Under the pieces are notes generated by a model that was not told the DNA's origin, made no database searches, and saw nothing but the letters and a program-made list of their open reading frames with translations. A stretch of 64,000 bases of DNA from Frankiaceae bacterium (GTDB lineage: Bacteria > Actinomycetota > Actinomycetes > BP-191), in assembly GCA_035556555.1 (NCBI GenBank), contig DATMES010000002.1, forward strand, positions 124,001 through 188,000, given 5' to 3'. The position numbers and the translations under genes were made by a program. Positions 1-64,000 of this stretch are shown here, piece after piece (position 1 is the stretch's first letter; each line of letters begins with the position of its first letter).

Positions 1-2
1 TG

Positions 3-1349
<1,347 letters not shown>

Positions 1350-1367
1350 GTCCCGTAACACCCCCGC

Positions 1368-1404
1368 CGAGGGCGGTCCCGCGAACGTTGCGGGGCCGCC
1401 CTCG
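1368..1404 (+). terminator. Hairpin terminator of groL
   Basis: A 15-bp stem (1368-1382 with 1390-1404, one G-U pair) closes a 7-base loop 18 bases after the groL stop. No U-tract follows, as is common in high-GC actinobacteria. Confidence 0.75.
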
Positions 1405-1430
1405 CGACGTTGGGAGCCGGATGGCGATTT

Positions 1431-1488
1431 TCGTGATCTTGGCTACGTTCGTGACGGCCGGGCAGCATGAACGTAGCCAAGATCACGA
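1431..1488. repeat. Palindrome A, TCGTGATCTTG family
   Basis: Perfect 20-base arms (1431-1450 and 1469-1488) flank an 18-base centre. The arm begins TCGTGATCTTG and ends ACGTTC. Palindrome B at 1757-1814 carries the same arm except for three central bases. It lies just before a tiny secreted-protein gene. It could be a bidirectional terminator or a copy of a REP/MITE-like dispersed element; one window cannot decide. Confidence 0.8.
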
Positions 1489-1587
1489 CCGATCGCTCCG
1501 CCACGCGCTGCGGCGCGGGCGGCGTTCCGCGCGGGATGCGGTGGGTAGGGTCAGGGCAAACCCCCTCACTCCACCCGGAGGCCCCTC

Positions 1588-1740
1588 GTGCGTACCCGCC
1601 TGCTGCTCGCCACCGCCCTCGCCCTGCCGCTGCTCGGCGGCGTCGCCGACGCCGGCCCCCGCGAGGACTGCTGGGACATCGGCCTCGGCTTCCGCGTCTC
1701 CGCGCTCGTCTGCAACAAACTCCCCGGCGACACCCGCTAA
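1588..1740 (+). CDS. Tiny secreted protein (50 aa) between two palindromes
   Basis: This GTG-started frame has a good ribosome site (CGGAGG, 1576-1581). The product begins MRTRLLLATALALPLLGG, a clear signal peptide with probable cleavage after VADA. The mature part is only about 28 residues with two cysteines (EDCWDIGLGF and ALVCNKLPGD), which could form one disulfide. I recognise no family. It could be a small exported peptide or a decaying gene remnant. Related 20-22-bp-arm palindromes flank it on both sides. Confidence 0.55.
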   Translation: MRTRLLLATALALPLLGGVADAGPREDCWDIGLGFRVSALVCNKLPGDTR

Positions 1741-1756
1741 GACTGCTCCGCGAGAA

Positions 1757-1814
1757 TCGTGATCTTGACGACGTTCGTGCTGCTCGGCTCGTACGAACGT
1801 CGTCAAGATCACGA
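1757..1814. repeat. Palindrome B, sister of palindrome A
   Basis: Perfect 22-base arms (1757-1778 and 1793-1814) flank a 14-base centre. Its arm matches palindrome A in 17 of 20 positions; only the middle triplet (ACG here, GCT in A) differs, and each change is compensated in the partner arm. It begins 16 bases after the stop of the small secreted gene, so it may also act as that gene's terminator. Confidence 0.8.
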
Positions 1815-1857
1815 CATGGTCGTCCGCCAATCCCGGCGCGGCCGCCCGCCGACGACC

Positions 1858-1863
1858 TAGGCT
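1858..1863 (+). promoter_or_regulatory. -10 TAGGCT, leaderless promoter
   Basis: TAGGCT lies 7 bases before the ATG at 1871. That is the spacing expected when transcription starts at the start codon, and no ribosome site is visible. Confidence 0.6.
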
Positions 1864-1870
1864 GGGCGGC

Positions 1871-2695
1871 ATGACCGAGACTCCTTCGCAGCCGCCCGCC
1901 GGCTGGTACCCCGACCCGACGTCGCAGTTCGAGCAGCGCTACTGGGACGGCGCGCAGTGGACCGAGCACGTCTCGACGGCCGGCCAGCAGAGCACCAGCC
2001 CGCTCGCGCCGATGGCCGCGCCGGTCACCGTGAGCAAGCCGGAGAAGGTGCAGCGGCAGGTCCAGAAGCAGGCCGGCATCACCGAGCCGGTGCCGGGCGG
2101 CGGCGGGACGATCTTCGACACGCCCGTCCTCGTCGTGAACCAGAAGGCCAAGCTCATCGAGCTGACCAACGAGTACGCCGTCTACGACGCCCACGGCACG
2201 CAGCTCGGCTCCGTCGTCCAGGTCGGCCAGGGCACGATGCGCAAGGCCATCCGGCTCCTCACGCAGTACGACCAGTTCCTCAGCCACCGCCTCGAGGTGC
2301 GCGACGCGAACGGCCGCGTCGTGCTGGGCCTGCACCGGCCCGCGAAGTTCATGAAGAGCCGGGTCATCGTCAGCGGCCCGAACGGCAACGAGATCGGTCA
2401 GATCCGCCAGGAGAACGCCATCGGCAAGATCCGGTTCGCGTTCGAGGTCGCCGGCGAGCGCGTCGGCGGCATCCAGGCGGAGAACTGGCGCGCCTGGGAC
2501 TTCGCGATCAACGACGCCCAGGGCGCCGAGGTGGCGCGCATCAAGAAGACGTTCGAGGGCCTGGCGAAGGCGATGTTCACGACGGCCGACAACTACGTCG
2601 TCCGCATCCACCGCCAGCTCGACGAGCCGCTGCGCACGCTCGTCGTCGCGGCCGCCGTCAGCGTCGACACCGCGCTCAAGCAGGACGACCGCTGA
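1871..2695 (+). CDS. DUF2510 + phospholipid scramblase-like (LURP-one) protein
   Basis: This 274-residue protein has two parts. Residues 11-40 are a DUF2510 module (GWYPDP...RYWDGAQWTEH), a short Trp-rich domain usual at the N-termini of actinobacterial envelope proteins. From about residue 80 a scramblase/LURP-one fold follows, recognisable by VLVVNQKAKLIELTNEYAVYD and repeated strand-rich segments. No signal peptide or clear transmembrane helix is seen. The biochemical role is unknown; lipid scrambling is not established for bacterial homologs. The HAD gene starts 11 bases after its stop, so the two may be co-transcribed. Confidence 0.85.
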   Translation: MTETPSQPPAGWYPDPTSQFEQRYWDGAQWTEHVSTAGQQSTSPLAPMAAPVTVSKPEKVQRQVQKQAGITEPVPGGGGTIFDTPVLVVNQKAKLIELTNEYAVYDAHGTQLGSVVQVGQGTMRKAIRLLTQYDQFLSHRLEVRDANGRVVLGLHRPAKFMKSRVIVSGPNGNEIGQIRQENAIGKIRFAFEVAGERVGGIQAENWRAWDFAINDAQGAEVARIKKTFEGLAKAMFTTADNYVVRIHRQLDEPLRTLVVAAAVSVDTALKQDDR

Positions 2696-2706
2696 CGCGT
2701 CATGCC

Positions 2707-3300
2707 GTGGTCGGCTTCGACCTCGACATGACGCTGATCGACCCGCGGGCGGGCGTCGTCGCGACGCTCGCCGCGGTGTCGGCGGAGACCGGCGTACGCA
2801 TCGACGGCGAGCTCGTCGCGTCGCGCCTCGGCCCGCCGCTGGAGGTCGAGCTCGCGCACTGGTTTCCCGCGGCCGAGGTCCCTGCGGCGGCCGACCTGTA
2901 CCGCGCCCTCTACCCGGCGTACGCCATCCCGCTCACGACCGCGCTGCCCGGCGCGGTCGATGCCGTGGCACTGGTCCGCGCGTCCGGCGCGCGGGCGGTC
3001 GTCGTCACCGCCAAGCAGCACGCCCTCGCCGTCTCCTCACTCGACGCCGTCGGCATTCCCGCGGACGACGTCGTCGGCTGGCGGTGGGGGCCGGCCAAGG
3101 GCGAGACCCTGCGGGAGCACGGCGCGACGGCGTACGTCGGCGACCACACCGCCGACGTCGACGGCGCCCGCGTGGCCGGTGCGGTGTCCGTGGCCGTCGC
3201 CTCGGGCCCGTGCTCGGCGGAGGACCTGCGCGCGTACGGAGCCGACGTCGTCCTCGCGCACCTCGGCGAGTTCGCCGCGTGGTGGAGGATGGCGGGGTGA
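2707..3300 (+). CDS. HAD-superfamily phosphatase
   Basis: The 197-residue product has HAD motif I GFDLDMTLID with the Asp nucleophile at the very N-terminus, motif II around VVVTAK, and the acidic motif IV YVGDHTADVDG. It is expected to hydrolyse a small phosphoester in the cytosol; the substrate is not predictable. GTG at 2707 is preferred; an in-frame CTG at 2692 overlapping the previous stop is the alternative. The stop overlaps the larE start by four bases, implying translational coupling and a linked function. Confidence 0.85.
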   Translation: MVGFDLDMTLIDPRAGVVATLAAVSAETGVRIDGELVASRLGPPLEVELAHWFPAAEVPAAADLYRALYPAYAIPLTTALPGAVDAVALVRASGARAVVVTAKQHALAVSSLDAVGIPADDVVGWRWGPAKGETLREHGATAYVGDHTADVDGARVAGAVSVAVASGPCSAEDLRAYGADVVLAHLGEFAAWWRMAG

Positions 3301-4103
3301 AGCTCGACGACCTCGACGCGGCCCTGCGCTCGTACGGCACCGTCATGGTGGCGTTCAGCGGGGGAGCGGACTCGGCGTTCCTGCTCGCGGCCGCCGTGCG
3401 CTCGCTCGGCCCCGACGGCGTCGTCGCCGCCACCGCCGTCTCGCCCAGCCTGCCCGCGTCGGAGCTGGCGGACGCGAGGGAGTTCGCGGCGGGCCTCGGC
3501 GTGCGGCACGAGACACCGCGGACGTACGAGTTCGAGCGCGACGGCTACCGCGCCAACGCCGGCGACCGCTGCTACTTCTGCAAGTCCGAGCTGCTCGACA
3601 CCCTGCGGCCGCTCGCCGACGCGCTCGGCATCGCGTACGTCGCGACCGGCACCAACGCCGACGACGCCCGCGCCGGCTTCCGCCCCGGCATCCGCGCCGC
3701 CGCCGAACGCGCCGCCGTCACCCCCCTCCTCGACGCCGGCCTCACCAAGGCCGAGGTCCGCGCCGCCTCCCGCGCGTGGGGCCTCGTCACGTGGGACAAG
3801 CCCGCGGCGGCCTGCCTGGCCAGCCGGGTGGCGTACGGCATCGAGGTCACCCCCGCCCGCCTCGCCCGCGTCGAACGCGCCGAGGCCGCCGCGCGGGAAT
3901 GGCTCCGCGCCAACGGGTTCGACGTCCGTGACCTCCGCGTCCGTGATCTCGGCGATGCGGCGCGGCTCGAGGTCGACGGTGACCTCGTCGCGGCGGTCGC
4001 GGCCAGCGGCGTGCCGGTCGAGGGGTTCGGCGAGGTGACGGTCGAGGCGTTCAGGTCAGGGTCCATGAACGACCTGCTGCCCGACCCGGAGGCGTACCGG
4101 TGA
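3297..4103 (+). CDS. larE: LarE-type ATP-dependent sacrificial sulfur transferase
   Basis: The 268-residue protein has the PP-loop ATP-pyrophosphatase motif SGGADS (21-26), a CxxC pair in RCYFCK (C92, C95), ATGTNADD, and WDKPAAACLASR. C173 in the last motif aligns with the cysteine that LarE of Lactiplantibacillus sacrifices, yielding dehydroalanine. In the known pathway LarB, LarC and LarE build the nickel-pincer cofactor of lactate racemase. Neither larB nor larC is visible within this window, so the acceptor here may differ or the partners may lie elsewhere. The GTG start overlaps the HAD stop, and the stop overlaps the NIL gene. Confidence 0.9.
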   Translation: MKLDDLDAALRSYGTVMVAFSGGADSAFLLAAAVRSLGPDGVVAATAVSPSLPASELADAREFAAGLGVRHETPRTYEFERDGYRANAGDRCYFCKSELLDTLRPLADALGIAYVATGTNADDARAGFRPGIRAAAERAAVTPLLDAGLTKAEVRAASRAWGLVTWDKPAAACLASRVAYGIEVTPARLARVERAEAAAREWLRANGFDVRDLRVRDLGDAARLEVDGDLVAAVAASGVPVEGFGEVTVEAFRSGSMNDLLPDPEAYR

Positions 4104-4315
4104 ACGCCCACTGGCACCTCACCTACCCCGACGACCTCGTCTCCGAGCCCGTCCTGTGGGAGCTCGGCGAACGGTTCGGCCTGCACACCAACATCCGCCG
4201 CGCCAACGTCGAGGAGCACCTCGCGTGGGTGATCGTCGAAGTACGGGGCGAGCGGATCGAGGAGGCGCGCGCGTGGCTGGGTGAGCGCGGCGTCGATGTC
4301 GCCGACCTGCCTTAG
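4100..4315 (+). CDS. NIL-domain protein (71 aa)
   Basis: This small protein is essentially one ferredoxin-like NIL domain (HWHLTYPDDLVSEPVLWELGERFGL...IVEVRGERIEEARAWL). In other proteins NIL domains sit at the C-terminus of methionine-importer ATPases or in polyferredoxins, where they sense or bind sulfur compounds. Here it stands alone, GTGA-coupled to larE. That makes it a candidate substrate-binding or regulatory partner in sulfur transfer; this role is inference from position. Confidence 0.8.
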   Translation: MNAHWHLTYPDDLVSEPVLWELGERFGLHTNIRRANVEEHLAWVIVEVRGERIEEARAWLGERGVDVADLP

Positions 4316-4349
4316 TCGCGGCCCCCCGCTACCCCCGCCGAGGCCCCGT

Positions 4350-4420
4350 GGTTACTGGTGAGTAGCGACGTCGCCGCTCACCGGTTCGTGCTCGGCCGCC
4401 GTCGCTACTCACCAGTAACC
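4350..4420. repeat. Long perfect palindrome between convergent genes
   Basis: Perfect 21-base arms (4350-4370 and 4400-4420; arm starts GGTTACTGGTGAG) enclose 29 bases. The right arm touches the stop codon of the reverse-strand gene (4421-4423), and the left arm begins 35 bases after the NIL stop. Position suggests a bidirectional terminator, but arm length also fits a REP-like element. It is unrelated in sequence to palindromes A and B. Confidence 0.75.
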
Positions 4421-4696
4421 TCAGCCGATGTCGCGTGCTCTCGCTCTGGACTCGCGCGCCTGGCGGACGAGACCGACGAGGCCGAGCCCGAAGCCGACGC
4501 AGGTGAGGAACGTCGCGAGGTTGAGGGCTACGCCGTACTCGTGGTTGGCCTGCGCGTACCGCGCGCCTTCGGTGACCAGGTCGACCACGAACGGCACGAA
4601 CATGACGACGATGGCGAGCAGCCCCACGAGAAATACGGCTGCGCCCACTTGAACGAGTCTGTCCCCAGCGCGGGGTTCTTCCGCATGCCTAGCCAC
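4421..4696 (-). CDS. Small two-helix membrane protein (91 aa)
   Basis: The product has two hydrophobic segments, QVGAAVFLVGLLAIVVMFVPFVVDLV and VALNLATFLTCVGFGLGLVGLV, then a basic tail RQARESRARARD that should stay cytosolic. No family is recognised. GTG at 4696 is chosen because TACGCT lies exactly 6 bases upstream, matching the leaderless promoters elsewhere in the window. An upstream TTG (4792) is less likely because it would place the palindrome at 4711-4788 inside the coding region. Confidence 0.6.
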   Translation of the reverse strand: MARHAEEPRAGDRLVQVGAAVFLVGLLAIVVMFVPFVVDLVTEGARYAQANHEYGVALNLATFLTCVGFGLGLVGLVRQARESRARARDIG

Positions 4697-4702
4697 TCCG
4701 TC

Positions 4703-4708
4703 AGCGTA
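4703..4708 (-). promoter_or_regulatory. -10 TACGCT, leaderless promoter
   Basis: On the reverse strand TACGCT sits 6 bases before the GTG at 4696; it supports that start. Confidence 0.4.
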
Positions 4709-4710
4709 AA

Positions 4711-4788
4711 GGGCGGGACGGGGGCCACCGCACCGGCTAGTCCCGCTGCGCTCCTTTAGTCGCCGGTACGGCGGCCCCCATCCCGCCC
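4711..4788 (-). terminator. 27-bp strand-asymmetric hairpin
   Basis: Arms 4711-4737 and 4762-4788 match in 24 of 27 positions. The three mismatches become G-U pairs only in reverse-strand RNA, which can form an unbroken 27-bp stem with a 24-base loop; forward RNA would have three C-A or A-C mismatches. It starts 19 bases downstream of the reverse-strand gene 4808-4978, so it is most simply that gene's terminator. Confidence 0.7.
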
Positions 4789-4807
4789 CCAATCCCCTGT
4801 CGCGTGA

Positions 4808-4978
4808 CTACGGGGTGCGGCCCTCTCCCTGCTGGTTGGCGCCGCGTTCCGTGGCCTCCTGGTAGTTCTCCTTGACGTCCTCGGAGACGGTCAGACCCTC
4901 GGCGGCCTGCATGGCCTCCTCGTCGATCTGCTGCTCGGCGTCAGCGCGGGCGTCGGAACGGATGTCGGGCTCGCTCAT
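4808..4978 (-). CDS. Small hydrophilic protein (56 aa)
   Basis: ATG at 4978 is preceded by GAGGAG about 9 bases upstream. The product is acidic and hydrophilic (MSEPDIRSDARADAEQQ, then EEAMQAAEGLTVSEDVKEN and an NQQGEGRTP tail), with no signal peptide or membrane helix. Its Gln/Glu/Ala-rich composition suggests a helical small cytosolic protein. I do not recognise a named family. It lies downstream of the DUF3352 gene on the same strand with a 69-base gap. Confidence 0.7.
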   Translation of the reverse strand: MSEPDIRSDARADAEQQIDEEAMQAAEGLTVSEDVKENYQEATERGANQQGEGRTP

Positions 4979-5047
4979 CGGTACGTGCTCCTCGCGTCGC
5001 GGACACGGTCACCCCAAGCCGTGCCCCGGGGGCGCTGCGCGCAACCC

Positions 5048-6430
5048 TCAGGCGACGAGGCGCAGGCGATAGAACGACTCGCCCTCGCGCGTCCCGCCCA
5101 CGAGGCCCACCGAGGTGAGGCCTGTGTTCGGGAGGCCCAGGAAGAACGCCGCCGCGCGCTGGACCTCCTTGACGTCGGCGTAGAGCGCGAAGGACGCGCC
5201 CTCCAGGTCGCCCATGGCCTTCCGGAACTTCTCGGAACGGCCCAGGGCTCCGCCGCCCTTCGTGAGCTCGGTGGCGTAGCCCTCGGGGGTCGCGAGGACG
5301 AACGTGTCGCCCGACACCTCGGCCTTCATCGGCATCCCGAGGAAGCCCGCCAGGCCCGACACCTTGTCCGCGGTCGCGCGCGCCTTCTCGGCGTCGCGGA
5401 CCTGCGTCACGATCCCCGCCTTCAAGCCCGAGAAGCCGCGGAACGGCCCGACGGCGACCGCCGTCTGCTTGCCGAGCAGCGGCAGCAGGTCCCCGGTGAC
5501 CGACAGGCCGCTGCCGATGAGGTACTTGCCGACGAGGTCCTGCAGGCTCGCCGCGCCGTCGCCGTCGAGCGTCTTTCCCCCGTCGCCGAACGACAGCGCC
5601 AGCGCGGTGTTCGCGGGCAGCCCGGTCATGACGGCGTGGTCCACGGTGGCCGGGGCGTCGTCCTGAGCGCCGATGGTCAGGCCCTGCAGCTCGGCGTAGT
5701 CGCCGGTGAGGTGCACGCCCACGACGGTGCGCCCCTCGGGGCCGCCGACGGGGAGCAGCGCGGCGAGCGGGAACGCGTCGGTCGCGACGTCGTACGCCCG
5801 CCCGAGGTCCGCCCACCCGACCGCCACCTGGTCACCGGAGAGGCGGGCGACGTCGCCGGTGTACGTCGCGTTGTCGGCGATGGACTCCTCCGACGTCTGC
5901 GCGACGGCCTCGTCCACGGCGGCCTGCTCGCCGACGACGGCGTAGCCGCGCTCGATCCGGTACGCGAGATCGCCGTCCGCGACGACACGGTCGAGCGACT
6001 TCCGGGCGTCGCCGTCGTCCTTGCTGCGCAGCACCGCGACGACGCGGACCGAGTCGCCGGCGCCGGGGAACGCCGCCACGCCGGCCCGCTTGTCGAACCA
6101 CGGCTCGACGTCCTTCTCGTAGTCGAGGTCGCCAGGCAGGAACGACGTGAGCAGGTCCTCGAGCGCGTCGCCGTCCTTCGGCAGCTTGTCGAAGAACGAC
6201 CGCGCCGCGAGCTTCTGCCCGGCGGCGGGGTCGAGGTCGACCTTGACGTACGCGAACGCCGACCTCGGCACCAGCTCGTCGGGCTGGCGGCCGCCGCCGG
6301 ACAGGGCGGTGGTGGCGTAGACGACAGCGCCCGCGACGACGGCGAGCGCGGCCGCGCCTGCGCCGATCGCGAGGCCGCGCCGGGGCCGCGGCGGCGCCTG
6401 GACCAGCGGCTCCACCGGCGTCTCGGTCAT
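5048..6430 (-). CDS. DUF3352 membrane-anchored protein
   Basis: The 460-residue product has a Pro-rich cytosolic N-terminus, one transmembrane helix near residues 20-45 (LAIGAGAAALAVVAGAVVYATTAL), and a large extracytoplasmic DUF3352 domain starting around VPRSAFAYVKVDLDPAAGQKLAARSFF. Family function is unknown; the fold looks like repeated alpha/beta modules exposed at the outer face. ATG at 6430 is set by GGAGGGG seven bases upstream. It is transcribed divergently from the cold-shock gene. Confidence 0.88.
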   Translation of the reverse strand: MTETPVEPLVQAPPRPRRGLAIGAGAAALAVVAGAVVYATTALSGGGRQPDELVPRSAFAYVKVDLDPAAGQKLAARSFFDKLPKDGDALEDLLTSFLPGDLDYEKDVEPWFDKRAGVAAFPGAGDSVRVVAVLRSKDDGDARKSLDRVVADGDLAYRIERGYAVVGEQAAVDEAVAQTSEESIADNATYTGDVARLSGDQVAVGWADLGRAYDVATDAFPLAALLPVGGPEGRTVVGVHLTGDYAELQGLTIGAQDDAPATVDHAVMTGLPANTALALSFGDGGKTLDGDGAASLQDLVGKYLIGSGLSVTGDLLPLLGKQTAVAVGPFRGFSGLKAGIVTQVRDAEKARATADKVSGLAGFLGMPMKAEVSGDTFVLATPEGYATELTKGGGALGRSEKFRKAMGDLEGASFALYADVKEVQRAAAFFLGLPNTGLTSVGLVGGTREGESFYRLRLVA

Positions 6431-6463
6431 ACGGGTCCCCTCCACCTCACAAGCCCTGCAATC

Positions 6464-6469
6464 ACTGTA
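6464..6469 (-). promoter_or_regulatory. Possible -10 TACAGT of the DUF3352 gene
   Basis: TACAGT on the reverse strand lies 33 bases before the ATG, leaving a short leader that carries the GGAGGGG ribosome site. No convincing -35 is seen. Confidence 0.35.
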
Positions 6470-6508
6470 CGGGCGACAACTCGGTACCGGCAGGGCGGTT
6501 TCGTCCGT

Positions 6509-6514
6509 TAGCCT
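6509..6514 (+). promoter_or_regulatory. -10 TAGCCT of the cold-shock gene
   Basis: TAGCCT lies 58 bases before the GTG at 6573, giving a predicted 5' leader of about 50 bases. Leaders are usual for cold-shock mRNAs, whereas many other genes here appear leaderless. Confidence 0.45.
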
Positions 6515-6572
6515 GTGCGGTGCCCGTTCCCCCTCGTACACGCTCCGGCGTCCGGCCAAGGTTGAGGTTTCC

Positions 6573-6971
6573 GTGCCCACCGGCAAGGTGAAGTGGTTCG
6601 ACACCGAGAAGGGCTTCGGCTTCCTCTCCCGCGACGACGGCGGCGACGTCTTCGTGCACACGTCCGCGCTGCCCGACGGCATGACGGCCTTGGTGCCCGG
6701 GTCGCGCGTGGAGTTCGGCGTCGCCGCGGGCAAGCGCGGCGAGCAGGCGCTGTCGGTGCGCGTCCTCGACGCGCCGCCGTCGCTGTCGGCCGCCGCCTCG
6801 GCCGCCGCGCGGCGTCCCGCCGAGGAACTGCACGGGATCATCGAGGACATGATCAAGCTGCTGGAGGCGAAGGTCATGCCCGACCTGCGCCGCGGCCGTT
6901 ACCCCGACAAGCGCACGGCGAAGACCATCTCCGAGGTCGTGCACGCCGTGGCCAAGGACATCGAGGGCTAG
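6573..6971 (+). CDS. Cold-shock-domain protein with C-terminal extension
   Basis: Residues 1-67 form a cold-shock OB fold with RNP1 KGFGFLS and RNP2 DVFVHTS for single-stranded nucleic-acid binding. Unlike the 67-residue CspA proteins, this one has a further ~65 residues: an Ala-rich linker and a helical, basic tail (ELHGIIEDMIKLLEAKVMPDL...KTISEVVHAVAKDI). The long form is common in actinobacteria next to menaquinone genes. It probably acts as an RNA chaperone. The stop overlaps that of mqnD (convergent). Confidence 0.93.
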   Translation: MPTGKVKWFDTEKGFGFLSRDDGGDVFVHTSALPDGMTALVPGSRVEFGVAAGKRGEQALSVRVLDAPPSLSAAASAAARRPAEELHGIIEDMIKLLEAKVMPDLRRGRYPDKRTAKTISEVVHAVAKDIEG

Positions 6972-7738
6972 AGGCCGCGGGCCCGCCGCAGCAGCTCGTC
7001 CACCGCGCGCCGCCCCTCGTCGCCGAGGTCGCGGGTGAGCTCGTTGACGTACAGCGCGATGTGCGCGTCCACCACCTCGGGCGCCAGCTCCTGGCTGTGC
7101 GCGAGGACGTAGTCGCGGCTCGCCTCCGGGTGCGCCCAGGCGTACTCGACGGACGCGCGGATCGCGCTCTCGATGGCCGCCGTGTCGAGACCGGACCGCG
7201 CGACGATCGCGCCGAGCGGGATCGGCAGCCCGGTCTCGTCCTCCCACCAGTCCCCGAGGTCGGCAACGGCGTGCAGGCCGTAGTCCCGATACGTGAACCG
7301 CGACTCGTGGATGACGAGCCCGGCATCGACGCGACCGTCGCGGACCGCCGGCATGATCGTGTCGAACGGCATCACCTCGACGCCGCCGAACCCCGGGTCC
7401 CACAGCCGCAGCAGCAGGTACGCCGTGGTCTGCTCGCCGGGCACCGCGACGGTCTTGCCGACGAGCGACTCGCCCGGGGAACGCGTCAGCACCAGCGGCC
7501 CGCAGCTGCGGCCGAGCGCGCCGCCGCTGGCCAGCAGGGTGTAGCCGGACAGGTCCGGCAGGACGCCGTACGACACCTTCACCACGTCGAGGTCGTCGGC
7601 GAGCGCGCGGGCGTTGAGGACGTCGATGTCGGCGTAGACGGGCTGGGCGAAGCCAGGCCCGTCGACGAGCCCGTGGACCAGCGCGTGGAAGACGAACGTG
7701 TCGTTGGGGCACGGCGAGAAGCCGAGGCTCAACGTCAC
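6968..7738 (-). CDS. mqnD: 1,4-dihydroxy-6-naphthoate synthase MqnD
   Basis: This 256-residue protein belongs to the periplasmic-binding-protein-like MqnA/MqnD family. The N-terminal signature LSLGFSPCPNDTFVFHALVHG, the central DLDVVKVSYGVLP and VHESRFTY identify MqnD, which converts cyclic de-hypoxanthine futalosine to 1,4-dihydroxy-6-naphthoate in futalosine-route menaquinone synthesis. The GTG start overlaps the mqnB stop (GTGA), so the two enzymes are translationally coupled. mqnA and mqnC are not in the window. Confidence 0.95.
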   Translation of the reverse strand: MTLSLGFSPCPNDTFVFHALVHGLVDGPGFAQPVYADIDVLNARALADDLDVVKVSYGVLPDLSGYTLLASGGALGRSCGPLVLTRSPGESLVGKTVAVPGEQTTAYLLLRLWDPGFGGVEVMPFDTIMPAVRDGRVDAGLVIHESRFTYRDYGLHAVADLGDWWEDETGLPIPLGAIVARSGLDTAAIESAIRASVEYAWAHPEASRDYVLAHSQELAPEVVDAHIALYVNELTRDLGDEGRRAVDELLRRARGL

Positions 7739-8439
7739 GCCAGCGGCTCCCGGAGCAGCGCGCCGGAGGCGGTGGCGAGCGAGACGAGCGCCGTGACGAG
7801 GTCCCAGGAGTCGCGGTCGCGCAGGCCGACCTCGTTGCTGACGGCGCGGACCTCCAGCACGGGGATCTCGTGCAGCGCGGCGACGTGCGCGACGCCGGCG
7901 CCCTCCATCGCCTCGGCGACTCCGCCGTGGCGGGACATGAGCTCGGCGGCGCGCTCGGCGGTGCCGGTCATGGTCGACAGCGTGAGGATCGCGCCGACGG
8001 CGACGTGCAGTCCGGCCGCGTCGAGCCGGTCGCGCGCGGCGGTGACGAGCTTCGGCGGGCAGTCCACGGCCGCGCCGCCGTCGAGGCCGAGCGCGGACAG
8101 GTCGAGGAATCGCTCGGGGCTCATCGCGCCGAGGTCCGCGGCGACGATGGAGGAGGCGACCGCGACGTCGCCGTGACGCAGCCGCGCCGACGCGAACGCC
8201 CCCGCCACGCCCATCGACACGATGAGCGAGACGTCGTACGTCGCGCACGCGTGCGCGGTCGCGGCGGCCGCGGCGGCCGGCCCTACGCCGCCCGCCATGA
8301 CGAGGACGTCGGGGCCTTCGGTCTCGCAGCGGCGCGAGGAGCCGTACGGCCCCACGGTCACGGCCTGCGGGGAGCCGATGCCGTCGGCAACGGCGTCGCG
8401 CTCGGCGGCGACGGCGGTCACGACCAGGGTCAGTGCCAT
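7735..8439 (-). CDS. mqnB: Futalosine hydrolase MqnB
   Basis: The 234-residue product is a nucleosidase of the MTAN/PNP family, with VMAGGVGPAAAAAAT, SMGVAGAF, STMTGTAERAAELMSRHGG and the purine-site EAMEGAGVAHVA. Position next to mqnD indicates futalosine hydrolase: it releases hypoxanthine from futalosine to give de-hypoxanthine futalosine. The ATG at 8439 sits 2 bases after the J-domain gene stop, so it is within one reverse-strand operon. Confidence 0.93.
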   Translation of the reverse strand: MALTLVVTAVAAERDAVADGIGSPQAVTVGPYGSSRRCETEGPDVLVMAGGVGPAAAAAATAHACATYDVSLIVSMGVAGAFASARLRHGDVAVASSIVAADLGAMSPERFLDLSALGLDGGAAVDCPPKLVTAARDRLDAAGLHVAVGAILTLSTMTGTAERAAELMSRHGGVAEAMEGAGVAHVAALHEIPVLEVRAVSNEVGLRDRDSWDLVTALVSLATASGALLREPLA

Positions 8440-8441
8440 GG

Positions 8442-9335
8442 TCAGCGCCCTGCCCGCGCGCGCGGCTCGTACGCATCCCTGATCTTCGCGGCCGCCTCGG
8501 CGAGGTCCGCGCGCAGGTCGAGCGCGAGGTGGGGGTCGAGGTCGGCGGCCCGAGAGCGCCACGCGCTCCACTCCGCGTCGAACGCCGCCCGCTCCCGCCG
8601 CGACAGCCATGGCGCGCGTTCGACGAGGGACAGCGACTCCTGGAGGAGGACGTGGGCGGCGGCGTTGCGGCGTACGTCGGGGTCGTCGTCGCCCGCCAGC
8701 GTCGCCCAGTCGCCCAGCTCGGCGAGGCGGGTGCGGGCGCGGCGGCGCAGGTCGTCGTCGGCGGTGGGGTGGGCGTACACGACCTGGGCGACGGCGAGCT
8801 CGTCGCGGCCGTACAGCGACTCCCACGCCTCCACCCGCGCGACGGGATCGGCGACGAGGACGAGGTGACCCGCTCGCTCGCGGGCGGACAGCCCGCCGGC
8901 CGCGGCGGCCGACGTCACGAGGAGCACGCGCGCGGCGTCGCCCTCGACCGTGCCGGGCCAGGCGTCGGCGACCTGCTCGAGGGCGTTGACGACGTCGCGG
9001 CTCGCGGCCCAGCCGTCGGCCGTACGGAGGTCGCGCCGTGCCTTCTCGAGCAGCTCCGCGGCGACACCGCCGACCGAGCGCAGCGGGCCCTCGTGGACCG
9101 GGTCGGCAGCGCGGGGCGGCGGGGGAGGGGCGCCGGCCGCGAGGGCCGTACAGATGCGGTACGCCTCGCCGAGCTCGACCATCCGCCGGTGCGCCTCCGC
9201 GCGGACCTCGTCGGCGAGGTCGCGGACGCGGTCGGGGTGGACGAGCTGGGCGGAGACGCGGAACGCCGTACGGACCTCGGCGGGGTCGGCGCCGGGCGCG
9301 AGCCCCAGCACCCGCCAGGCCCACGCGGCGTCCAT
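8442..9335 (-). CDS. J-domain (DnaJ-like) protein
   Basis: The N-terminal ~70 residues form a J domain: WRVLGLAPGADPAEVRTAFR, HPD at 33-35, and MVELGEAYRIC. The remaining ~220 residues are Ala/Arg/Leu-rich helices with HEAT-like character (DDPDVRRNAAAHVLLQE) and no zinc-finger or DnaJ C-terminal domain. It is probably a specialised Hsp70 co-chaperone or a scaffold; the client is unknown. It lies in the mqn operon, 4 bases after the lipoprotein gene. Confidence 0.85.
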   Translation of the reverse strand: MDAAWAWRVLGLAPGADPAEVRTAFRVSAQLVHPDRVRDLADEVRAEAHRRMVELGEAYRICTALAAGAPPPPPRAADPVHEGPLRSVGGVAAELLEKARRDLRTADGWAASRDVVNALEQVADAWPGTVEGDAARVLLVTSAAAAGGLSARERAGHLVLVADPVARVEAWESLYGRDELAVAQVVYAHPTADDDLRRRARTRLAELGDWATLAGDDDPDVRRNAAAHVLLQESLSLVERAPWLSRRERAAFDAEWSAWRSRAADLDPHLALDLRADLAEAAAKIRDAYEPRARAGR

Positions 9336-9339
9336 CGCG

Positions 9340-9738
9340 CTACTTCACGACGATGTTGAACGTCCAGACGCCCTCGCCGTGCTTCTGGTCGCGGACGACC
9401 TGGAGCTGCTGCGAGGCGCCGGGGGGCGCGTCCGCGGGGATCGGCAGCGCGAAGTAGTGGTCGTGCCGGAACTCGCCCTGGTCGCCGATCCGCCAGCCCT
9501 GCTCGGCGACCGAGCGGGGGACGTCGATGCCGAGGATGCCGCCGGACTTCACCTTGAGGGTCGGCGCGTCCTTGGACTCGTTGCACTTGCCGCCCTCGCG
9601 GCAGTACTTCGTCGCGCGCGCCTTCACGACCACGCCGTCGGCGGTCATGGTGACCCACGGGCTCTGCTTCTCGCAGCCCGTGACCAGCCCGAGGGCGGCG
9701 ACGGCGACGAGCGGGAGGACGGCGTTGCGGCGCGGCAT
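9340..9738 (-). CDS. DUF2771-type lipoprotein
   Basis: The 132-residue product has a lipoprotein signal ending LVTGC, so C22 should be lipidated and the protein anchored to the outer face of the membrane. The mature part, with VVVKARATKYCREGGKCNESKD and FALPIPADAPPGASQQLQVV, resembles the actinobacterial DUF2771 family; function is unknown. Two mature cysteines may pair. TAGATT lies 7 bases before ATG 9738, so it likely has its own leaderless promoter overlapping the upstream stop. Confidence 0.82.
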   Translation of the reverse strand: MPRRNAVLPLVAVAALGLVTGCEKQSPWVTMTADGVVVKARATKYCREGGKCNESKDAPTLKVKSGGILGIDVPRSVAEQGWRIGDQGEFRHDHYFALPIPADAPPGASQQLQVVRDQKHGEGVWTFNIVVK

Positions 9739-9743
9739 GGCGC

Positions 9744-10955
9744 CTAATCTACCGACCTGCTCCGTACGGCGCGCACGCGGGTCCAGCCGCTCGCCACGAC
9801 GAGCGCCACGGCGGCCAGCCCGAGGCCGTACTCGCCGCTCAACGGCAGCGCCAGACCGACCGCGCCGCCCGCCACCCACGACAGCTGCAGGACCGTCTCC
9901 GACCGCGCGAACGCCTGCCCCCTCACCTCGTCGCCGAAGTCGCGCTGCAGCGTCGCGTCGAGCGCGATCTTGGCGAGCGAGCCCGCGACCGCCGCGGCGA
10001 GCGCGGCGAGCAGCGCGGTGACGAGCGAGTACCGCCACGACCCCGCCGCGCAGAAGGCCGCCGCGACCGTGACCGCGACGAGCAGGAGGCGTTCGGGGGC
10101 GGTACGCCGCAGGCCCGCGCCGAGCGCCGTACCCGCCGCGCTGCCCACCGCGACCGACGCCGCGAGCAGGCCGACGTCGACGTTCGAGCCGCGGCGTCTC
10201 AGCAAGAAGGCGAGGTAGGTCGTGAGGAAGCCCGCCAGTGCCCGCACGCTCACCGCCGCGAGCAGCGCCTCGCGCACCGACGGCGGGAACCGCGGCGCCG
10301 CCAACTCCTGACGGGTCGCGGGGTCGTTGTCGCTGTCGACCGCGCGGGGGAGCAGCAGCGCGACGACGGCTCCGGTCACGAAGACGAGGGCGGCGATGCG
10401 CAGCGTCCAGTCGTAGCCGGCGACGTTGCCGAGCCCGAGGCCGAGGATCGCCGCGACCGTCGAGGAGGCGATGGCGGTGGCGGTGATACGGGCGTTGGCG
10501 CCGACGAGGGTGCCGCCCTCGGGGATGAGCCGCGGGACGGTCGCCGACTTCGCGACGCCGTACGCCTTCGCGAGCACCAGCACCGAGAACGCCGCCGGGT
10601 AGATCCGCAGGCCGTTCGGCGCCTGCGCCATCACCCACGCGAGCACCGCCCGGCCGCCGAACGTCCCCGCGATCGCCCAGCGCCGCCCCGCGCGCGTCCG
10701 GTCCAGCAGCGGCCCCACCAGTGGCGACAGCAGCGCGAACGGCGCCATCGTCAGCAGCAGGTACAGCGCGACGCGGCCGCGCGCCTCGCCGACCGGCACC
10801 TTGAAGAACACCGTGTTCGCCAGCGCGACCGCCACCAGCGCATCGCCCGCGCCCGCCGCGAGTGCGACGCGTTGCAGCGGTCGTAGCGGAGACGCCTGCG
10901 CCCAGCGCGGCAGGTGCACCGCGTCCGCGAGCGGCGAACGCGGTGGTGGCGGCAT
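9744..10955 (-). CDS. MFS transporter
   Basis: The 403-residue protein has about 12 hydrophobic segments and the loop PLLDRTRAGRRW resembling the MFS loop-2/3 motif. Substrate cannot be inferred; homologs occupy the same place beside DUF3027 in other actinobacteria. Two starts are possible: ATG 10955 (chosen; AACAAT 7 bases upstream fits the leaderless pattern) and ATG 10964, three residues longer. It is divergent from the DUF3027 gene with only 35 bases between, so promoters overlap. Confidence 0.88.
   Translation of the reverse strand: MPPPPRSPLADAVHLPRWAQASPLRPLQRVALAAGAGDALVAVALANTVFFKVPVGEARGRVALYLLLTMAPFALLSPLVGPLLDRTRAGRRWAIAGTFGGRAVLAWVMAQAPNGLRIYPAAFSVLVLAKAYGVAKSATVPRLIPEGGTLVGANARITATAIASSTVAAILGLGLGNVAGYDWTLRIAALVFVTGAVVALLLPRAVDSDNDPATRQELAAPRFPPSVREALLAAVSVRALAGFLTTYLAFLLRRRGSNVDVGLLAASVAVGSAAGTALGAGLRRTAPERLLLVAVTVAAAFCAAGSWRYSLVTALLAALAAAVAGSLAKIALDATLQRDFGDEVRGQAFARSETVLQLSWVAGGAVGLALPLSGEYGLGLAAVALVVASGWTRVRAVRSRSVD
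9746..9751 (-). promoter_or_regulatory. -10 TAGATT, leaderless promoter inside operon
   Basis: Reverse-strand TAGATT is 7 bases before ATG 9738, and its first base is shared with the MFS stop codon (9744-9746). Confidence 0.55.
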
Positions 10956-10978
10956 GGCACGCATTGTTCCCCGTGCGC

Positions 10979-10984
10979 CAGAAT
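10979..10984 (+). promoter_or_regulatory. -10 CAGAAT, leaderless promoter
   Basis: CAGAAT lies 6 bases before GTG 10991 in the short divergent gap to the MFS gene. Confidence 0.55.
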
Positions 10985-10990
10985 GCGGGG

Positions 10991-11803
10991 GTGACGACCA
11001 CGGACGAGGTACGCCCGCACGCCGAAGCGACGCCCGACGCGGTCGCCGCCGCCGCCGTGGACGTCGCCCGCGCGGCCGCCGTCGAGGAGGCCGGCCCCAA
11101 GTCCGTCGGCGAGCACCGCGGCGCCGTCAGCGACGGCGACCGGATCGTCACACACCTGTTCGCCTGCCTCGACGAGGGGTACCGCGGCTGGCACTGGGGC
11201 GTCCAGGTCGTCCGCGCCGCCCGCGCCAAGGACGTCACCATCAACGGCGTCTACCGCCTCCCCGGCGATGAAGCGCTGCTGTCGCCGGCGTGGGTGCCGT
11301 GGGCGGAGCGCGTACGCCCCGGCGACCTCGGCGTCGGCGACCTCATGCCCGCGGCGCCGGACGACGAGCGGCTCGCGCTCGCCATCGAGGACGTCGACAG
11401 CGACGTACCGCTCATCGAGTGGGGCCTCGGGCGGCCGCGCGTGCTGTCGTTCATCGGGCGCGTGGAGGCCGCGGAGCGCTGGTACGACGGCGACGCCGGC
11501 CCGCAGGCGCCGCAGGCCCGTCACGCGCCCGCTCCCTGTGTGTCGTGCGGTTTCTTCGTGCCGCTGGCCGGGGGTCTTGGCTTCGGCTTCGGGGCGTGCG
11601 GCAACGAGTTCTCCCCTGACGACGGCCGCGTCGTCGCGGTCGACCACGGCTGCGGCGCGCACTCCGAGGGCAGCGAGGAGGTCGCCGCGATGGGTGCGGC
11701 GCCCGCGCTGGTGGACGAGTACTCGTTCGAGGTCGTGGACGACGACGTGCCGGTGGCCGAGCCCGAGGCCGAGTCCGACGACGAGGCCGAGCCGGAAGAG
11801 TGA
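10991..11803 (+). CDS. DUF3027 protein with Cys knuckle and acidic tail
   Basis: The 270-residue protein matches the actinobacterial DUF3027 layout. The body (RIVTHLFACLDEGYRGWHWGVQVV, then PWAERVRPGDLGVGDLMPA) is followed by a Cys-rich segment near 180-230 (CVSCGFFVP...ACGNEFSPDDGRVVAVDHGCGAHSE) that looks like a zinc ribbon, and a strongly acidic tail (about 40 residues rich in Glu/Asp). Function is unknown. It overlaps the ATPase gene by GTGA, strongly suggesting the two act together. Confidence 0.85.
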   Translation: MTTTDEVRPHAEATPDAVAAAAVDVARAAAVEEAGPKSVGEHRGAVSDGDRIVTHLFACLDEGYRGWHWGVQVVRAARAKDVTINGVYRLPGDEALLSPAWVPWAERVRPGDLGVGDLMPAAPDDERLALAIEDVDSDVPLIEWGLGRPRVLSFIGRVEAAERWYDGDAGPQAPQARHAPAPCVSCGFFVPLAGGLGFGFGACGNEFSPDDGRVVAVDHGCGAHSEGSEEVAAMGAAPALVDEYSFEVVDDDVPVAEPEAESDDEAEPEE

Positions 11804-14388
11804 CGGGCACCGACGGCATCCGGTCGCGGGTGCTGGCGGCCTGGGCCGCGTCGCCCGCGCGCTTCCGCGAGGACGCGAACGCCGAGGAGGACGCCGCCGC
11901 CGGCTCCCCGCTCGTGGAGCTGGCGCAGAACGCCGCCGACGCGGCTTCGCGCGCGGGCGTGCCTGGCTGGCTGCTCGTCGAGGTGCGCGACGGCGTGCTG
12001 TACGCCGCCAACACAGGCGCGCCCCTGGATGCCGCGGGCGTCGAGGCGCTCTGCCACCTGCGCGCGTCGGCCAAGGCAGCGGGCTCGGTCGGCCGGTACG
12101 GCGTCGGCTTCAAGGCAGTCCTCGCGCTGACCGACTCGCCCGCGATCTTCAGCCGTGACGGCGGCGTGCTGTGGTCGCGGTCGCGCACCGCTGACGAGGT
12201 CGCGGCGATCCCCGCGCTGGCCGAGGAGGTCGCGCGGCGGCAGGGCGCGGTGCCGGTCATGCGGCTGCCGTACGACGCCACGCCCGACCCCCACGCGGCC
12301 GCGCTGCTGGCCGAGTGGGACACCGTCGTCGTGCTGCCGCTGCGTACCCCCGTGGACCTGTCGGAGATCGACGAGACGCTGCTGCTCACGCTGCCGCTGG
12401 AGTCTCTGACGGTCGGGGACCGGGTGCTCACGCGCGACCCGTCGTGGGTCGTGCACACGGTCTCCGGCTCGCTTCCTCCGGAGCTCCTGGCGGACAGGCC
12501 GGTCGAGGAGCGCGAACGTTCCGGCTGGACCGTCACCGTCGCCCTCCCGGCGCCCGCGGACCGGCGGCTGCGCGCGCCGCAGCCGACCGACGAGCGCGTG
12601 GACGTACCCGTCTTCCTGTCGGTGTCGGTGCCGCTGGAGCCGTCGCGGCGGCACGTCGTCCAAGGGCCGCTGTCGGAGTGGCTCGCGGCGCGCGCGGCGG
12701 AGGCGTACGTCGCCCTCCTCGAGTCGCTCCCGCACACGCCGGACGTGCTCGACTTGGTGCCGGCGACACTCCCTGCAGGCGCGTTCGACCTGGCGCTGCG
12801 TGAGGCGCTGGCGCCACTCCTCGCCGAAGCCCGGGTCTTCCCCGAGGGGCGGCGCGCGGTGGCCGACCTCGGCCCCGCGTCGGAGGCCGTGACCGAGGTG
12901 CTCGACCTGCCGCTGCTGGACCCGGCGTGGCTGCGGCGCCGCGCCGCCCTCGCCGCGCTCGGCGTGCGCGTGCTCGACACGGCCGACGTCGTCGAGCTGC
13001 TGCACGGCCTCTCTCCTGCGTCGTGGGCGGCGGTCTACGAGGCGTTCGCCGGAGTGCCCGACCCGGACGCGCTGCGCGCGCTGCCGGTGCCGCTCGCCGA
13101 CGGCCGCGTCGTCACCGGGCCGCGCGGGCTGCTGCTCTCGCACGACGCGGACCTCGTCGCGGCGAGCGACGCGGCCGGGCTGCCCTTGCGGTGGGTCCAC
13201 CCGTCCGCGTGCACAGGCCGTGCGGCAGAGGTGCTGCGCGGGGCGGGTGCCGTGGACGCCGAGCCCGGCGCGGTGCTCGACGCGCTGCGCGCGGAGATCG
13301 AGGCGTCGCTCGACGACGACCCGCTCGTACCTCCGGACGCGCTCGCCGACGTCGTGCTGCGGCTGCTGCGTACGTCGCCGTCCGCCGCCGCCGGCCGCGA
13401 GTGGCTCGGCTCGCTCGCGCTGCCGGACGAGGACGGCGAGCTGCGCGCCGCCGACGAGCTGCTGCTGCCCGGCGCGCCGGTGACGCGGTGGGTACGCGAC
13501 GACAGCCCGTTCGGCGTGGCGGCTCCTGCCCTCCTCGACACGTACGGCAGCGACGCGCTCGTCGCGTGCGGGGTCGTGGCGGAGCTGTCGGGTCGCGATC
13601 TGGAGGAGGTACGGCCCGACGCGTGGGCCGAGGCGCTGGGCTCCCTGCGCGACCTCGACGACCTCGACTGGCTGCGCGCGCACGTCGTCCTGCCCGCAGT
13701 CGGCGGCGGCCTGCACCGCGTCTCCGACCTGCTCGCCGAGGACGCCGACCCGCTGCTGTCCGGGCTCTATGCTCGCGTCGCCCCGCTGCCCGAGGGGAGC
13801 GCCGCCGTCGTCGCGCGGCTCGGCCTCGTCACGACCGTCGAGGCCATGGACGACAACGCGCTCGAGGGACTCGCCGACCGCCTCGCCTCGCGCGAGGCGT
13901 CCATGGCGCAGGTGCGGGGGCTGTACGCCGCGCTGGCCCGCGCCGACGTACCCCTCGACCCGACGCACGTCCGCGCCGTCCGCGACGGCGAGCTCGTCGC
14001 GGTGCCGGTGGGGGAGGCGTACGCCGTCGACCGCCCCGACCTGCTGCCCCTCCTCGCCGGCCTTCCGTGGCTGCCGGTGGACGTGTCGCTGGGCCGCGCG
14101 CTGGCCGACGTGCTCGGCGTACGCCTCGCCTCGTCGCTGCCCGCGCGGGTCACCTCGTCGCCGCGCGCGACCGAGCGGCACGACGGCATCGGCTACGAGA
14201 TCCACGACCCGCTGCTCGTCGACGACGTGCCCGTCGCGTGGTGGTCGTCGCCCCCCGCGACCGACGGCACGCCCGCGGGCCTCGCGCGGCTGGTCGCGTG
14301 GCTCACCGGCGCGTGGCACACCCGCCACGCGATCGAGGCGTCACTGCGCGGCACCCGCGACGACGAGTCCCTCCTCGACCCGCTGTAG
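11800..14388 (+). CDS. Sacsin/Hsp90-type (GHKL) ATPase, 862 aa
   Basis: The first ~150 residues form a Bergerat-fold ATPase: N box VELAQNAADAA, a G1-like YAANTGAPLD and G2 GRYGVGFKAVLAL, as in the N-terminal domain of human sacsin and Hsp90. The remaining ~700 residues are Leu/Asp-rich with no recognised domain, and lack the Hsp90 middle and C-terminal domains. It is expected to bind and hydrolyse ATP while remodelling an unknown client. The start overlaps the DUF3027 stop. Bacterial Hsp90 annotation should not be assumed. Confidence 0.8.
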   Translation: MTGTDGIRSRVLAAWAASPARFREDANAEEDAAAGSPLVELAQNAADAASRAGVPGWLLVEVRDGVLYAANTGAPLDAAGVEALCHLRASAKAAGSVGRYGVGFKAVLALTDSPAIFSRDGGVLWSRSRTADEVAAIPALAEEVARRQGAVPVMRLPYDATPDPHAAALLAEWDTVVVLPLRTPVDLSEIDETLLLTLPLESLTVGDRVLTRDPSWVVHTVSGSLPPELLADRPVEERERSGWTVTVALPAPADRRLRAPQPTDERVDVPVFLSVSVPLEPSRRHVVQGPLSEWLAARAAEAYVALLESLPHTPDVLDLVPATLPAGAFDLALREALAPLLAEARVFPEGRRAVADLGPASEAVTEVLDLPLLDPAWLRRRAALAALGVRVLDTADVVELLHGLSPASWAAVYEAFAGVPDPDALRALPVPLADGRVVTGPRGLLLSHDADLVAASDAAGLPLRWVHPSACTGRAAEVLRGAGAVDAEPGAVLDALRAEIEASLDDDPLVPPDALADVVLRLLRTSPSAAAGREWLGSLALPDEDGELRAADELLLPGAPVTRWVRDDSPFGVAAPALLDTYGSDALVACGVVAELSGRDLEEVRPDAWAEALGSLRDLDDLDWLRAHVVLPAVGGGLHRVSDLLAEDADPLLSGLYARVAPLPEGSAAVVARLGLVTTVEAMDDNALEGLADRLASREASMAQVRGLYAALARADVPLDPTHVRAVRDGELVAVPVGEAYAVDRPDLLPLLAGLPWLPVDVSLGRALADVLGVRLASSLPARVTSSPRATERHDGIGYEIHDPLLVDDVPVAWWSSPPATDGTPAGLARLVAWLTGAWHTRHAIEASLRGTRDDESLLDPL

Positions 14389-14396
14389 CCCGCCCC

Positions 14397-14456
14397 GTGC
14401 GGCGTTTCATCGAGGGAACGTCGACCGTGCCACGTTCCGTCAACGACACGCCGCAC
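14397..14456. repeat. Nested inverted repeat after the ATPase gene
   Basis: Outer arms GTGCGGCGT (14397-14405) and ACGCCGCAC (14448-14456) enclose inner arms GGAACGT (14415-14421) and ACGTTCC (14432-14438). It begins 8 bases after the ATPase stop and probably helps terminate that transcript. Confidence 0.5.
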
Positions 14457-14490
14457 CGTACGGCTCGGGGACCGGAGACCCGGGACACGA

Positions 14491-14527
14491 AACGGCCCGG
14501 TCGGGTGACGGGGCCGACCGGGCCGTT
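14491..14527. terminator. Bidirectional hairpin terminator
   Basis: Perfect 14-bp stem (14491-14504 with 14514-14527, AACGGCCCGGTCGG) and 9-base loop between convergent genes. AA at one end and TT at the other give a modest T-run in each direction. Confidence 0.8.
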
Positions 14528-14556
14528 GCTCTGGGGCTGGGGGCGCTACGGCCCCA

Positions 14557-17061
14557 TCAATAGCTGCCGTTGCGTACCTGGACGTTCCCTCCACCCAGCG
14601 TCCCCGACGCGCTGTACGCGTACGTCGGGTCGCCGGGACGCGACAGCGCGATCTTGAACGTGTCGGTACGCCCCGGCTCGCCGTTGTCGGTGACGGTCAC
14701 CTCGTAGCGGTAGCCGGTGGCGCCGTTGACCTTGGCGGGACCCGAGAAGACCGCCGTGGTCCCGTCGACGCGGAACCGTTCCACCACCGAGGCCGTCACC
14801 GACAGCGAGCCGTCGGAGTACGACACGGAGCCGCCGGGCAGCGCGGCGCCGGCGTTGTACTCGGCGTCGACGCCGAAGTGCTTCTTCGCCGAGCCCGACC
14901 CGAGGAAGCCGCCGCCGCTCGCCTTGCCCGGGGTGCTGGCCGAGGACGATCCGCACGTCAGGCACGGCACCGTCACGCCGACCCACGTCACCGACGCCGT
15001 AGCGGAGAGCCCGCCCACCGACGCTGTCACGGTCTGCTCGCCGGGCGCGTCGGACAGCGCGCTCGCCCCCGCGACGCCGTCGGCCGCGGTGACGTACTCC
15101 GCGTTGGTCACGGACCCCGCGCCCGACGACGACCACGTCACGGCGGCGTTCGGCACCGGGTTGCCCGACGCGTCGAGCACGGTCGCCGTCAGCGCGTCCG
15201 GCTGCCCCTGCACCGAGGCGGGCGTCGCGGCGGTCAGCGTCACCGAGGCCGGGATGGCGGGGGGAGCCACCCCGGCGGTCCCGTCGGAATACGCGACCGA
15301 CCACAGGCCGCGTACGTCCTCAGTGCTGTTGACGAAGCCGCCGACGACGACCCGCCACGTCCCCGGAGCGGGGGAGGTGAACGTCAGGCGCTCGTTCGGC
15401 GCGGACGAGCAGAACGACGAGTACCCGTTGGGCTGCGGCCCGCCGCACATGAGCATGGTCGAGCCGCGCACGGCGCCGGACGGATCGTAGACCGTGATGT
15501 CGACGTCGTTGGCGTAGACGACCTTCCAGTCGACCATGACGTCGAGCGAGAGCGCGCCGGGCACCACGTCCATAGACGACTCGAAGACCGAGGTCTGCAC
15601 GAACGCCGCCGGGCCGACCGTCCCCTTGAACGCCTTGACGTCGTACGTCTCCCCGTCGTCGTAGGAGGGGAAGTCGCCGGCCGCCGCGGCCGCGGTCGCC
15701 GCCTCCGCGTCCACGAGGCCGGCGCCCATCGTGTACTGCTGGTAGTTCGGCAGCCCCGACGCCCCGCCGGACTGCGCGGTGTTCTGGACGATGTCCTTGA
15801 CCTGCTGGGGCGTGAGGTAGACGCCGCGCGAGGCGTACGACGCCTGCTGCATGAGCGCGATGACGCCGGCGACGTGCGGCGACGCCATCGACGTGCCGTT
15901 GACGTTGCCGTAGTACGGCAGGTCCTCGGTGGCGATCGGGTCGGGGTTGGCCGACGACGCATCCCCTGCGTGCGTGGTCGTCCCCGTCAGTGCGCGCGGG
16001 CCGACGATGTTCTCGCCGGGCGCGCCGACGGTCGGGTGCCACAGCGGGCTGCCCGGCACACCACGGGAGGAGAAGAACCCGAGGTGCCCCGTGTGCTTGT
16101 TCGTGCCCGCGACGGAGATCGCGTGCGGGTTGACGGAGAACGCGTTGAGCGCGTCGGTGCGCGGCCCGTCGTTGCCCGCCCCGAACACCACGGAGATGCC
16201 GGCGTCCCACGCCGCGTCGATGGCCTTGTTGACCGGGTGGTCTGGGTCGTACGGCGTGCCGTAGCCGGGTCCCCACGAGTTGTTGAGGACCTTGATGTTG
16301 TAACGGTCGCGGTTGGCCAGCGAGTACTCGAACGCCGCCAGGACGTTGACGACCTCGACGGCCTCGCCGGTGCCCATGCCGACGAGGCTCGCGCCGGGCG
16401 CGACGCCCTGGTACAGCCCCGGCTGGGTGGACGCGGTGCCGTAGCCCACGGCGATGCCCGCGACGTGCGAGCCGTGGCCGCTGGTGTTGTCGGTGGAGAC
16501 GACGTCCTCGACGGCGACGTACGGGTCGAGCTTGTCGGTGTTGCCGACGAACTTCACGTTCTGCACGGTCTTCACGGGAGTCCCGCGACAGAACTCAGGC
16601 CGCGCGCAGAGGTCGGGGTGCGTGCCGTCCACGCCGGCGTCGATGACGCCCACGCCGATGCCCGCGCCCGTCCAGCCGGTGCCCGTGTAGCCGAGACCTC
16701 CTGTGTACGGACCCCACGCCTTGTCCGCGCGGATGCTGACGTTCGCCTTCTGGTCGAGCAGCTCGTACCGCTCGTTGCCCCAGACGCCCCGCACGCCGGG
16801 GAGGTTGCGCAGCAACGGCACCAGCGCGGTCGGCGCCGTGACCACCGCCGCGGGCAGGTGACGGAACGCGTGCACGCCCGTCGCCACGCCGCGCAGCACG
16901 TCCACGTCGGTCGCCGTCGGCGGCGCCGCGAACGTCACGACGTACGTCCCCACGCCGACCGCCCCCGCGGCCGGCAGGGAGAGCGAGGAGAGACCGAGCG
17001 TCGTGACCGCGGCGAGCCCGACCGCGCGGAGTGACCGCGCGAAGCCGCGACGTGAGGACAT
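14557..17061 (-). CDS. Secreted subtilase with Ig-like and post-COAP-like domains
   Basis: This 834-residue S8 peptidase has a signal peptide (to about AAGA, residue 34), an I9-like propeptide region, and a catalytic domain with Asp141 (VIDAGVDGTHPD), His196 (GHGSHVAG), oxyanion Asn297 (GAGNDG) and Ser391 (GTSMASPHVAG). C-terminal parts are a proprotein-type beta domain, an Ig-like Big domain (VTLTAATPASVQGQPDALT), and a final module (KASGGGFLGSG...VTDNGEPGRTDTF...GTLGGGNVQV) resembling the post-COAP family. ATG 17061 is preferred because CACTGT lies 7 bases upstream. Confidence 0.92.
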   Translation of the reverse strand: MSSRRGFARSLRAVGLAAVTTLGLSSLSLPAAGAVGVGTYVVTFAAPPTATDVDVLRGVATGVHAFRHLPAAVVTAPTALVPLLRNLPGVRGVWGNERYELLDQKANVSIRADKAWGPYTGGLGYTGTGWTGAGIGVGVIDAGVDGTHPDLCARPEFCRGTPVKTVQNVKFVGNTDKLDPYVAVEDVVSTDNTSGHGSHVAGIAVGYGTASTQPGLYQGVAPGASLVGMGTGEAVEVVNVLAAFEYSLANRDRYNIKVLNNSWGPGYGTPYDPDHPVNKAIDAAWDAGISVVFGAGNDGPRTDALNAFSVNPHAISVAGTNKHTGHLGFFSSRGVPGSPLWHPTVGAPGENIVGPRALTGTTTHAGDASSANPDPIATEDLPYYGNVNGTSMASPHVAGVIALMQQASYASRGVYLTPQQVKDIVQNTAQSGGASGLPNYQQYTMGAGLVDAEAATAAAAAGDFPSYDDGETYDVKAFKGTVGPAAFVQTSVFESSMDVVPGALSLDVMVDWKVVYANDVDITVYDPSGAVRGSTMLMCGGPQPNGYSSFCSSAPNERLTFTSPAPGTWRVVVGGFVNSTEDVRGLWSVAYSDGTAGVAPPAIPASVTLTAATPASVQGQPDALTATVLDASGNPVPNAAVTWSSSGAGSVTNAEYVTAADGVAGASALSDAPGEQTVTASVGGLSATASVTWVGVTVPCLTCGSSSASTPGKASGGGFLGSGSAKKHFGVDAEYNAGAALPGGSVSYSDGSLSVTASVVERFRVDGTTAVFSGPAKVNGATGYRYEVTVTDNGEPGRTDTFKIALSRPGDPTYAYSASGTLGGGNVQVRNGSY

Positions 17062-17068
17062 GATCACG

Positions 17069-17074
17069 ACAGTG
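17069..17074 (-). promoter_or_regulatory. -10 CACTGT, leaderless promoter
   Basis: Reverse-strand CACTGT is 7 bases before ATG 17061 and decides between it and the in-frame GTG 17067. Confidence 0.5.
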
Positions 17075-17123
17075 GCCGCGCAGGGGCCGAACGGCCATAG
17101 CCCGGCGGGACCCTTTCGGGGAC

Positions 17124-17387
17124 CTAGGACCCGCCCGCGTCAGGCCCGTTCGGACTAGCCCGCTCGTCGCGCGCGATGGCCGCCGCGCGGCGCCTCATGT
17201 ACGCCACCCCGACGAACCCGAGGCCGAGCCCGGCGGCGCAGGTCCACACCGCGTCCCACTCCTGGAGCACCGCGAACACGACGAGCGCGACGGCCCAGAG
17301 GGACGTACCGACCCAGACCGTACGAACGTCGTCCGTCGCCAGCGGAGGCGGGTCCGGCTTGCGCTCCACGCGGGCCTCCCAGTTCAC
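17124..17387 (-). CDS. DUF2530 small membrane protein
   Basis: The 87-residue product has PPPLATDDVRTVWVGTSLWAV followed by two membrane helices (AVALVVFAVLQEW and AAGLGLGFVGVAYMRRR), the arrangement of the actinobacterial DUF2530 family. The charged C-terminus (RRRAAAIARDERA) is probably cytosolic. Function is unknown. It is divergent from the histidine kinase gene, 35 bases away. Confidence 0.8.
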   Translation of the reverse strand: MNWEARVERKPDPPPLATDDVRTVWVGTSLWAVALVVFAVLQEWDAVWTCAAGLGLGFVGVAYMRRRAAAIARDERASPNGPDAGGS

Positions 17388-17410
17388 CGGACGCGACGTG
17401 TCGATGCTGC

Positions 17411-17416
17411 CACAGT
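17411..17416 (+). promoter_or_regulatory. -10 CACAGT, leaderless promoter
   Basis: CACAGT lies 6 bases before GTG 17423; the identical hexamer and spacing recur before the permease gene at 18697. Confidence 0.5.
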
Positions 17417-17422
17417 GATCGC

Positions 17423-18649
17423 GTGGACCCCCGCCCAGCGGCCACGCGCTACCGGCTCATCCTCGACCTCGCGCGCGAGGTGACCGCGCAACGCGACCTC
17501 GCCGACGTGCTCGCGACGACGTTCGCGTCGCTGCGTGAGCTGGTGGACTTCGGCGGCGGCTCGATCGCGCTGGTCGACGACGAGGGGTGGATCTCGTTCG
17601 CGGCGACCGACCCGCCCGCGACGGCGGAGGCGCTGACCGTCCGCATCCGCGTCGGCGACGGCATCACCGGCCGCATCGTCGAGACGTGCGAGCCCGAGTA
17701 CATCGGCGACATCCACGTCCACCCCGACGTCACCGAGGAGCGCAGGCAGAAGAGCGTGTCCGCGGGCGTCATCGCGTGGTTCGGCGCGCCGCTCGTCATC
17801 GACGGCCGCGCCATCGGCGTCCTGCAGATCGACTCGCCCGTGCCCGGCGCGTGGAGCGACGAGGACCGGGTGCTGCTGCTGTCGTTCACGCCGATCGTCG
17901 CGGCCGCCGTGCAGAACGCCCGCCTCTACGCCCGCGAGCAGGCCGCCGTGCAGCGCCTCTCCGAGCTGGACCGCCGCCACCGCGACTTCGTCGCGATGGT
18001 GAGCCACGAGCTGCGGACGCCGCTGACGTCGATCATGGGGTACGCCGAGACGGTCCTGACCCACGCCGACAAGCTCGGCCTCGACGGCGTGCTCGGCCTC
18101 GTCGGCCGCATCCGCGGGTCGTCGGAACGCCTCGGCGGCATGGTCGAGCAGCTCCTCGACCTGTCGGTGCTCCAGCGCGGCGAGCTGCGCCTCGACCTCG
18201 CGCCCGTTGACGTCGCCATCGCCGTCGCGCAGGCGGTCGCGAAGAACACGCCGTCCGATCGCAAAATCGACGTGCACGTACCCCCCGACCTGCCCGAGGT
18301 CGTCACCGACGGGCCGCGGCTCACGCAGATGCTCGGGCACCTCGTCGACAACGCCGTGAAGTTCTCCGCTCCCGACACGCCGGTCGACGTCACGGTCACC
18401 GCGGACGGCGGCACGCTGGCACTGCGCGTCTCCGACGCCGGCGACGGCATCCCGCCCGAGGACCACGACCGTGTCTTCGAGCGCTTCGTGCAGCTCGACT
18501 CCGGCAACACCCGCCGCGTCGGCGGCTTCGGTCTCGGCCTCTACGTCGTCCGCGAGGTGGCCGAGGCGCTCGGCGGCACCGTCACCGTCGAGAGCGCGGC
18601 GGGCGAGGGCGCGGCGTTCACCATCAGGCTGCCGCTGCGCCCCGCCTGA
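17423..18649 (+). CDS. Soluble GAF-HisKA-HATPase sensor kinase
   Basis: The 408-residue kinase has an N-terminal GAF sensor domain (about 10-165), a HisKA dimerisation box with the phospho-accepting His in MVSHELRTPLTS (near 195), and a HATPase domain with N box DNAVKF, G1 DAGDGIPPE and G2 GGFGLGLYVV. There is no membrane helix, so it senses a cytosolic ligand. No response regulator gene is adjacent, making it an orphan kinase. GTG start is supported by the -10 placement. Confidence 0.92.
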   Translation: MDPRPAATRYRLILDLAREVTAQRDLADVLATTFASLRELVDFGGGSIALVDDEGWISFAATDPPATAEALTVRIRVGDGITGRIVETCEPEYIGDIHVHPDVTEERRQKSVSAGVIAWFGAPLVIDGRAIGVLQIDSPVPGAWSDEDRVLLLSFTPIVAAAVQNARLYAREQAAVQRLSELDRRHRDFVAMVSHELRTPLTSIMGYAETVLTHADKLGLDGVLGLVGRIRGSSERLGGMVEQLLDLSVLQRGELRLDLAPVDVAIAVAQAVAKNTPSDRKIDVHVPPDLPEVVTDGPRLTQMLGHLVDNAVKFSAPDTPVDVTVTADGGTLALRVSDAGDGIPPEDHDRVFERFVQLDSGNTRRVGGFGLGLYVVREVAEALGGTVTVESAAGEGAAFTIRLPLRPA

Positions 18650-18684
18650 CGGCGCGCCGCCGACGGTCCCGCGCGCGTTCGTTG

Positions 18685-18690
18685 CACAGT
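18685..18690 (+). promoter_or_regulatory. -10 CACAGT, leaderless promoter
   Basis: CACAGT lies 6 bases before ATG 18697. This favours ATG over the upstream in-frame TTG at 18682. Confidence 0.5.
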
Positions 18691-18696
18691 GCTCGC

Positions 18697-20118
18697 ATGA
18701 ACGCCGTCCTGTCGTACTTCCAGGTCGCCGAGCGCGGCTCCACCGTCGAGCGCGAGGTCCGCGGGGGGCTCGCGACGTTCTTCACGATGGCGTACATCGT
18801 CGTGCTGAACCCCCTCATCATCGGCACGTTCGCCGACCCCGGCGGCAAGACCCTCGGCATCCCGCAGGTCGCGGCCGCGACGGCGCTCGTGGCCGCCGTC
18901 ATGACGCTGCTCATGGGCATCGTCGGGCGGTACCCGTTCGCCATCGCGGCGGGGCTCGGGCTGAACGCGTTCGTGACGTTCACGCTCGCGTCGCAGATGT
19001 CGTGGCCTGCCGCGATGGGCCTCGTCGTCCTCGAGGGCCTCGTCATCACGGTGCTCGTGCTGACCGGCTTCCGTACGGCCGTCTTCAACGCCATCCCGCC
19101 GGCGCTGAAGGCCGCGATCAGCGTCGGCATCGGGTTGTTCATCGCGATCATCGGCTTCGTGGACGCGGGCTTCGTCCGCCGCTCCGCCGCCGCTCCCGTG
19201 CCCGTCCAGCTCGGCGCGACGGGGCGGCTCACCGGCTGGCCGACGCTGGTGTTCGTCGTCGGGCTGCTCGTCACGGCGGTGCTCGTCGCGCGCCGTGTCC
19301 GAGGTGCCATCCTCATCGGCATCCTGTCGACGACCGTCCTCGCCGCCGTGGTCGAGGCCGTCGCGAACGTCGGCCCGGCGCTGCCCGACGGCTCCAACGC
19401 CGACGGCTGGCAGCTCAACGTGCCCCAGCTCCCCGACAAGGTCTTCGACGTGCCCGACCTGTCACTGCTCGGACAGTTCAGCCTCGGGGGGTCGTTCGCG
19501 CAGGTCGGCGTCATCGCGGCGGTGCTGTTCGTCTTCACGCTGATGCTGTCGGACTTCTTCGACACGATGGGCACCGTCGTCGGCGTGGGCGCCGAGGCCG
19601 GCCTGCTCGACGACGACGGCAGGCTCCCCGGCGCGGACCGGGTGCTGTTCGTCGACTCCGTCGCCGCGGTCGCGGGCGGCGCCGCGTCGGTGTCGTCCAA
19701 CACGACGTACATCGAGTCGGCGGCCGGTGTCGGCGAGGGCGCGCGCACCGGCCTCGCCAGCGTCGTCACCGGCCTGCTCTTCCTCGTGGCGCTGTTCTTC
19801 ACGCCGCTGGTGGCCGTGGTGCCGTACGAGGCCGCGTCGCCCGCGCTCGTCATCGTCGGCTTCCTCATGCTGACGCAGGTCCGGGTCATCCCGTGGGACG
19901 ACTACACGATCGCGATCCCCGCGTTCCTCACCATCGTGCTCATGCCGTTCACGTACTCGATCACCAACGGCATCGGCGCCGGCTTCGTGTCGTACGTCGC
20001 CATCCGCGCCGCCCAGGGCCGCTGGCGCGACGTGGGCTGGCTCCTCTGGCTGATCAGCGCGCTGTTCGTCGTGTACTTCGCCATCGACCCGATCGAGCAG
20101 CTGCTGGGGGTGAAGTGA
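18697..20118 (+). CDS. NCS2-family purine permease (AzgA-like)
   Basis: The 473-residue membrane protein belongs to the adenine/guanine/hypoxanthine permease branch of NCS2. Signatures are REVRGGLATFFTMAYIVVLNP, GRYPFAIAAGLGLNAFVTFT, SDFFDTMGTVVGVG and SSNTTYIESAAGVGEGARTGL. It should import purine bases by proton symport. In this genome, hypoxanthine released by futalosine hydrolase is one plausible purine to recycle, but that link is inference. It overlaps the next small gene by GTGA. Confidence 0.93.
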   Translation: MNAVLSYFQVAERGSTVEREVRGGLATFFTMAYIVVLNPLIIGTFADPGGKTLGIPQVAAATALVAAVMTLLMGIVGRYPFAIAAGLGLNAFVTFTLASQMSWPAAMGLVVLEGLVITVLVLTGFRTAVFNAIPPALKAAISVGIGLFIAIIGFVDAGFVRRSAAAPVPVQLGATGRLTGWPTLVFVVGLLVTAVLVARRVRGAILIGILSTTVLAAVVEAVANVGPALPDGSNADGWQLNVPQLPDKVFDVPDLSLLGQFSLGGSFAQVGVIAAVLFVFTLMLSDFFDTMGTVVGVGAEAGLLDDDGRLPGADRVLFVDSVAAVAGGAASVSSNTTYIESAAGVGEGARTGLASVVTGLLFLVALFFTPLVAVVPYEAASPALVIVGFLMLTQVRVIPWDDYTIAIPAFLTIVLMPFTYSITNGIGAGFVSYVAIRAAQGRWRDVGWLLWLISALFVVYFAIDPIEQLLGVK

Positions 20119-20396
20119 TCAAGATCCGCGTCACGGTCACGGCGGAGGTCGTCGACGCCGACGCCCTGACCGACGCGGCGCTGACGGTCATCGACAACAC
20201 CGCCGCGCAGAGCACGGACCCGGAGGAGAAGGCCGCGCTGGACGACCTGCGCGCCGCCGTACCCGAGGACCCGTCCGCCGCGATCGTCGCGCTCGTCGAC
20301 CCCGAGGCCCCGCTGCTCGAGCTGCCCGGTGTGGAGTTCGTCGGGCTCGACGTCGAGGTCGGTCCGGAGCTCGACCAGGCCATCGAGCTTCCGTAA
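20115..20396 (+). CDS. Small acidic protein coupled to the permease (93 aa)
   Basis: The protein is hydrophilic and acidic, with an alternating beta-like N-terminus (VIKIRVTVTAEVVDADALTDAA), a DPEEKAALDDLRAAVPEDPS segment and a tail VEFVGLDVEVGPELDQAIELP. There is no signal peptide or membrane helix and no recognised family. The GTGA overlap with the permease suggests co-translation, perhaps as a regulatory partner. Its stop codon lies within a 13-base sequence repeated 90 bases downstream. Confidence 0.75.
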   Translation: MIKIRVTVTAEVVDADALTDAALTVIDNTAAQSTDPEEKAALDDLRAAVPEDPSAAIVALVDPEAPLLELPGVEFVGLDVEVGPELDQAIELP

Positions 20397-20486
20397 CGCG
20401 AGCGCGCGGGGCGCGTTCTCTGCACTCGGTACGCCGGTCTCGAGCGTGATGATCTTCAAGGAACGTTCCGGCGCGAGCTTCCGTAA
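20384..20486 (+). repeat. 13-bp direct repeat pair
   Basis: CGAGCTTCCGTAA occurs at 20384-20396, ending at the previous stop codon, and again at 20474-20486 just upstream of the MarR operator. A perfect palindrome GGAACGTTCC (20460-20469) lies between. The repeats may reflect a small duplication. Confidence 0.6.
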
Positions 20487-20493
20487 AACCACT

Positions 20494-20527
20494 ATCGTTA
20501 GCAACGCTCATGAGTTATGCTAACGAT
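20494..20527. promoter_or_regulatory. Probable MarR operator with embedded -10 TATGCT
   Basis: A perfect 10-bp inverted repeat, ATCGTTAGCA (20494-20503) and TGCTAACGAT (20518-20527), has a 14-base centre. TATGCT (20516-20521) overlaps the right arm and lies 7 bases before GTG 20529. A regulator bound here would block its own leaderless promoter and the downstream efflux gene, the usual MarR arrangement. Confidence 0.7.
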
Positions 20528-20528
20528 C

Positions 20529-20957
20529 GTGCGAGCATCCCTTGACCCGGCGCTCGCCGCCCAGCTCCGCATGTCGGTCATGCGGCTCGGCCGGCGGCTC
20601 CGCCAGCAACGCCCCGACGACCTGCTGACGCCGTCGCAGATCGCCGCGCTGTCCACGCTCGACCGCGAGGGACCGTTCACGCTCGGCGAGCTGGCCGCGC
20701 GCGAGCACGTACAGCCCCCGTCCATGACGCGGATCACCGGCGCCCTCGAGGAGCTCGGCCTCGTCACGCGCGGGGCGCACCCGACGGACAAGCGCCAGGT
20801 GCTGTTCGCGGTGACGCCCGAGGGCGCGCGGCTGCTCACCGAGGACCGCAAGCGGCGCGACGCGTGGCTCTGCCAGCGGCTCAAGGACTTCACGCCCGAG
20901 GAGATCGCCGTCCTGCGCGAGGCGGCCCCGCTCCTGGAACGGCTCGCGCGCTCATGA
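20529..20957 (+). CDS. MarR-family transcriptional regulator
   Basis: The 142-residue product is a winged-helix MarR dimer: helices from QLRMSVMRLGRRLRQQ, recognition region TLGELAAREHVQPPSMTRITGALEELGLV, wing RGAHPTDKRQVLFAVTPEG. It should repress the operator overlapping its start and release on binding a small molecule, inducing the MFS exporter 49 bases downstream. GTG 20529 is preferred over ATG 20517, which lies inside the operator and its -10. Confidence 0.9.
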   Translation: MRASLDPALAAQLRMSVMRLGRRLRQQRPDDLLTPSQIAALSTLDREGPFTLGELAAREHVQPPSMTRITGALEELGLVTRGAHPTDKRQVLFAVTPEGARLLTEDRKRRDAWLCQRLKDFTPEEIAVLREAAPLLERLARS

Positions 20958-21006
20958 GCACCCCACGACGCCACTCGCTCCGCTCGCGCCGCCGCGGGGA
21001 CCCCGC

Positions 21007-22263
21007 ATGACGCCGATGTTCCGCTCGCTGGCGATCCGCAACTACCGGCTCTTCGCCTCCGGGCAGCTCGTCAGCCTGACCGGCACCTGGATGCAGAACG
21101 TCGCCCAGGACTGGCTGGTCCTCGACCTCACCAACCGCAGCGGCACCGCGCTCGGCATCACGACCGCGCTGCAGTTCCTGCCGATGCTGCTCTTCGGTCT
21201 GTGGGGCGGGCTGATCGCCGACCGCAGCAACAAGCGCAAGGTCATGATCGTCACGCAGTCGGTCCAGGGCATCCTCGCGCTGAGCCTCGGCGTCCTCGTC
21301 GTCACGGACCTCGTGCAGGTCTGGATGGTGTTCGCGTTCGCCTTCGCGCTCGGCATGACGACGGTGTTCGACCTGCCCGCGCGGCAGGCGTTCGTCGTGG
21401 AGATGGTCGGACCCGACGACGTGACGAACGCCGTCGGCCTCAACTCCGCGACGTTCAACTCCGCCCGCATCGTCGGCCCCGCCATCGCCGGCCTCATGAT
21501 CGCCCACGGCGGCACGGCGCCGGTCTTCTTCCTCAACGCCGCGTCGTACCTCGCCGTCATCTACGGCCTGACCCGCATCCGCGAGAGCGAGCTGTTCCCC
21601 GGCCGCCGCGTGGCCCGCGCGAAGGGCCAGCTGCGCGCGGGCCTGCGATACGTCGCCGGCCGCCGCGACCTGCTGCTGCCGATCGTGCTCATCGGCTTCA
21701 TCGGGATGCTCGGCCTCAACTTCCAGATCACGCTGGCGCTGATGGCGCGCAACGAGTTCGGCAGGGGCGCCGAGACGTACGGCACCCTCTCCGCGCTCCT
21801 CGCGGCCGGATCGCTGGCCGGCGCGCTGCTCACCGCGCGCCGCGCCCGGCCGACGCAGCGGGTGCTGCTCGGCTCGGCCATCGCGTTCGGGCTGCTGGAG
21901 ATGTCGCTGGGCTTCGCGCCGAACATCGTCGTCTTCTCGATCCTCCTGGTGCCCACCGGGCTCGCGGTCATCTCGTTCACCTCGACGGCGCTGTCCACGG
22001 TCCAGCTCGGGGCCGGCGAGGCCATGCGCGGGCGGGTGCTGGCGCTGTACGCGCTGGTGTTCGTCGGCGGCACGCCCATCGGCGCCCCGCTCATCGGCTG
22101 GCTCGGTGAGCACGTCGGACCGCGTTCGACGCTGGTCGTCGGCGGCCTCGGGTCGCTGGTCGTCAGCGTGCTCGCGGGGTACCTGCTGCTGCGCAGCACG
22201 GGCCGTACGCTGCGCCACCCGCGGGCTGCCCGGGCCACCCCACTGCCCGAGGTCGTGCGTTGA
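21007..22263 (+). CDS. MFS efflux transporter (DHA3/EntS-like)
   Basis: The 418-residue protein has about 12 membrane helices and DHA3-type signatures NYRLFASGQLVSLTGTWMQNVAQDWLVLDLT and GGLIADRSNKRKVM, plus FDLPARQAFVVEMVGPDDVTNAVGLNS. Such transporters export drugs or siderophores. Position after the MarR gene indicates an inducible efflux unit. Confidence 0.9.
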   Translation: MTPMFRSLAIRNYRLFASGQLVSLTGTWMQNVAQDWLVLDLTNRSGTALGITTALQFLPMLLFGLWGGLIADRSNKRKVMIVTQSVQGILALSLGVLVVTDLVQVWMVFAFAFALGMTTVFDLPARQAFVVEMVGPDDVTNAVGLNSATFNSARIVGPAIAGLMIAHGGTAPVFFLNAASYLAVIYGLTRIRESELFPGRRVARAKGQLRAGLRYVAGRRDLLLPIVLIGFIGMLGLNFQITLALMARNEFGRGAETYGTLSALLAAGSLAGALLTARRARPTQRVLLGSAIAFGLLEMSLGFAPNIVVFSILLVPTGLAVISFTSTALSTVQLGAGEAMRGRVLALYALVFVGGTPIGAPLIGWLGEHVGPRSTLVVGGLGSLVVSVLAGYLLLRSTGRTLRHPRAARATPLPEVVR

Positions 22264-22267
22264 CACG

Positions 22268-22273
22268 TAGGGT
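22268..22273 (+). promoter_or_regulatory. -10 TAGGGT, leaderless promoter
   Basis: TAGGGT lies 6 bases before GTG 22280, just after the MFS stop. Confidence 0.6.
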
Positions 22274-22279
22274 TGGGGC

Positions 22280-23950
22280 GTGACGACTGTGAGCCGCCGC
22301 GTCCTCGCGGGCCTGCTCGGCATCGTCGGCCTCCTCGCGATCGTGTACGTCGCTGACGTCGCGATGGCGAGTGGCCGGGTGCCGCGCGGGACCGAGGTCT
22401 CCGGCGTGGAGATCGGCGGGAAGACCCGCGCGGAGGCGCTGCGCCTCATCGCGGCGCGCGTGCCCGCGCCCAAGACCGTGACGGTGACGGTGCCCGGCGG
22501 GCCGAAGCCACTCGTCCTCGACGCGGCCGCCGTCGGCCTGCGCATCGACCCCGAGCGGACCGTCGACCTCGCGCGCAACGAGGCGCTGAACCCGTTCAGC
22601 CGCCTCGCCGGCATGTTCGCGACGCACACGGTCGAGCCGGCCTCGTCGGTCGACGACGCGAAGCTCCGCGCCGCGATCACGAAGTGGGCGCGCACCGTCG
22701 ACCGCGGCCGCCGCGAGGGGTACGTGCGCTTCGACGGCACGACGCCGGTCGCCGTACCGCCGCGCGACGGGCTCGTGCTCGACGTCGACGCGACCGCCGC
22801 CGCGGTGGTGGACGCGTTCCCCGACGAGACCGAGGCCGAGGGCGTCGTCGAGGTCGACAAGCCGAAGACGACCGCCGAGTCGGTCGCCAAGGCCGTCTCC
22901 GACATCGCCTCCCCGGCCGTCGCCGCGCCGGTCTCGCTGACCACCGGCGGCAGGTCGGTCACGCTGACGCCCGCTCACGTCGTGACGTTCCTGAAGGTGA
23001 CCGCCGACGCCGACGGCACCATCACGCCGAAGCTCGACGAGAAGAAGCTCGACGAGGTCATGACGCCCGTCCTGCGGCCGGTGGAGCAGCCCGCCAAGGA
23101 CGCGCCCGTCAAGATCGACGAGAAGACCGGCAAGCTGACCGTCGGGAAGTCCGAGAAGGGCACGAAGGTCGACCGCGACGCGCTCGCCGCCGCGCTGCTG
23201 CCCGTGCTCGCGCAGCCGGCGCCGCGCAGCATCGCGCTGGAGGTCACCGAGAGCGAGCCGCGGCTGTCGACCGCCAAGGCGAAGACGCTCGGCATCAAGG
23301 AGAAGGTCGGCGAGTTCACGACCTACCACCCGTGCTGCCGCCCCCGCGTGAAGAACATCCACATCATGGCCGACATCGTCGAGGGCGCCGTCGTGCTGCC
23401 AGGGGAGACGTTCAGCCTCAACGGCCACGTCGGGCCCCGCGACCGCGCGCGCGGTTTCGTGGACGCGCCGATGATCCTCAACGGCAAGTTCGTCGACGCC
23501 GTCGGCGGCGGCGTCTCGCAGTTCGCGACGACGATGTTCAACGCGGTCTTCTTCGGCGGCTTCGAGGACGTGCAGCACAAGCCGCACAGCTACTACATCA
23601 GCCGCTACCCACCGGGCCGCGAGGCGACGGTCTCCTCACCGGAGCCGGACCTGCGCTGGCGCAACGACTCGAAGTACGGCGTGCTCATCACGACGTCGTA
23701 CACCGAGAAGTCGATCACCGTGACGTTCTGGAGCACCAAGCGGTACGAGATCGAGTCGATCACCGGCCCGCGCTACCGGCACCGGTCGTTCGGCACGGAG
23801 TACGACTACAGCCCGACGTGCCAGAGCACGTCCGGCGTGCCCGGCTTCGACATCGACGTGTGGCGAGTCTTCAAGATCGGCGGCAAGGAGGTCAGGCGGG
23901 AGAAGTTCCACACCCGCTACCTCCCCGAGCCGCGCTTCGTCTGCCGCTAG
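22280..23950 (+). CDS. VanW-family cell-wall protein
   Basis: The 556-residue product has one N-terminal helix (LAGLLGIVGLLAIVYVADVAM), then extracytoplasmic repeats of the peptidoglycan-binding YoaR type (VSGVEIGGKTRAEALRLIAARV), and a VanW domain from about residue 345 (NIHIMADIVEGAVVLPGETFSLN...GGGVSQFATTMFNAVF). VanW occurs in some vancomycin-resistance clusters, but its reaction is unknown; the other van genes are absent, so resistance is not implied. Probable role is peptidoglycan remodelling. Confidence 0.9.
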   Translation: MTTVSRRVLAGLLGIVGLLAIVYVADVAMASGRVPRGTEVSGVEIGGKTRAEALRLIAARVPAPKTVTVTVPGGPKPLVLDAAAVGLRIDPERTVDLARNEALNPFSRLAGMFATHTVEPASSVDDAKLRAAITKWARTVDRGRREGYVRFDGTTPVAVPPRDGLVLDVDATAAAVVDAFPDETEAEGVVEVDKPKTTAESVAKAVSDIASPAVAAPVSLTTGGRSVTLTPAHVVTFLKVTADADGTITPKLDEKKLDEVMTPVLRPVEQPAKDAPVKIDEKTGKLTVGKSEKGTKVDRDALAAALLPVLAQPAPRSIALEVTESEPRLSTAKAKTLGIKEKVGEFTTYHPCCRPRVKNIHIMADIVEGAVVLPGETFSLNGHVGPRDRARGFVDAPMILNGKFVDAVGGGVSQFATTMFNAVFFGGFEDVQHKPHSYYISRYPPGREATVSSPEPDLRWRNDSKYGVLITTSYTEKSITVTFWSTKRYEIESITGPRYRHRSFGTEYDYSPTCQSTSGVPGFDIDVWRVFKIGGKEVRREKFHTRYLPEPRFVCR

Positions 23951-23955
23951 CGCCT

Positions 23956-24489
23956 GTGCGCGCGTTCGTCGCGGTCGTCCCGCCCCCGTCGGCCCTGGCG
24001 CCGCTGGTGCGCGCGGTCGAGCCGCTGCGCGACCTACCCGCGTCGTGGGTGCCGGCGGAACGCCTGCACCTGACGCTGGTGTTCCTCGGCGAGGTGGCCG
24101 ACCCGCTCCCGTACGGCGCCGCGCTGGCCGAGGCGGTCGCGGGCACGGAGCCGTTCGCGCTGCGGGTCGCGGGCGCGGGAGCGTTCCCCAGGCCCGCGCG
24201 GCCGCGGGTGCTCTGGGCCGGTGTCGAGGGCGAGGTCGAGGCGCTCGCCGGGCTGGCGCGGGTGGCGCGGCGCACCGCGCGCGCGGCGCGCATCGACGTC
24301 GAGCGGAAGCCGTACGTCCCCCACGTCACCGTCGCCCGCGTACGCCGCCGTGACGTCGACGGGACCGACGCGGTGGCCGCGCTGGCGGCGGTCGACGGCG
24401 CCCCTTGGCACGTGAGCGAGGTCGTGCTGATGCGGAGCGTCCTCGGCCCGCGGCCTGAGTACACGGTGCTGCGGCGCTGCGCGTTCTAG
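23956..24489 (+). CDS. thpR: RNA 2',3'-cyclic phosphodiesterase ThpR
   Basis: This 177-residue 2H phosphoesterase has both HxTx motifs, HLTL near residue 36 and HVTV near residue 124, and starts MRAFVAVVPPPS like LigT/ThpR. It opens 2',3'-cyclic phosphates on RNA; the natural substrate is uncertain. It starts 5 bases after the VanW gene, and its stop overlaps that of the reverse-strand gene by CTAG. Confidence 0.92.
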   Translation: MRAFVAVVPPPSALAPLVRAVEPLRDLPASWVPAERLHLTLVFLGEVADPLPYGAALAEAVAGTEPFALRVAGAGAFPRPARPRVLWAGVEGEVEALAGLARVARRTARAARIDVERKPYVPHVTVARVRRRDVDGTDAVAALAAVDGAPWHVSEVVLMRSVLGPRPEYTVLRRCAF

Positions 24490-25295
24490 ACGTAGTACCC
24501 GGCGAGCTCCACGACGACGTGTACCTCGCCGGTGGCGTTGGCGACGCGCAGCTTGCCGTTGGTGCCGAGCTTGACGGTGACCATGTTCGCCACCTTCTGC
24601 GCCGCGGGGAACGTCACCGCCGTCGCGAGGGGGCGCGGCGTCAGGTCCGGCCACATCTTGAGCAACGACGTCTTCGTGCCGAGGATCGCGATGAGGTTGA
24701 CGACGACCGCGGTGGCACCCGAGGCCGGAGTGCCGCCGAGGCCCGCCACCCCGACCACGATCTCTTCGCTCGGGCCCACGGTGCCGGTCGGGCAGGACGT
24801 GCCGGTCGCACGGGTGTCGCACAGCTTGACCGGGGCGACAGCGACGAACCCCGCGCCGACGTCCCTCGGCTTGATCATGTCGCCGGTCTCGATGACGCGG
24901 CTCACGTCGGAGGAGTCCGTGTACGTGATGCGCATGGAGAGGTTCGGGCGCGGCATCCAGATCTCGACGTGCAGCGGCGCGCCGCTGTGGGCCGCCGGCG
25001 AAGCCTGCAGCGAGCCGTGCGCGCCGATCGTGATGGCCTGCGACGTCAGCAGCGTGCCGACCGCGTCGTAGCGGCGCAGCAGCATGCTCATGCTGACGTC
25101 CTCGATGCTCGTGAACAGCGTCGTGAACGACGTGGCGCTCTTCGGCGTGAAGATCGGCGAGGACAGGACGTACGGCCTCGTCGCGTCGCCGAGCGCCTCG
25201 GCCCTGCGGTCGGGTGCCCTGCCGGGGACCACGACCAGCGCGACGGCGGCCAGCGCGACGACGACGGTGCTGCGGGGGATGGTGAAGCGCTTCAT
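24486..25295 (-). CDS. Secreted protein with actinobacterial repeat-like domain
   Basis: The 269-residue product has a signal peptide (VVVALAAVALVVVPGRA). The C-terminal ~120 residues (VKLCDTRATGTSCPTG...VGVAGLGGTPASGATAVVVNLIAILG...VANMVTVKLGTNGKLRVANATGEVHVVVELAGYYV) resemble a domain widespread in secreted actinobacterial proteins, often appended to amidases or proteases. The N-terminal half is unrecognised and no catalytic motif is seen. It may be an adhesive or surface protein. Confidence 0.75.
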   Translation of the reverse strand: MKRFTIPRSTVVVALAAVALVVVPGRAPDRRAEALGDATRPYVLSSPIFTPKSATSFTTLFTSIEDVSMSMLLRRYDAVGTLLTSQAITIGAHGSLQASPAAHSGAPLHVEIWMPRPNLSMRITYTDSSDVSRVIETGDMIKPRDVGAGFVAVAPVKLCDTRATGTSCPTGTVGPSEEIVVGVAGLGGTPASGATAVVVNLIAILGTKTSLLKMWPDLTPRPLATAVTFPAAQKVANMVTVKLGTNGKLRVANATGEVHVVVELAGYYV

Positions 25296-25356
25296 GGCGC
25301 GCTCCCGTCAGTGGGGGACGGGCGCGACGCTAGACCCGCCGAGCGGCCCTGCCTAC

Positions 25357-26328
25357 CTACCAGGCGTAGGCCTCGGGGGCGGGCCCGCCGGGGCCGGGGA
25401 AGATGCGGTCGAGCTCGGCCAGCGCCTTCTCGTCGAGGGTGATCTCGGCGGCGCGCAGCGAGCCGGTGAGCTGCTCGATGGTGCGCGGCCCGATGATCGG
25501 CGCGGTGACGGCGGGCTGGTGCAGCAGCCAGGCCAGGCCGACGTTCGCCGGGTCCTCGCCGAGCTGATCGCAGAACGCCTCGTACGCCTCGATCTTCGGC
25601 CGGTGCTCGGCCAGCAGCTCCTGGGTGCGCTCGCTCGCGCTGCGCCCCTCCTTGGCCTTGCGGAGGATGCCGCCGAGCAGGCCGCGCATGAGCGGGCTCC
25701 ACGGGATGAGGCCGAGGCCGTACGCCTGGCAGGCCGGCGCGACCTCGAGCTCGACGGATCGCTCGACGAGGTTGTAGAGGCTCTGCTCGCTGACGAGGCC
25801 GAGGAAGTGGCGGGCCTTGGCGGCCTCGTTGGCCTGGGCGATGTGCCAGCCGGCGAAGTTCGAGGAGCCGACGTAGAGGACCTTGCCCTGCGCGACGAGC
25901 GTCTCCATCGCCTGCCAGATCTCGTCCCACGGCGTGTTCCGATCGACGTGGTGCATCTGGTACAGGTCGATGTAGTCGGTCTGCAGGCGCTGGAGCGACG
26001 CGTCGCAGGCGCGGCGGATGTTGAGCGCCGAGAGGAACGTCTCGTTCGGCCAGTCGCCCGTGGAGCCGTACAGCTTCGTCGCGATGACGGTCTTCTCGCG
26101 CCGGCCGCCGCCCTGCGCGAACCACCGGCCGATGATCTGCTCGGTCCAGCCCTCGCCCTTCTTCCAGCCGTAGACGTTGGCCGTGTCGAAGAAGTTCAGC
26201 CCGGCATCGTGCGCCGCGTCCATGATCGCGTGGCTGTCCTCCTCGCTCGTCTCGGGCCCGAAGTTCATCGTGCCGAGGCAGAGCCTGCTGACCTTGAGAC
26301 CGGTGCGGCCGAGCTGCGTGTACTCCAT
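25357..26328 (-). CDS. Aldo/keto reductase
   Basis: The 323-residue TIM-barrel oxidoreductase has the catalytic set: Asp and Tyr in FFDTANVYG, Lys in IATKLYG, His in LYQMHHVD, and the NADPH-binding IIGPRTIEQL. It should reduce an aldehyde or ketone with NADPH; the substrate is unknown. ATG 26328 follows a GGTGAG-like site; GTG 26337, overlapping the serC stop, is a possible alternative. It is probably co-transcribed with serC. Confidence 0.92.
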   Translation of the reverse strand: MEYTQLGRTGLKVSRLCLGTMNFGPETSEEDSHAIMDAAHDAGLNFFDTANVYGWKKGEGWTEQIIGRWFAQGGGRREKTVIATKLYGSTGDWPNETFLSALNIRRACDASLQRLQTDYIDLYQMHHVDRNTPWDEIWQAMETLVAQGKVLYVGSSNFAGWHIAQANEAAKARHFLGLVSEQSLYNLVERSVELEVAPACQAYGLGLIPWSPLMRGLLGGILRKAKEGRSASERTQELLAEHRPKIEAYEAFCDQLGEDPANVGLAWLLHQPAVTAPIIGPRTIEQLTGSLRAAEITLDEKALAELDRIFPGPGGPAPEAYAW

Positions 26329-26333
26329 GGCAC

Positions 26334-27464
<1,131 letters not shown>

Positions 27465-27475
27465 TCCCGGGCGGT

Positions 27476-27481
27476 CACACT
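27476..27481 (+). promoter_or_regulatory. -10 CACACT, leaderless promoter
   Basis: CACACT lies 6 bases before ATG 27488. Confidence 0.45.
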
Positions 27482-27487
27482 GCCCTG

Positions 27488-27781
27488 ATGAAGCGGCGGG
27501 TGATGTACATCGAGCACAAGGGCGACGAGCACGACGAGCGCGGCGAGGCGTGGATCGGGTGGGTGACGTTCTCCAAGACCGGTCGCACGGTCTACACCCG
27601 CGGGCTGCGGCTCCAGCGCGTGCGCGGCGTCGCCTGCGGCAACGCCGTCGACCTCGACACCGGGGAGACGTACTGGATCTCGGGCCCGAAGAAGGACGGC
27701 TGCGACCGGCTGTACGGCAACGCGCCGGTGGAGGTCGAGGCGGACGCGCGCGAGGAGTACCGGAGGCTCACCGGCCGGTAG
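27488..27781 (+). CDS. Conserved small protein of unknown function (97 aa)
   Basis: The sequence (KRRVMYIEHKGD, WIGWVTFSKTGRTVYTRGLRLQRV, DTGETYWISGPKKDGCDRLYG, ADAREEYRRLTG) matches a widespread small family sometimes mislabelled as 1-deoxy-xylulose-phosphate synthase; it is far too short for that enzyme and has no thiamine site. It is soluble and strand-rich. Function is unknown. The final TAG is part of the -10 of the next gene. Confidence 0.8.
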   Translation: MKRRVMYIEHKGDEHDERGEAWIGWVTFSKTGRTVYTRGLRLQRVRGVACGNAVDLDTGETYWISGPKKDGCDRLYGNAPVEVEADAREEYRRLTGR

Positions 27782-27784
27782 CCT
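27779..27784 (+). promoter_or_regulatory. -10 TAGCCT overlapping a stop codon
   Basis: TAGCCT starts with the stop codon of the previous gene (27779-27781) and lies 7 bases before ATG 27792. Confidence 0.6.
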
Positions 27785-27791
27785 CGGGCGC

Positions 27792-28454
27792 ATGGAGCCG
27801 CCCGAGTACAACCCGTTCGCGCCGCCGGACGAGCACGCGCCGTACCAGTACGGCCCCGCCCCGATCGCGGCGCCCAAGCCGTGGGAGGGGCCGCGCGCCG
27901 AGGTGGTCGTCGGCATCGTGATCGCGCTGGTGGCCGTCGTCGGCCTGCTGACGGCGCTGGACCGCAAGCAGCAGGACACCCGCCCCGTGGCCGTGCAGCA
28001 GGCGGGATGCGCCGAGATGCGCGACTTCCCGCTGGACATCGACGCGAGTCACAGCGACGGGCTCGTGCAGTACGAGTCCGACCCGCCGTACGGCGGCCCG
28101 CACGCGCCGCGGCCGCTGCCTGGTCCGCTCGGGTACTTCGGACGGACGAGCGCGCCAGAGGACGTCGCGGAGCGCGCCGTGCACAACCTCGAGCACGGCT
28201 ACGTCGTCGTCTGGTACGACGCGGGCGCCAACGACGACTCGATCCAGAAAGTCGCGCGCGAGCTGATCGAGCTCCGCGACCTCAAGGTGCTGCTCGTGCC
28301 GTGGCGCGGCGAGGTGCGCGAGGGGCGCCACTTCACGCTCGCCGCCTGGGGCCACCTGCAGTCGTGCGCGCAGCCGACGGCGGAGGCCATCAGGGCGTTC
28401 TACGGCGAGCACGGCGGCAACAACGGCGACGCCCCCGAGAAGAGCGTCCTCTAG
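27792..28454 (+). CDS. DUF3105 membrane-anchored protein
   Basis: The 220-residue product has a Pro-rich cytosolic start, one helix (VVVGIVIALVAVVGLLTALD) and an outer DUF3105 domain with PPYGGPHAPRPLP, NLEHGYVVVWYD and LKVLLVPWRG. Conserved His/Glu residues in the NLEHG segment suggest metal binding, but no activity is known. Its stop overlaps that of the citrate synthase gene (CTAG). Confidence 0.87.
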   Translation: MEPPEYNPFAPPDEHAPYQYGPAPIAAPKPWEGPRAEVVVGIVIALVAVVGLLTALDRKQQDTRPVAVQQAGCAEMRDFPLDIDASHSDGLVQYESDPPYGGPHAPRPLPGPLGYFGRTSAPEDVAERAVHNLEHGYVVVWYDAGANDDSIQKVARELIELRDLKVLLVPWRGEVREGRHFTLAAWGHLQSCAQPTAEAIRAFYGEHGGNNGDAPEKSVL

Positions 28455-29530
28455 TTCACCGCGCTCACGGGGCGCGGGCCGGGGCCGATGTACTTCGCCG
28501 ACGGCCGGATGAGCCTGCCGGTGCGCTTCTGCTCGAGGATGTGCGCCGACCACCCCGCCGTGCGCGCGCAGGTGAACATCGACGTGAACAGGGACGCGGG
28601 CACCTCTGCGAAGTCGAGCACGACCGCCGACCAGAACTCGACGTTGGTCTCCAGCACGCGGTCGGGCTTGCGCTCGCGGAGCTCTGCCAGGGCGGCCTGC
28701 TCCAGGGCCTCGGCGACCTCGTACCGGTGCGAGCCGACCTCCTTGGCCGTACGCCGCAGCACGCGGGCGCGCGGGTCCTCGGCGCGGTAGACGCGGTGGC
28801 CGAAGCCCATGAGCCGCTCGCCGCGGTCGAGCAGCGCCTTGACGTACGCCACGGCGTCGCCCGACTTCTCGACGTCGTCGAGCATCTGCAGCACGCGGCT
28901 CGGGGCGCCGCCGTGCAGCGGCCCGGAGAGCGCGCCGGTGGCGGCCGAGAGCGCGGCGGCGACGTCGGCCCCGGTGGAGGCGACGACGCGGGCGGTGAAC
29001 GTCGAGGCGTTCATCCCGTGCTCGGCCGCGGACACCCAGTACGCGTCGACCGCCTTCACGTGCGCCGGGTCGGCCTCGCCGCGCCAGCGGATCAGGAAGC
29101 GCTCGGGGATGGAGGCCGCCTTGTCGATCTCCGACTGCGGCACAGGCGGCTTGTCGACGCCGCGCGCAGACTGCGCGACGAACGACATCGCGGTCACCGA
29201 GCAGCGGGCGAGGTCGTCGCGGGCCTGCGCGTCGTCGATGTCGATGAGCTGCTGGAGCCCCCACATCGGCGCCATCTCGGCGAGCGCGGACTGCACGTCG
29301 ACGCGGGCGTCGCCGGAGCGGTGCGGGATCGGGATCGGCTCGGCCGGGGGCAGCCCGGGGAGGAACGTCCCGTCCACGAGCAGGCCCCAGACGTGCTCGT
29401 ACGGCTCGACGCCGACGAGGTCCTCGATGTCCACGCCGCGGTAGCGGAGAGAGCTGCCCTCCTTGTCCGGCTCGGCGATCTCGGACTCGAAGGCGACGAC
29501 CCCTTCGAGGCCCGACTTCACTTCGCTCAC
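28451..29530 (-). CDS. Citrate synthase (CitA/CitZ-like)
   Basis: The 359-residue enzyme has the citrate-synthase catalytic residues: His in AAEHGMNAST, His in MGFGHRVYR and Asp in VVLDFAEVP, with SGPLHGGAP for CoA contact. It condenses acetyl-CoA and oxaloacetate; a methylcitrate role cannot be excluded for this short actinobacterial type. GTG 29530 has a GGAAGGGGA region upstream. Length is typical for the short (about 370 residue) class. Confidence 0.92.
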   Translation of the reverse strand: MSEVKSGLEGVVAFESEIAEPDKEGSSLRYRGVDIEDLVGVEPYEHVWGLLVDGTFLPGLPPAEPIPIPHRSGDARVDVQSALAEMAPMWGLQQLIDIDDAQARDDLARCSVTAMSFVAQSARGVDKPPVPQSEIDKAASIPERFLIRWRGEADPAHVKAVDAYWVSAAEHGMNASTFTARVVASTGADVAAALSAATGALSGPLHGGAPSRVLQMLDDVEKSGDAVAYVKALLDRGERLMGFGHRVYRAEDPRARVLRRTAKEVGSHRYEVAEALEQAALAELRERKPDRVLETNVEFWSAVVLDFAEVPASLFTSMFTCARTAGWSAHILEQKRTGRLIRPSAKYIGPGPRPVSAVN

Positions 29531-29596
29531 TGGGCGTCCCCTTCCGATCCGCTGCGGTCCGTCGGGCATCGTACGGCGGTCGGCGTCCGCGCGCGG

Positions 29597-29602
29597 CAGG
29601 AT
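29597..29602 (+). promoter_or_regulatory. -10 CAGGAT, leaderless promoter
   Basis: CAGGAT lies 6 bases before GTG 29609. Confidence 0.5.
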
Positions 29603-29608
29603 GGTCCG

Positions 29609-30265
29609 GTGCCCGCCCCTGAGGACCTCCCGCGCCAGGTCGTCGCGCGCCGCGAGTACGCCGGCGCGGCGCTCTCCGAGGCCGACGTCCTGGCCGACCC
29701 GATGGCGCAGTTCGCGGCGTGGTTCGCCGACGCGGCGGCGCGCGGCGTGCCCGAGCCGGACGCGATGTGCCTGGCCACGGCGACGCCGTCCGGCGAGGTC
29801 GCCTCGCGCATGGTGCTGCTCAAGGGGTGGGACGAGCGGGGCTTCGTGTTCTGCACCAACTACGGCAGCCGCAAGGGCGCCCACCTGGCCGCGAACCCCG
29901 TCGCCTCGCTGACGTTCCGGTGGGCGCTGCTCGAACGCCAGGTCTGCGCGACCGGGCGCACGCGCCGTACGACGGCCAGGGAGAGCGACGCGTGGTGGGC
30001 GCTGCGGCCGCGCGGGGCGCAGCTCGGCGCGCTGGCGTCGTTGCAGAGCTCGGTCATCCCCTCGCGGACGTGGCTGGACTCGCGGGTCGCCGAGCTGACC
30101 GAGGAGTGGGAGGGGCGGGAGATCCCACGGCCCGCTTCGTGGGGCGGCGTACGGGTACTGCCTGACGCCGTGGAGTTCTGGCAGGGCAGGCCCAACCGGC
30201 TGCACGACCGCCTCCGGTACGCGCGCCGCCGCGGCGGCTGGCGGGTGGAGCGGCTCGCGCCGTGA
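29609..30265 (+). CDS. pdxH: Pyridoxine/pyridoxamine 5'-phosphate oxidase
   Basis: The 218-residue FMN enzyme oxidises PNP or PMP to pyridoxal phosphate. Signatures are CLATATPSGEVASRMVLLKGWDERGFVFCTNYGSRKG, ALLERQVCATGR and the C-terminal substrate motif VEFWQGRPNRLHDRLRY. It lies near PLP-dependent serC. The GTG start is supported by the upstream -10. The stop overlaps the start of the next MFS gene. Confidence 0.94.
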   Translation: MPAPEDLPRQVVARREYAGAALSEADVLADPMAQFAAWFADAAARGVPEPDAMCLATATPSGEVASRMVLLKGWDERGFVFCTNYGSRKGAHLAANPVASLTFRWALLERQVCATGRTRRTTARESDAWWALRPRGAQLGALASLQSSVIPSRTWLDSRVAELTEEWEGREIPRPASWGGVRVLPDAVEFWQGRPNRLHDRLRYARRRGGWRVERLAP

Positions 30266-31566
30266 CCGACGAGTCGTTCCCCGAGCCGACCGGCATCGAG
30301 GAGCCGGAACGCCCTGGCCGCAGGCTGTCGTCGCGGCTGCGCTCCGTCGCCGTCGACACGGCGCCGCTGCGTGAGTCGCCGGAGTACCGGCGGCTCTACC
30401 TCGGCGACGCCGTCTCGACCATCGGCACACAGATGACGGCGGTCGTCGTACCGCTGCAGGTGTTCGAGCTGACGAAGAGCTCGCTGGTCGTCGGACTCGT
30501 GTCGCTCGCGGGGCTCGTACCGCTGATCGTCTTCGGGCTCATCGGCGGGTCGATCGCCGACGCGATGGACAGGCGCAAGCTGCTGCTCGTCACGTCATCG
30601 GGGCTGGCCCTCGTGAGCGTCCTGCTGTTCGTGCAGGCGGCGCTCGGGCTCGACCAGGTGTGGCTGCTGTTCGTGCTCGTCTTCCTCCAGGCGGGGCTGT
30701 TCGCGGTGGACAGCCCGGCGCGGCGCGCGGTCATCCCGCGGCTCATCCCGCAGCGGCAGATCCCCGCGGCGACGGCGCTGTCGCAGGTGTCGTGGACGTT
30801 CGCGATGGTCGTCGGGCCCGTCCTCGCCGGCGGGATCGTGGGGGCGTTCGGGCTGTCGGCGGCGTACGGGCTCGACGCGGTGACGTTCGCGGCGGCGCTG
30901 TGGGCGATCGTGTCGCTGCGCGCGGTGCCGCCCGAGGGCGGCGGGACGGCGGCGGGGCTGCGGTCGGTGATGGAGGGGCTGTCGTTCCTCCGGTCGCGGC
31001 CTGTCCTGCTGATGACGTTCGCGGTGGACATCAACGCGATGGTGTTCGGGATGCCGCGCGCGCTGTTCCCCGAGCTCGCTTTGGAGCGTTTCCACGGCGA
31101 CTCGACGACCGTCGGCCTCATGCACTCGGCGGTCGCGGTCGGGGCGTTGCTCGGCGCGCTGACCAGCGGGTGGTCGGGGCGGGTCCGGCGGCAGGGGATC
31201 GCCGTGCTCGTCGCGGTCGCGGCGTGGGGCGCGGCGATCGTGGGGTTCGGACTCGCGTCCGTCTTGTGGCTGGGCCTGCTCATGCTCGCGCTGGCGGGCG
31301 CCGCGGACATGGTGTCGGCGGTGTTCCGCAACGCGATCCTCGTCGCCGCCACCCCGGACGAGCTGCGCGGGCGGCTCGGCGGGGTGTTCATCGCGGTCGT
31401 CGCGGGCGGGCCGCGGCTCGGCGACGTCGAGGCCGGTGCCGCCGCCTCCCTGGTGTCCGCGCAGTTCTCCGTCGTCTCCGGCGGCTTCGCGTGCATTCTC
31501 GGCGTCGTCGTGCTGGCGCTGCTGGCGCCGTCGTTCGCCCGCTACGAGGCGCCCGACGACGGCTGA
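30262..31566 (+). CDS. MFS transporter (DHA3 type)
   Basis: The 434-residue protein has a 35-residue hydrophilic N-terminus and about 12 membrane helices, with YRRLYLGDAVSTIGTQMTAVVVPLQVF and GGSIADAMDRRKLL typical of the enterobactin-exporter-like branch. Substrate is unknown. It is GTGA-coupled to pdxH, which is probably incidental. Its 3' end overlaps the convergent hotdog gene by 25 bases. Confidence 0.9.
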   Translation: MTDESFPEPTGIEEPERPGRRLSSRLRSVAVDTAPLRESPEYRRLYLGDAVSTIGTQMTAVVVPLQVFELTKSSLVVGLVSLAGLVPLIVFGLIGGSIADAMDRRKLLLVTSSGLALVSVLLFVQAALGLDQVWLLFVLVFLQAGLFAVDSPARRAVIPRLIPQRQIPAATALSQVSWTFAMVVGPVLAGGIVGAFGLSAAYGLDAVTFAAALWAIVSLRAVPPEGGGTAAGLRSVMEGLSFLRSRPVLLMTFAVDINAMVFGMPRALFPELALERFHGDSTTVGLMHSAVAVGALLGALTSGWSGRVRRQGIAVLVAVAAWGAAIVGFGLASVLWLGLLMLALAGAADMVSAVFRNAILVAATPDELRGRLGGVFIAVVAGGPRLGDVEAGAAASLVSAQFSVVSGGFACILGVVVLALLAPSFARYEAPDDG

Positions 31567-32219
31567 AGCGCCACCCACGTCGCGCGGCCGGTCGCCAGCA
31601 GGGTGCCGGCGGCGTCGTAGAGCGCGGAGCCGGCGTAGTGCTTGCGGCCGTCTCTTGGCGCTGCGCGCCAGCCGGTGACGACGTGCGGCCGTCCGGGTCG
31701 TGGGTCCGTGTGGATCCGTACCGCGAGGCGGCCGAGCACGATCGGCGCCTCGTCGGTCTGCATCAGCGCCCACGCGCCCGGGCAGTCGAGCGCGGCCCAG
31801 ACCTGCTCGGGGCTGCTGTCCGCCGGTGCCCAGGTGCAGGCGACGTGGCCTTCGCCGACCGGGCCAGGGTGCAGGCCGAGGCCGTCGTCGCGGGCCGGCC
31901 CGCAGACGTAGCAGGTCGGGAACGGGTGGTCGCGCAGCCCTGCGTACCGCTCCTGCGCCGCCAGCGCCGCGTCGTAGCCGGGGAACGGCGGCGGCTCTCC
32001 CTCGGCCTCGGGCGCCGACGCGACGGACGCGACGAGGTGCTCCCCGTCGTACACGCCGTCGCCCTCGACGCGCAGCGGCACGTCCAGCGGCGGCGGCCTG
32101 CGCAACGTCACCTCGGGGTGCGCGACGCCGGTCGCCGCGGCGGCGAGGCCGCAGGTGTAGCCGCCGTTCGCCGAGCCCGGCGGCCCGTTGAAGCGCGCAG
32201 CCACCACGATGTGCTCCAC
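31542..32219 (-). CDS. Hotdog-fold (PaaI-like) protein
   Basis: The 225-residue protein has two hotdog-like halves: RFNGPPGSANGGYTCGLAA with RPPPLDVPLRVE, then CYVCGPARDDGLGLHPGPV and VTGWRAAPRDGRKHYAGSALYDAAGTLLATGRATWV. These resemble acyl-CoA thioesterase or dehydratase folds. The CYVCG pair is characteristic of the subgroup. The substrate is unknown. The GTG start has TAGGGT 6 bases upstream. Confidence 0.7.
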   Translation of the reverse strand: MEHIVVAARFNGPPGSANGGYTCGLAAAATGVAHPEVTLRRPPPLDVPLRVEGDGVYDGEHLVASVASAPEAEGEPPPFPGYDAALAAQERYAGLRDHPFPTCYVCGPARDDGLGLHPGPVGEGHVACTWAPADSSPEQVWAALDCPGAWALMQTDEAPIVLGRLAVRIHTDPRPGRPHVVTGWRAAPRDGRKHYAGSALYDAAGTLLATGRATWVALQPSSGAS

Positions 32220-32225
32220 GCCCGC

Positions 32226-32231
32226 ACCCTA
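32226..32231 (-). promoter_or_regulatory. -10 TAGGGT, leaderless promoter
   Basis: Reverse-strand TAGGGT lies 6 bases before GTG 32219. Confidence 0.6.
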
Positions 32232-32269
32232 GCCACGGCAGGAGCAGCCATGTTCGGGGGACCCGAGAT

Positions 32270-32315
32270 CGGGTGTCAGGAATCCGGTGTCAGAGGTCCG
32301 GTGTCAGAGCACCGG
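32270..32315. repeat. 14-bp tandem repeat across a stop codon
   Basis: Three units of 14 bases (consensus CCGGTGTCAGAGGT, 32270-32311) plus CCGG. The third unit contains the stop codon of the DUF222 gene (TCA, 32304-32306), so slippage here could change the end of that protein. Confidence 0.75.
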
Positions 32316-33509
32316 CACGGCGGTGGGGCCGCGCGGACGGCCGGTGAGCACCCGCCCGTCGGGCCTGGTCACCTTGACGGTGCCGTCGGGTAGGAGCTCG
32401 AGCTCGTGGTGGCGTTCGTGGACGACGTGGTGGTGGTAGCGGCAGAGCAGCACGAGGTTGTCGGCTGAGGTCGTGCCGCCGTCGCGCCAGAACACCGCGT
32501 GGTGCGCCTCGCAGTACGCCGCGCCGCGCGGGCAGCCCGGGTAACGGCAGCCGCCGTCGCGGAGGGCGACGTACTTGCGCAGCGCGGGCGGCACCTGCCG
32601 CGTGGCGCGGCCGAGCTCGACGGGCACGGCGAGCGAGTCGACGAGCAGCCGCCGGAACCGCCCGTCGCAGCCCAGCCTGTCCAGCGCGCCAGGGGCGAGC
32701 GGTGACCCGTCGGCCAGCGTCGCGGGCGGTGCGCCGGGAGCGCCCGCCATCGCGGCCGCCGGCGCGTGCACGAGGATCTCGGTCGAACGCGCGACGGCGG
32801 GAGCGAGCGCGGCATCGTGCGTGCGCGCCAGGTCGACGAGATCCACGAGCGCGTCGGCGCGCTGCTGGTCACGGGTGCGGGTGTCGTCGGGCGAGTTGGC
32901 GGTGACGAGCGACTCGAGGGCGGCTTCGAGGACGGCGGCGCCCTCGGGCTCGAACATGCCCTGCAGGCTGGTCATGCCGCCGTACGTCCGGTGCAGGGTC
33001 AGCCAGCGCGAGTCGTACCGCCGCTCGCTGTCGCGCTCGAACTCCGCCGGAGCGACGGTGGCGACCCAGCGGCGTACGACCGCCGCGAAGCGGATCGCGT
33101 CGAGCCGGCGCGCCCACTCCACGAGGAACGCCTCGCCGTCGGCAACGGTCGCGGGGGAGAGGTGCCGCGTCTGGCCTGCGAGGACGCGGGCGGGCACGGG
33201 CGTGATCTCGCCGGCACGCAACGCCGCGGCGAACAGCGGCAGCCGGTCGAGTGACTTCGCCAGGCCGACGAGGCGGCGCGCGTCGCGGTCGGAGGCGCCG
33301 AGCCGGTCGCGGAGCCAGCAGGCCGTGGAGGCCGCGCCGTCGTCGTCGGCCCCGCCGCGCGCGTCGAACGCCCGAACCGCCTCCGCCTGCGCCGCCTGCG
33401 CGCGCCGCACCAGCGACTCCAGCGCGACGATCCGCTCGCCGAGCGCGGCGGACGAGAGCGCGTAAGGGTCGGCGTCGAGGTACGACGCCACCGCCTCCGG
33501 CAGTGCCAC
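32304..33509 (-). CDS. DUF222 + HNH endonuclease-like protein
   Basis: About 401 residues: an all-helical DUF222 N-terminal region (ERIVALESLVRRAQAAQAEAVRAFDARGG...RDRLGASDRDARRLVGLAKSL) and a C-terminal HNH nuclease domain (CRYPGCPRGAAYCEAHHAVFWRDGGTTSADNLVLLCRYHHHVVHE). The 13E12-like family is often multicopy in actinobacteria; its role is not established. GTG 33509 and an adjacent TTG 33512 both follow GGGAGG, so the exact start is uncertain. Confidence 0.9.
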   Translation of the reverse strand: MALPEAVASYLDADPYALSSAALGERIVALESLVRRAQAAQAEAVRAFDARGGADDDGAASTACWLRDRLGASDRDARRLVGLAKSLDRLPLFAAALRAGEITPVPARVLAGQTRHLSPATVADGEAFLVEWARRLDAIRFAAVVRRWVATVAPAEFERDSERRYDSRWLTLHRTYGGMTSLQGMFEPEGAAVLEAALESLVTANSPDDTRTRDQQRADALVDLVDLARTHDAALAPAVARSTEILVHAPAAAMAGAPGAPPATLADGSPLAPGALDRLGCDGRFRRLLVDSLAVPVELGRATRQVPPALRKYVALRDGGCRYPGCPRGAAYCEAHHAVFWRDGGTTSADNLVLLCRYHHHVVHERHHELELLPDGTVKVTRPDGRVLTGRPRGPTAVPVL

Positions 33510-33583
33510 CAACGAGCCACCTCCCCGTGCGATCGAACGACAACGACCACGCTAGAAGGGGGGTGTGACAAAAAACGGCGCGG

Positions 33584-34207
33584 CTACGCGACCAGCACCG
33601 CCGCGGCGACGCGAAGGTCGGCGACGAGCTTGTCGAACTCCACCGCGCGATTCTCCGCCCCAGGCGCCCGCAGGATCGACGACGGGTGCACCGTCGCGAC
33701 GATCGACGAGGACGGCGGCAACGGCAGAACGACACCCCGGGACTGCGTCACGCGGAACGTCTTCCCCAGCAGCGCCTGCGCCGCTGTCGCCCCCAGCGCC
33801 ACGACGAGCCGCGGCCGAAGCACCGCAAGCTCGGCCTCGAGCCACGGCTTGCAGGCGGAGATCTCGCGCGTGTCCGGCTTCACGTGGATGCGCCGCTTCC
33901 CGTTCGGCGACGGCTGCCACTTGAAGTGCTTCACGGTGTTCGTGACGTACACGGCGTCGCGGTCCAGACCGGCCGCCTCCAGCGCACGGTCCAGCAAGCG
34001 ACCCGCAGGCCCCACGAACGGCCGCCCCGCTACGTCCTCCTGGTCGCCCGGCTGCTCGCCGACGATCACCACATCCGCCGACGCGCGCCCCTCGCCAAAG
34101 ACCGTCTGGGTGCCGAGCGAGTGCAGGTGGCACGCCGTACACGCAGCAGCCGCCGTACGCAGCGACGTCAGCGTCGGCGACAGCGGCACGAAGTCGGCGG
34201 CGCTCAC
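33584..34207 (-). CDS. udgX: UdgX-type uracil-DNA glycosylase
   Basis: The 207-residue protein has family-4-like UDG motifs GEQPGDQEDVAGRPFVGPAGRLLD and TVHPSSILR, plus the loop KRRIH (104-108) that marks UdgX. In the Mycolicibacterium smegmatis enzyme the equivalent His bonds covalently to the abasic site after uracil removal. H108 is intact here. C23, C26 and C119 probably bind the iron-sulfur cluster; no fourth cysteine is visible. The start is GTG 34207. It is divergent from the DUF72 gene. Confidence 0.93.
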   Translation of the reverse strand: MSAADFVPLSPTLTSLRTAAAACTACHLHSLGTQTVFGEGRASADVVIVGEQPGDQEDVAGRPFVGPAGRLLDRALEAAGLDRDAVYVTNTVKHFKWQPSPNGKRRIHVKPDTREISACKPWLEAELAVLRPRLVVALGATAAQALLGKTFRVTQSRGVVLPLPPSSSIVATVHPSSILRAPGAENRAVEFDKLVADLRVAAAVLVA

Positions 34208-34250
34208 ACCCCGCGACTACCCCGAGACCCACGCGGGTACGCACCCACCC

Positions 34251-35054
34251 ATGACCGTCTGGCTCGGCACCTCAGGCTGGCAGTACCGCGACTGGCGCGG
34301 CCCCGTCTACCCGCAGAAGCTCAAGCAGGCCGCCTGGCTGGAGCACTACGTCACGCTGTTCGACACGGTCGAGGTCAACAACGCGTTCTACCGCCTGCCC
34401 GAGGCGAAGACGTTCGCCCAGTGGGCCGCCCGCACGCCCGATGGCTTCGTCGTCACGGTGAAGAGCAGCCGCTACCTCACGCACATCAAGCGCCTCGCCG
34501 ACCCCGAGGGCCCGGTCGACCTGTTCTACGAGCGCGCCCAGCATCTCGGCAGCAAGCTCGGCCCCGTCCTGGTGCAGCTGCCGCCGAAGTTCAAGGCCCA
34601 GCCCGAACGCCTCGAACGCACCCTGGCCGCTTTCGCCAGACACGGGGTCAGAGTCGCCGTCGAGGTACGCGACGACACCTGGTACACCGACGAGGTCCAC
34701 GCCGTCCTCGCGCGGTACGACGCCCCCCTCGTCTGGGCCGACCGCCTCGGCCGCCCGCTCGGGCCGCTCTGGCGCACGGCCTCCTGGGGCTACGTACGGC
34801 TCCACGAGGGCGACACGACCTGGCCCTGCTACACCGAGCGCACGCTCGACGCCTGGGCCACCCGCATCGCCAACGCCCACGAGCAGACCGACGACGTCTT
34901 CGTCTACTTCAACAACGACCCGCGCGGCTGCGCCGTCTACGACGCCGCCGTCTTCGCCCGCTCCTGCGCGCGCGTCGGCCTGGATGTGACGCACGCCCCC
35001 GCGCCGCAGGATCATGCCCCCGTGACCCCGGAGCCGGCCGAGCAGACCACGTGA
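34251..35054 (+). CDS. DUF72 (YecE-like) TIM-barrel protein
   Basis: The 267-residue product has VWLGTSGWQYRDWRGPVYP, VEVNNAFYRLPEAKTFAQWA, LVQLPPKFK and the end motif VFVYFNNDPRGCAVYDA, all typical of DUF72. Structures of the family are TIM barrels resembling sugar-phosphate isomerases or endonuclease IV. The activity is unknown. ATG 34251 begins the conserved MTVWLGTSGW; longer upstream frames lack support. It is GTGA-coupled to the FAD gene. Confidence 0.9.
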   Translation: MTVWLGTSGWQYRDWRGPVYPQKLKQAAWLEHYVTLFDTVEVNNAFYRLPEAKTFAQWAARTPDGFVVTVKSSRYLTHIKRLADPEGPVDLFYERAQHLGSKLGPVLVQLPPKFKAQPERLERTLAAFARHGVRVAVEVRDDTWYTDEVHAVLARYDAPLVWADRLGRPLGPLWRTASWGYVRLHEGDTTWPCYTERTLDAWATRIANAHEQTDDVFVYFNNDPRGCAVYDAAVFARSCARVGLDVTHAPAPQDHAPVTPEPAEQTT

Positions 35055-36469
35055 CGTACGACGCCGTCGTCGTCGGCAGCGGCCCGAACGGTCTCGCCGC
35101 CGCCATCACGCTCGCCGCCGCGGGCCGCAGCGTCCACGTCGTCGAGGCCGCCGACACACCGGGCGGAGGCATGCGCAGCGCCGAGCTCACCCTCGACGGC
35201 TTCCTCCACGACGTCTGCTCGACCATCCACCCGCTGGTGCTCGCGTCACCGTTCTTCCGCGCGATCCCGCTCGACCAGCTGGGGGTACGTCTCGCGCACC
35301 CGGAGGTCCCGTACGCCCACCCGCTCGACGGCGGTCGCGCCGCCGTCCTGCACCGCGACGTCGATCAGACAGCGGCACGCCTCGGCAGCGACGGCCCCAA
35401 GTACGCCTCCCTCATGCGCCCGCTGGTCGACGGCTGGCACGGCATCGTCGAGGGGGTGCTGGCGCCGCTCGGCATCCCGGCGCACCCGTTCGTCATGGCC
35501 CGCTTCGGGCTCTCCGCGATCCGCTCCGTCTCGGCGCTGGCCGGCAGGTTCGGGAACGACGAGGCCAAGGCGCTGCTCGCCGGCGCCGGCGCGCACTCGA
35601 TGATGCGGCTCGACCAGTCGCCGACCGGCGGCGTGGCGCTGATGCTCGGGCTGCTCGCGCACGCGGTCGGCTGGCCGGCGGTCGTCGGCGGCTCGCAGGT
35701 GCTCGCCGACGCGCTCGTCACCGACCTCGAGAAGCACGGCGGCACCCTCACGCTCGGCACGCCCGTCCGGTCCATGCACGACGTCCCCAAAGCCAAGGTC
35801 GTGCTCTTCGACCTCACGCCGAAGCAGCTCGTCCGGATCGTGGGCGACAAGCTCCCCGGCCGCTACCGCACCGCGCTGACGAAGTACCGCTACGGCCCCG
35901 GCGTCTTCAAGGTCGACTGGGCGCTCGACGGCCCGATCCCCTGGGCCGCAAGCGAAGTGGCAGGAGCGGGCACGGTCCACGTCGGCGGCACGATCGACGA
36001 GATCGCCGCCTCGGAGCAGGCCGCGACGACGGGCCTCCATGCCGAGAGGCCGTACGTCCTCCTGGCGCAGCAGACGTCGTTCGACCCGAGCCGCGCACCC
36101 GCGGGCAAGCACACGGCGTGGGCGTACTGCCACGTCCCCTCGGGCTCCACGGTGGACATGACCGAACGCATCGAGGCGCAGGTCGAGCGCTTCGCGCCCG
36201 GCTTCCGCGACCGGATCCTCGCCCGCGCGACCCGCGACACGAAGGCCGTCGAGCGCCACAACGAGAACTACGTGGGCGGCGACATCAACGGCGGTGTCCA
36301 GGACCTGCGGCAACTGTTCACGCGGCCGGTCGTCACGACGCGGTCGCCGTACCGCACGCCGGTCCGCGGGCTCTACCTCTGCTCGTCGTCCACGCCCCCC
36401 GGGGGCGGGGTGCACGGCATGTGCGGCTACTGGGCCGCGCAGGCCGCGTTGAAGCGGGAGCTCCGCTAG
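35051..36469 (+). CDS. FAD-dependent oxidoreductase, phytoene-desaturase-like
   Basis: The 472-residue flavoprotein has a dinucleotide fold (DAVVVGSGPNGLAAAITLAAAG), an early FAD motif VVEAADTPGGGMRSAELT and a C-terminal flavin site (GLYLCSSSTPPGGGVHGMCGYWAA). It belongs to the phytoene desaturase / retinol-saturase-like superfamily. No carotenoid genes are nearby, so the substrate is open. The GTGA overlap with DUF72 and CTAG overlap with the convergent gene show tight packing. Confidence 0.9.
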   Translation: MTYDAVVVGSGPNGLAAAITLAAAGRSVHVVEAADTPGGGMRSAELTLDGFLHDVCSTIHPLVLASPFFRAIPLDQLGVRLAHPEVPYAHPLDGGRAAVLHRDVDQTAARLGSDGPKYASLMRPLVDGWHGIVEGVLAPLGIPAHPFVMARFGLSAIRSVSALAGRFGNDEAKALLAGAGAHSMMRLDQSPTGGVALMLGLLAHAVGWPAVVGGSQVLADALVTDLEKHGGTLTLGTPVRSMHDVPKAKVVLFDLTPKQLVRIVGDKLPGRYRTALTKYRYGPGVFKVDWALDGPIPWAASEVAGAGTVHVGGTIDEIAASEQAATTGLHAERPYVLLAQQTSFDPSRAPAGKHTAWAYCHVPSGSTVDMTERIEAQVERFAPGFRDRILARATRDTKAVERHNENYVGGDINGGVQDLRQLFTRPVVTTRSPYRTPVRGLYLCSSSTPPGGGVHGMCGYWAAQAALKRELR

Positions 36470-37290
36470 CTGCCGAGCACCTTGCGGTAGCGGGCCTCGA
36501 CGAAGCACCACAGCCCGAACGCCACCAGCCCCGCCGCCACGACCATGATGAGCGGCTCGCCGTACGGTGCCTTGGCGAGCGTCCGCAGTGACCCGTCGAT
36601 GCCGCGCGCCTTCTCCGCGTCGTACGTGATGGCGGCCTGCACGAGGAACGCGCCGACGAGCGAGAAGACGACGAACCGCGCGGCGAGGCCGGCGTACGCG
36701 ACCGGCTTGAGCCAGCGCAGCGTCGTCGGGTCGATCTCGCTCTGCTTGAGCCGCTTGCGGTACTTGCCGGACAGCGCGCGCCAGGCGTTGGCGACGCCGA
36801 CGCCGATGAGCGCGAGGCCGATCGCCGCGACGAGGTACCGCCCGCCCGGCCACTCCAGCACGCGCGCGGTGTAGTCCTGCTCCTGCTCGTCGGAGTTCTC
36901 CGCGTGCTTGGTCACGACGAAGGACAGCGTCGTCACGGCGAAGCCGATGTAGAGGATCGCGCGCAGGAACGAGCCGATGCGCGACAGCGCGCTCTTGTCG
37001 CCGGGCCGTACGGTCGCCTCCGCGATGCGCCACGCCGCGTACCCGAAGAACCCGATCGCGACGAGCAGCAGGCTCCAGCGCCCGATGCCGTTGCGCCCGA
37101 TGGCACGGAACGCGCCGTGCCTGTCGGCCTGCTGCGTCGAGCCCATCGCGAGCTTGAACGCGAGGAAGCCGACGACGAGGTAGAGGAACCCCCGCGCGAC
37201 GAGGCCGAGCCTCGCCAGCCACTGCATGCCGTCGCTCTCGGCGGCCTCCTTGCCCTTGCTCTTCGCGCGTTCGGACGTCGCCGTTGCCAT
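36466..37290 (-). CDS. DUF1206 six-helix membrane protein
   Basis: The 274-residue product shows three repeats of a paired-helix module: WLARLGLVARGFLYLVVGFLAF, FLRAILYIGFAVTTLSFVV and WLKPVAYAGLAARFVVFSLVGAFL, each followed by a second helix. This is the DUF1206 layout. Function is unknown. The N-terminus is a Lys/Glu-rich cytosolic segment. It lies 21 bases downstream of the flippase gene and may share its transcript. Confidence 0.9.
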   Translation of the reverse strand: MATATSERAKSKGKEAAESDGMQWLARLGLVARGFLYLVVGFLAFKLAMGSTQQADRHGAFRAIGRNGIGRWSLLLVAIGFFGYAAWRIAEATVRPGDKSALSRIGSFLRAILYIGFAVTTLSFVVTKHAENSDEQEQDYTARVLEWPGGRYLVAAIGLALIGVGVANAWRALSGKYRKRLKQSEIDPTTLRWLKPVAYAGLAARFVVFSLVGAFLVQAAITYDAEKARGIDGSLRTLAKAPYGEPLIMVVAAGLVAFGLWCFVEARYRKVLGS

Positions 37291-37311
37291 GGGGGCGGCG
37301 TACCCGAACGG

Positions 37312-38895
37312 TCACCCCAGCAACCGCGAAACCCACCGCCCGCGTGAGCCGAGGGCGCCGGCGAGCCACTCGCGGTCCGTCGCCGGGATCACCCTGAGCA
37401 GTCGCAGGAACGCCCCATACGCCGCAAGCCCGGCGATACCGCCCACGACGAGCCCAGGCAGCGGCGGCAGTACCTCGACGGCCATCCACGCGATGCCACC
37501 GGCCGCCGTCGCTGCCAGCGCCGCGCGGACGAGGCGCAGCACGCCCCAGTCCGCGCCGGTGGCGAAGCGGCCCGCGTACGCCAGCACGACGAGCGAGGCG
37601 GCGACCTGCGCGGCGGCGTTCGCGATCGCGGCGCCGAACGCCCCGTGCCGCGGCACCAGCGCGAACGCGAACGCGAGGTCCGCCACCGTCCCCGCCACGC
37701 TCGCCGCGAACAGCACCCGCAGCCGCCCGAGTCCCTGCACCAGCCCGAACGCGAGGTGGAACAGCGCCACCGCCGGCACCGCCGCCAACGCCACGAGGAG
37801 GACACGGCCCGCGCGCGAGTACTCGTCGCCGTAGACGAGGTCGACCGCCACCGGCCCGAGCGCCGCGGAGACCGCGGTGAGGGGGAGCGTGAGGACGAGC
37901 AGGAGGCGTACGGAGCGCGCGTAGCCGCGCTTGATGCGGTCGAACGCGCCGGCGCCGTACAGCGTCGCCACCGACCCCGGCACGACGGCCGCGAACGCCT
38001 GCAGCACCCGCGTGATGACCGCGACGCCGCCGAACGCCACGGAGTACAGCGCGATCTCGGAGTCGTCGGCGTAGCGGTCGAGGAAGAGGAACTCCGAGCG
38101 CTGCCAGACGACGTACGCGAACACCGCCTGCAACGACGACGCGACGGCGTACCGCGCGACGTTGCGGTGCAGCGCGGGGTCGCTCGTCGGCGGGCCGGGC
38201 AGCTCGCTCATCGCGACGCCGGCGCGGCGGCGGGTGTAGAGCGTCGCGCCGAGACCGACCAGCGCCTCGACCGCGAACATCGCGGCGATGCCGTAGCCGA
38301 GCGCGAGTACGACGACGGTGCCGGCCATCGCGAACAGGCCCGACCAGACGCCGATCATCGACGACTCGCGCCAGCGCAGCCGCGCGCGGAGCAGCGCGAG
38401 GGGGATGCCTCGCAGGACGTTCATGGCGCAGACGACGCCCGCCAGGATCCACGCCCTGCGCAGCTCGCCGCGGACGACGCCGAGGCTCGCCACGCCCGCG
38501 AATGCCAGCGTGCCGACCGCGACCTCGACCCGCGTGGCCCAGCGGGCGAGGCCGAGGACGTCGCCCGGGCGTTCGCGGCCCAGCGTCTCGGCGGTGAACC
38601 GCAGCACCGCGTCCGGCAGCCCGCGGCTCCACACGAACACCATGGACACCGCGGCCCATGCGATGAAGCTCTGCCGGCCCATGTCGTCGGGCCCGAGGAA
38701 GCGCGCGGCGGCCACTGACTGGACCAGCAGGTAGACCTGGGGGATGAGGTGGCTGAACGCGTTCCACGCGCCGGCGCGCGAGACGTTCTTGCCCGTGGTC
38801 TCGGCGGCGAAGCCCGACAGCTCGGCGGGCTGCGCGTCGAAGGTGTCCTCGAGGTGCGCCTCGGGTTCGTCCCGCGGCCGGTCGCTGGGTGTCAT
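37312..38895 (-). CDS. Polysaccharide/lipid-linked oligosaccharide flippase
   Basis: The 527-residue protein has about 14 membrane helices in the MVF/MATE polysaccharide transporter pattern: NAFSHLIPQVYLLVQSVAAARFLGPDDMGRQSFIAWAAV at the start, then SVAFGGVAVITRVLQAFAAVVPGSVATLYGAG. Such proteins flip undecaprenyl-linked glycans across the membrane. A 45-residue acidic cytosolic tail precedes the first helix. It is divergent from the three-gene operon at 38919, with 23 bases between. Confidence 0.88.
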   Translation of the reverse strand: MTPSDRPRDEPEAHLEDTFDAQPAELSGFAAETTGKNVSRAGAWNAFSHLIPQVYLLVQSVAAARFLGPDDMGRQSFIAWAAVSMVFVWSRGLPDAVLRFTAETLGRERPGDVLGLARWATRVEVAVGTLAFAGVASLGVVRGELRRAWILAGVVCAMNVLRGIPLALLRARLRWRESSMIGVWSGLFAMAGTVVVLALGYGIAAMFAVEALVGLGATLYTRRRAGVAMSELPGPPTSDPALHRNVARYAVASSLQAVFAYVVWQRSEFLFLDRYADDSEIALYSVAFGGVAVITRVLQAFAAVVPGSVATLYGAGAFDRIKRGYARSVRLLLVLTLPLTAVSAALGPVAVDLVYGDEYSRAGRVLLVALAAVPAVALFHLAFGLVQGLGRLRVLFAASVAGTVADLAFAFALVPRHGAFGAAIANAAAQVAASLVVLAYAGRFATGADWGVLRLVRAALAATAAGGIAWMAVEVLPPLPGLVVGGIAGLAAYGAFLRLLRVIPATDREWLAGALGSRGRWVSRLLG

Positions 38896-38918
38896 CGGTG
38901 GGTATCGTCGCGGGGTGA

Positions 38919-40175
38919 GTGATCTTGGGTGATCTGCGGAGCCTACGCCGCGCGGACGCCCGGTTCGTGCTGCCCGCCTTGCCGCGCCGTGCCGTCGTCC
39001 TCGGGGGACTCACCGACTGGTGCGACGGCCTGGAGGCCGCCGGCGTCGAGGTCGTCCCCGCCGGTGCCGTCGCGGACCTCGTCGTCGCGCCCGCCGTCCT
39101 CGCCCGCGACGCCGCGTCACTCGGTGTCGGGACGGTGCTGGTCGACGGCGCCGTACGGTCGCTCCCCGGCATGGCCTCGCGTCGCATCCTGACGCTGCCG
39201 CGGACCAACGCGCCGCAGTACGTCATCGACCCCGCGCAGCGCGCCGCGGCGGCGTACGCCGGCTCGCTGCTGCCGCGTTTCTCGCGCGTCGCGCCGGCCG
39301 TCCTGGCTTCGGGGGTACGGATGCCGCTGGCGGCCGTGACGGTCGGCGCGCGGGTGCCTGGCCGTCCCGCGGTGCTGGCGTCGGCCGCGGAGCTCGGCGC
39401 GGAGCGCGGCGGCGAGTGGTTCCTGGCGCTCGGCTCCGGCGGCGTACGGCGCCGCGCCGTCTTCTACGTCTTCCCGCCCGGCGCGAAGGCGCCCGCGCAG
39501 GTCGTGAAGTTCGGGCGGGTGGCGGGGGAGTACGGCGCGTTCGACCGCGACGAGCGCGGCCTCTCGCTGGCGCTGGCGGCCGGCTCCGTCGTCGCGGACA
39601 AGGCGCCCCGGCTCGTCGGCCGCGGTGACGCGTGCGGGCTGCCGGCCAGCGTCGAGACGGCACTGCCCGGCGTACGGCTCACGCCGTCCGTGGCAGCCGC
39701 CGAGCCGGTCGTGGCGTGGCTGCGCGCGGTCGCTACGTCCACCGTGTCGCGTGGTCCGGACGGGGAGCCGCGGGTGTTCCGGCACGGCGACGTGTTCCCC
39801 GGCAACGTCGTCGTCACCGGCAGCGGCTTCGGGCTCGTCGACTGGGAGCACGCCGACCCGGCGGGGCTTCCGCTCGCGGACCTGCTGTTCTTCGCGGCGC
39901 ACGTGGTCGATGGAGACCCGGTGGAGACGTTCGCGGCCGGGTCGCCGGTGCTCGCGCGCTGGCTGCGCGACGCGGCCGGCGACCTCGGCCTGTCCGGGGA
40001 CCAGGTCGTGGACATCGCGTGGCGGACGTGGGAGGCGCACGGTGGCCGTGCCCGCGCCGCGCGGGTGCTGCGCGAGTCGCTCACCGGGCAGACCGTCGCG
40101 CCGTACCTCCCCGAGCGCATCGCCGACGCCTGGACCTCCGACCCCCGGCTCGGCCGCCACTGGCGGCCGTGGTGA
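38919..40175 (+). CDS. Aminoglycoside-phosphotransferase-like kinase (418 aa)
   Basis: The C-terminal half has the protein-kinase-like APH core: catalytic loop FRHGDVFPGNVVVTGSGFGLVDWEHADPAGLPLADLLFF, with His-Gly-Asp and the metal-binding Asp. The N-terminal half is unusual and contains a methyltransferase-like or nucleotide-fold stretch with RAVVLGGLTDWCDGLEAAG. The substrate may be a sugar or lipid in surface glycan synthesis, given the flippase opposite. GTG 38919 is 10 bases after TATCGT. It is coupled to the ATP-grasp gene. Confidence 0.75.
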   Translation: MILGDLRSLRRADARFVLPALPRRAVVLGGLTDWCDGLEAAGVEVVPAGAVADLVVAPAVLARDAASLGVGTVLVDGAVRSLPGMASRRILTLPRTNAPQYVIDPAQRAAAAYAGSLLPRFSRVAPAVLASGVRMPLAAVTVGARVPGRPAVLASAAELGAERGGEWFLALGSGGVRRRAVFYVFPPGAKAPAQVVKFGRVAGEYGAFDRDERGLSLALAAGSVVADKAPRLVGRGDACGLPASVETALPGVRLTPSVAAAEPVVAWLRAVATSTVSRGPDGEPRVFRHGDVFPGNVVVTGSGFGLVDWEHADPAGLPLADLLFFAAHVVDGDPVETFAAGSPVLARWLRDAAGDLGLSGDQVVDIAWRTWEAHGGRARAARVLRESLTGQTVAPYLPERIADAWTSDPRLGRHWRPW

Positions 40176-41230
40176 TGCGCGCCCTCGTCGTCGGCGACGA
40201 CGACGCGCGCGGCCTCCTCGCGGCGGTGCGTTCGCTGGGCGCCAACGGCTGGCACGTCGGCGTCGTCACGCCGTCGCGGCGTTCGCTGGCGGCGTCGTCG
40301 CGGTGGTGCTCCGCGTGGCATCCGCTGGGCGCTGACGTCGTCGCGTCGGTGGGGGCGGTGAGCGCGTCGTACGACGTCGTCCTCCCCGGTGGCGACGCCG
40401 AGGTGTCCGCGCTCTCGGAGCGCCGTGACGAGGTGGGCTGCGTCGTGCCGTACGGCAGCCGCGAGTCGGTCCGCTGCGTCCTCGACAAGGTCTCGCTGTC
40501 GTCGGCGGCTGTGTCGGCGGGGCTGTCCGTGCCGCGGACGTTCGAGGCCGACGACGTCTCCGGAACGGTCGTCGTGAAGTCCCGCTCGCACGTCGCCGGG
40601 CGCGTCCCGACCGTCGTCACCGACGACCCGGCGGCGGTGCGTACGGCCGTCGCGTCGGCGCGCGCGGCGGGTGCCGAGCCGGTGGTGCAGGAGTGTGTCA
40701 GCGGACCCTTGCTCGCGCTGTCCGTCGTGCTGTGGGACGGCGAGGTGGTGGCCGCGGTGCAGCAGCGTTCGAGCGGTCTCTGGCCGCCGGGCGCGGGTAT
40801 CTCGACGCGCGCGGAGACCGTCCGCGTGGACTCGTCGTTGCAGGAACGCGTCGCGGCGTTGCTGCGCTCGATCGGCTGGGCGGGGCTGGCGCAGGCGCAG
40901 TTCCTCGAACGCGCCGACGGTCCCGTCCTCATCGACGTCAACGGCCGCTGCTACGGCTCCCTCGCGCTCGCCGCCGCGGCCGGCGTGGACCTCGCCGCGG
41001 TGTGGGCGTCGGCGGCGCTGGGACTGCCGTACGTGGCGGGCCCCGCAGTGCCGGGCGTGCGGTACCAGTGGCTGTACGGCGACGTGCGCAGGTCGTGGCG
41101 GGAGTCGCGTTCGGTGCTGCCTGCGGCGGCGTACGCGCGCGGCGCCGCGCACTCCGTCTGGGACCGCCGCGACCCGCGTCCCGGGGTCGCGTACGGCGCG
41201 TCGCTGGCCCGGCTGGCGGCCGCGCGATGA
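40175..41230 (+). CDS. ATP-grasp ligase
   Basis: The 351-residue protein has an N-terminal pre-ATP-grasp fold (RALVVGDDDARGLLAAVRSLGANGWHVGVVT) and an ATP-grasp core with ESVRCVLDKVSLSSAAVSAGLSVPRTF, VVKSRSH and the metal site QAQFLERADGPVLIDVNGRCYGSLALA. It should activate a carboxylate with ATP and join it to an amine or similar nucleophile. ATG 40175 shares a base with the previous stop; GTG 40172 is an alternative. The substrate is unknown. Confidence 0.85.
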   Translation: MRALVVGDDDARGLLAAVRSLGANGWHVGVVTPSRRSLAASSRWCSAWHPLGADVVASVGAVSASYDVVLPGGDAEVSALSERRDEVGCVVPYGSRESVRCVLDKVSLSSAAVSAGLSVPRTFEADDVSGTVVVKSRSHVAGRVPTVVTDDPAAVRTAVASARAAGAEPVVQECVSGPLLALSVVLWDGEVVAAVQQRSSGLWPPGAGISTRAETVRVDSSLQERVAALLRSIGWAGLAQAQFLERADGPVLIDVNGRCYGSLALAAAAGVDLAAVWASAALGLPYVAGPAVPGVRYQWLYGDVRRSWRESRSVLPAAAYARGAAHSVWDRRDPRPGVAYGASLARLAAAR

Positions 41231-42357
41231 CCGCGCTGGAGATCGTCGACGCCGCCGCGCGCGGGCGTGTCCTCGTCACAGGCTCGCTGCCTCCCGAGGG
41301 CCGCGACCTCGACGTGCTGGCGCCTCGCGAGTCGGCGGCGGCGATCGCGGAGGCGTTGGGCGCCAACGGGTTCGTGGCGCGGCGGACGACGTGGGCGCGG
41401 TTCGCGCCGCTCGAGCTGGTGGACGTCCGCGAGCTCGCCGCCGAGGCGATGCTGGCCCGCGCGCTACCGCTCGCCGGCTGCGCGAACGTCTGCCGTCCCG
41501 ACCCCGCGGACGCGCTGCTGCTGGTGGCGCGGGCGTTCGCGCACGACGGGCGGCTGACGGCGTCGCGGCGTACCCGCGCGGAGGCGCCGCTCGACGTCTG
41601 GGCGGAGGCGCGGGCGCGCGGTGGGGAGCGCGAGCTGGCGGCGTTCGCGGAGGCGCTGCGCGAAGGGGAGCCGGTCGTGCCGCGCGTCGCGCGGAAGGTA
41701 CGCAGGGTGCGCGAGGCGGGCGTCGTGACGCTGTCGGGCGTGGACGGCTCCGGCAAGAGCACGCAGGCCGAGCTGCTGCGCGACGCGCTGACCGCGACCG
41801 GCATCGACGCCGTCGTCGAGTGGAACCGGCTGTCCCACGACCGCTGGCTCGACGCGATAGCGCGGCCGGTGAAGAAGGTGCTACGGCGCGGCGGGTCGCG
41901 GCCGGCCACCTCGACCGCGCCGAGCGCGAAGGCCGCCGCTGAGCCTGCCCCCGTGCGCGGCGCGTGGGTCGTCGTCGTCGCGCTCGCGAATGCCCTCGCG
42001 CACCTGCGCAGCGTGCGCGCGCACACCCTCGCAGGCCGCGTCGTGATCTGCGACCGGTACGTCCTCGACTCCGTCGTGCAGCTGTCGACGCAGTACCCGC
42101 CGGGGCTCGGGCGACGGATCGGGATCGCGCTCGTCCGCCTGCTCTCGCCAAGACCGCGGGCGGCGTTCTACCTCGACCTGCCGGCCGAGGTCGCGTGGGA
42201 GCGCAAGCCACGCCCGGGCCGTCGCGAGCGCATGGAACGCCAGGCCGAGCGCTACCGCGAGGAGTGCGAACGCCTCGGCGTCACCAGACTCGACGCGACC
42301 CGTTCCCCCGAGGCCCTCGCCGCCGAGATCGCGACCGAGGTCTGGCGACGGCTCTGA
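41227..42357 (+). CDS. Nucleotidyltransferase-like / thymidylate-kinase-like fusion
   Basis: Residues 1-150 look like a degenerate nucleotidyltransferase (LVTGSLPPEGRDLDVLAP, as in other polysaccharide-cluster proteins). From about 165 a P-loop kinase follows: VVTLSGVDGSGKSTQAELL, ICDRYVLDSVVQL and a lid-like region WERKPRPGRRERMERQ. It resembles thymidylate kinase but the fusion and context suggest phosphorylation of a sugar or lipid intermediate. The ATGA overlap with the ATP-grasp gene shows coupling. Confidence 0.78.
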   Translation: MTALEIVDAAARGRVLVTGSLPPEGRDLDVLAPRESAAAIAEALGANGFVARRTTWARFAPLELVDVRELAAEAMLARALPLAGCANVCRPDPADALLLVARAFAHDGRLTASRRTRAEAPLDVWAEARARGGERELAAFAEALREGEPVVPRVARKVRRVREAGVVTLSGVDGSGKSTQAELLRDALTATGIDAVVEWNRLSHDRWLDAIARPVKKVLRRGGSRPATSTAPSAKAAAEPAPVRGAWVVVVALANALAHLRSVRAHTLAGRVVICDRYVLDSVVQLSTQYPPGLGRRIGIALVRLLSPRPRAAFYLDLPAEVAWERKPRPGRRERMERQAERYREECERLGVTRLDATRSPEALAAEIATEVWRRL

Positions 42358-42471
42358 CGGCTGCGGGCTAGTTCTCCTCCGGCCGTAGTTGCTCATTGCC
42401 GGGTGTCTCGAAGCCATCGACAGTGGTCGCCGACGACGGGGTGAGCACCCCCTGACCACGAGGGGCCGAGC

Positions 42472-42645
42472 ATGAGGTTCGTCATCAACAGCAGCGGCAC
42501 ACAGGTCTACTTCGAGATCCAGTCCGACGGCAACTACGAGACGCTCGCCACGTCCGAGCGGTACAAGGACAAGGACGACGCCCTGGCGGCGATCGACATC
42601 ATCAAGGCTGAGGCCGCGACGGCCCAGACCAAGGACAACACGTAG
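42472..42645 (+). CDS. DUF1508 (YegP-like) small protein, 57 aa
   Basis: The protein is one DUF1508 module (RFVINSSGTQVYFEIQSDGNYETLATSERYKDKDDALAAIDIIK), a small beta-beta-beta-alpha fold; related proteins carry two copies. Function is unclear, with stress-related annotations only. ATG 42472 follows GAGGGG. The stop is 3 bases from the convergent beta-propeller gene. Confidence 0.85.
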   Translation: MRFVINSSGTQVYFEIQSDGNYETLATSERYKDKDDALAAIDIIKAEAATAQTKDNT

Positions 42646-42648
42646 CGG

Positions 42649-43587
42649 CTAGGGCTTCGCGAGGCGGACGACGCCGTACGACGCGGTGTCCGGCGAGGAG
42701 ACGCCGAAGCGCGCGTTGACGGCGTACAGCGACGAGCCGTGCTCCGCGATCGTCGTCGGCACCTGGAACGCCGCGACCTGCGTCCTGCTCACGACGACGC
42801 CGCTCGAGTAGTCGGGCGCGAGCAGGACCTCGGCGACGGCGTTGCCGCGGTTCTGCACGACGTAGACCGTGCGGCCGTCGAGCAGGATGCCGTCGGCGTT
42901 GACGAGGCTCTCGGTGCCGCCCGCCGGGTCGGTCAGCGGGACCAGCGTCGTGACACCGGTCGCGGCGTCGACGACGTAGAGCGCGGCCTTGTTGCTCTGC
43001 ACGACGAACAGCGTCGTGCCGTCGGGCGTCGCGGCGATGCCGTTGACGTTGAAACCGCTGGTGTAGACGAGGTCTCCGGTCAGCGGCAGGACCGTGAGCG
43101 CGCCGGGCGAGCCGTCGGGGTTCCGCGCGATCCGGTAGAGGACGGGGTTGACCGAGTCGGTGAAGTACGCCGCGTCGCGGGTCAGCACGACGTCGTTGAC
43201 GAACGTCGCGGCCGTCGTGAGCGTGTGGACCGCGACGTCGTCGCCGGTCGTGGCGTCGTAGACGAACGCCTTGCCCGTCGGCCCGCCGGCGACCCAGAGC
43301 AGCCCGCGGTCGTACTTCAGCCCGATCGCCGCGCGGCCGCTCTGCGCGGGCACGAGCTCGTCCACGACACCGGTCCGGTAGTCGCCGACGCGCACCGCGC
43401 CGGTGGGGATGGAGCCGACGTAGAACGTCGTCCCCGTCCCGCCCGCGATGCCCTCGGGGCGGTAGCCGTTGGGGAGCGCGATGACGTCGGGCCACGCCGC
43501 GGCGGCGACGGCGGGCGCGGCCTGGACGACGGCGAGACCGGCACCCAGTACGAGGACGGAGAGCGCGGACGAGAGACGACGGGACAC
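42649..43587 (-). CDS. Secreted beta-propeller (SMP-30/NHL-like) protein
   Basis: The 312-residue product has a signal peptide (SSALSVLVLGAGLAVVQAAPAVAA) and repeated propeller blades: GYRPEGIAGGTGTTFYVGSI, ALYVVDAATGVTTLVPLTD, LVNADGILLDGRTVYVVQNRGNAVAEV. It resembles SMP-30/gluconolactonase-like or YncE proteins, but catalytic metal ligands cannot be confirmed. Location is extracytoplasmic. GTG 43587 follows GGAGG. Confidence 0.82.
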   Translation of the reverse strand: MSRRLSSALSVLVLGAGLAVVQAAPAVAAAAWPDVIALPNGYRPEGIAGGTGTTFYVGSIPTGAVRVGDYRTGVVDELVPAQSGRAAIGLKYDRGLLWVAGGPTGKAFVYDATTGDDVAVHTLTTAATFVNDVVLTRDAAYFTDSVNPVLYRIARNPDGSPGALTVLPLTGDLVYTSGFNVNGIAATPDGTTLFVVQSNKAALYVVDAATGVTTLVPLTDPAGGTESLVNADGILLDGRTVYVVQNRGNAVAEVLLAPDYSSGVVVSRTQVAAFQVPTTIAEHGSSLYAVNARFGVSSPDTASYGVVRLAKP

Positions 43588-43643
43588 GGCGGCCTCCTGC
43601 GACGGATCAGGACATGTCGGGAGAAACCGTAACTCCGCGAACG

Positions 43644-44480
43644 TCAGCCCGTGAGCGCGGCCACGAGGGCGGCGGGGTCGGTCGTCCGCGGCCGGTCGCT
43701 GACCTGGCCGTCGCCCAGCTCGACGACGCGCCACGCGCCGGAGGTCACGCGCGCGAGGTCCACCGTCACGAACGGCAGCCCCAGTGACGCGACCGCAGGC
43801 GCGACGGCTGACACGTCCACGTCGCCCGGCGCCGCGTCGGGCTCGTCGGGGTGCGCGGTGACGAGCGCGCAGCGACCGCCCACCCACCAGGTGCGGACCT
43901 CGGCGCCGGTGAACGGCTCGTACCGCCGCAGCACGAACCCGCCCACGCGGGCGTCGTCACGCACCTCGAGGAACCTCTCGGCCACGCGCCATGCCGCCTC
44001 GGCGTCGGCCACGTCGGGGACGTACGCCGCCTGGTGCCAGTAGTGCTTCGCCGACTTCACGTGGTCGCGCAGCACCGCGGCCCCGCTGCCGATCGCGGCG
44101 CGGCACTCGTCGAAGTCCGAGCGCGTGAACCCGCCGGCGACCGCGCTGAACGGCGTGTGGTCGCGCAGTGCGTCGTACCAGCCGGGCAGCTCGTGCGCGG
44201 TGCGGTACTGGGCTGCCGACGTGCGCAGCGTCGCGCCGCGGTCTCGCGCCGCCGCGTCGAACGCCGCGTACTCCTCGGCGCGCAGCATCCAGCCGCGGTA
44301 CACGACGTCATTGGAGGCCGGCAGCCGCGCGCAGGCCTCCGCCGCGGCACCGGCCGTGAGCGCGTCGTGGTCGACGAGCGCGACGTCGAGTCCCGCGTCG
44401 CGCGCGGCGTCGTACTCCGGGGCGAAGTGCTCGTCGGGGCGGCGCGGCCTGAGCGGGTCGCTCGGGACGACCAGCAGCAT
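43644..44480 (-). CDS. R2K-clade (DUF4343-like) ATP-grasp protein
   Basis: The 278-residue product has VVYRGWMLRAEEYAAFDAAARDRG, LRDHVKSAKHYWHQAAYVPD, FVLRRYEPFTGAEVRTWWVGG and VTVDLARVTSGAWRVVELGDGQVSD, matching the R2K family of ATP-grasp proteins. These probably ligate amino groups or peptides; biological roles are poorly known. The ATG shares a base with the cupin stop (TGATG), so both are translated together. This is a second, unrelated ATP-grasp 3 kb from the first. Confidence 0.78.
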   Translation of the reverse strand: MLLVVPSDPLRPRRPDEHFAPEYDAARDAGLDVALVDHDALTAGAAAEACARLPASNDVVYRGWMLRAEEYAAFDAAARDRGATLRTSAAQYRTAHELPGWYDALRDHTPFSAVAGGFTRSDFDECRAAIGSGAAVLRDHVKSAKHYWHQAAYVPDVADAEAAWRVAERFLEVRDDARVGGFVLRRYEPFTGAEVRTWWVGGRCALVTAHPDEPDAAPGDVDVSAVAPAVASLGLPFVTVDLARVTSGAWRVVELGDGQVSDRPRTTDPAALVAALTG

Positions 44481-44878
44481 CAGTGGTGCTCGTCGGCGTC
44501 CGCGTCGGCCTTCGTCTCGTGCACGGTGCCGTCGGGATGCTCGGGCGGCGAGTAGATGGAGTACAGCTTGAGGTCCTCGGCGCCGGTGTTGACGACGTTG
44601 TGCCAGACGCCGGCCGGGATGACGAACGCCCAGTCGTCGGACACCTCATGCGACTCGTCCACGCCGTCCTCGGCACGGCCGAGGTCGAGCCGCGCGCTGC
44701 CCTGCTCGATGCGCAGGAACTGGTCGAGCTCGCCGTGCGCCTCCCAGCCGATCTCCTCGCCCGGCTCGAGGCTCATCACCGTCAGCTGGGCGTGGGTGCC
44801 GGTGTGCACCACCGTGCGGAACGTGTCGTTGCCGAGGGTCAGCCGCTCGATGTCGGCCACCCAGGCGAGCGAGGTCAT
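44480..44878 (-). CDS. Cupin-domain protein
   Basis: The 132-residue protein is one cupin barrel: EPGEEIGWEAHGELDQFLRIEQGSARL and WAFVIPAGVWHNVVNTGAEDLKLYSIYSPPEHPDGTVHETKADAD. The His/Glu set for a metal site is visible (WEAHGELDQF and VWHNVVN). It is likely a sugar isomerase-like or metabolite-binding protein. ATG 44878 follows GGAGGA. It is the first gene of a two-gene unit with the R2K ATP-grasp. Confidence 0.88.
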   Translation of the reverse strand: MTSLAWVADIERLTLGNDTFRTVVHTGTHAQLTVMSLEPGEEIGWEAHGELDQFLRIEQGSARLDLGRAEDGVDESHEVSDDWAFVIPAGVWHNVVNTGAEDLKLYSIYSPPEHPDGTVHETKADADADEHH

Positions 44879-44916
44879 GGCTCCTCCGTTCGTCGCGGGC
44901 TGGCCTGCCGAGCATG

Positions 44917-45180
44917 TCAGGTCGTACGGCTCCCGCGCCGCGTGGCGAGCGCCACGGCGACGACGAGCCACGGGGTGAGCCACACGACGTGCCCCGCCGT
45001 GTCGCTCAGCGCGACCGCGAGCGGGAACGTCGCCCCCGCGCCGACGGACCGCCGCCGCGAGCCACCCCGCGGCGCGCCCCGCGATGCCGACGAGGATGGT
45101 GGTCAGCGCGAACAGGATCCCCGTGACGCCGATGACGTACGCGTACCAGGGCGGCTCCGCCGACCCGCTGTCGGCGGCAT
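44917..45180 (-). pseudogene. Frameshifted small membrane protein gene
   Basis: Two coherent membrane segments lie in different frames: PPWYAYVIGVTGILFALTTILVG and then LAVALSDTAGHVVWLTPWLVVAVALATRRGSRTT before TGA (44917-44919). A single extra base near the GTCCGTC site (about 45043-45050) would join them. The plausible start ATG 45180, which has a GGAGGG site, is in yet another frame, so at least one further change exists. It looks like a decayed gene; sequencing error is possible. Confidence 0.55.
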
Positions 45181-45367
45181 GAGCGGGGCCCTCCTGTGGT
45201 CGTCCCCATCCAGGCGATTTGGGACGCGCGACGGCAGCCTTGGGTGCATCAGCGGCAGCGTGGACCACTCGGCCGACCCCGGAGTACGGCAAATGCTGAC
45301 CCTCGCATCGTCGTACGGTTGCAGCATCGTCAATCGGCGGACCACCGCCTGGCAACGAGGGGGTCAG

Positions 45368-46102
45368 ATGGCGGGGATTCGCATCGCGAGCCTTCCGGCA
45401 ACGGCGGACACGGTTCTCCGACCACTGGTGATGGACGATCCGGCAGACGGTCCGCATCACGAGGTGGCGGGGGTTCGAGTCCGGCGGACGCCTTCCTTCC
45501 TTCACCTGGAAGGCCCGATGGAGGTCGGCGGTTGGTGCAACTGGTACGTAGACATCACACTCGGACTGCAGCAGCGCGCCAGCCTGGTGAACATGCACCA
45601 GACGATGCTCATGTCGCGCGCCTTGGCTCGCCGGGCACCGCGGTCGGCTGCAGCCACCATCGCGGAGAAGGCCGCCCCGAACGCGACAGCGCTCGCACGT
45701 CACTACTCGGCCAAGGTCGGCGGCGTCGATACGGCTGTTCTGCATCTTCCGTATGCGGACTACGACCGTCAACAGGCCAAGAGCCTCGGGCTGGCTCTCG
45801 AGGAAGCTGCGCTGGTCACGCTCCTCATCGTGACGTACCCGAGTCCGCTCGGCGAGCTTGTAGACGCCGGGTGGGTGCAACGCTCGGCTCTGGCAGTGGA
45901 GACTGGTTGGACGCTACTTCAAGAAGTGTCCGCGCTCGAGGAAGAGATCGCCAGCCAGGGACCTGGCGCGCACCAACGACTGCTCGCGTCGCCCACCGGC
46001 AACTGGGTCGACCGGGTTGGCGGCGCCGTCGACGTGGTCAACAGCATCGGCGACATCGTCGGTGCTGTTGCCAAGGTGGCGAAGACGCTCGCAGGACCCT
46101 GA
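45368..46102 (+). CDS. Orphan protein of unknown function (244 aa)
   Basis: ATG 45368 is preceded by GAGGGGG. The protein has no recognised domain. Visible features are a central mixed segment (VGGWCNWYVDITLGLQQRASLVNMHQTMLMSRALARRAP), a hydrophobic stretch EEAALVTLLIVTYPSPLGEL, and an amphipathic C-terminus DVVNSIGDIVGAVAKVAKTL. Codons such as CTT, CAT, GTT and GCT are commoner than in neighbours, and sampled G+C is lower. It may be acquired DNA near a tRNA gene. Confidence 0.65.
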   Translation: MAGIRIASLPATADTVLRPLVMDDPADGPHHEVAGVRVRRTPSFLHLEGPMEVGGWCNWYVDITLGLQQRASLVNMHQTMLMSRALARRAPRSAAATIAEKAAPNATALARHYSAKVGGVDTAVLHLPYADYDRQQAKSLGLALEEAALVTLLIVTYPSPLGELVDAGWVQRSALAVETGWTLLQEVSALEEEIASQGPGAHQRLLASPTGNWVDRVGGAVDVVNSIGDIVGAVAKVAKTLAGP

Positions 46103-46532
46103 GCAGTCGAGCGTGAGCATGTTGACACGCAGTGCGGATAGTTCGGCCAGACCCCTCGAGGCGCTCCAGCGACGCGGGACGCCCAGTTGTTCGGCCGTCC
46201 CCGAGTGCCGATCGGGCGCAGTCAGCACTCCGGCCATTCGACGTCTGCTCATCGGCTACTTGAGCGTCGGGGACGGCCGGTTCCGGACCATGGCTGTGCG
46301 CTATCGCGTACAACACATGACCGACGAGTGCATCCGCCAACCCGACCCGCGGCGACCGCGTGCCGGACGCCGTCGGGCGATATTGCCGACGTGTTCGACG
46401 GCCGTTGACACTCCTCCAGTGAGTGATAGGCACAGCGCTGTCGTCGCATAGCTGAAGGCGCCGGCGTCCACGCGTACGCCGCCCGGGACGGACCGCGTGC
46501 TCCCTCAGCCCGAGTGTTCTTGTGTCAATGGG
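46103..46532. other. 430-base stretch with no supported gene
   Basis: G+C is lower than average here. Several short frames exist on both strands, but none has a ribosome site, compositional support or recognisable domain. No integrase, att-like copy of the tRNA end or insertion sequence is seen. Confidence 0.6.
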
Positions 46533-46605
46533 TGCCCCCGGCAGGATTCGAACCTGCGGCACACGGTTTAGGAAACCGATGCTCTATCCCCTGAGCTACG
46601 GAGGC
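46533..46605 (-). tRNA. tRNA-Arg (anticodon CCT)
   Basis: Reverse-strand cloverleaf of 73 bases: acceptor GCCTCCG/CGGGGGC, D-stem GCTC/GAGC, anticodon loop TTCCTAA (CCT), T-arm GCAGG TTCGAAT CCTGC. The outermost anticodon-stem pair is T-T. No 3' CCA is encoded (ACCC follows). It reads AGG codons. Its 3' end faces the low-GC stretch at 45.3-46.5 kb, the usual side for an integrating element. Confidence 0.95.
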
Positions 46606-46613
46606 GGGCTGCC

Positions 46614-48173
46614 CTACGACTTGTACACGAAGACCGGCAGGCCGATCACCAGTTTCGAGAACAGCCTGTTCATCGCGGGGTTCGTGATCCTGATGCAGCC
46701 GTGGCTGTCGGGGTACGCCGGCACGAAGCCGCTGCCGTGGATGGCATACCCGCCGGAGGCGAAGTACGCCGGCCGCCACAGCGTGCCGAGGCGGCTCACA
46801 CGCTCGCCGTCGATGCGGTGGAAGATCCGGAACGACCCCGTCGGCGTCGTCGCGCGCTGCGTCTCGCCGTCGACGGTGAACAGCTGGTTGTTGCCGGAGG
46901 AGATGTCGAGGATGCGCGCCACGGCGCCGTTGACGGCGTAGTAGAGGACCTGCTTGGTGAGGTCGGCCTCGACCCACGCGCCGGAGCGCGAGTAGCGCAG
47001 CCGCGGCCGGACAGGCGCCTTCATCTTCGAGCGCGTCGCGGCGTCGATGGTGCCGTTGACCTTGAGGCCGTTGACCTTCTGGAACGCCATCGTCGCGTGC
47101 ACGGTGTCGTAGCCGAACGTCCCGCTGATCGTCCCCACGTCGTACTTCAGCGCCGCGAGCCGCTTCTGCGCCGTGGTGACGTCGGCGCCGGACATGCCGG
47201 AACGCAGCGTCCGGGCGATGGTCTTGACGCCGAACACCGTCGACTTGGCGGTCGTGTGGTCGGCGTGCGCGCCCATGATGACGCGGTAGTAGCGGGTGCC
47301 GATGGTCGACCACTTGATGGCGTACGACGTCCGCGACTCCGACGTCAGCGTGCGGTACGCGACGTGGTGCCAGGCGCCGTCGTAGTAGTGCTGCAGCGAG
47401 ACGCGGCGGCCGGCGTGGCTCGGCGAGACGAGGACGCGGGCGGTGGCGGCGACGTTCTGCTCGACGGTGTTGGTCGTCATGCCGATCGTGACCTTCGGCG
47501 CGACGAGCGTCTGCAGCGCGGCCTTGCTCGTCGCGAGCTGCGGCGTGGCCGCGTGCTCGAGGTACCAGCGCGTGTTGAGCAGCAGGCCGCCGGTCGTGTA
47601 CGACGCGACGCCGGCGGCGTTGGTGCGCACGCGGTAGACGAGGGAGTACGCATCCTCGGTCGCGCGGCGGCGGTGCACCTCGACCAGCGCGCCGGGGACG
47701 ACGGCGCCGGTGTCGCTGCGCTTGAGCGTCGCCTTGAGGACGGTCTTGGCGCCGTACGTCACGGTCACCGGCGTCGTGGACGTCGCGGTCATCGTCGTGA
47801 CGACGGGCGGCACGGGGTCGGCGGTCACCGACACCGGCGCGGAGAACTCGTCGGCGGTGTTGCGGGTGAAGACGGAGAAGCCGTACGTCGTGCCGTTGGT
47901 CAGCCCGGTGACCGTGACGGTCGTGCCGGTGCCGGCGTACGCCTGCGTGCCGTCGGCGACGGTCGCGGGCGCGGCGCTCGGCGCCCAGCGGACGAGGACG
48001 CCGCCGAAGTCGGCGTCGGAAGGGTTGGTCCACGTCAGCGTCACCTGCCCGCTCGCGGGCGAAGGCGCGAGCCCCGTGACGGGGGTCGGCGGCGCGGCGG
48101 CGTACGCCGGGGAGACGGTGAGCGTGACGGCCGCGGCGACACCCGCGGCCAGCAGAGACGCGAAGCGGGCCAT
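46614..48173 (-). CDS. Secreted L,D-transpeptidase with FnIII and PG-binding domains
   Basis: The 519-residue product has a signal peptide (ending SPAYA), an FnIII domain (TPVTGLAPSPASGQVTLTWTNPSDADFGG...GLTNGTTYGFSVFTRN), further beta domains, a peptidoglycan-binding repeat (GMSGADVTTAQKRLAALKYDVGTISGTFG), and a YkuD catalytic domain ending IHGSGFVPAYPDSHGCIRITNP with catalytic Cys. It forms 3-3 peptidoglycan cross-links or attaches proteins in the envelope. TAGACT lies 9 bases before the ATG. Confidence 0.93.
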   Translation of the reverse strand: MARFASLLAAGVAAAVTLTVSPAYAAAPPTPVTGLAPSPASGQVTLTWTNPSDADFGGVLVRWAPSAAPATVADGTQAYAGTGTTVTVTGLTNGTTYGFSVFTRNTADEFSAPVSVTADPVPPVVTTMTATSTTPVTVTYGAKTVLKATLKRSDTGAVVPGALVEVHRRRATEDAYSLVYRVRTNAAGVASYTTGGLLLNTRWYLEHAATPQLATSKAALQTLVAPKVTIGMTTNTVEQNVAATARVLVSPSHAGRRVSLQHYYDGAWHHVAYRTLTSESRTSYAIKWSTIGTRYYRVIMGAHADHTTAKSTVFGVKTIARTLRSGMSGADVTTAQKRLAALKYDVGTISGTFGYDTVHATMAFQKVNGLKVNGTIDAATRSKMKAPVRPRLRYSRSGAWVEADLTKQVLYYAVNGAVARILDISSGNNQLFTVDGETQRATTPTGSFRIFHRIDGERVSRLGTLWRPAYFASGGYAIHGSGFVPAYPDSHGCIRITNPAMNRLFSKLVIGLPVFVYKS

Positions 48174-48182
48174 GAGTCGTGG

Positions 48183-48188
48183 AGTCTA
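48183..48188 (-). promoter_or_regulatory. -10 TAGACT of the transpeptidase gene
   Basis: Reverse-strand TAGACT lies 9 bases before ATG 48173, giving a 2-3 base leader at most. Confidence 0.45.
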
Positions 48189-48195
48189 CCGGCGG

Positions 48196-48201
48196 TAGAG
48201 T
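48196..48201 (+). promoter_or_regulatory. -10 TAGAGT of the CBS gene
   Basis: TAGAGT lies 33 bases before GTG 48235, leaving a leader that contains the GGAGGAG ribosome site. It is back-to-back with the transpeptidase promoter. Confidence 0.5.
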
Positions 48202-48234
48202 CCGGGCACGCCGGCTATTGGAGGAGTGGGGAAC

Positions 48235-48693
48235 GTGCAGGTCGCCGACATCATGACGAACGCGAGCGTGACGGAGTCGCCGTCGGACTCCCTGCGGTCT
48301 GCCGCCGACACGATGTGGCGCCAGCAGACCGGGTCGCTCCTCGTCATGGATGGCGACGAGCTCGTCGGCATCATCACCGAGCGCGACGTCATGAAGGCCG
48401 TCGCCCAGGGCCGCGACGTCGAGACGACGCCGGTCAGCGACGTCATGACGAAGGACGTCCTGACGATAGCGCCGGACACGACGGCGCACGAGGCCGCGCG
48501 GCACATGGCGTCCCGCTGGATCCGGCACCTGCCCGTCGTCGTCGACGGTCGCGTGCAGGGCGTCGTGTCGCAGCGCGACCTCGTCGGCATCTTCGCGGCG
48601 CTCGTTCCCGACCCCGACGGAGCCGACCTGCCGAGCGAGTCGCTGGTGCGTTCGATGCGCCTCGCGCGCATCGAGCAGGGCGACCTCGACTAA
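48235..48693 (+). CDS. CBS-pair protein (152 aa)
   Basis: The product is a Bateman module of two CBS domains: VADIMTNASVTESPSDSLRSAADTM...LVGIITERDVMKAV and VSDVMTKDVLTIAPDTTAHEAARHM...VQGVVSQRDLVGIF. Stand-alone CBS pairs bind adenine nucleotides and sense energy or stress; here the ligand and partner are unknown. GTG 48235 is chosen over GTG 48226 because GGAGGAG (48220-48226) is well placed, 8 bases upstream. Confidence 0.92.
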   Translation: MQVADIMTNASVTESPSDSLRSAADTMWRQQTGSLLVMDGDELVGIITERDVMKAVAQGRDVETTPVSDVMTKDVLTIAPDTTAHEAARHMASRWIRHLPVVVDGRVQGVVSQRDLVGIFAALVPDPDGADLPSESLVRSMRLARIEQGDLD

Positions 48694-48696
48694 GCC

Positions 48697-48855
48697 ATGT
48701 CTCCCAGCCCCTCGGCCTGCTGCGCGTCGCCCAGCCCGGCGATCCGGTGCGTTGTCGTCGTCGCGCATGGCGCTGCCATGCGCTCCTCCTCCGCCTTCCG
48801 GCTCACCGACCTGGACGCCGCTCGCGACGGCCAGGCGCTGGGAGACAAGGCTTGA
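48697..48855 (+). CDS. Possible micro-ORF (52 aa)
   Basis: The frame starts ATG 48697, four bases after the CBS stop, and ends TGA overlapping the next start (TTGA). It encodes a Ser/Cys/Ala-rich start (MSPSPSACCASPSPAIRC) and a tail SSSAFRLTDLDAARDGQALGDK. Third positions are G/C-rich, as in real genes, but no family is recognised. Its ends carry inverted-repeat arms GTCTCCCAGC and GCTGGGAGAC (48699-48708 and 48837-48846). It could be a structured spacer. Confidence 0.3.
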   Translation: MSPSPSACCASPSPAIRCVVVVAHGAAMRSSSAFRLTDLDAARDGQALGDKA

Positions 48856-48980
48856 GCGAGCCGACGCTGCCTCCGGCGCCCGACGACTCGGACGTCGGCT
48901 GGGGCGAACCCGTTGCGGCAGAGGACGACGAGGCCGTTCGCCGGCTACTCGACGAGCGCCCGCCGCACCACGACCGCTAG
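48852..48980 (+). CDS. Small conserved acidic protein (42 aa)
   Basis: TTG 48852 begins a protein (SEPTLPPAPDDSDVGWGEP, EDDEAVRRLLDERPPHHDR) that resembles a short actinobacterial family with a DxDxGWGE core and an ERPPHxD tail. It is acidic and disordered-looking. GGGAGAC lies upstream. Function is unknown. The stop overlaps that of mscL (CTAG). Confidence 0.6.
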   Translation: MSEPTLPPAPDDSDVGWGEPVAAEDDEAVRRLLDERPPHHDR

Positions 48981-49411
48981 ACCTCCACGGTGCAGAACGC
49001 GCACCGCGTCGCCTGCACGGGGATCGAGCTGAGGCACTCGCCGCACTGCTTCGTCGTGGAGTCGACCTCGGGCTCCGTACGCCGCCGCGCCATGAGCGCG
49101 TTGACCGGCCGGACGACGAAGAAGTAGAGCACCGCCGCGGTGATGAGGAACGTCATCAGCGCGGTGAGCACGCGGCCGTACTGGAGCACGCTCCCGGCCA
49201 CGACCTTGCCGTCCTGGCTCACCTCGCACGGCCCCTTGAGGCAGGCCGAGAGGGTGTCGAAGTTCGCGTCGCCGAACAGCCCGAGCAGCGGGCTGACGAC
49301 CCCCTCGGTGAACGACGTGACGACCGTCGCGAACGCCGCGCCGATGACGACGCCGATCGCGAGGTCGACGACGTTGCCGCGCAGGACGAACGCCTTGAAG
49401 TCCTTGAGCAT
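48977..49411 (-). CDS. mscL: Large-conductance mechanosensitive channel with zinc-ribbon-like tail
   Basis: The 144-residue protein has the MscL N-terminal amphipathic helix and pore helix (LKDFKAFVLRGNVVDLAIGVVIGAAFATVVTSFTEGVVSPLLG) and a second helix (LTALMTFLITAAVLYFFVV). It opens under membrane tension to release osmolytes. After ARRR the canonical cytosolic helix is replaced by CGECLSSIPVQATRCAFC, two CxxC pairs that should bind zinc. This tail occurs in actinobacterial MscL. Confidence 0.94.
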   Translation of the reverse strand: MLKDFKAFVLRGNVVDLAIGVVIGAAFATVVTSFTEGVVSPLLGLFGDANFDTLSACLKGPCEVSQDGKVVAGSVLQYGRVLTALMTFLITAAVLYFFVVRPVNALMARRRTEPEVDSTTKQCGECLSSIPVQATRCAFCTVEV

Positions 49412-49554
49412 CGGTGCCTCCGGCCGTATGTGGCGATCAGGTGACAGTCGCCTGGCTTAAAGGTGAAACCGGGCGAAACGGGTGAAAGAGCCAGCCTCGC
49501 CCACCGTGTGCCTTGCGTCCAGTCATGGGGGGCACCACTCGAAAGGAACACGCC

Positions 49555-50706
49555 TTGCGAGTACGTCCGCTCGTCGCCGCGGTCCCCGCGGCGCTCCTCT
49601 CCCTCTCCTTCGTTCCCGCCGACGCCGTCGCGCCTGCGCCGACCAACCCCTACGTGGTCGTCCTCAGGGACGGCGTCTCGTCTGCCACCGCCGCTTCGTA
49701 CGCCGCGTCGCTCGGCGGCACCGTCACGTCGGTCTGGTCCGACGCGATCAACGGCTACGCCGCGCGCCTCACGCCCGCCGCGGCCGCCGCTCTCGCCGCC
49801 AGCCCTGACGTGGCCTCGGTCGAGGCGGACGTGACGTTCTCCGCGACGACGACGCAGTCCGCGCCGCCCAACTGGGGCCTCGACCGCATCGACCAGGTCA
49901 ACCGCCCGCTGTCGAACACGTTCACCTACACGCGCACCGGCTCGGGCGTGAAGGCGTACATCCTCGACAGCGGCATCCGCTTCTCGCACACGCAGTTCGG
50001 CGGCCGCGCGATCAGCGGCGCCGACTACATCGACGGCGGCGCGGCCGACGACTGCAACGGTCACGGTACGCACGTCGCGGGCATCGTCGGCGGCTCCACC
50101 GTCGGCGTCGCGAAGGCTGTCACGCTGGTCGGCGTCCGCGTCCTCGACTGCGCCGGCAACGGCACCCTGTCGAGCATCGTCAACGGCCTCAACTACGTCA
50201 TCGGCAACCACGCCGCCGGCACCCCGGCGGTCGCCAACCTGAGCCTCGGCGGCGGCGCCAACAGCACGATCGACACCGCCGTGCAGAACACCATCAACGA
50301 CGGCGTCACCGTCGTCGTCGCGGCCGGCAACGGCGACCAGTGGGGTGTCCGCCAGCCGGCGTGCAACTACTCGCCGGCCCGCGTCTCCGCGGCGATCACC
50401 ATCGGCGCGACGACGAACACCGACGCCGCGGCGTCGTTCTCCAACTACGGCAGCTGCGTCGACTGGCTCGCGCCGGGCGTCTCGATCCTGTCGTCGTGGC
50501 ACACCGGCGACACCGCGGGGGCGTACCTCGACGGCACGTCGCAGGCGACGCCGCACGTCGCGGGCATCGCCGCGCAGTACCTCCAGACCTCGCCGGGCGC
50601 CTCGCCGGCGACGGTCCGTACGGCGCTCTACAACCTGACGACGAAGTCGATCGTCACGAACGCCGGCACGGGCACCCCGAACCACCTCGCGTTCACCAAC
50701 CTCTAG
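49555..50706 (+). CDS. Secreted proteinase K-like S8 protease, copy 1
   Basis: The 383-residue product has a signal peptide (VRPLVAAVPAALLSLSFVPADA), an I9 propeptide (PYVVVLRDGVSSATAASYAASLGG), and an S8 domain with Asp138 (ILDSGIRFSHTQ), His170 (CNGHGTHVAG), Asn259 (AAGNG) and Ser329 (DGTSQATPHVAG). Paired cysteines suggest disulfides as in proteinase K. TTG 49555 follows AAAGGA and matches the TTG of the second copy; an upstream ATG (49513) would spoil the signal peptide. Confidence 0.92.
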   Translation: MRVRPLVAAVPAALLSLSFVPADAVAPAPTNPYVVVLRDGVSSATAASYAASLGGTVTSVWSDAINGYAARLTPAAAAALAASPDVASVEADVTFSATTTQSAPPNWGLDRIDQVNRPLSNTFTYTRTGSGVKAYILDSGIRFSHTQFGGRAISGADYIDGGAADDCNGHGTHVAGIVGGSTVGVAKAVTLVGVRVLDCAGNGTLSSIVNGLNYVIGNHAAGTPAVANLSLGGGANSTIDTAVQNTINDGVTVVVAAGNGDQWGVRQPACNYSPARVSAAITIGATTNTDAAASFSNYGSCVDWLAPGVSILSSWHTGDTAGAYLDGTSQATPHVAGIAAQYLQTSPGASPATVRTALYNLTTKSIVTNAGTGTPNHLAFTNL

Positions 50707-50715
50707 GCGTACGAC

Positions 50716-50755
50716 CCGCGCGCGCCGGGGGGAGGCAGTTGCCCGGCGCGCGCGG
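50716..50755 (+). terminator. Hairpin terminator after protease copy 1
   Basis: Perfect 14-bp GC stem (50716-50729 with 50742-50755) and 12-base loop, 9 bases after the stop. It separates the tandem proteases into two transcripts or reduces read-through. Confidence 0.75.
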
Positions 50756-50802
50756 CGCACCACCCTGACCCAGGGGGGTTCTCGGCTCGGAAGGAGCCTT
50801 CG

Positions 50803-51948
50803 TTGCGAGTACGTCCGATCGTCGCCGCGATTCCCGCGGCGCTGCTGTCCCTCTCGTTCGTCCCGGCCCAGGCGGCGCCGGTGCAGACGAGCCCCTACGT
50901 CGTCGTCCTCCGTGACGGCGTCAACTCCGCCGACGTCGCCGCGTACGCCCGTACGCTCGGCGCCGACGTCACCGCCGTCTGGTCGCACGCGATCGACGGC
51001 TTCGCCGCCAAGCTCACCCCCGCCGCGGTGACGGCGCTGTCCGCCAGCCCCGACGTGAAGTACGTCGAGTTCGACGCGCCCGTCCACAAGACCGGCACGA
51101 TGACCAACCCGCAGAACTGGGGCACCGACCGCATCGACCAGCGCAACCTCCCGCTGTCGAACTCCTACACGTGGACCGCGACCGGCGCGGGCGTGACGGC
51201 GTACGTCCTCGACACCGGCATCCGCTTCACGCACACGCAGTTCAACGGCCGCGCGGTGAGCGGCGTCGACACCATCGACGGCGGCACGGCCGACGACTGT
51301 GACGGCCACGGCACGCACGTCGCCGGCATCGTCGGCGGCAACGCCGTCGGCGTCGCCAACTCAGTCAGCCTCGTCGCCGTCCGCGTCCTCGACTGTGCCG
51401 GCAACGGCACGATCTCCAGCGTCGTCGGCGGCGTCGACTGGGTCACGGCCAACCACACCACCGGTGCGGCGGTCGCGAACATGAGCCTCGGCGGCGGTGC
51501 CAACAGCACCATCGACGCGGCGGTCTCCAACTCGATCGCGGACGGCATCACGTACACCGTCGCCGCCGGCAACGGCAACATGGCCGGCCGCGCGATCGAC
51601 GCCTGCACGCAGTCGCCCGGCCGCGTCGCCGCGGCGATCACCGTCGGCGCGACCGACAAGACCGACAAGGCCGCGCGGTTCTCGAACTACGGCACCTGCG
51701 TCGACCTGCTCGCTCCCGGCGTCGACATCCTGTCGTCGTACTACACGGGCGACACCGCCGGCGCGATCGTGTCCGGCACGTCCCAGGCCGCTCCGCACGT
51801 CGCGGGCGTGGCCGCTCAGTACCTCCAGCTCAACCCGTCGGCCACGCCGGCGGCGGTGCGCGACTTCATCGTCAACCTGAGCACGCCGAACGTCGTCTCC
51901 AACGCGGGCACCGGCACGCCGAACCGCCTGCTGTTCACGAACCTGTAG
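50803..51948 (+). CDS. Secreted proteinase K-like S8 protease, copy 2
   Basis: This 381-residue paralog has the same order: TTG start with GGAAGGAG site, signal peptide (VRPIVAAIPAALLSLSFVPAQA), I9 propeptide, Asp in VLDTGIRFTHTQ, His in CDGHGTHVAG, Asn in AAGNGN and Ser in SGTSQAAPHVAG. The two are clearly a tandem duplication, more similar in the catalytic core than in the propeptide. Both should be active exoenzymes degrading proteins outside the cell. Confidence 0.92.
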   Translation: MRVRPIVAAIPAALLSLSFVPAQAAPVQTSPYVVVLRDGVNSADVAAYARTLGADVTAVWSHAIDGFAAKLTPAAVTALSASPDVKYVEFDAPVHKTGTMTNPQNWGTDRIDQRNLPLSNSYTWTATGAGVTAYVLDTGIRFTHTQFNGRAVSGVDTIDGGTADDCDGHGTHVAGIVGGNAVGVANSVSLVAVRVLDCAGNGTISSVVGGVDWVTANHTTGAAVANMSLGGGANSTIDAAVSNSIADGITYTVAAGNGNMAGRAIDACTQSPGRVAAAITVGATDKTDKAARFSNYGTCVDLLAPGVDILSSYYTGDTAGAIVSGTSQAAPHVAGVAAQYLQLNPSATPAAVRDFIVNLSTPNVVSNAGTGTPNRLLFTNL

Positions 51949-51966
51949 TCGTTCTCCCGCTCGTCC

Positions 51967-52003
51967 GCGGCCCCCTGCGCTTCCCTACGGCGCGGGGGGC
52001 CGC
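51967..52003 (+). terminator. Rho-independent terminator after protease copy 2
   Basis: A 14-bp stem (51967-51980 with 51990-52003, one G-U pair) and 9-base loop is followed by GTCTTTCTGT, an unusually T-rich run for this genome. Confidence 0.8.
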
Positions 52004-52026
52004 GTCTTTCTGTCCCAGGGCCTGGG

Positions 52027-52032
52027 TAGGGT
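52027..52032 (+). promoter_or_regulatory. -10 TAGGGT, leaderless promoter of tldD
   Basis: TAGGGT lies 7 bases before ATG 52040. Confidence 0.6.
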
Positions 52033-52039
52033 CGGTCGC

Positions 52040-53431
52040 ATGCTCGATGAATCAGACGTCCGCGCCGCGCTCGACGCCGCGCTGTCCTCCGGCGGCGACT
52101 GGGCGGAGGTCTACGCCGACCGTCGCGACTCGACGACGATCCGCGTCGAGGACCGCCGGGTCGAGGAGCTGACCAGCGGCCGCGACCAGGGCGCCGGCAT
52201 CCGCGTCGTCCGCGGCAGCCAGGCGGCGTACGCGTACACCAACGTGCTGTCCCGAGACTCGCTCGTCGCGGCGGCGCGCGCGGCGGCGGCCGGCATCCAG
52301 GGCGCATCGCCCGGGGCGCCCGCGATCGCCGACCTGACGCGCGCCGTACCTCCCGTCGTCCACGACATCGCGCGGTCGCCGCGCGACGCCGCCAAGGCCG
52401 ACAAGGTCGCCATCACCCGCCGGTGCGAGGAGGCCGCGTGGGCGCAGGGCGACGAGGTGCGGCAGGTGCTGGCGTCGTACGCCGACGTGGTGCAGCGGGT
52501 GTTCGTCGCCAACTCCCTCGGCCACCTCTCCGACGAGACGCGGACCCGTACCCGGCTCGCCTGCCAGGTCGTCGCCGCGCGCGACGGGCTGGTGCAGACA
52601 GGCTTCGAGGGGCCTGGCGCCTCGCGCGGGCTCGAGCTCTTCGACCTGTCGCCACCCGAGGAGATCGGGGAGCAGGCGGCGCAGCGCGCGCTGCGGCTGC
52701 TCGACTCCATCCCTTCCCCGGCGGGCGAGATGACCGTCGTCCTGAACGCCGGCGGCGGCGGCGTCCTCTTCCACGAGGCGTGCGGGCACGGGCTCGAGGC
52801 CGACGCGATGGCCAAGGACACGACCGTCTACGCGCACACCAAGGGGCAGCGGGTCGGGTCCGAGATCTTCCACGGCGTCGACGACGCGAGCGACCCCAAC
52901 GGCTGGGGGTCGTTCGCGTTCGACGACGAGGGCACGCCGGCGCAGCGGACCGTGCTCTTCGAGGGCGGCGTGCAGACCGGCGAGATGTCCGACCGCATCA
53001 ACGCCGCGCGCCTCGGCGTCGCGGCGTCGGGCAACGGGCGGCGGCAGTCGTACGCGCACCTGCCGATCCCGCGCATGACCAACTCGTACGTCCTGCCCGG
53101 CGACAGCGACCCGGAGCTGATCCTCGCCGACGTGGCGTACGGCCTCTACGCCGACGGGCTCGGCGGCGGCGAGGTCAACCCCGCGACCGGCGACTTCGTG
53201 TTCGGCATCACCGAGGCGTACCTCATCGAGAACGGCCGGCTCACCCAGCGGGTCCGCGGCGCCAACCTCATCGGCAACGGCCCGCAGGCCATCGCGCTGG
53301 TCGACGCCGTGGGGACCGACTTCGCGGTCAAGCAGGGGATGTGCGGCAAGGACGGGCAGTGGGTGCCGGCGGGCTTCGGGACGCCGACGTTGCGCATAGC
53401 CCGCCTCACGGTCGGGGGGACGGGCGCATGA
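52040..53431 (+). CDS. tldD: TldD-type metallopeptidase subunit
   Basis: The 463-residue protein has the TldD zinc motif HEACGHGLEAD in VLFHEACGHGLEADAM, plus GTPAQRTVLFEGGV and RMTNSYVLPGDSDPELI. With TldE it forms a heterodimeric protease that degrades unfolded peptides and, in E. coli, matures microcin B17. ATG 52040 is leaderless by the -10 placement. It is ATGA-coupled to tldE. Confidence 0.95.
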   Translation: MLDESDVRAALDAALSSGGDWAEVYADRRDSTTIRVEDRRVEELTSGRDQGAGIRVVRGSQAAYAYTNVLSRDSLVAAARAAAAGIQGASPGAPAIADLTRAVPPVVHDIARSPRDAAKADKVAITRRCEEAAWAQGDEVRQVLASYADVVQRVFVANSLGHLSDETRTRTRLACQVVAARDGLVQTGFEGPGASRGLELFDLSPPEEIGEQAAQRALRLLDSIPSPAGEMTVVLNAGGGGVLFHEACGHGLEADAMAKDTTVYAHTKGQRVGSEIFHGVDDASDPNGWGSFAFDDEGTPAQRTVLFEGGVQTGEMSDRINAARLGVAASGNGRRQSYAHLPIPRMTNSYVLPGDSDPELILADVAYGLYADGLGGGEVNPATGDFVFGITEAYLIENGRLTQRVRGANLIGNGPQAIALVDAVGTDFAVKQGMCGKDGQWVPAGFGTPTLRIARLTVGGTGA

Positions 53432-54780
53432 GCGACCTCCTGGACCTGGCCTCTCGCGTGGTCTCCTGGGCCTCCGGTGACGAGGGCGTCGAGGCGTTCG
53501 CGGTGCACTCCGTCGACACGTCGGTGACGGCGTTCGAGGCGGAGGTCGAGTCGCTGTCGTCGTCGGAGACGCGCGGCGTCGGCGTCCGCGTCGTCGTGGA
53601 CGGGCGGATGGGCTTCGCGTCCACGTCCGACGTCACCGAGGACGGCCTGCGCTACGCGCTGTCCGAGGCCCGCTCCAACGCCGAGCTCGGCACGCCCGAC
53701 GTCGGCAACGTGCTCCCGTCCCCGGCGTCGTTCGAGCCGGTGCCGTCCATCTACGTCGCCGGCCTCGAGTCGGTCGCGGCCGCCGACAAGGTCGCGGCGG
53801 CGCTGGAGCTGGAGCGCGCGACCCGTGCGGCGCACGACCTCGTCACGGCGGTCGACTCGGCGACGTACGGCGACTCGCGCTCGGCCGTCGCCATCGCCTC
53901 GACGACGGGGGTCGCGGCGGAGTACGCGCGCACCGACGTCTACGCCTACGTCGCCGCCATCGCCCGCACCGAGGACGACACCCAGACCGGGCTCGGGCTG
54001 ACGCAGGGGCGGTCGTTCGCCGACCTCGACCTGGAGGCCGCGGCGCACGAGGCCGCGGTCCGCGCGACGCGGCTGCTCGGTGCGCGCAAGCCGCCGACGG
54101 CGCGGGTGCCGGTGGTGTTCGACCCGCTGGTGACGGCGTCGTTCCTCGGCGTGCTCGCGTCGGCGCTGACGGCGGAGGCGGTGCAGAAGGGCCGTTCGCT
54201 GTTCGCCGAGCGGGTCGGGGAGGCGGTGGCGCAGGAGGCGTTCAGCCTCGTCGACGACGGGCGGCTGACGGACGGGCCTGCGGCGGCGCCGTTCGACGAC
54301 GAGGGCGTGCCGACGCGGCGTACGGCGGTCATCGAGCACGGCGTCCTGCGTGGCTTCCTGCACAACACCGAGACCGCCGCCCGGGCGGGCGACGGCGCGG
54401 CGTCCACCGGCAACGCGACGCGCGGCGGCTTCAACTCCTCGCCGGGCGTCGCGCCGAGCAACCTGTTCCTCGACGGCGTCACGGTGCCGCCGACGGAGAT
54501 CCTGGCGCGGGCCGAGGGCGGGCTGTACGTGCAGGACGTCAGCGGCCTGCACTCGGGGACCAACCCGGTGAGCGGTGAGTTCAGCGTCGGCGCGACGGGG
54601 CTGTGGATCACCGACGGCGGGCTGGGCGAGCCGGTGCGCGAGGTGACGGTGTCCTCGACGCTGGTGGAGATGCTGCTGGGGATCGCGGCGCTGGGCAGCG
54701 ACCGGAGGTTCTTCCCGTTCGGCGGGTCGTTCGCCGGCGCGACCGCGCTGGTCGCGGAGATGACGGTCGCGGGCGCGTAG
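53428..54780 (+). CDS. tldE: TldE/PmbA-type subunit
   Basis: The 450-residue partner lacks the HExxxH motif but has the family pattern: FEAEVESLSSSETRGVGVRVVVDGRMGFAST, VPVVFDPLVTASFLGVLASAL, FDDEGVPTRRTAVIEHGVLRGFLHNTETAAR and GGLYVQDVSGLHSGTNPVSGEFSVGATGLWI. TldE forms the chamber with TldD. No RiPP precursor-like gene was recognised nearby, so housekeeping peptide degradation is the default role. Confidence 0.93.
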   Translation: MSDLLDLASRVVSWASGDEGVEAFAVHSVDTSVTAFEAEVESLSSSETRGVGVRVVVDGRMGFASTSDVTEDGLRYALSEARSNAELGTPDVGNVLPSPASFEPVPSIYVAGLESVAAADKVAAALELERATRAAHDLVTAVDSATYGDSRSAVAIASTTGVAAEYARTDVYAYVAAIARTEDDTQTGLGLTQGRSFADLDLEAAAHEAAVRATRLLGARKPPTARVPVVFDPLVTASFLGVLASALTAEAVQKGRSLFAERVGEAVAQEAFSLVDDGRLTDGPAAAPFDDEGVPTRRTAVIEHGVLRGFLHNTETAARAGDGAASTGNATRGGFNSSPGVAPSNLFLDGVTVPPTEILARAEGGLYVQDVSGLHSGTNPVSGEFSVGATGLWITDGGLGEPVREVTVSSTLVEMLLGIAALGSDRRFFPFGGSFAGATALVAEMTVAGA

Positions 54781-54787
54781 CCGCTCG

Positions 54788-56407
54788 TCAGGGCGGGCCG
54801 AGCAGGACGCCGGGGTTGAGGACGCCGGCCGGGTCGAGCGCGTCCTTGGCGGCGCGCAGCGCGCGGGCGAACGGCTCAGGCCGCTGGCGGTCGTACCACG
54901 GCCGGTGGTCGCGCCCGACCGCATGGTGGTGGGTGATGGTGCCGCCGTGCGCCAAGATCGCCTCGGCCGCCGCGGCCTTCACCTCGGCCCACTGCGCCAG
55001 CTCGCTGCCGCGCCGCGCGGGCGCGAGGACCGTGAAGTACGGCGCCGCGCCGTCGGGGTAGACGTGCGTCAGCCGGCACGTCACGTGCCCCGCGCCGGCG
55101 ACCTTGTGCAGCGCGCCGGTGGTCGCCGCGCGGACGCCCGCGACGAACGCCGGCAGCCGGTCCCACGTCACCGCGGTCTCGAACGTCTCCGTCAGCACCC
55201 CCAGCAGCACGAGCTGGTCGCGCAGGTACGGCGCGCGCAGGAACGTCTCCCGCCACTGCCCGCTCGCCGCGTCCCGCGCGTCGCCGGGGTTGCCCGCGGT
55301 GGTGTCCCCGGAGGCGGGGCCACGAATGACGGGCTCGCCGAGCGGCGTGCCGCCGGCGTCGCGCGCGATCTCGGTGGCGCGATCCAGCTCGGTGGTCACG
55401 GGGTACGCCGCCGACTCGAACGCGAGCACCAGCACCGCCCGCCCGTCCGCCAGCGTGCCGGTCAGCCGAGCCTCGGTGCCGTCGACCAGCCGGCAGCCCG
55501 CGGGAGTGAGGCCGGCCTGGACGACGCGGCGTACGGCCTCGGCCCCGGCCTCGAACGTCGCGAACGCCACCGACGCCCCCGCGCGGTGCACGGGCCGCTC
55601 CTGGAGACGTACCCAGGCCTCGGTGACGACGCCGAGCGCCCCCTCGGAGCCGAGCAGCAGCCGGTCGGGTGACGGGCCCGCGCCGGAGCCAGGGAGCCGG
55701 CGCGACTCCCAGAGCCCCGTCGGCGTGACGGCGCGGACCGACTCGACGACGTCGTCGATGTGCGTGAGGCGGGTCGCGTAGTGCCCGGCGGCGCGGGTGG
55801 CGACCCAGCCGCCGAGCGTGGAGCGTTCGAACGACTGCGGGTAGAACCGCAGCGTCAGCCCCGATCCGCGCAGCTGCTTCTCGATGGCCGGCCCGAACGC
55901 GCCCGCCTCGATCCGCGCCGCCCGCGACGTCGTGTCGACCTCGACGACGCGCCCGAGCGCGCCGAGGTCGAGCGAGACGACGCCGGCGTACGCGCCACCC
56001 ACGGCCGGCTCGACCCCGCCGACGACGCTGGTGCCGCCGCCGTACGGCACGACGGCGACCCGCGCGCCGGCCGCCCAGTCGAGCAGGTCGGTGACGTCGC
56101 GCTCGGAGCGCGGCCGGACGACGAGGTCGGGCGGGTGCTCGACCTGGCCGCGCAGGCCGCGGACGACGTCGCGGTAGCTCCGCCCGAACGCGTGGCGCGC
56201 CCTGTCAGGGGGCTCTGCCGACCCGAGCGCCGCGAGCGCGCCGGGCAGCGCGACGCGCGGCAGCGGCAGCGCCGGCAGCGGCGCCGGCTCCTCCGGCGGC
56301 TGCACGGCGAAGCCGAGGACGTCGGCGAAGTACGGCGCCGCGGCGGTCAGGTCGGCCGCGCGCGGCTCGTCGGCGGGGCCTCCCCAGCCCCAGACGGCGT
56401 ACGTCAC
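54788..56407 (-). CDS. FAD-linked oxidase, alkylglycerone-phosphate-synthase-like
   Basis: The 539-residue flavoprotein has FAD-binding type 4 motifs (PDLVVRPRSERDVTDLLDWAAG, VVPYGGGTSVVGGVE, GHYATRLTHIDDVVESVRAV, LLLGSEGALGVVTEAWVRL) and the C-terminal HHH-type segment GTITHHHAVGRDHRPWYDRQ, all as in alkyl-dihydroxyacetone-phosphate synthase homologs. In actinobacteria such proteins may act on other 2-hydroxy acids or glycerol lipids. GTG 56407 overlaps the SAF gene stop. Confidence 0.88.
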   Translation of the reverse strand: MTYAVWGWGGPADEPRAADLTAAAPYFADVLGFAVQPPEEPAPLPALPLPRVALPGALAALGSAEPPDRARHAFGRSYRDVVRGLRGQVEHPPDLVVRPRSERDVTDLLDWAAGARVAVVPYGGGTSVVGGVEPAVGGAYAGVVSLDLGALGRVVEVDTTSRAARIEAGAFGPAIEKQLRGSGLTLRFYPQSFERSTLGGWVATRAAGHYATRLTHIDDVVESVRAVTPTGLWESRRLPGSGAGPSPDRLLLGSEGALGVVTEAWVRLQERPVHRAGASVAFATFEAGAEAVRRVVQAGLTPAGCRLVDGTEARLTGTLADGRAVLVLAFESAAYPVTTELDRATEIARDAGGTPLGEPVIRGPASGDTTAGNPGDARDAASGQWRETFLRAPYLRDQLVLLGVLTETFETAVTWDRLPAFVAGVRAATTGALHKVAGAGHVTCRLTHVYPDGAAPYFTVLAPARRGSELAQWAEVKAAAAEAILAHGGTITHHHAVGRDHRPWYDRQRPEPFARALRAAKDALDPAGVLNPGVLLGPP

Positions 56408-57138
56408 GGCGGCCGTCCCGACGTCCCAGGCCGCAGCGCGGGGGAGAGCCTGCCCGTCGCGGCCGCGGCGGCGAGCGCGCGGGCGACGGCGGGCGTGCAG
56501 GCCACGACGACGAGCGACCCGTCGCCCCCGAGCGCCGCGGCCGGTGGCGCCACGGCCGGGTCGGCAGCGGGATCGGGAGCCGCGCCGGGGATCGTCACCA
56601 CGACCACGTCGGCGGCCACGACCTCCGCACCGGCCGCACCCTGCGGCGCGGCCGGTGGCGCGTCGGGGAGCGGTGGCGAGAGCGCGGGGTGCTCGGCCGT
56701 CGCGAGCACGTCGATCCGGTCGCCTGGCCGCAGCAGCGCGACCGCGCCTGGGTCGGCGAAGCGCACCGGCACCGCGACGCTGCCCGGCGCGAGCGAGTCG
56801 AGGAGGGCTGGGCCGACGAGGCGTACGTCGGTGAGGGGCTCGCCGCTGCGTACGGGTCCCGCGACGAGCCGCCCGAGCACGGCGGCACCTGGCCGCAGCG
56901 CGCCCGCGGGCACAGCGGCGGGAGGCAGCGCGACGGAGCGCAGGTCGGACAGCGCCAGCGCGGACCCGGGTGCGAGGTCGCGTGCCGCGGCGAGCACGGA
57001 CACGGTCGGCGGCACCGGCGGGCGGAGCACCGACAGGGCGCACAGCACCGCCAGCCCGGCGAGCACCGACGCGACGAGGCGACGGCGGCGCGCGAGCACC
57101 CGGCGTACGCGGGTCCAGGAGAACGGCATCGGCGTCAC
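56404..57138 (-). CDS. SAF-domain membrane protein (CpaB-like)
   Basis: The 244-residue protein has a basic N-terminus, one helix (LVASVLAGLAVLCALSVL) and an outer SAF domain (TVSVLAAARDLAPGSALALSDLRSVALPPAAVPAGAL...GRLVAGPVRSGEPLTDVRL), as in RcpC/CpaB pilus-assembly proteins. No pilus genes are nearby, so the partner is unknown; the domain is common next to MTAP in actinobacteria. GTG 57138 overlaps the MTAP stop; ATG 57129 is the alternative. Confidence 0.82.
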   Translation of the reverse strand: MTPMPFSWTRVRRVLARRRRLVASVLAGLAVLCALSVLRPPVPPTVSVLAAARDLAPGSALALSDLRSVALPPAAVPAGALRPGAAVLGRLVAGPVRSGEPLTDVRLVGPALLDSLAPGSVAVPVRFADPGAVALLRPGDRIDVLATAEHPALSPPLPDAPPAAPQGAAGAEVVAADVVVVTIPGAAPDPAADPAVAPPAAALGGDGSLVVVACTPAVARALAAAAATGRLSPALRPGTSGRPP

Positions 57139-57935
57139 CCCGAGAAGTCGGCGCCGGTCAGGGCCGACGCGCACGCGCAGTCGCGGTCGGCGGGCAGGCG
57201 GGGGATCAGCGCGAAGAGGAGGTCGCGCAGGCGGGTGTTGTTGGAGGTGAAGACGCGGAACACCTCGTCGGCGGTGACCGCGGGCACGCCGGGCACGCCG
57301 GCGTCGTAGTCGGTGATGAGCGCGATGGAGGTGTAGCAGAGCTCCAGCTCGCGGGCGAGGACGGCCTCGGGGTGGCCGGTCATGTTGACGACGGACCAGC
57401 CGGCGGAGGCGTACCACCGCGACTCGGCGCGGGTGGAGAAGCGCGGCCCCTCGACGACGACCATGGTGCCGCCGTCGTGCGCGCGGATGCCGACGGACGA
57501 CGCGGCGGCGAGCGCGGCGGCGCGCCCGCGCGCGCAGTACGGGTCGGCGAACGCCACGTGCACGGCGCGGTCGTCGTAGAACGTCTGCGTGCGCCCCGAC
57601 GTACGGTCCACGAGCTGGTCGCACACGACGAACTCACCCGGGTGCACGGCGGGGGAGAGCGACCCCGCGGCGCACGGCCCGATGACCTGCGTGACGCCGA
57701 GCGAGCGCATGGCCCAGAGGTTGGCGCGGTACGGGATGCGGTGCGGGGGGTAGCGGTGGCGCGGCCCGTGCCGCGGGAGGAACGCCACGCCGCGCCCGCC
57801 CACCGAGCCGACGACGAACGGCCCCGAAGGCTCGCCGTACGGCGTCTCGACGGTGACCTCGTCGGCGTCGTCGAGCAGCGCGTAGAAGCCGGAGCCGCCG
57901 AACACGCCGATCTCGGCGTGGGGCAGGTCGGTCAT
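57135..57935 (-). CDS. mtnP: S-methyl-5'-thioadenosine phosphorylase-type enzyme
   Basis: The 266-residue PNP-family enzyme has IGVFGGSGFYALLDDADEVTVETPYG, FLPRHGPRHRYPPHRIPYRANLWAM, ATP-independent phosphate-site SLSPAVHPGEFVVCDQ and NMTGHPEAVLARELELCY. It cleaves methylthioadenosine with phosphate to adenine and methylthioribose-1-phosphate; some family members prefer inosine. GGAGG precedes ATG 57935. The salvage partners mtnA and mtnB are not in the window. Confidence 0.9.
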   Translation of the reverse strand: MTDLPHAEIGVFGGSGFYALLDDADEVTVETPYGEPSGPFVVGSVGGRGVAFLPRHGPRHRYPPHRIPYRANLWAMRSLGVTQVIGPCAAGSLSPAVHPGEFVVCDQLVDRTSGRTQTFYDDRAVHVAFADPYCARGRAAALAAASSVGIRAHDGGTMVVVEGPRFSTRAESRWYASAGWSVVNMTGHPEAVLARELELCYTSIALITDYDAGVPGVPAVTADEVFRVFTSNNTRLRDLLFALIPRLPADRDCACASALTGADFSG

Positions 57936-58029
57936 CGGCAACCTCCGTCGATTCGAGGGTGCCGCAGACACTAGCCAGGGGGTGCGACGGAAAAGTAGGG
58001 CGTCCGGGCAATCTGTGGACGAAGGGCGG

Positions 58030-58359
58030 CTAGCTGGCCGCGGCGGTCTCCGTGCCTGTGGACGACGGCTTCGGCGCGGGCGCCGCCGGCTCCGACGAGG
58101 AGGACGACGACGCGGCCGGCGCGGACTCCGCGGGCTTGGCGGCATCCGGCTTGGCGGCGTCCGGCTTCGACCCGCCCGACGACGAACGGCTGTCGGTCTT
58201 GTAGAAGCCCGACCCCTTGAAGACGACACCCACCGGCGAGAACACCTTGCGCAGCGCGCCGCCGCACGCGGGGCACTCGGTCAGGGCGTCGTCGGTGAAC
58301 TTCTGGACGACCTCGAGACGCTCGGCGCAGGCGGTGCAGGCGTACTGGTACGTCGGCAC
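58030..58359 (-). CDS. FmdB-family zinc-ribbon protein
   Basis: The 109-residue product has the FmdB zinc ribbon (MPTYQYACTACAERLEVVQKF; CPACGGALRKVFSPVGVVFKGSGFYKTDSR) with C8, C11, C29 and C32. The C-terminal ~50 residues are a low-complexity Lys/Pro/Ala/Ser tail. FmdB was linked to formamidase and acetamidase regulation, but function in actinobacteria is unknown. GTG start follows GAGGAG. Confidence 0.9.
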   Translation of the reverse strand: MPTYQYACTACAERLEVVQKFTDDALTECPACGGALRKVFSPVGVVFKGSGFYKTDSRSSSGGSKPDAAKPDAAKPAESAPAASSSSSSEPAAPAPKPSSTGTETAAAS

Positions 58360-58458
58360 GGCGGGGGTCTCCTCGTTAGCACTCGGGTACGACGACTGCT
58401 AATGATGCCACGGCACGCCGACGCCGTCAGCCGCGCACGGAATGATTGCCTGTGCAAC

Positions 58459-58464
58459 TATGCT
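58459..58464 (+). promoter_or_regulatory. -10 TATGCT of the VOC gene
   Basis: TATGCT lies 29 bases before ATG 58494, giving a leader of about 20 bases with AAGGAG. Confidence 0.5.
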
Positions 58465-58493
58465 GCGCAAGGGCGTAGACCTAAGGAGCAGAC

Positions 58494-58997
58494 ATGCCGA
58501 TCCAGCAGCTGAACCACGCGGTCCTCTACGTCCGCGACCTCGACCGCAGCGTGGCGTTCTACACCGACGTCCTCGGCTTCCGCGTCGTCAACCAGATGCG
58601 CGGGGCGGCGTTCGTTCAGGCACCCGCGAGCACCAACGACCACGACCTCGGCCTGTTCGAGATCGGCGCGGCCGCCGGCCCGAGCCAGGCGGGGCGCGCG
58701 ACGGTCGGGCTGTACCACCTCGCGTGGGAGGTCGACACGCTCGCCGAGCTCGACCGCCTCTCCGGCGTCCTCGCCGAGGCCGGCGCGCTCGCCGGCGCGT
58801 CCGACCACGGCACGACGAAGAGCCTCTACGCGAAGGACCCCGACGGGCTGGAGTTCGAGGTCGCGTGGGTCGTCCCCGCGGCGCTGCTCGACGACGCGGC
58901 CAAGGGCGTGAAGATCGCGCCGCTCGACCTGCCCAGGGAGATCGCGCGGTACGGCGCCGACACCCGCGGCGGCGTCGGCGTCTCTATCCCCGCGTAG
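58494..58997 (+). CDS. VOC-family (glyoxalase/dioxygenase-like) protein
   Basis: The 167-residue protein has paired beta-alpha-beta VOC modules: LNHAVLYVRDLDRSVAFYTDVLGFRVV, VGLYHLAWEVDTLAEL and YAKDPDGLEFEVAW. Metal ligands are likely H8, His in YHLAW and Glu in LEFEV. It looks like a catechol-dioxygenase-type VOC enzyme, though substrate is unknown. AAGGAG is upstream. The 3' end overlaps the convergent cyclo-ligase gene by 14 bases. Confidence 0.9.
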   Translation: MPIQQLNHAVLYVRDLDRSVAFYTDVLGFRVVNQMRGAAFVQAPASTNDHDLGLFEIGAAAGPSQAGRATVGLYHLAWEVDTLAELDRLSGVLAEAGALAGASDHGTTKSLYAKDPDGLEFEVAWVVPAALLDDAAKGVKIAPLDLPREIARYGADTRGGVGVSIPA

Positions 58998-59568
58998 CGC
59001 GTACGACCCGGGTCGGCGTCACGACGACGTCGACCCGGCGGTCGTGCGGCTCGACGGGTACCTCGTCCACGACCTCCTCGTCGAGGGCGAGCGCGACGAC
59101 CGGCACCGACACCGACGCGAGCGCGCGGTCGTACGACCCGCCGCCGCGCCCCAGCCGCCGCCCGGCTAGGTCGTACGCCACCCCCGGCACGAGCACGACG
59201 TCGGCCTCACCGAGGTCCGCGTCCACGACCCGCGGCTCCAGCAGCCCGTGAGGTCCCGAGACCAGCCCCCCGTCGTACGTCCCCCATGCCAGCCCGTCGC
59301 CGGGCAGCAGGAGAGGGAGCAGGACGCGCGCGCCACGCGAGCGCAGAGCGGAGAGCAGCGGCTCCGTCGGCAGCTCCGTCCCGGTGCCGTAGTACGCCGC
59401 CACGACCCGCGCCGACGACACCTCCGGCAGCGCCAGCACGGCCTCCGTGAGCGCAGCCGCGGCGCTGTGCCGTTCGGCCGACGACAGACCGGCGCGCACC
59501 GCCAGCAACCGGGCGCGCAGGGCGCGTTTCCGGTCGGGAACGCCGTTCTCCCCGACAGGACCGCCCAT
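58984..59568 (-). CDS. 5-formyltetrahydrofolate cyclo-ligase
   Basis: The 194-residue enzyme has KRALRARLLAVRAGLSSAERHSAAAALTEAVL and the ATP motif YDLAGRRLGRGGGSYDRAL. It converts 5-formyl-THF to 5,10-methenyl-THF. ATG 59568 is preferred because CATGCT lies 7 bases upstream; ATG 59580 would add four residues. The family commonly sits beside galU and moeA in actinobacteria. Confidence 0.9.
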   Translation of the reverse strand: MGGPVGENGVPDRKRALRARLLAVRAGLSSAERHSAAAALTEAVLALPEVSSARVVAAYYGTGTELPTEPLLSALRSRGARVLLPLLLPGDGLAWGTYDGGLVSGPHGLLEPRVVDADLGEADVVLVPGVAYDLAGRRLGRGGGSYDRALASVSVPVVALALDEEVVDEVPVEPHDRRVDVVVTPTRVVRATRG

Positions 59569-59678
59569 GGGTGCGAGCATGGCACTCAAGCCCTTCCCGT
59601 GACCTGCCGACAAGCGGGGAGAGCGGGGATCGGGGCCGACCGTGCCCTGACGCGGGCCGGAGGGAAAGGGGACCGCCG

Positions 59679-62006
59679 ATGCCGTTGCGCGTACGGCTCT
59701 CCATCACCCTGGTCGCGATCGTCCTCGTTCCGCTGACGGTCACGGCCCTCGTCGTGCTGGTCATGATCAACCAGCAGGAGGAACGCCGCATCGGCGACCG
59801 GCTGGAGTACGGCACCGCCAGCCTCATCGACGTCCTCGAGGTGTACGGCAAGAGAGCCGAGGACTCCGCCGGCGACCTCGCCAACGGCGGAGCCGGCCAG
59901 GCGCTCAGCACGAAGGACACCAAGCTCGTCCAGACCCGGGTCGCGCAGTTCGGGCGCGAGTCCGGCGCGGACTTCGTCGCCATCGTCGCGAACGGCAGCC
60001 AGACCGGCACGTCCATCAAGCGCCCGCCGAAGTACGGCGTCGCGAAGGAAGCGCCCGACCCCGTCGCGCAGATCACCGCCATCGCGAAGGCCGTCGACAA
60101 GCGCGCGACCCCGTACGCCCTCTACTCCGCCGTCGCGATCACGACCGACTGCGCCACCGGCACCTGCACCATCGGGCACGCGGTCGCGGGCTTCTGGCTC
60201 GACGACAAGACCTTGGCGGACGTGCGGCCGGGGGGCACCGACGTGACACTCGTCGACCCGAAGGGCAGCGCCACGACGACGACGCTCGGCGACGCCTCGC
60301 AGGCCGCCGCGGTCGTCGCGACGGGCCCCGGGGCGCAAGCCGTCAAGGCCGGCCCGCTCCTCGTCACCGCGAAGACCCCCCTCGTAGGCGGCCCGGTGGC
60401 GTACGCCTCGGTGTCCCGCGAGGAGTCGCAGCAGACGCAGGAGCGCACCTGGCAGGGCCTCGTCGTCATCCTCGGCGTCTTCGTGGTCATGGCCGGCATG
60501 CTCGGGTGGCTCATGGCGCGCGTGACGACGCGGCCGCTCGCCGAGCTGTCCGACGCGGCGCTCGCCGTCGCGAGCGGCAAGCTCGACACGCACATCGACA
60601 TCCGTTCGCGCGACGAGGTGGGCAAGCTCGCGCTCGCGTTCAACACCATGACCGACGAGCTGCGTACGTACATCCACGCGCTCCAGGACTCGCGCGACGA
60701 GCTCAAGCGCAACCTCACGCGCCTCGGCGACACGCTGTCCAGCACGCACGACCTCAAGAAGATGCTCGCGGTGATCCTCGAGACCGCGATGGTGACGATC
60801 CGCGCCGAGGCGGGCGCGTTGATGCTGTTCTCCGCCAACCGCGACGAGCTGTACCTCAAGGTCGGCCGCGGTCTCGACGGCCGGCTGTCCAGCGCGTCCG
60901 TCCGTGTCGGCGTCGGTGAAGGTGTCGCGGGCCGCGTCGCGCAGAGCGGCGAGGGCGTGCACGGCCACGTCGGCCCCGACGCGCAGGGCGAGCTGCGGCT
61001 CGCCGACGCGGAGCCGCGCGCCGACTCCGTCATCGCCGTGCCGCTCAAGAGCCAGGGCCGCGTCATCGGCGTCCTCAACCTGTACGACCGCGTCGACTCG
61101 GACGCGTTCGACGACAACGACCTCGCGACCATCAGGTCGTTCGCCAACCAGGCCACCGTCGCCATCGACAACGTGCTGCTGCACCAGGAGGCGCAGCGCC
61201 TCTCGATCACCGACGGCCTCACCGGCCTGTGGAACTACCGCTACTTCCAGATGAACTTCGACAAGGAGATCGAGCGCGCCAGCCGGTTCCAGCGGCCGCT
61301 CGCGCTGCTCATCTTCGACCTCGACAAGTTCAAGCAGGTCAACGACGTCTACGGCCACCCGCGCGGCGACTCGGTCCTCATCGAGCTCGCGACGCGCGTC
61401 AAGGGCGCCATCCGCGAGGTCGACACGCTCGCCCGCTACGGCGGCGAGGAGTTCGTGCTGATCCTCCCCGAGACCGACCTCGAGGGCGCCACGCTGGCGG
61501 CGGGGAAGATCTGCGAGATCGTGCGGCAGCGGCGCTTCGGGGCGGCCGACGAGGAGCCGATCCGCGTCACCGTCTCCATCGGCATCGCGGTCTACCCCGA
61601 CCACGGCCGCAGCGGCGCGACGCTGGTGCGCTCCGCCGACGCCGCGCTGTACGCCGCCAAGGAGGCCGGCCGCGACGGCTACTGGGTCGCGTCGCCGATG
61701 CCGGAGATGCCCGGTGAGAAGGTGCCGCCGCCGCCCGCCGAGTTCGTGGACGTCGTCGAGGAGGACGCCGCCGACGAGGTGCAGATCGACAACGGGACCG
61801 TCGTGTACGACGACCCGGTCGAGCCGCACACCGTCGTCAGCGACGACGCGATGGCCGACTACGGCGCCGACGCGCCCGACGCGCCCGACGCGCCCGACGC
61901 TGCCGGGGCGGACGCCGGTGCGGAGTCGGGCGATCCTGCCCCCGAGGAGCCCCGGGACGACCCCGAGCGCGACGAGAACACCCCTGCCGGAGCGCTCACG
62001 CCCTGA
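59679..62006 (+). CDS. Membrane HAMP-GAF-GGDEF diguanylate cyclase
   Basis: The 775-residue protein has TM1 (8-30), an extracytoplasmic sensor (about 31-255), TM2 (257-280), HAMP, a GAF domain (about 355-505) and a GGDEF domain with the intact active site RYGGEEFVLI (GGEEF 588-592). RxxD (REVD) lies five residues before it, so c-di-GMP can inhibit it. The last ~90 residues are an acidic, Pro/Ala-rich tail including three APD repeats. It signals c-di-GMP levels in response to an outer stimulus. Confidence 0.93.
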   Translation: MPLRVRLSITLVAIVLVPLTVTALVVLVMINQQEERRIGDRLEYGTASLIDVLEVYGKRAEDSAGDLANGGAGQALSTKDTKLVQTRVAQFGRESGADFVAIVANGSQTGTSIKRPPKYGVAKEAPDPVAQITAIAKAVDKRATPYALYSAVAITTDCATGTCTIGHAVAGFWLDDKTLADVRPGGTDVTLVDPKGSATTTTLGDASQAAAVVATGPGAQAVKAGPLLVTAKTPLVGGPVAYASVSREESQQTQERTWQGLVVILGVFVVMAGMLGWLMARVTTRPLAELSDAALAVASGKLDTHIDIRSRDEVGKLALAFNTMTDELRTYIHALQDSRDELKRNLTRLGDTLSSTHDLKKMLAVILETAMVTIRAEAGALMLFSANRDELYLKVGRGLDGRLSSASVRVGVGEGVAGRVAQSGEGVHGHVGPDAQGELRLADAEPRADSVIAVPLKSQGRVIGVLNLYDRVDSDAFDDNDLATIRSFANQATVAIDNVLLHQEAQRLSITDGLTGLWNYRYFQMNFDKEIERASRFQRPLALLIFDLDKFKQVNDVYGHPRGDSVLIELATRVKGAIREVDTLARYGGEEFVLILPETDLEGATLAAGKICEIVRQRRFGAADEEPIRVTVSIGIAVYPDHGRSGATLVRSADAALYAAKEAGRDGYWVASPMPEMPGEKVPPPPAEFVDVVEEDAADEVQIDNGTVVYDDPVEPHTVVSDDAMADYGADAPDAPDAPDAAGADAGAESGDPAPEEPRDDPERDENTPAGALTP
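61872..61898 (+). repeat. 9-bp tandem repeat encoding Ala-Pro-Asp
   Basis: GCGCCCGAC occurs three times in a row, in frame, within the acidic tail of the diguanylate cyclase; variable copy number between strains would be expected. Confidence 0.7.
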
Positions 62007-62020
62007 CGGGCGGCGTTCGT

Positions 62021-62026
62021 TAGGGT
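62021..62026 (+). promoter_or_regulatory. -10 TAGGGT, leaderless promoter of galU
   Basis: TAGGGT lies 6 bases before ATG 62033. Confidence 0.6.
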
Positions 62027-62032
62027 TCTGGC

Positions 62033-62902
62033 ATGCCGATCACCAAGGCCGTCATCCCTGCCGCCGGTCTCGGCACGCGGTTCCTCCCCGCGACGAAGGC
62101 GTCGCCCAAGGAGATGCTCCCCGTCGTCGACAAGCCCGCGATCCAGTACGTCGTCGAGGAGGCCGTCCGCGCCGGTCTGACCGACGTGCTCATGGTCACC
62201 GGCCGCGGCAAGCGCACCCTTGAGGACCACTTCGACCGGGTGTGGGAGCTCGAGTCGGCGCTGGAGGCGAAGGGCGACGACACCCGCCTCGCGATGGTCC
62301 GCGAGTCGGCCGACCTCGCCGACGTCCACTACATCAGGCAGGGGCAGCCGCTCGGCCTCGGGCACGCCGTCCTGCAGGCCGCCGCGCACGTCGGCGACCA
62401 GCCGTTCGCCGTCCTCCTCGGCGACGACCTCATCGACGACCGCGACCCGCTGCTGGAGACGATGATCGCGGTGCAGCAGGAGCGCGGCGGCAGCGTCGTC
62501 GCGTTGATGGAGGTGCCGGAGAGCCAGATCTCGATGTACGGCTGCGCCAGCGTCGGCAGCCGCGACACCGACGTCGTCGAGGTGACCGCCATGGTCGAGA
62601 AGCCCGATCCCGCCGACGCGCCGAGCAACCTCGCGGTCATCGGCCGGTACGTGCTCTCTCCCAGCGTGTTCGGGGTCCTGCGCGAGACGAAGCCGGGGCG
62701 CGGCAACGAGATCCAGCTCACCGACGCGCTCGCCACGCTCATCGCGTCGGAGCCCATGCACGGCGTCGTCTTCCGGGGCCGCCGGTACGACACCGGCGAC
62801 CGTTCCGACTACCTCAAGGCAGTCGTACGACTCGCGGTCGATCGGCCCGACATCGGGCCGGACTTCCTGGAGTGGCTGCGGAAGTTCGTGAGCGAGACGT
62901 GA
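62033..62902 (+). CDS. galU: UTP-glucose-1-phosphate uridylyltransferase
   Basis: The 289-residue enzyme has KAVIPAAGLGTRFLPATKASPKEMLPVVDKPAIQYVVEEA, LGDDLIDD, MVEKPDP and TGDRSDYLKAVV, the GalU signature. It makes UDP-glucose for cell-wall glycans and other pathways. It is GTGA-coupled to moeA, a frequent actinobacterial arrangement. The promoter appears leaderless. Confidence 0.95.
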   Translation: MPITKAVIPAAGLGTRFLPATKASPKEMLPVVDKPAIQYVVEEAVRAGLTDVLMVTGRGKRTLEDHFDRVWELESALEAKGDDTRLAMVRESADLADVHYIRQGQPLGLGHAVLQAAAHVGDQPFAVLLGDDLIDDRDPLLETMIAVQQERGGSVVALMEVPESQISMYGCASVGSRDTDVVEVTAMVEKPDPADAPSNLAVIGRYVLSPSVFGVLRETKPGRGNEIQLTDALATLIASEPMHGVVFRGRRYDTGDRSDYLKAVVRLAVDRPDIGPDFLEWLRKFVSET

Positions 62903-64000
62903 AGTCCGTCGACGCGCACCTGCAGCAGATCCTCGCCGCGATCGGCCCGCTGACCGAGCTGGAGCTGCGGCTGCTCGACGCGCACGGCTGCGTGCTCTCC
63001 GAGGACGTCGTCGCCGACCGCGGCGTGCCGGCGTACGACACCGCCACCTGCGACGGCTACGCCGTCCGCTCGCCCGATGTTCCAGGCCCCGTGACGCTGC
63101 ACGTCGCGGGCGACGTCGCGCGCGGCCAGGCCGCGAACTTCGTCGTCCAGCCCGGCCTCTGCGTCCGCGTCGTCGCGGGCGCGGTGCTGCCGTCCGGCGC
63201 TGACGCCGTCGTCCCCGTCGGCTGGACCGACGGCGGGCTCGCGCAGGTCGCGATCTCGCGCGCCGCCGTGCCGGGGGCGTACATCCGGCGCGCCGGTGAC
63301 GACGTCGCCGCGGGCGCGACGGTGCTGGCGCGCAACAGCCTCATCGGTGCCGCGCAGGTCGGCCTGCTCGTCGCGATCGGCCGCCGCAACGTCCTCGTCC
63401 GCCCGAAGCCGCGCGTCGTCGTCATCTCCGTCGGCGCCGACCTCGCCGACGCCGGCGAGTCGCTCGGCCCGGGCCAGCAGGCCGACGCCGCCGGCTACGC
63501 CGTCTCGGCCGCCGTCCGCGAGGCCGGCGCGATCGCGTTCCAGGGCGGCATCGTCGGCGAGGACGACCCGAAGACGTTCTCCAACGTCGTCGAGGACCAC
63601 CTCATCCAGGCCGACGCCGTCGTCGTCACGGGCGGGCTGCGCGACGGGCCGTACGACGTCGTCCGCGACGTCCTCTCGCGGCTCGGGACGATGACGTACG
63701 ACGAAGTGGCGATGGAGCCGGGCCGGGCGCAGGCGTTCGGGATCATCGGGGTCGAGCGGACACCGGTGTTCGTCATCCCCGGCGATCCCGTGGGCGCGCT
63801 GGTGTCGTTCGAGGTGTTCGTGCGCCCCGCGCTGCGGCGGATGCTCGGCGCGGAGACGCTGGGGCGGCCGCACGTGAGCGCGATGACGACGACGGCGTTC
63901 GCGTCGCCGGCGGGGCGGCGGCAGTTCGTGCGGGTCAAGGTGGAGCGTTCCGCCGACCGGTGGGTCGTCACGCCGACCGGCGGCCCCAACGCCGACCTGC
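62899..64000 (+). CDS. moeA: Molybdopterin molybdenumtransferase MoeA, 3' truncated
   Basis: The frame runs off the right edge; 367 residues are visible from GTG 62899. Signatures are PAYDTATCDGYAVRS, RVVAGAVLPSGADAVVPV, IRRAGDDVAAGATVL, VVTGGLRDGPYDVV and IPGDPVGALVSFEVFVRPALRRM. MoeA inserts molybdate into adenylated molybdopterin. The normally conserved PGNP is PGDP here. Coupling with galU fits known actinobacterial order; rimJ would be expected next. Confidence 0.93.
   Translation, partial: MKSVDAHLQQILAAIGPLTELELRLLDAHGCVLSEDVVADRGVPAYDTATCDGYAVRSPDVPGPVTLHVAGDVARGQAANFVVQPGLCVRVVAGAVLPSGADAVVPVGWTDGGLAQVAISRAAVPGAYIRRAGDDVAAGATVLARNSLIGAAQVGLLVAIGRRNVLVRPKPRVVVISVGADLADAGESLGPGQQADAAGYAVSAAVREAGAIAFQGGIVGEDDPKTFSNVVEDHLIQADAVVVTGGLRDGPYDVVRDVLSRLGTMTYDEVAMEPGRAQAFGIIGVERTPVFVIPGDPVGALVSFEVFVRPALRRMLGAETLGRPHVSAMTTTAFASPAGRRQFVRVKVERSADRWVVTPTGGPNADL

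Follow-up and report, generated by a model that had tools for sequence, protein, structure and literature searches.

The locus raises the question of what a polysaccharide flippase and three enzymes might accomplish together where no glycosyltransferase is recognised around them. In the window, the whole 64,000-nucleotide stretch of DNA analysed, the flippase is a 527-residue protein of the Wzx/MOP superfamily encoded on the reverse strand (37312-38895) and recognised by its Pfam matches and its identity to homologues. Divergent from it on the forward strand, with 23 bp between the two starts, is the gene for an APH-fold small-molecule kinase of 418 residues with an N-terminal extension of about 150 residues (38919-40175). 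This gene is followed by one for an ATP-grasp ligase resembling carbamoyl phosphate synthase (40172 or 40175 to 41230) and one for a 376-residue fusion of a nucleotidyltransferase (NTase)-like N-domain with a thymidylate-kinase (TMK)-like domain (41227-42357). The first junction reads GTGATG, where the stop codon TGA of the kinase occupies 40173-40175 and the ATP-grasp gene starts at GTG 40172 or ATG 40175; the second reads ATGA, with a start at 41227 and a stop at 41228-41230. Reading frames, strands and coordinates agree with the initial annotation, which had described a flippase facing three enzyme genes joined by stop-start overlaps. No promoter or terminator was seen in a scan of the divergent flippase/kinase region.

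The same annotation had recognised no glycosyltransferase or polymerase gene in the window, and profile searches extend this observation beyond it. PF00534 and PF04932 have no match across the entire 228-kb contig of the window, and none of the stop-to-stop reading frames in the 124 kb surrounding the block matches GT2, GT4, Wzy or priming transferase (PGT) profiles. By deviation of codon usage, the four genes rank 34, 42, 8 and 17 of 50 in the window; as this is ordinary for the window, a recent foreign acquisition of the block was rejected.

The flippase scores 31.3 bits against PF13440 (cut-off 23) and 34.6 bits against MatE (cut-off 24.9), and its homologues, which sit within clusters of Wzy and glycosyltransferase genes, include a Wzx of locus L037 (40% identity), the Wzx of genome G012 (38%) and the flippase half of a fusion protein in the congener G002 (45%). 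The kinase matches the APH family (PF01636) at 33.6 bits (cut-off 23.2), and its GTG start at 38919 is backed by the G012 homologue, which aligns from the first residues. K197, H289-x-D291, N296 and D308-W-E310 are invariant across four homologues, the catalytic motifs HGDVFPGN...DWE lying at 39783-39848 on the forward strand. A profile search of the PDB with the kinase gave weak matches to macrolide, aminoglycoside and protein kinases among the matches listed; LicA is absent among them, which does not exclude a LicA identity. The structure model of the kinase, with a pLDDT of 37, was not used. The ATP-grasp protein matches PF15632 at 41.7 bits (cut-off 29.1), and its profile matches the large chain of carbamoyl phosphate synthetase in the PDB (E 2.4e-7). 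Six of the seven residues of its metal/ATP motif LIDVNGR (40928-40948, forward strand) are invariant among four homologues.

The fusion protein matches PF02223 at 50.5 bits (cut-off 27) and falls below the dTMP-kinase equivalog TIGR00041, with 39.4 bits against a cut-off of 83.25. In its predicted model (pLDDT 84), residues 163-376 match dTMP kinases with Z up to 19.7 (5h70, rmsd 2.5, 185 residues aligned). All its motifs lie on the forward strand. The TMK-like domain carries a Walker A motif, SGVDGSGKS (41734-41760), with a core that is invariant in 14 homologues, and a DRY motif (42052-42060), in which D276 and R277 are invariant and Y278 nearly so in the same number. In the N-domain, the motif GSLPPEGRDLD (41281-41313) contains G19, S20, P22, P23, R26, D27, L28 and D29, all invariant in 12 homologues. 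PF14907, a nucleotidyltransferase family of the Pol-beta type, matches this domain weakly in 6 of 12 members (best E 3e-4) and gives no match to the window protein. A profile of the domain has no match among solved structures in the PDB, and structure searches with the whole model recover the kinase half alone, with no match to the N-domain. Its candidate assignment as an NTase is suggested by the invariant GS-x6-DLD motif together with the weak PF14907 matches.

Related loci in Actinomycetota reveal the company that these genes usually keep. Twelve of the 15 loci with a full-length NTase-TMK gene carry Wzx, Wzy, a priming transferase or GT4 within the stretch examined, and several of the twelve are full exopolysaccharide clusters. 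The order APH kinase, ATP-grasp, NTase-TMK is repeated in L034 and L035. In eight loci, the window included, the ATP-grasp gene lies immediately upstream of NTase-TMK, with a 4-nt overlap in six of them. Some of the relatives' polysaccharide clusters that hold genes of the block also encode a priming transferase. The ATP-grasp/NTase-TMK pair is also found without recognised polysaccharide genes nearby in L041, where it adjoins methylmalonyl-CoA mutase and carboxyltransferase genes, and in L042. Since NTase-TMK is missing from G002, where both kinase and flippase are present, and since gene order varies, the trio is no obligate unit. The initial annotation had proposed a new unit that dispenses with glycosyltransferases, a proposal to be abandoned if relatives held the same genes inside a standard capsule cluster. 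The neighbourhood comparison finds them in clusters with glycosyltransferases and Wzy, and that part of the proposal is not supported; membership in surface-glycan biosynthesis, with probable action on a lipid-linked precursor, is.

The kinase and the flippase are coupled in several ways. They stand head to head in the window, in G012 (locus L015) and in L036, in the latter two inside polysaccharide clusters with glycosyltransferases and a Wzy polymerase. They share one operon in Nocardioides donggukensis (L044), and in the congener G002 their homologues form a single fusion protein of 890 residues. The flippase tree and the kinase tree have six loci and the fusion in common, and both sort these into two groups of identical membership. 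Among 296 genomes of the class the fusion occurs in G002 only, G012 and the window having separate divergent genes, and none was found in a search of plasmids.

Enzymes that could supply the missing steps are encoded elsewhere in the same genome, which has 19 PF00534 matches, with GT2 and GT4 on contigs C20 and C34. C34 carries a deacetylase-Wzy-GT4-GT4-Wzz locus (Wzy_C 73.8 bits, Wzz 37 bits), and C20 a priming transferase-glycosyltransferase-Wzy locus (Wzy_C 52.2 bits) together with a Wzz/BY-kinase; the PGT-type protein of C20 was identified with a local profile at E 1.5e-68. Neither locus has a Wzx. In a search of the genome confined to PF13440 and PF01943, PF13440 finds the window flippase and one MurJ-like protein, and PF01943 the window flippase only. 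On the window's contig the Wzx is separate from Wzy and glycosyltransferases; in both congeners they are co-located. Such co-location is a usual feature of the pathway, not an obligatory one. G002 has a Wzy operon with GT4 that is orthologous to that of C34, and its kinase-flippase fusion fills the space that separates Wzz from the conserved gene after it, a position that is empty in C34. In G001, a different Wzx lies immediately upstream of Wzy in its operon. The window shares its gene order with both congeners up to 37290; beyond this point they diverge and the block is absent from both, and in G001 collinearity returns at the gene at 42649.

Taken together, these observations make it probable that the four genes are a displaced export and decoration module of a Wzx/Wzy-dependent exopolysaccharide pathway, acting in trans. 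The reading is supported by the polysaccharide genes around most NTase-TMK loci and the recurring order of trio and pair, and by the coupling of flippase and kinase as divergent neighbours, operon neighbours and a fusion with matching tree groups. It is supported also by the lack of a Wzx in C34, where G002 has its fusion beside the orthologous operon and G001 has a Wzx of its own upstream of Wzy, by the standing of the window flippase as the only Wzx-family match besides the MurJ-like one, and by the collinearity of both congeners up to a site where the block is absent. A precedent is offered by pneumococcus, in which the decoration of teichoic acid is carried out by LicA, a kinase, together with LicC and LicD, and undecorated units are blocked by the flippase TacF (PMC13385700). 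While placement in a polysaccharide pathway is well supported, action in trans is a more tentative step, the block and the C34 and C20 loci being on separate contigs, and the chemistry of the trio is inferred from folds and intact motifs. Glycosyltransferases and the priming transferase encoded on C20 and C34 would build a repeat unit linked to undecaprenyl diphosphate. The cytoplasmic trio would decorate this unit, or a substituent meant for it: the kinase may add phosphate to a sugar hydroxyl or a small alcohol, the ATP-grasp ligase may form a bond of amide (amino-acid-like) type, and activation or further phosphorylation of the substituent may fall to the NTase-TMK protein. By analogy with LicA and TacF, the kinase probably phosphorylates a substituent on the cargo of the flippase. 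The flippase would then transfer the unit across the membrane, perhaps favouring the phosphorylated form, and Wzy and Wzz of C34 or C20 would polymerise it. More tentatively, a phosphorylated lipid-linked glycan or substituent may license flipping wherever an APH-fold kinase is coupled to Wzx in some actinobacteria, with the ATP-grasp and NTase-TMK proteins completing an undescribed decoration pathway.

Other readings must be set against the displaced module. The close coupling to the flippase, which extends to fusion and is kept in G002 without NTase-TMK, could mean that the kinase acts on the flippase itself or on the lipid carrier, converting undecaprenol to undecaprenyl phosphate, so that the link to Wzx is one of carrier supply or regulation. 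The APH fold, however, is typical of kinases for soluble alcohols, aminoglycosides and choline, and in the window the kinase stands as a protein of its own, encoded together with ATP-grasp and NTase-TMK in one operon of overlapping genes, which makes this reading unlikely. A stand-alone surface-glycan or ligation system needing no glycosyltransferases would fit the 124 kb free of glycosyltransferase and polymerase genes and the equally solitary pair of L041. Yet it has only a small chance of being right, given the polysaccharide neighbourhoods of 12 of the 15 related loci, the glycosyltransferases and Wzx-less Wzy loci of its own genome, and the homologous flippase that adjoins a Wzy operon in G002.

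The orphan location and the absence of the block from the same site in two congeners would also be expected if the block were what is left of a polysaccharide cluster that had been transferred or rearranged and was now decaying without function. The chance of this is slighter again, since four frames are intact, catalytic motifs are conserved, start-stop overlaps are retained, codon usage is ordinary for the window, and the block holds that single Wzx-family match besides the MurJ-like protein. Least probable of all is that the trio makes a small nucleoside- or peptide-like metabolite for which the MATE/MOP-family transporter is the exporter. The transporter does match MatE, PF15632 ATP-grasps are named after a metabolite pathway with Ter operons, and the relatives in L041 and L042 have no polysaccharide neighbours; against this, PF13440 is above its cut-off and the nearest relatives are Wzx genes inside Wzy and glycosyltransferase clusters.

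If the displaced-module reading is true, a flippase found apart with unusual enzymes may represent one half of a polysaccharide pathway that has been split, a point to bear in mind in judging whether loci of this kind are complete. The natural kinase-Wzx fusion would likewise provide a simple handle on cargo checking by MOP flippases, a topic for which pneumococcal TacF is one of the proteins studied. Across Actinomycetota, the set of kinase, ATP-grasp and NTase-TMK genes is found repeatedly, with no product assigned to it. A literature search on the gene set, the kinase-flippase fusion and NTP_transf_5 in polysaccharide clusters returned nothing direct, and the fusion and the conserved trio appear to be new with respect to the literature searched.

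Among known systems, the TMK-like half shares its fold, Walker A and DRY motifs with housekeeping thymidylate kinase, and differs in its NTase-like N-domain, its location in polysaccharide clusters and its sub-cut-off dTMP-kinase score. Operons of the CA_C2195 type for modified carbohydrates, as covered in the available part of PMC4000134, also place an ATP-grasp (aminoacyl) ligase in surface-polysaccharide clusters, several with an O-antigen or teichoic-type exporter; that part describes no kinase-flippase coupling, and the window block has no recognised CA_C2195 homologue and different NTases. The pneumococcal LicA/LicC/LicD-TacF system, in which a small-molecule kinase of protein-kinase fold and a nucleotidyltransferase work with a MOP flippase able to recognise the phosphorylated substituent before flipping, would be a functional model for the block, and no kinase-flippase fusion is described for it in the available text (PMC13385700). 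In contrast, the Pfam scan recognised no LicD domain or choline transporter in the four genes, the ATP-grasp enzyme and TMK-like domain are additional, and nothing points to choline as the kinase substrate. Close likeness is also seen to Wzx/Wzy-dependent exopolysaccharide clusters of Actinomycetota, such as L044 of Nocardioides donggukensis, L034, L036 and L040 from metagenome-assembled genomes, and G012, which share the gene types of the block, though not all four in each, and in two cases its divergent flippase/kinase arrangement. Nocardioides donggukensis, a cultivable relative, has all four gene types together in its cluster. Whereas these clusters hold a priming transferase, GT4, Wzy, deacetylase, GH5/39 and GNAT genes, the window holds the block alone, with the remainder on other contigs.

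The initial annotation placed the four genes of the block exactly, and each open reading frame was re-located at its coordinates. A Wzx-type flippase on the minus strand (37312-38895; PF13440/MatE) starts 23 bp from a divergent plus-strand operon comprising an APH-fold kinase (38919-40175; APH), an ATP-grasp protein (start 40172 or 40175, end 41230; PF15632) and an NTase-TMK protein, here gene C (41227-42357; PF02223), with every Pfam match over its cut-off. The operon junctions read GTGATG (kinase/ATP-grasp) and ATGA (ATP-grasp/gene C), and codon usage is ordinary. The kinase keeps the N-lobe lysine, the HxD..N catalytic loop and DWE (four homologues), six of the seven residues of the ATP-grasp motif LIDVNGR are invariant, and gene C retains GSLPPEGRDLD (12 homologues) as well as the P-loop and DR(Y) (14 homologues). 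The structure model of gene C is good (pLDDT 84); residues 163-376 resemble dTMP kinases (Z 19.7, rmsd 2.5, 185 aligned), and the protein scores far under the housekeeping dTMP-kinase cut-off. Its N-terminal domain is a putative nucleotidyltransferase, on the basis of the motif and because half of the homologues match PF14907 weakly.

Profile searches bore out the absence of glycosyltransferase and polymerase genes from the window: its contig gave neither a PF00534 glycosyltransferase nor a Wzy polymerase, and the 124 kb surrounding the block gave no match to any glycosyltransferase, polymerase or priming transferase in a search that did recover its positive controls from the genome's other contigs. 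The further suggestion of a new glycosyltransferase-free unit did not survive a survey of relatives. Gene C is rare, with matches in 12 of 60 relatives, mostly to the kinase half only, and N-domain matches in 5 of 396 genomes of the phylum, this one included. Scanning the collection and searching genomes brought the loci with full-length or near full-length gene C to 15, all from Actinomycetota. Twelve have Wzx, Wzy, a priming transferase or GT4 within the fetched stretch, some in full clusters; the exceptions are L041, L042 and L035, the last on a contig that stops at its kinase gene. By a rough estimate, a random 20-kb stretch would hold a PF00534 match in about 1/20 cases, since the 4-Mb genome has 19 in about ten places. 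Full clusters additionally carry polysaccharide deacetylase, GH5/39 and GNAT (PF13480) genes, with DegT and DUF4012 genes in L034. The kinase>ATP-grasp>NTase-TMK order recurs in L034 and L035, and ATP-grasp lies immediately 5' of gene C in eight loci, counting the window. Finding these genes embedded in the polysaccharide clusters of relatives is the outcome that the initial annotation had itself set as evidence against its suggestion.

Some loci have other neighbors. At L041:7148-9531 (L030, genome G321), methylmalonyl-CoA mutase and carboxyltransferase genes flank the ATP-grasp/gene C pair, and no polysaccharide genes are recognised nearby. In a Frankiaceae MAG (L002:260-1402, plus strand; L017/L043), gene C has lost its NTase motif and adjoins a protein that by eye resembles an HPr-kinase-like P-loop protein. 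CHAT-domain/TPR proteins with a ~210-aa partner occupy the same flank of polysaccharide clusters in Quadrisphaera (L040:670-3525) and Nocardioides (L044:2216-5059).

Sequence and gene arrangement argue that the kinase and flippase belong together. The window, the related genome G012 (42 bp between the genes) and L036 have them as divergent neighbors, and in L044 they share one operon with a 4-nt overlap. In the congener G002, a single uninterrupted 890-aa frame (L107:13674-16346, minus strand) encodes an APH-fold kinase followed by a Wzx flippase; identity to the window proteins is 38% for the kinase part (301 aa) and 45% for the flippase part (495 aa). Both the flippase and kinase trees set window/G002/G012/L037 apart from L034/L036/L044.

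Elsewhere in the genome, contig C34 carries deacetylase-Wzy-GT4-GT4-Wzz with an adjoining glycosyl hydrolase, and contig C20 carries PGT, GT2s, GT4s, Wzy and Wzz/BY-kinase. Both lack Wzx: across the genome PF01943 matches only the window flippase, and PF13440 only this and a MurJ-like one. The C34 operon and its flanks are conserved in both congeners. The interval separating Wzz from the next conserved gene measures ~120 bp in C34, and in G002 it contains GT4 and the kinase-flippase fusion; G001 has a different Wzx directly upstream of Wzy. Thus, both congeners keep Wzx at the operon, and the window species instead has a flippase of the G002 family at a distant site. The 228-kb contig extends >60 kb beyond the block on each side, which puts a minimum of that distance between the block and C34 or C20.

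In both congeners gene order matches that of the window from about 18.7-21 kb as far as 37290, with other genes beyond, which argues that the block is a cassette at a variable site. Collinearity returns in G001 with homologues of 42649-43587 and 46614-48173. Replacement genes with Pfam matches include regulators, a BNR protein, a subtilase, a radical SAM protein and others, and none of those with matches is a polysaccharide gene. The variable stretch, 37291-42648 in the window, follows a DUF1206 gene that the congener loci L091 and L092 share; there it is followed by radical SAM, subtilase and polyketide cyclase in G002 and by sigma factor, histidine kinase and BNR protein in G001. The variable block also includes a 57-aa ORF (42472-42645, plus strand; begins MRFVINSSGTQVYFEIQSDGNYETL), which may resemble DUF1508/YegP-type proteins. 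A second, unrelated ATP-grasp gene (R2K_3, 151 bits) lies nearby at 43644-44480 on the minus strand, and no match to it was found in G001 or G002.

The trio probably decorates a lipid-linked repeat unit, or a substituent of it, and the flippase would then carry the decorated unit to a Wzy encoded elsewhere in the genome. Wzx/Wzy pathways with decoration enzymes are already known. In the literature searched, whose coverage leaves out most subscription journals, no description was found of a kinase fused to Wzx, of the kinase/ATP-grasp/NTase-TMK set that recurs here or of the split locus. An ATP-grasp ligase in modified-carbohydrate operons is on earlier record (PMC4000134). The closest working model, as a works-like comparison only, is that of pneumococcus: choline is phosphorylated by LicA, activated by LicC and attached by LicD, and TacF recognises the phosphate and rejects undecorated units (PMC13385700). 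Unlike that system, the block has no LicD among its four genes, and choline is not implied as its substrate.
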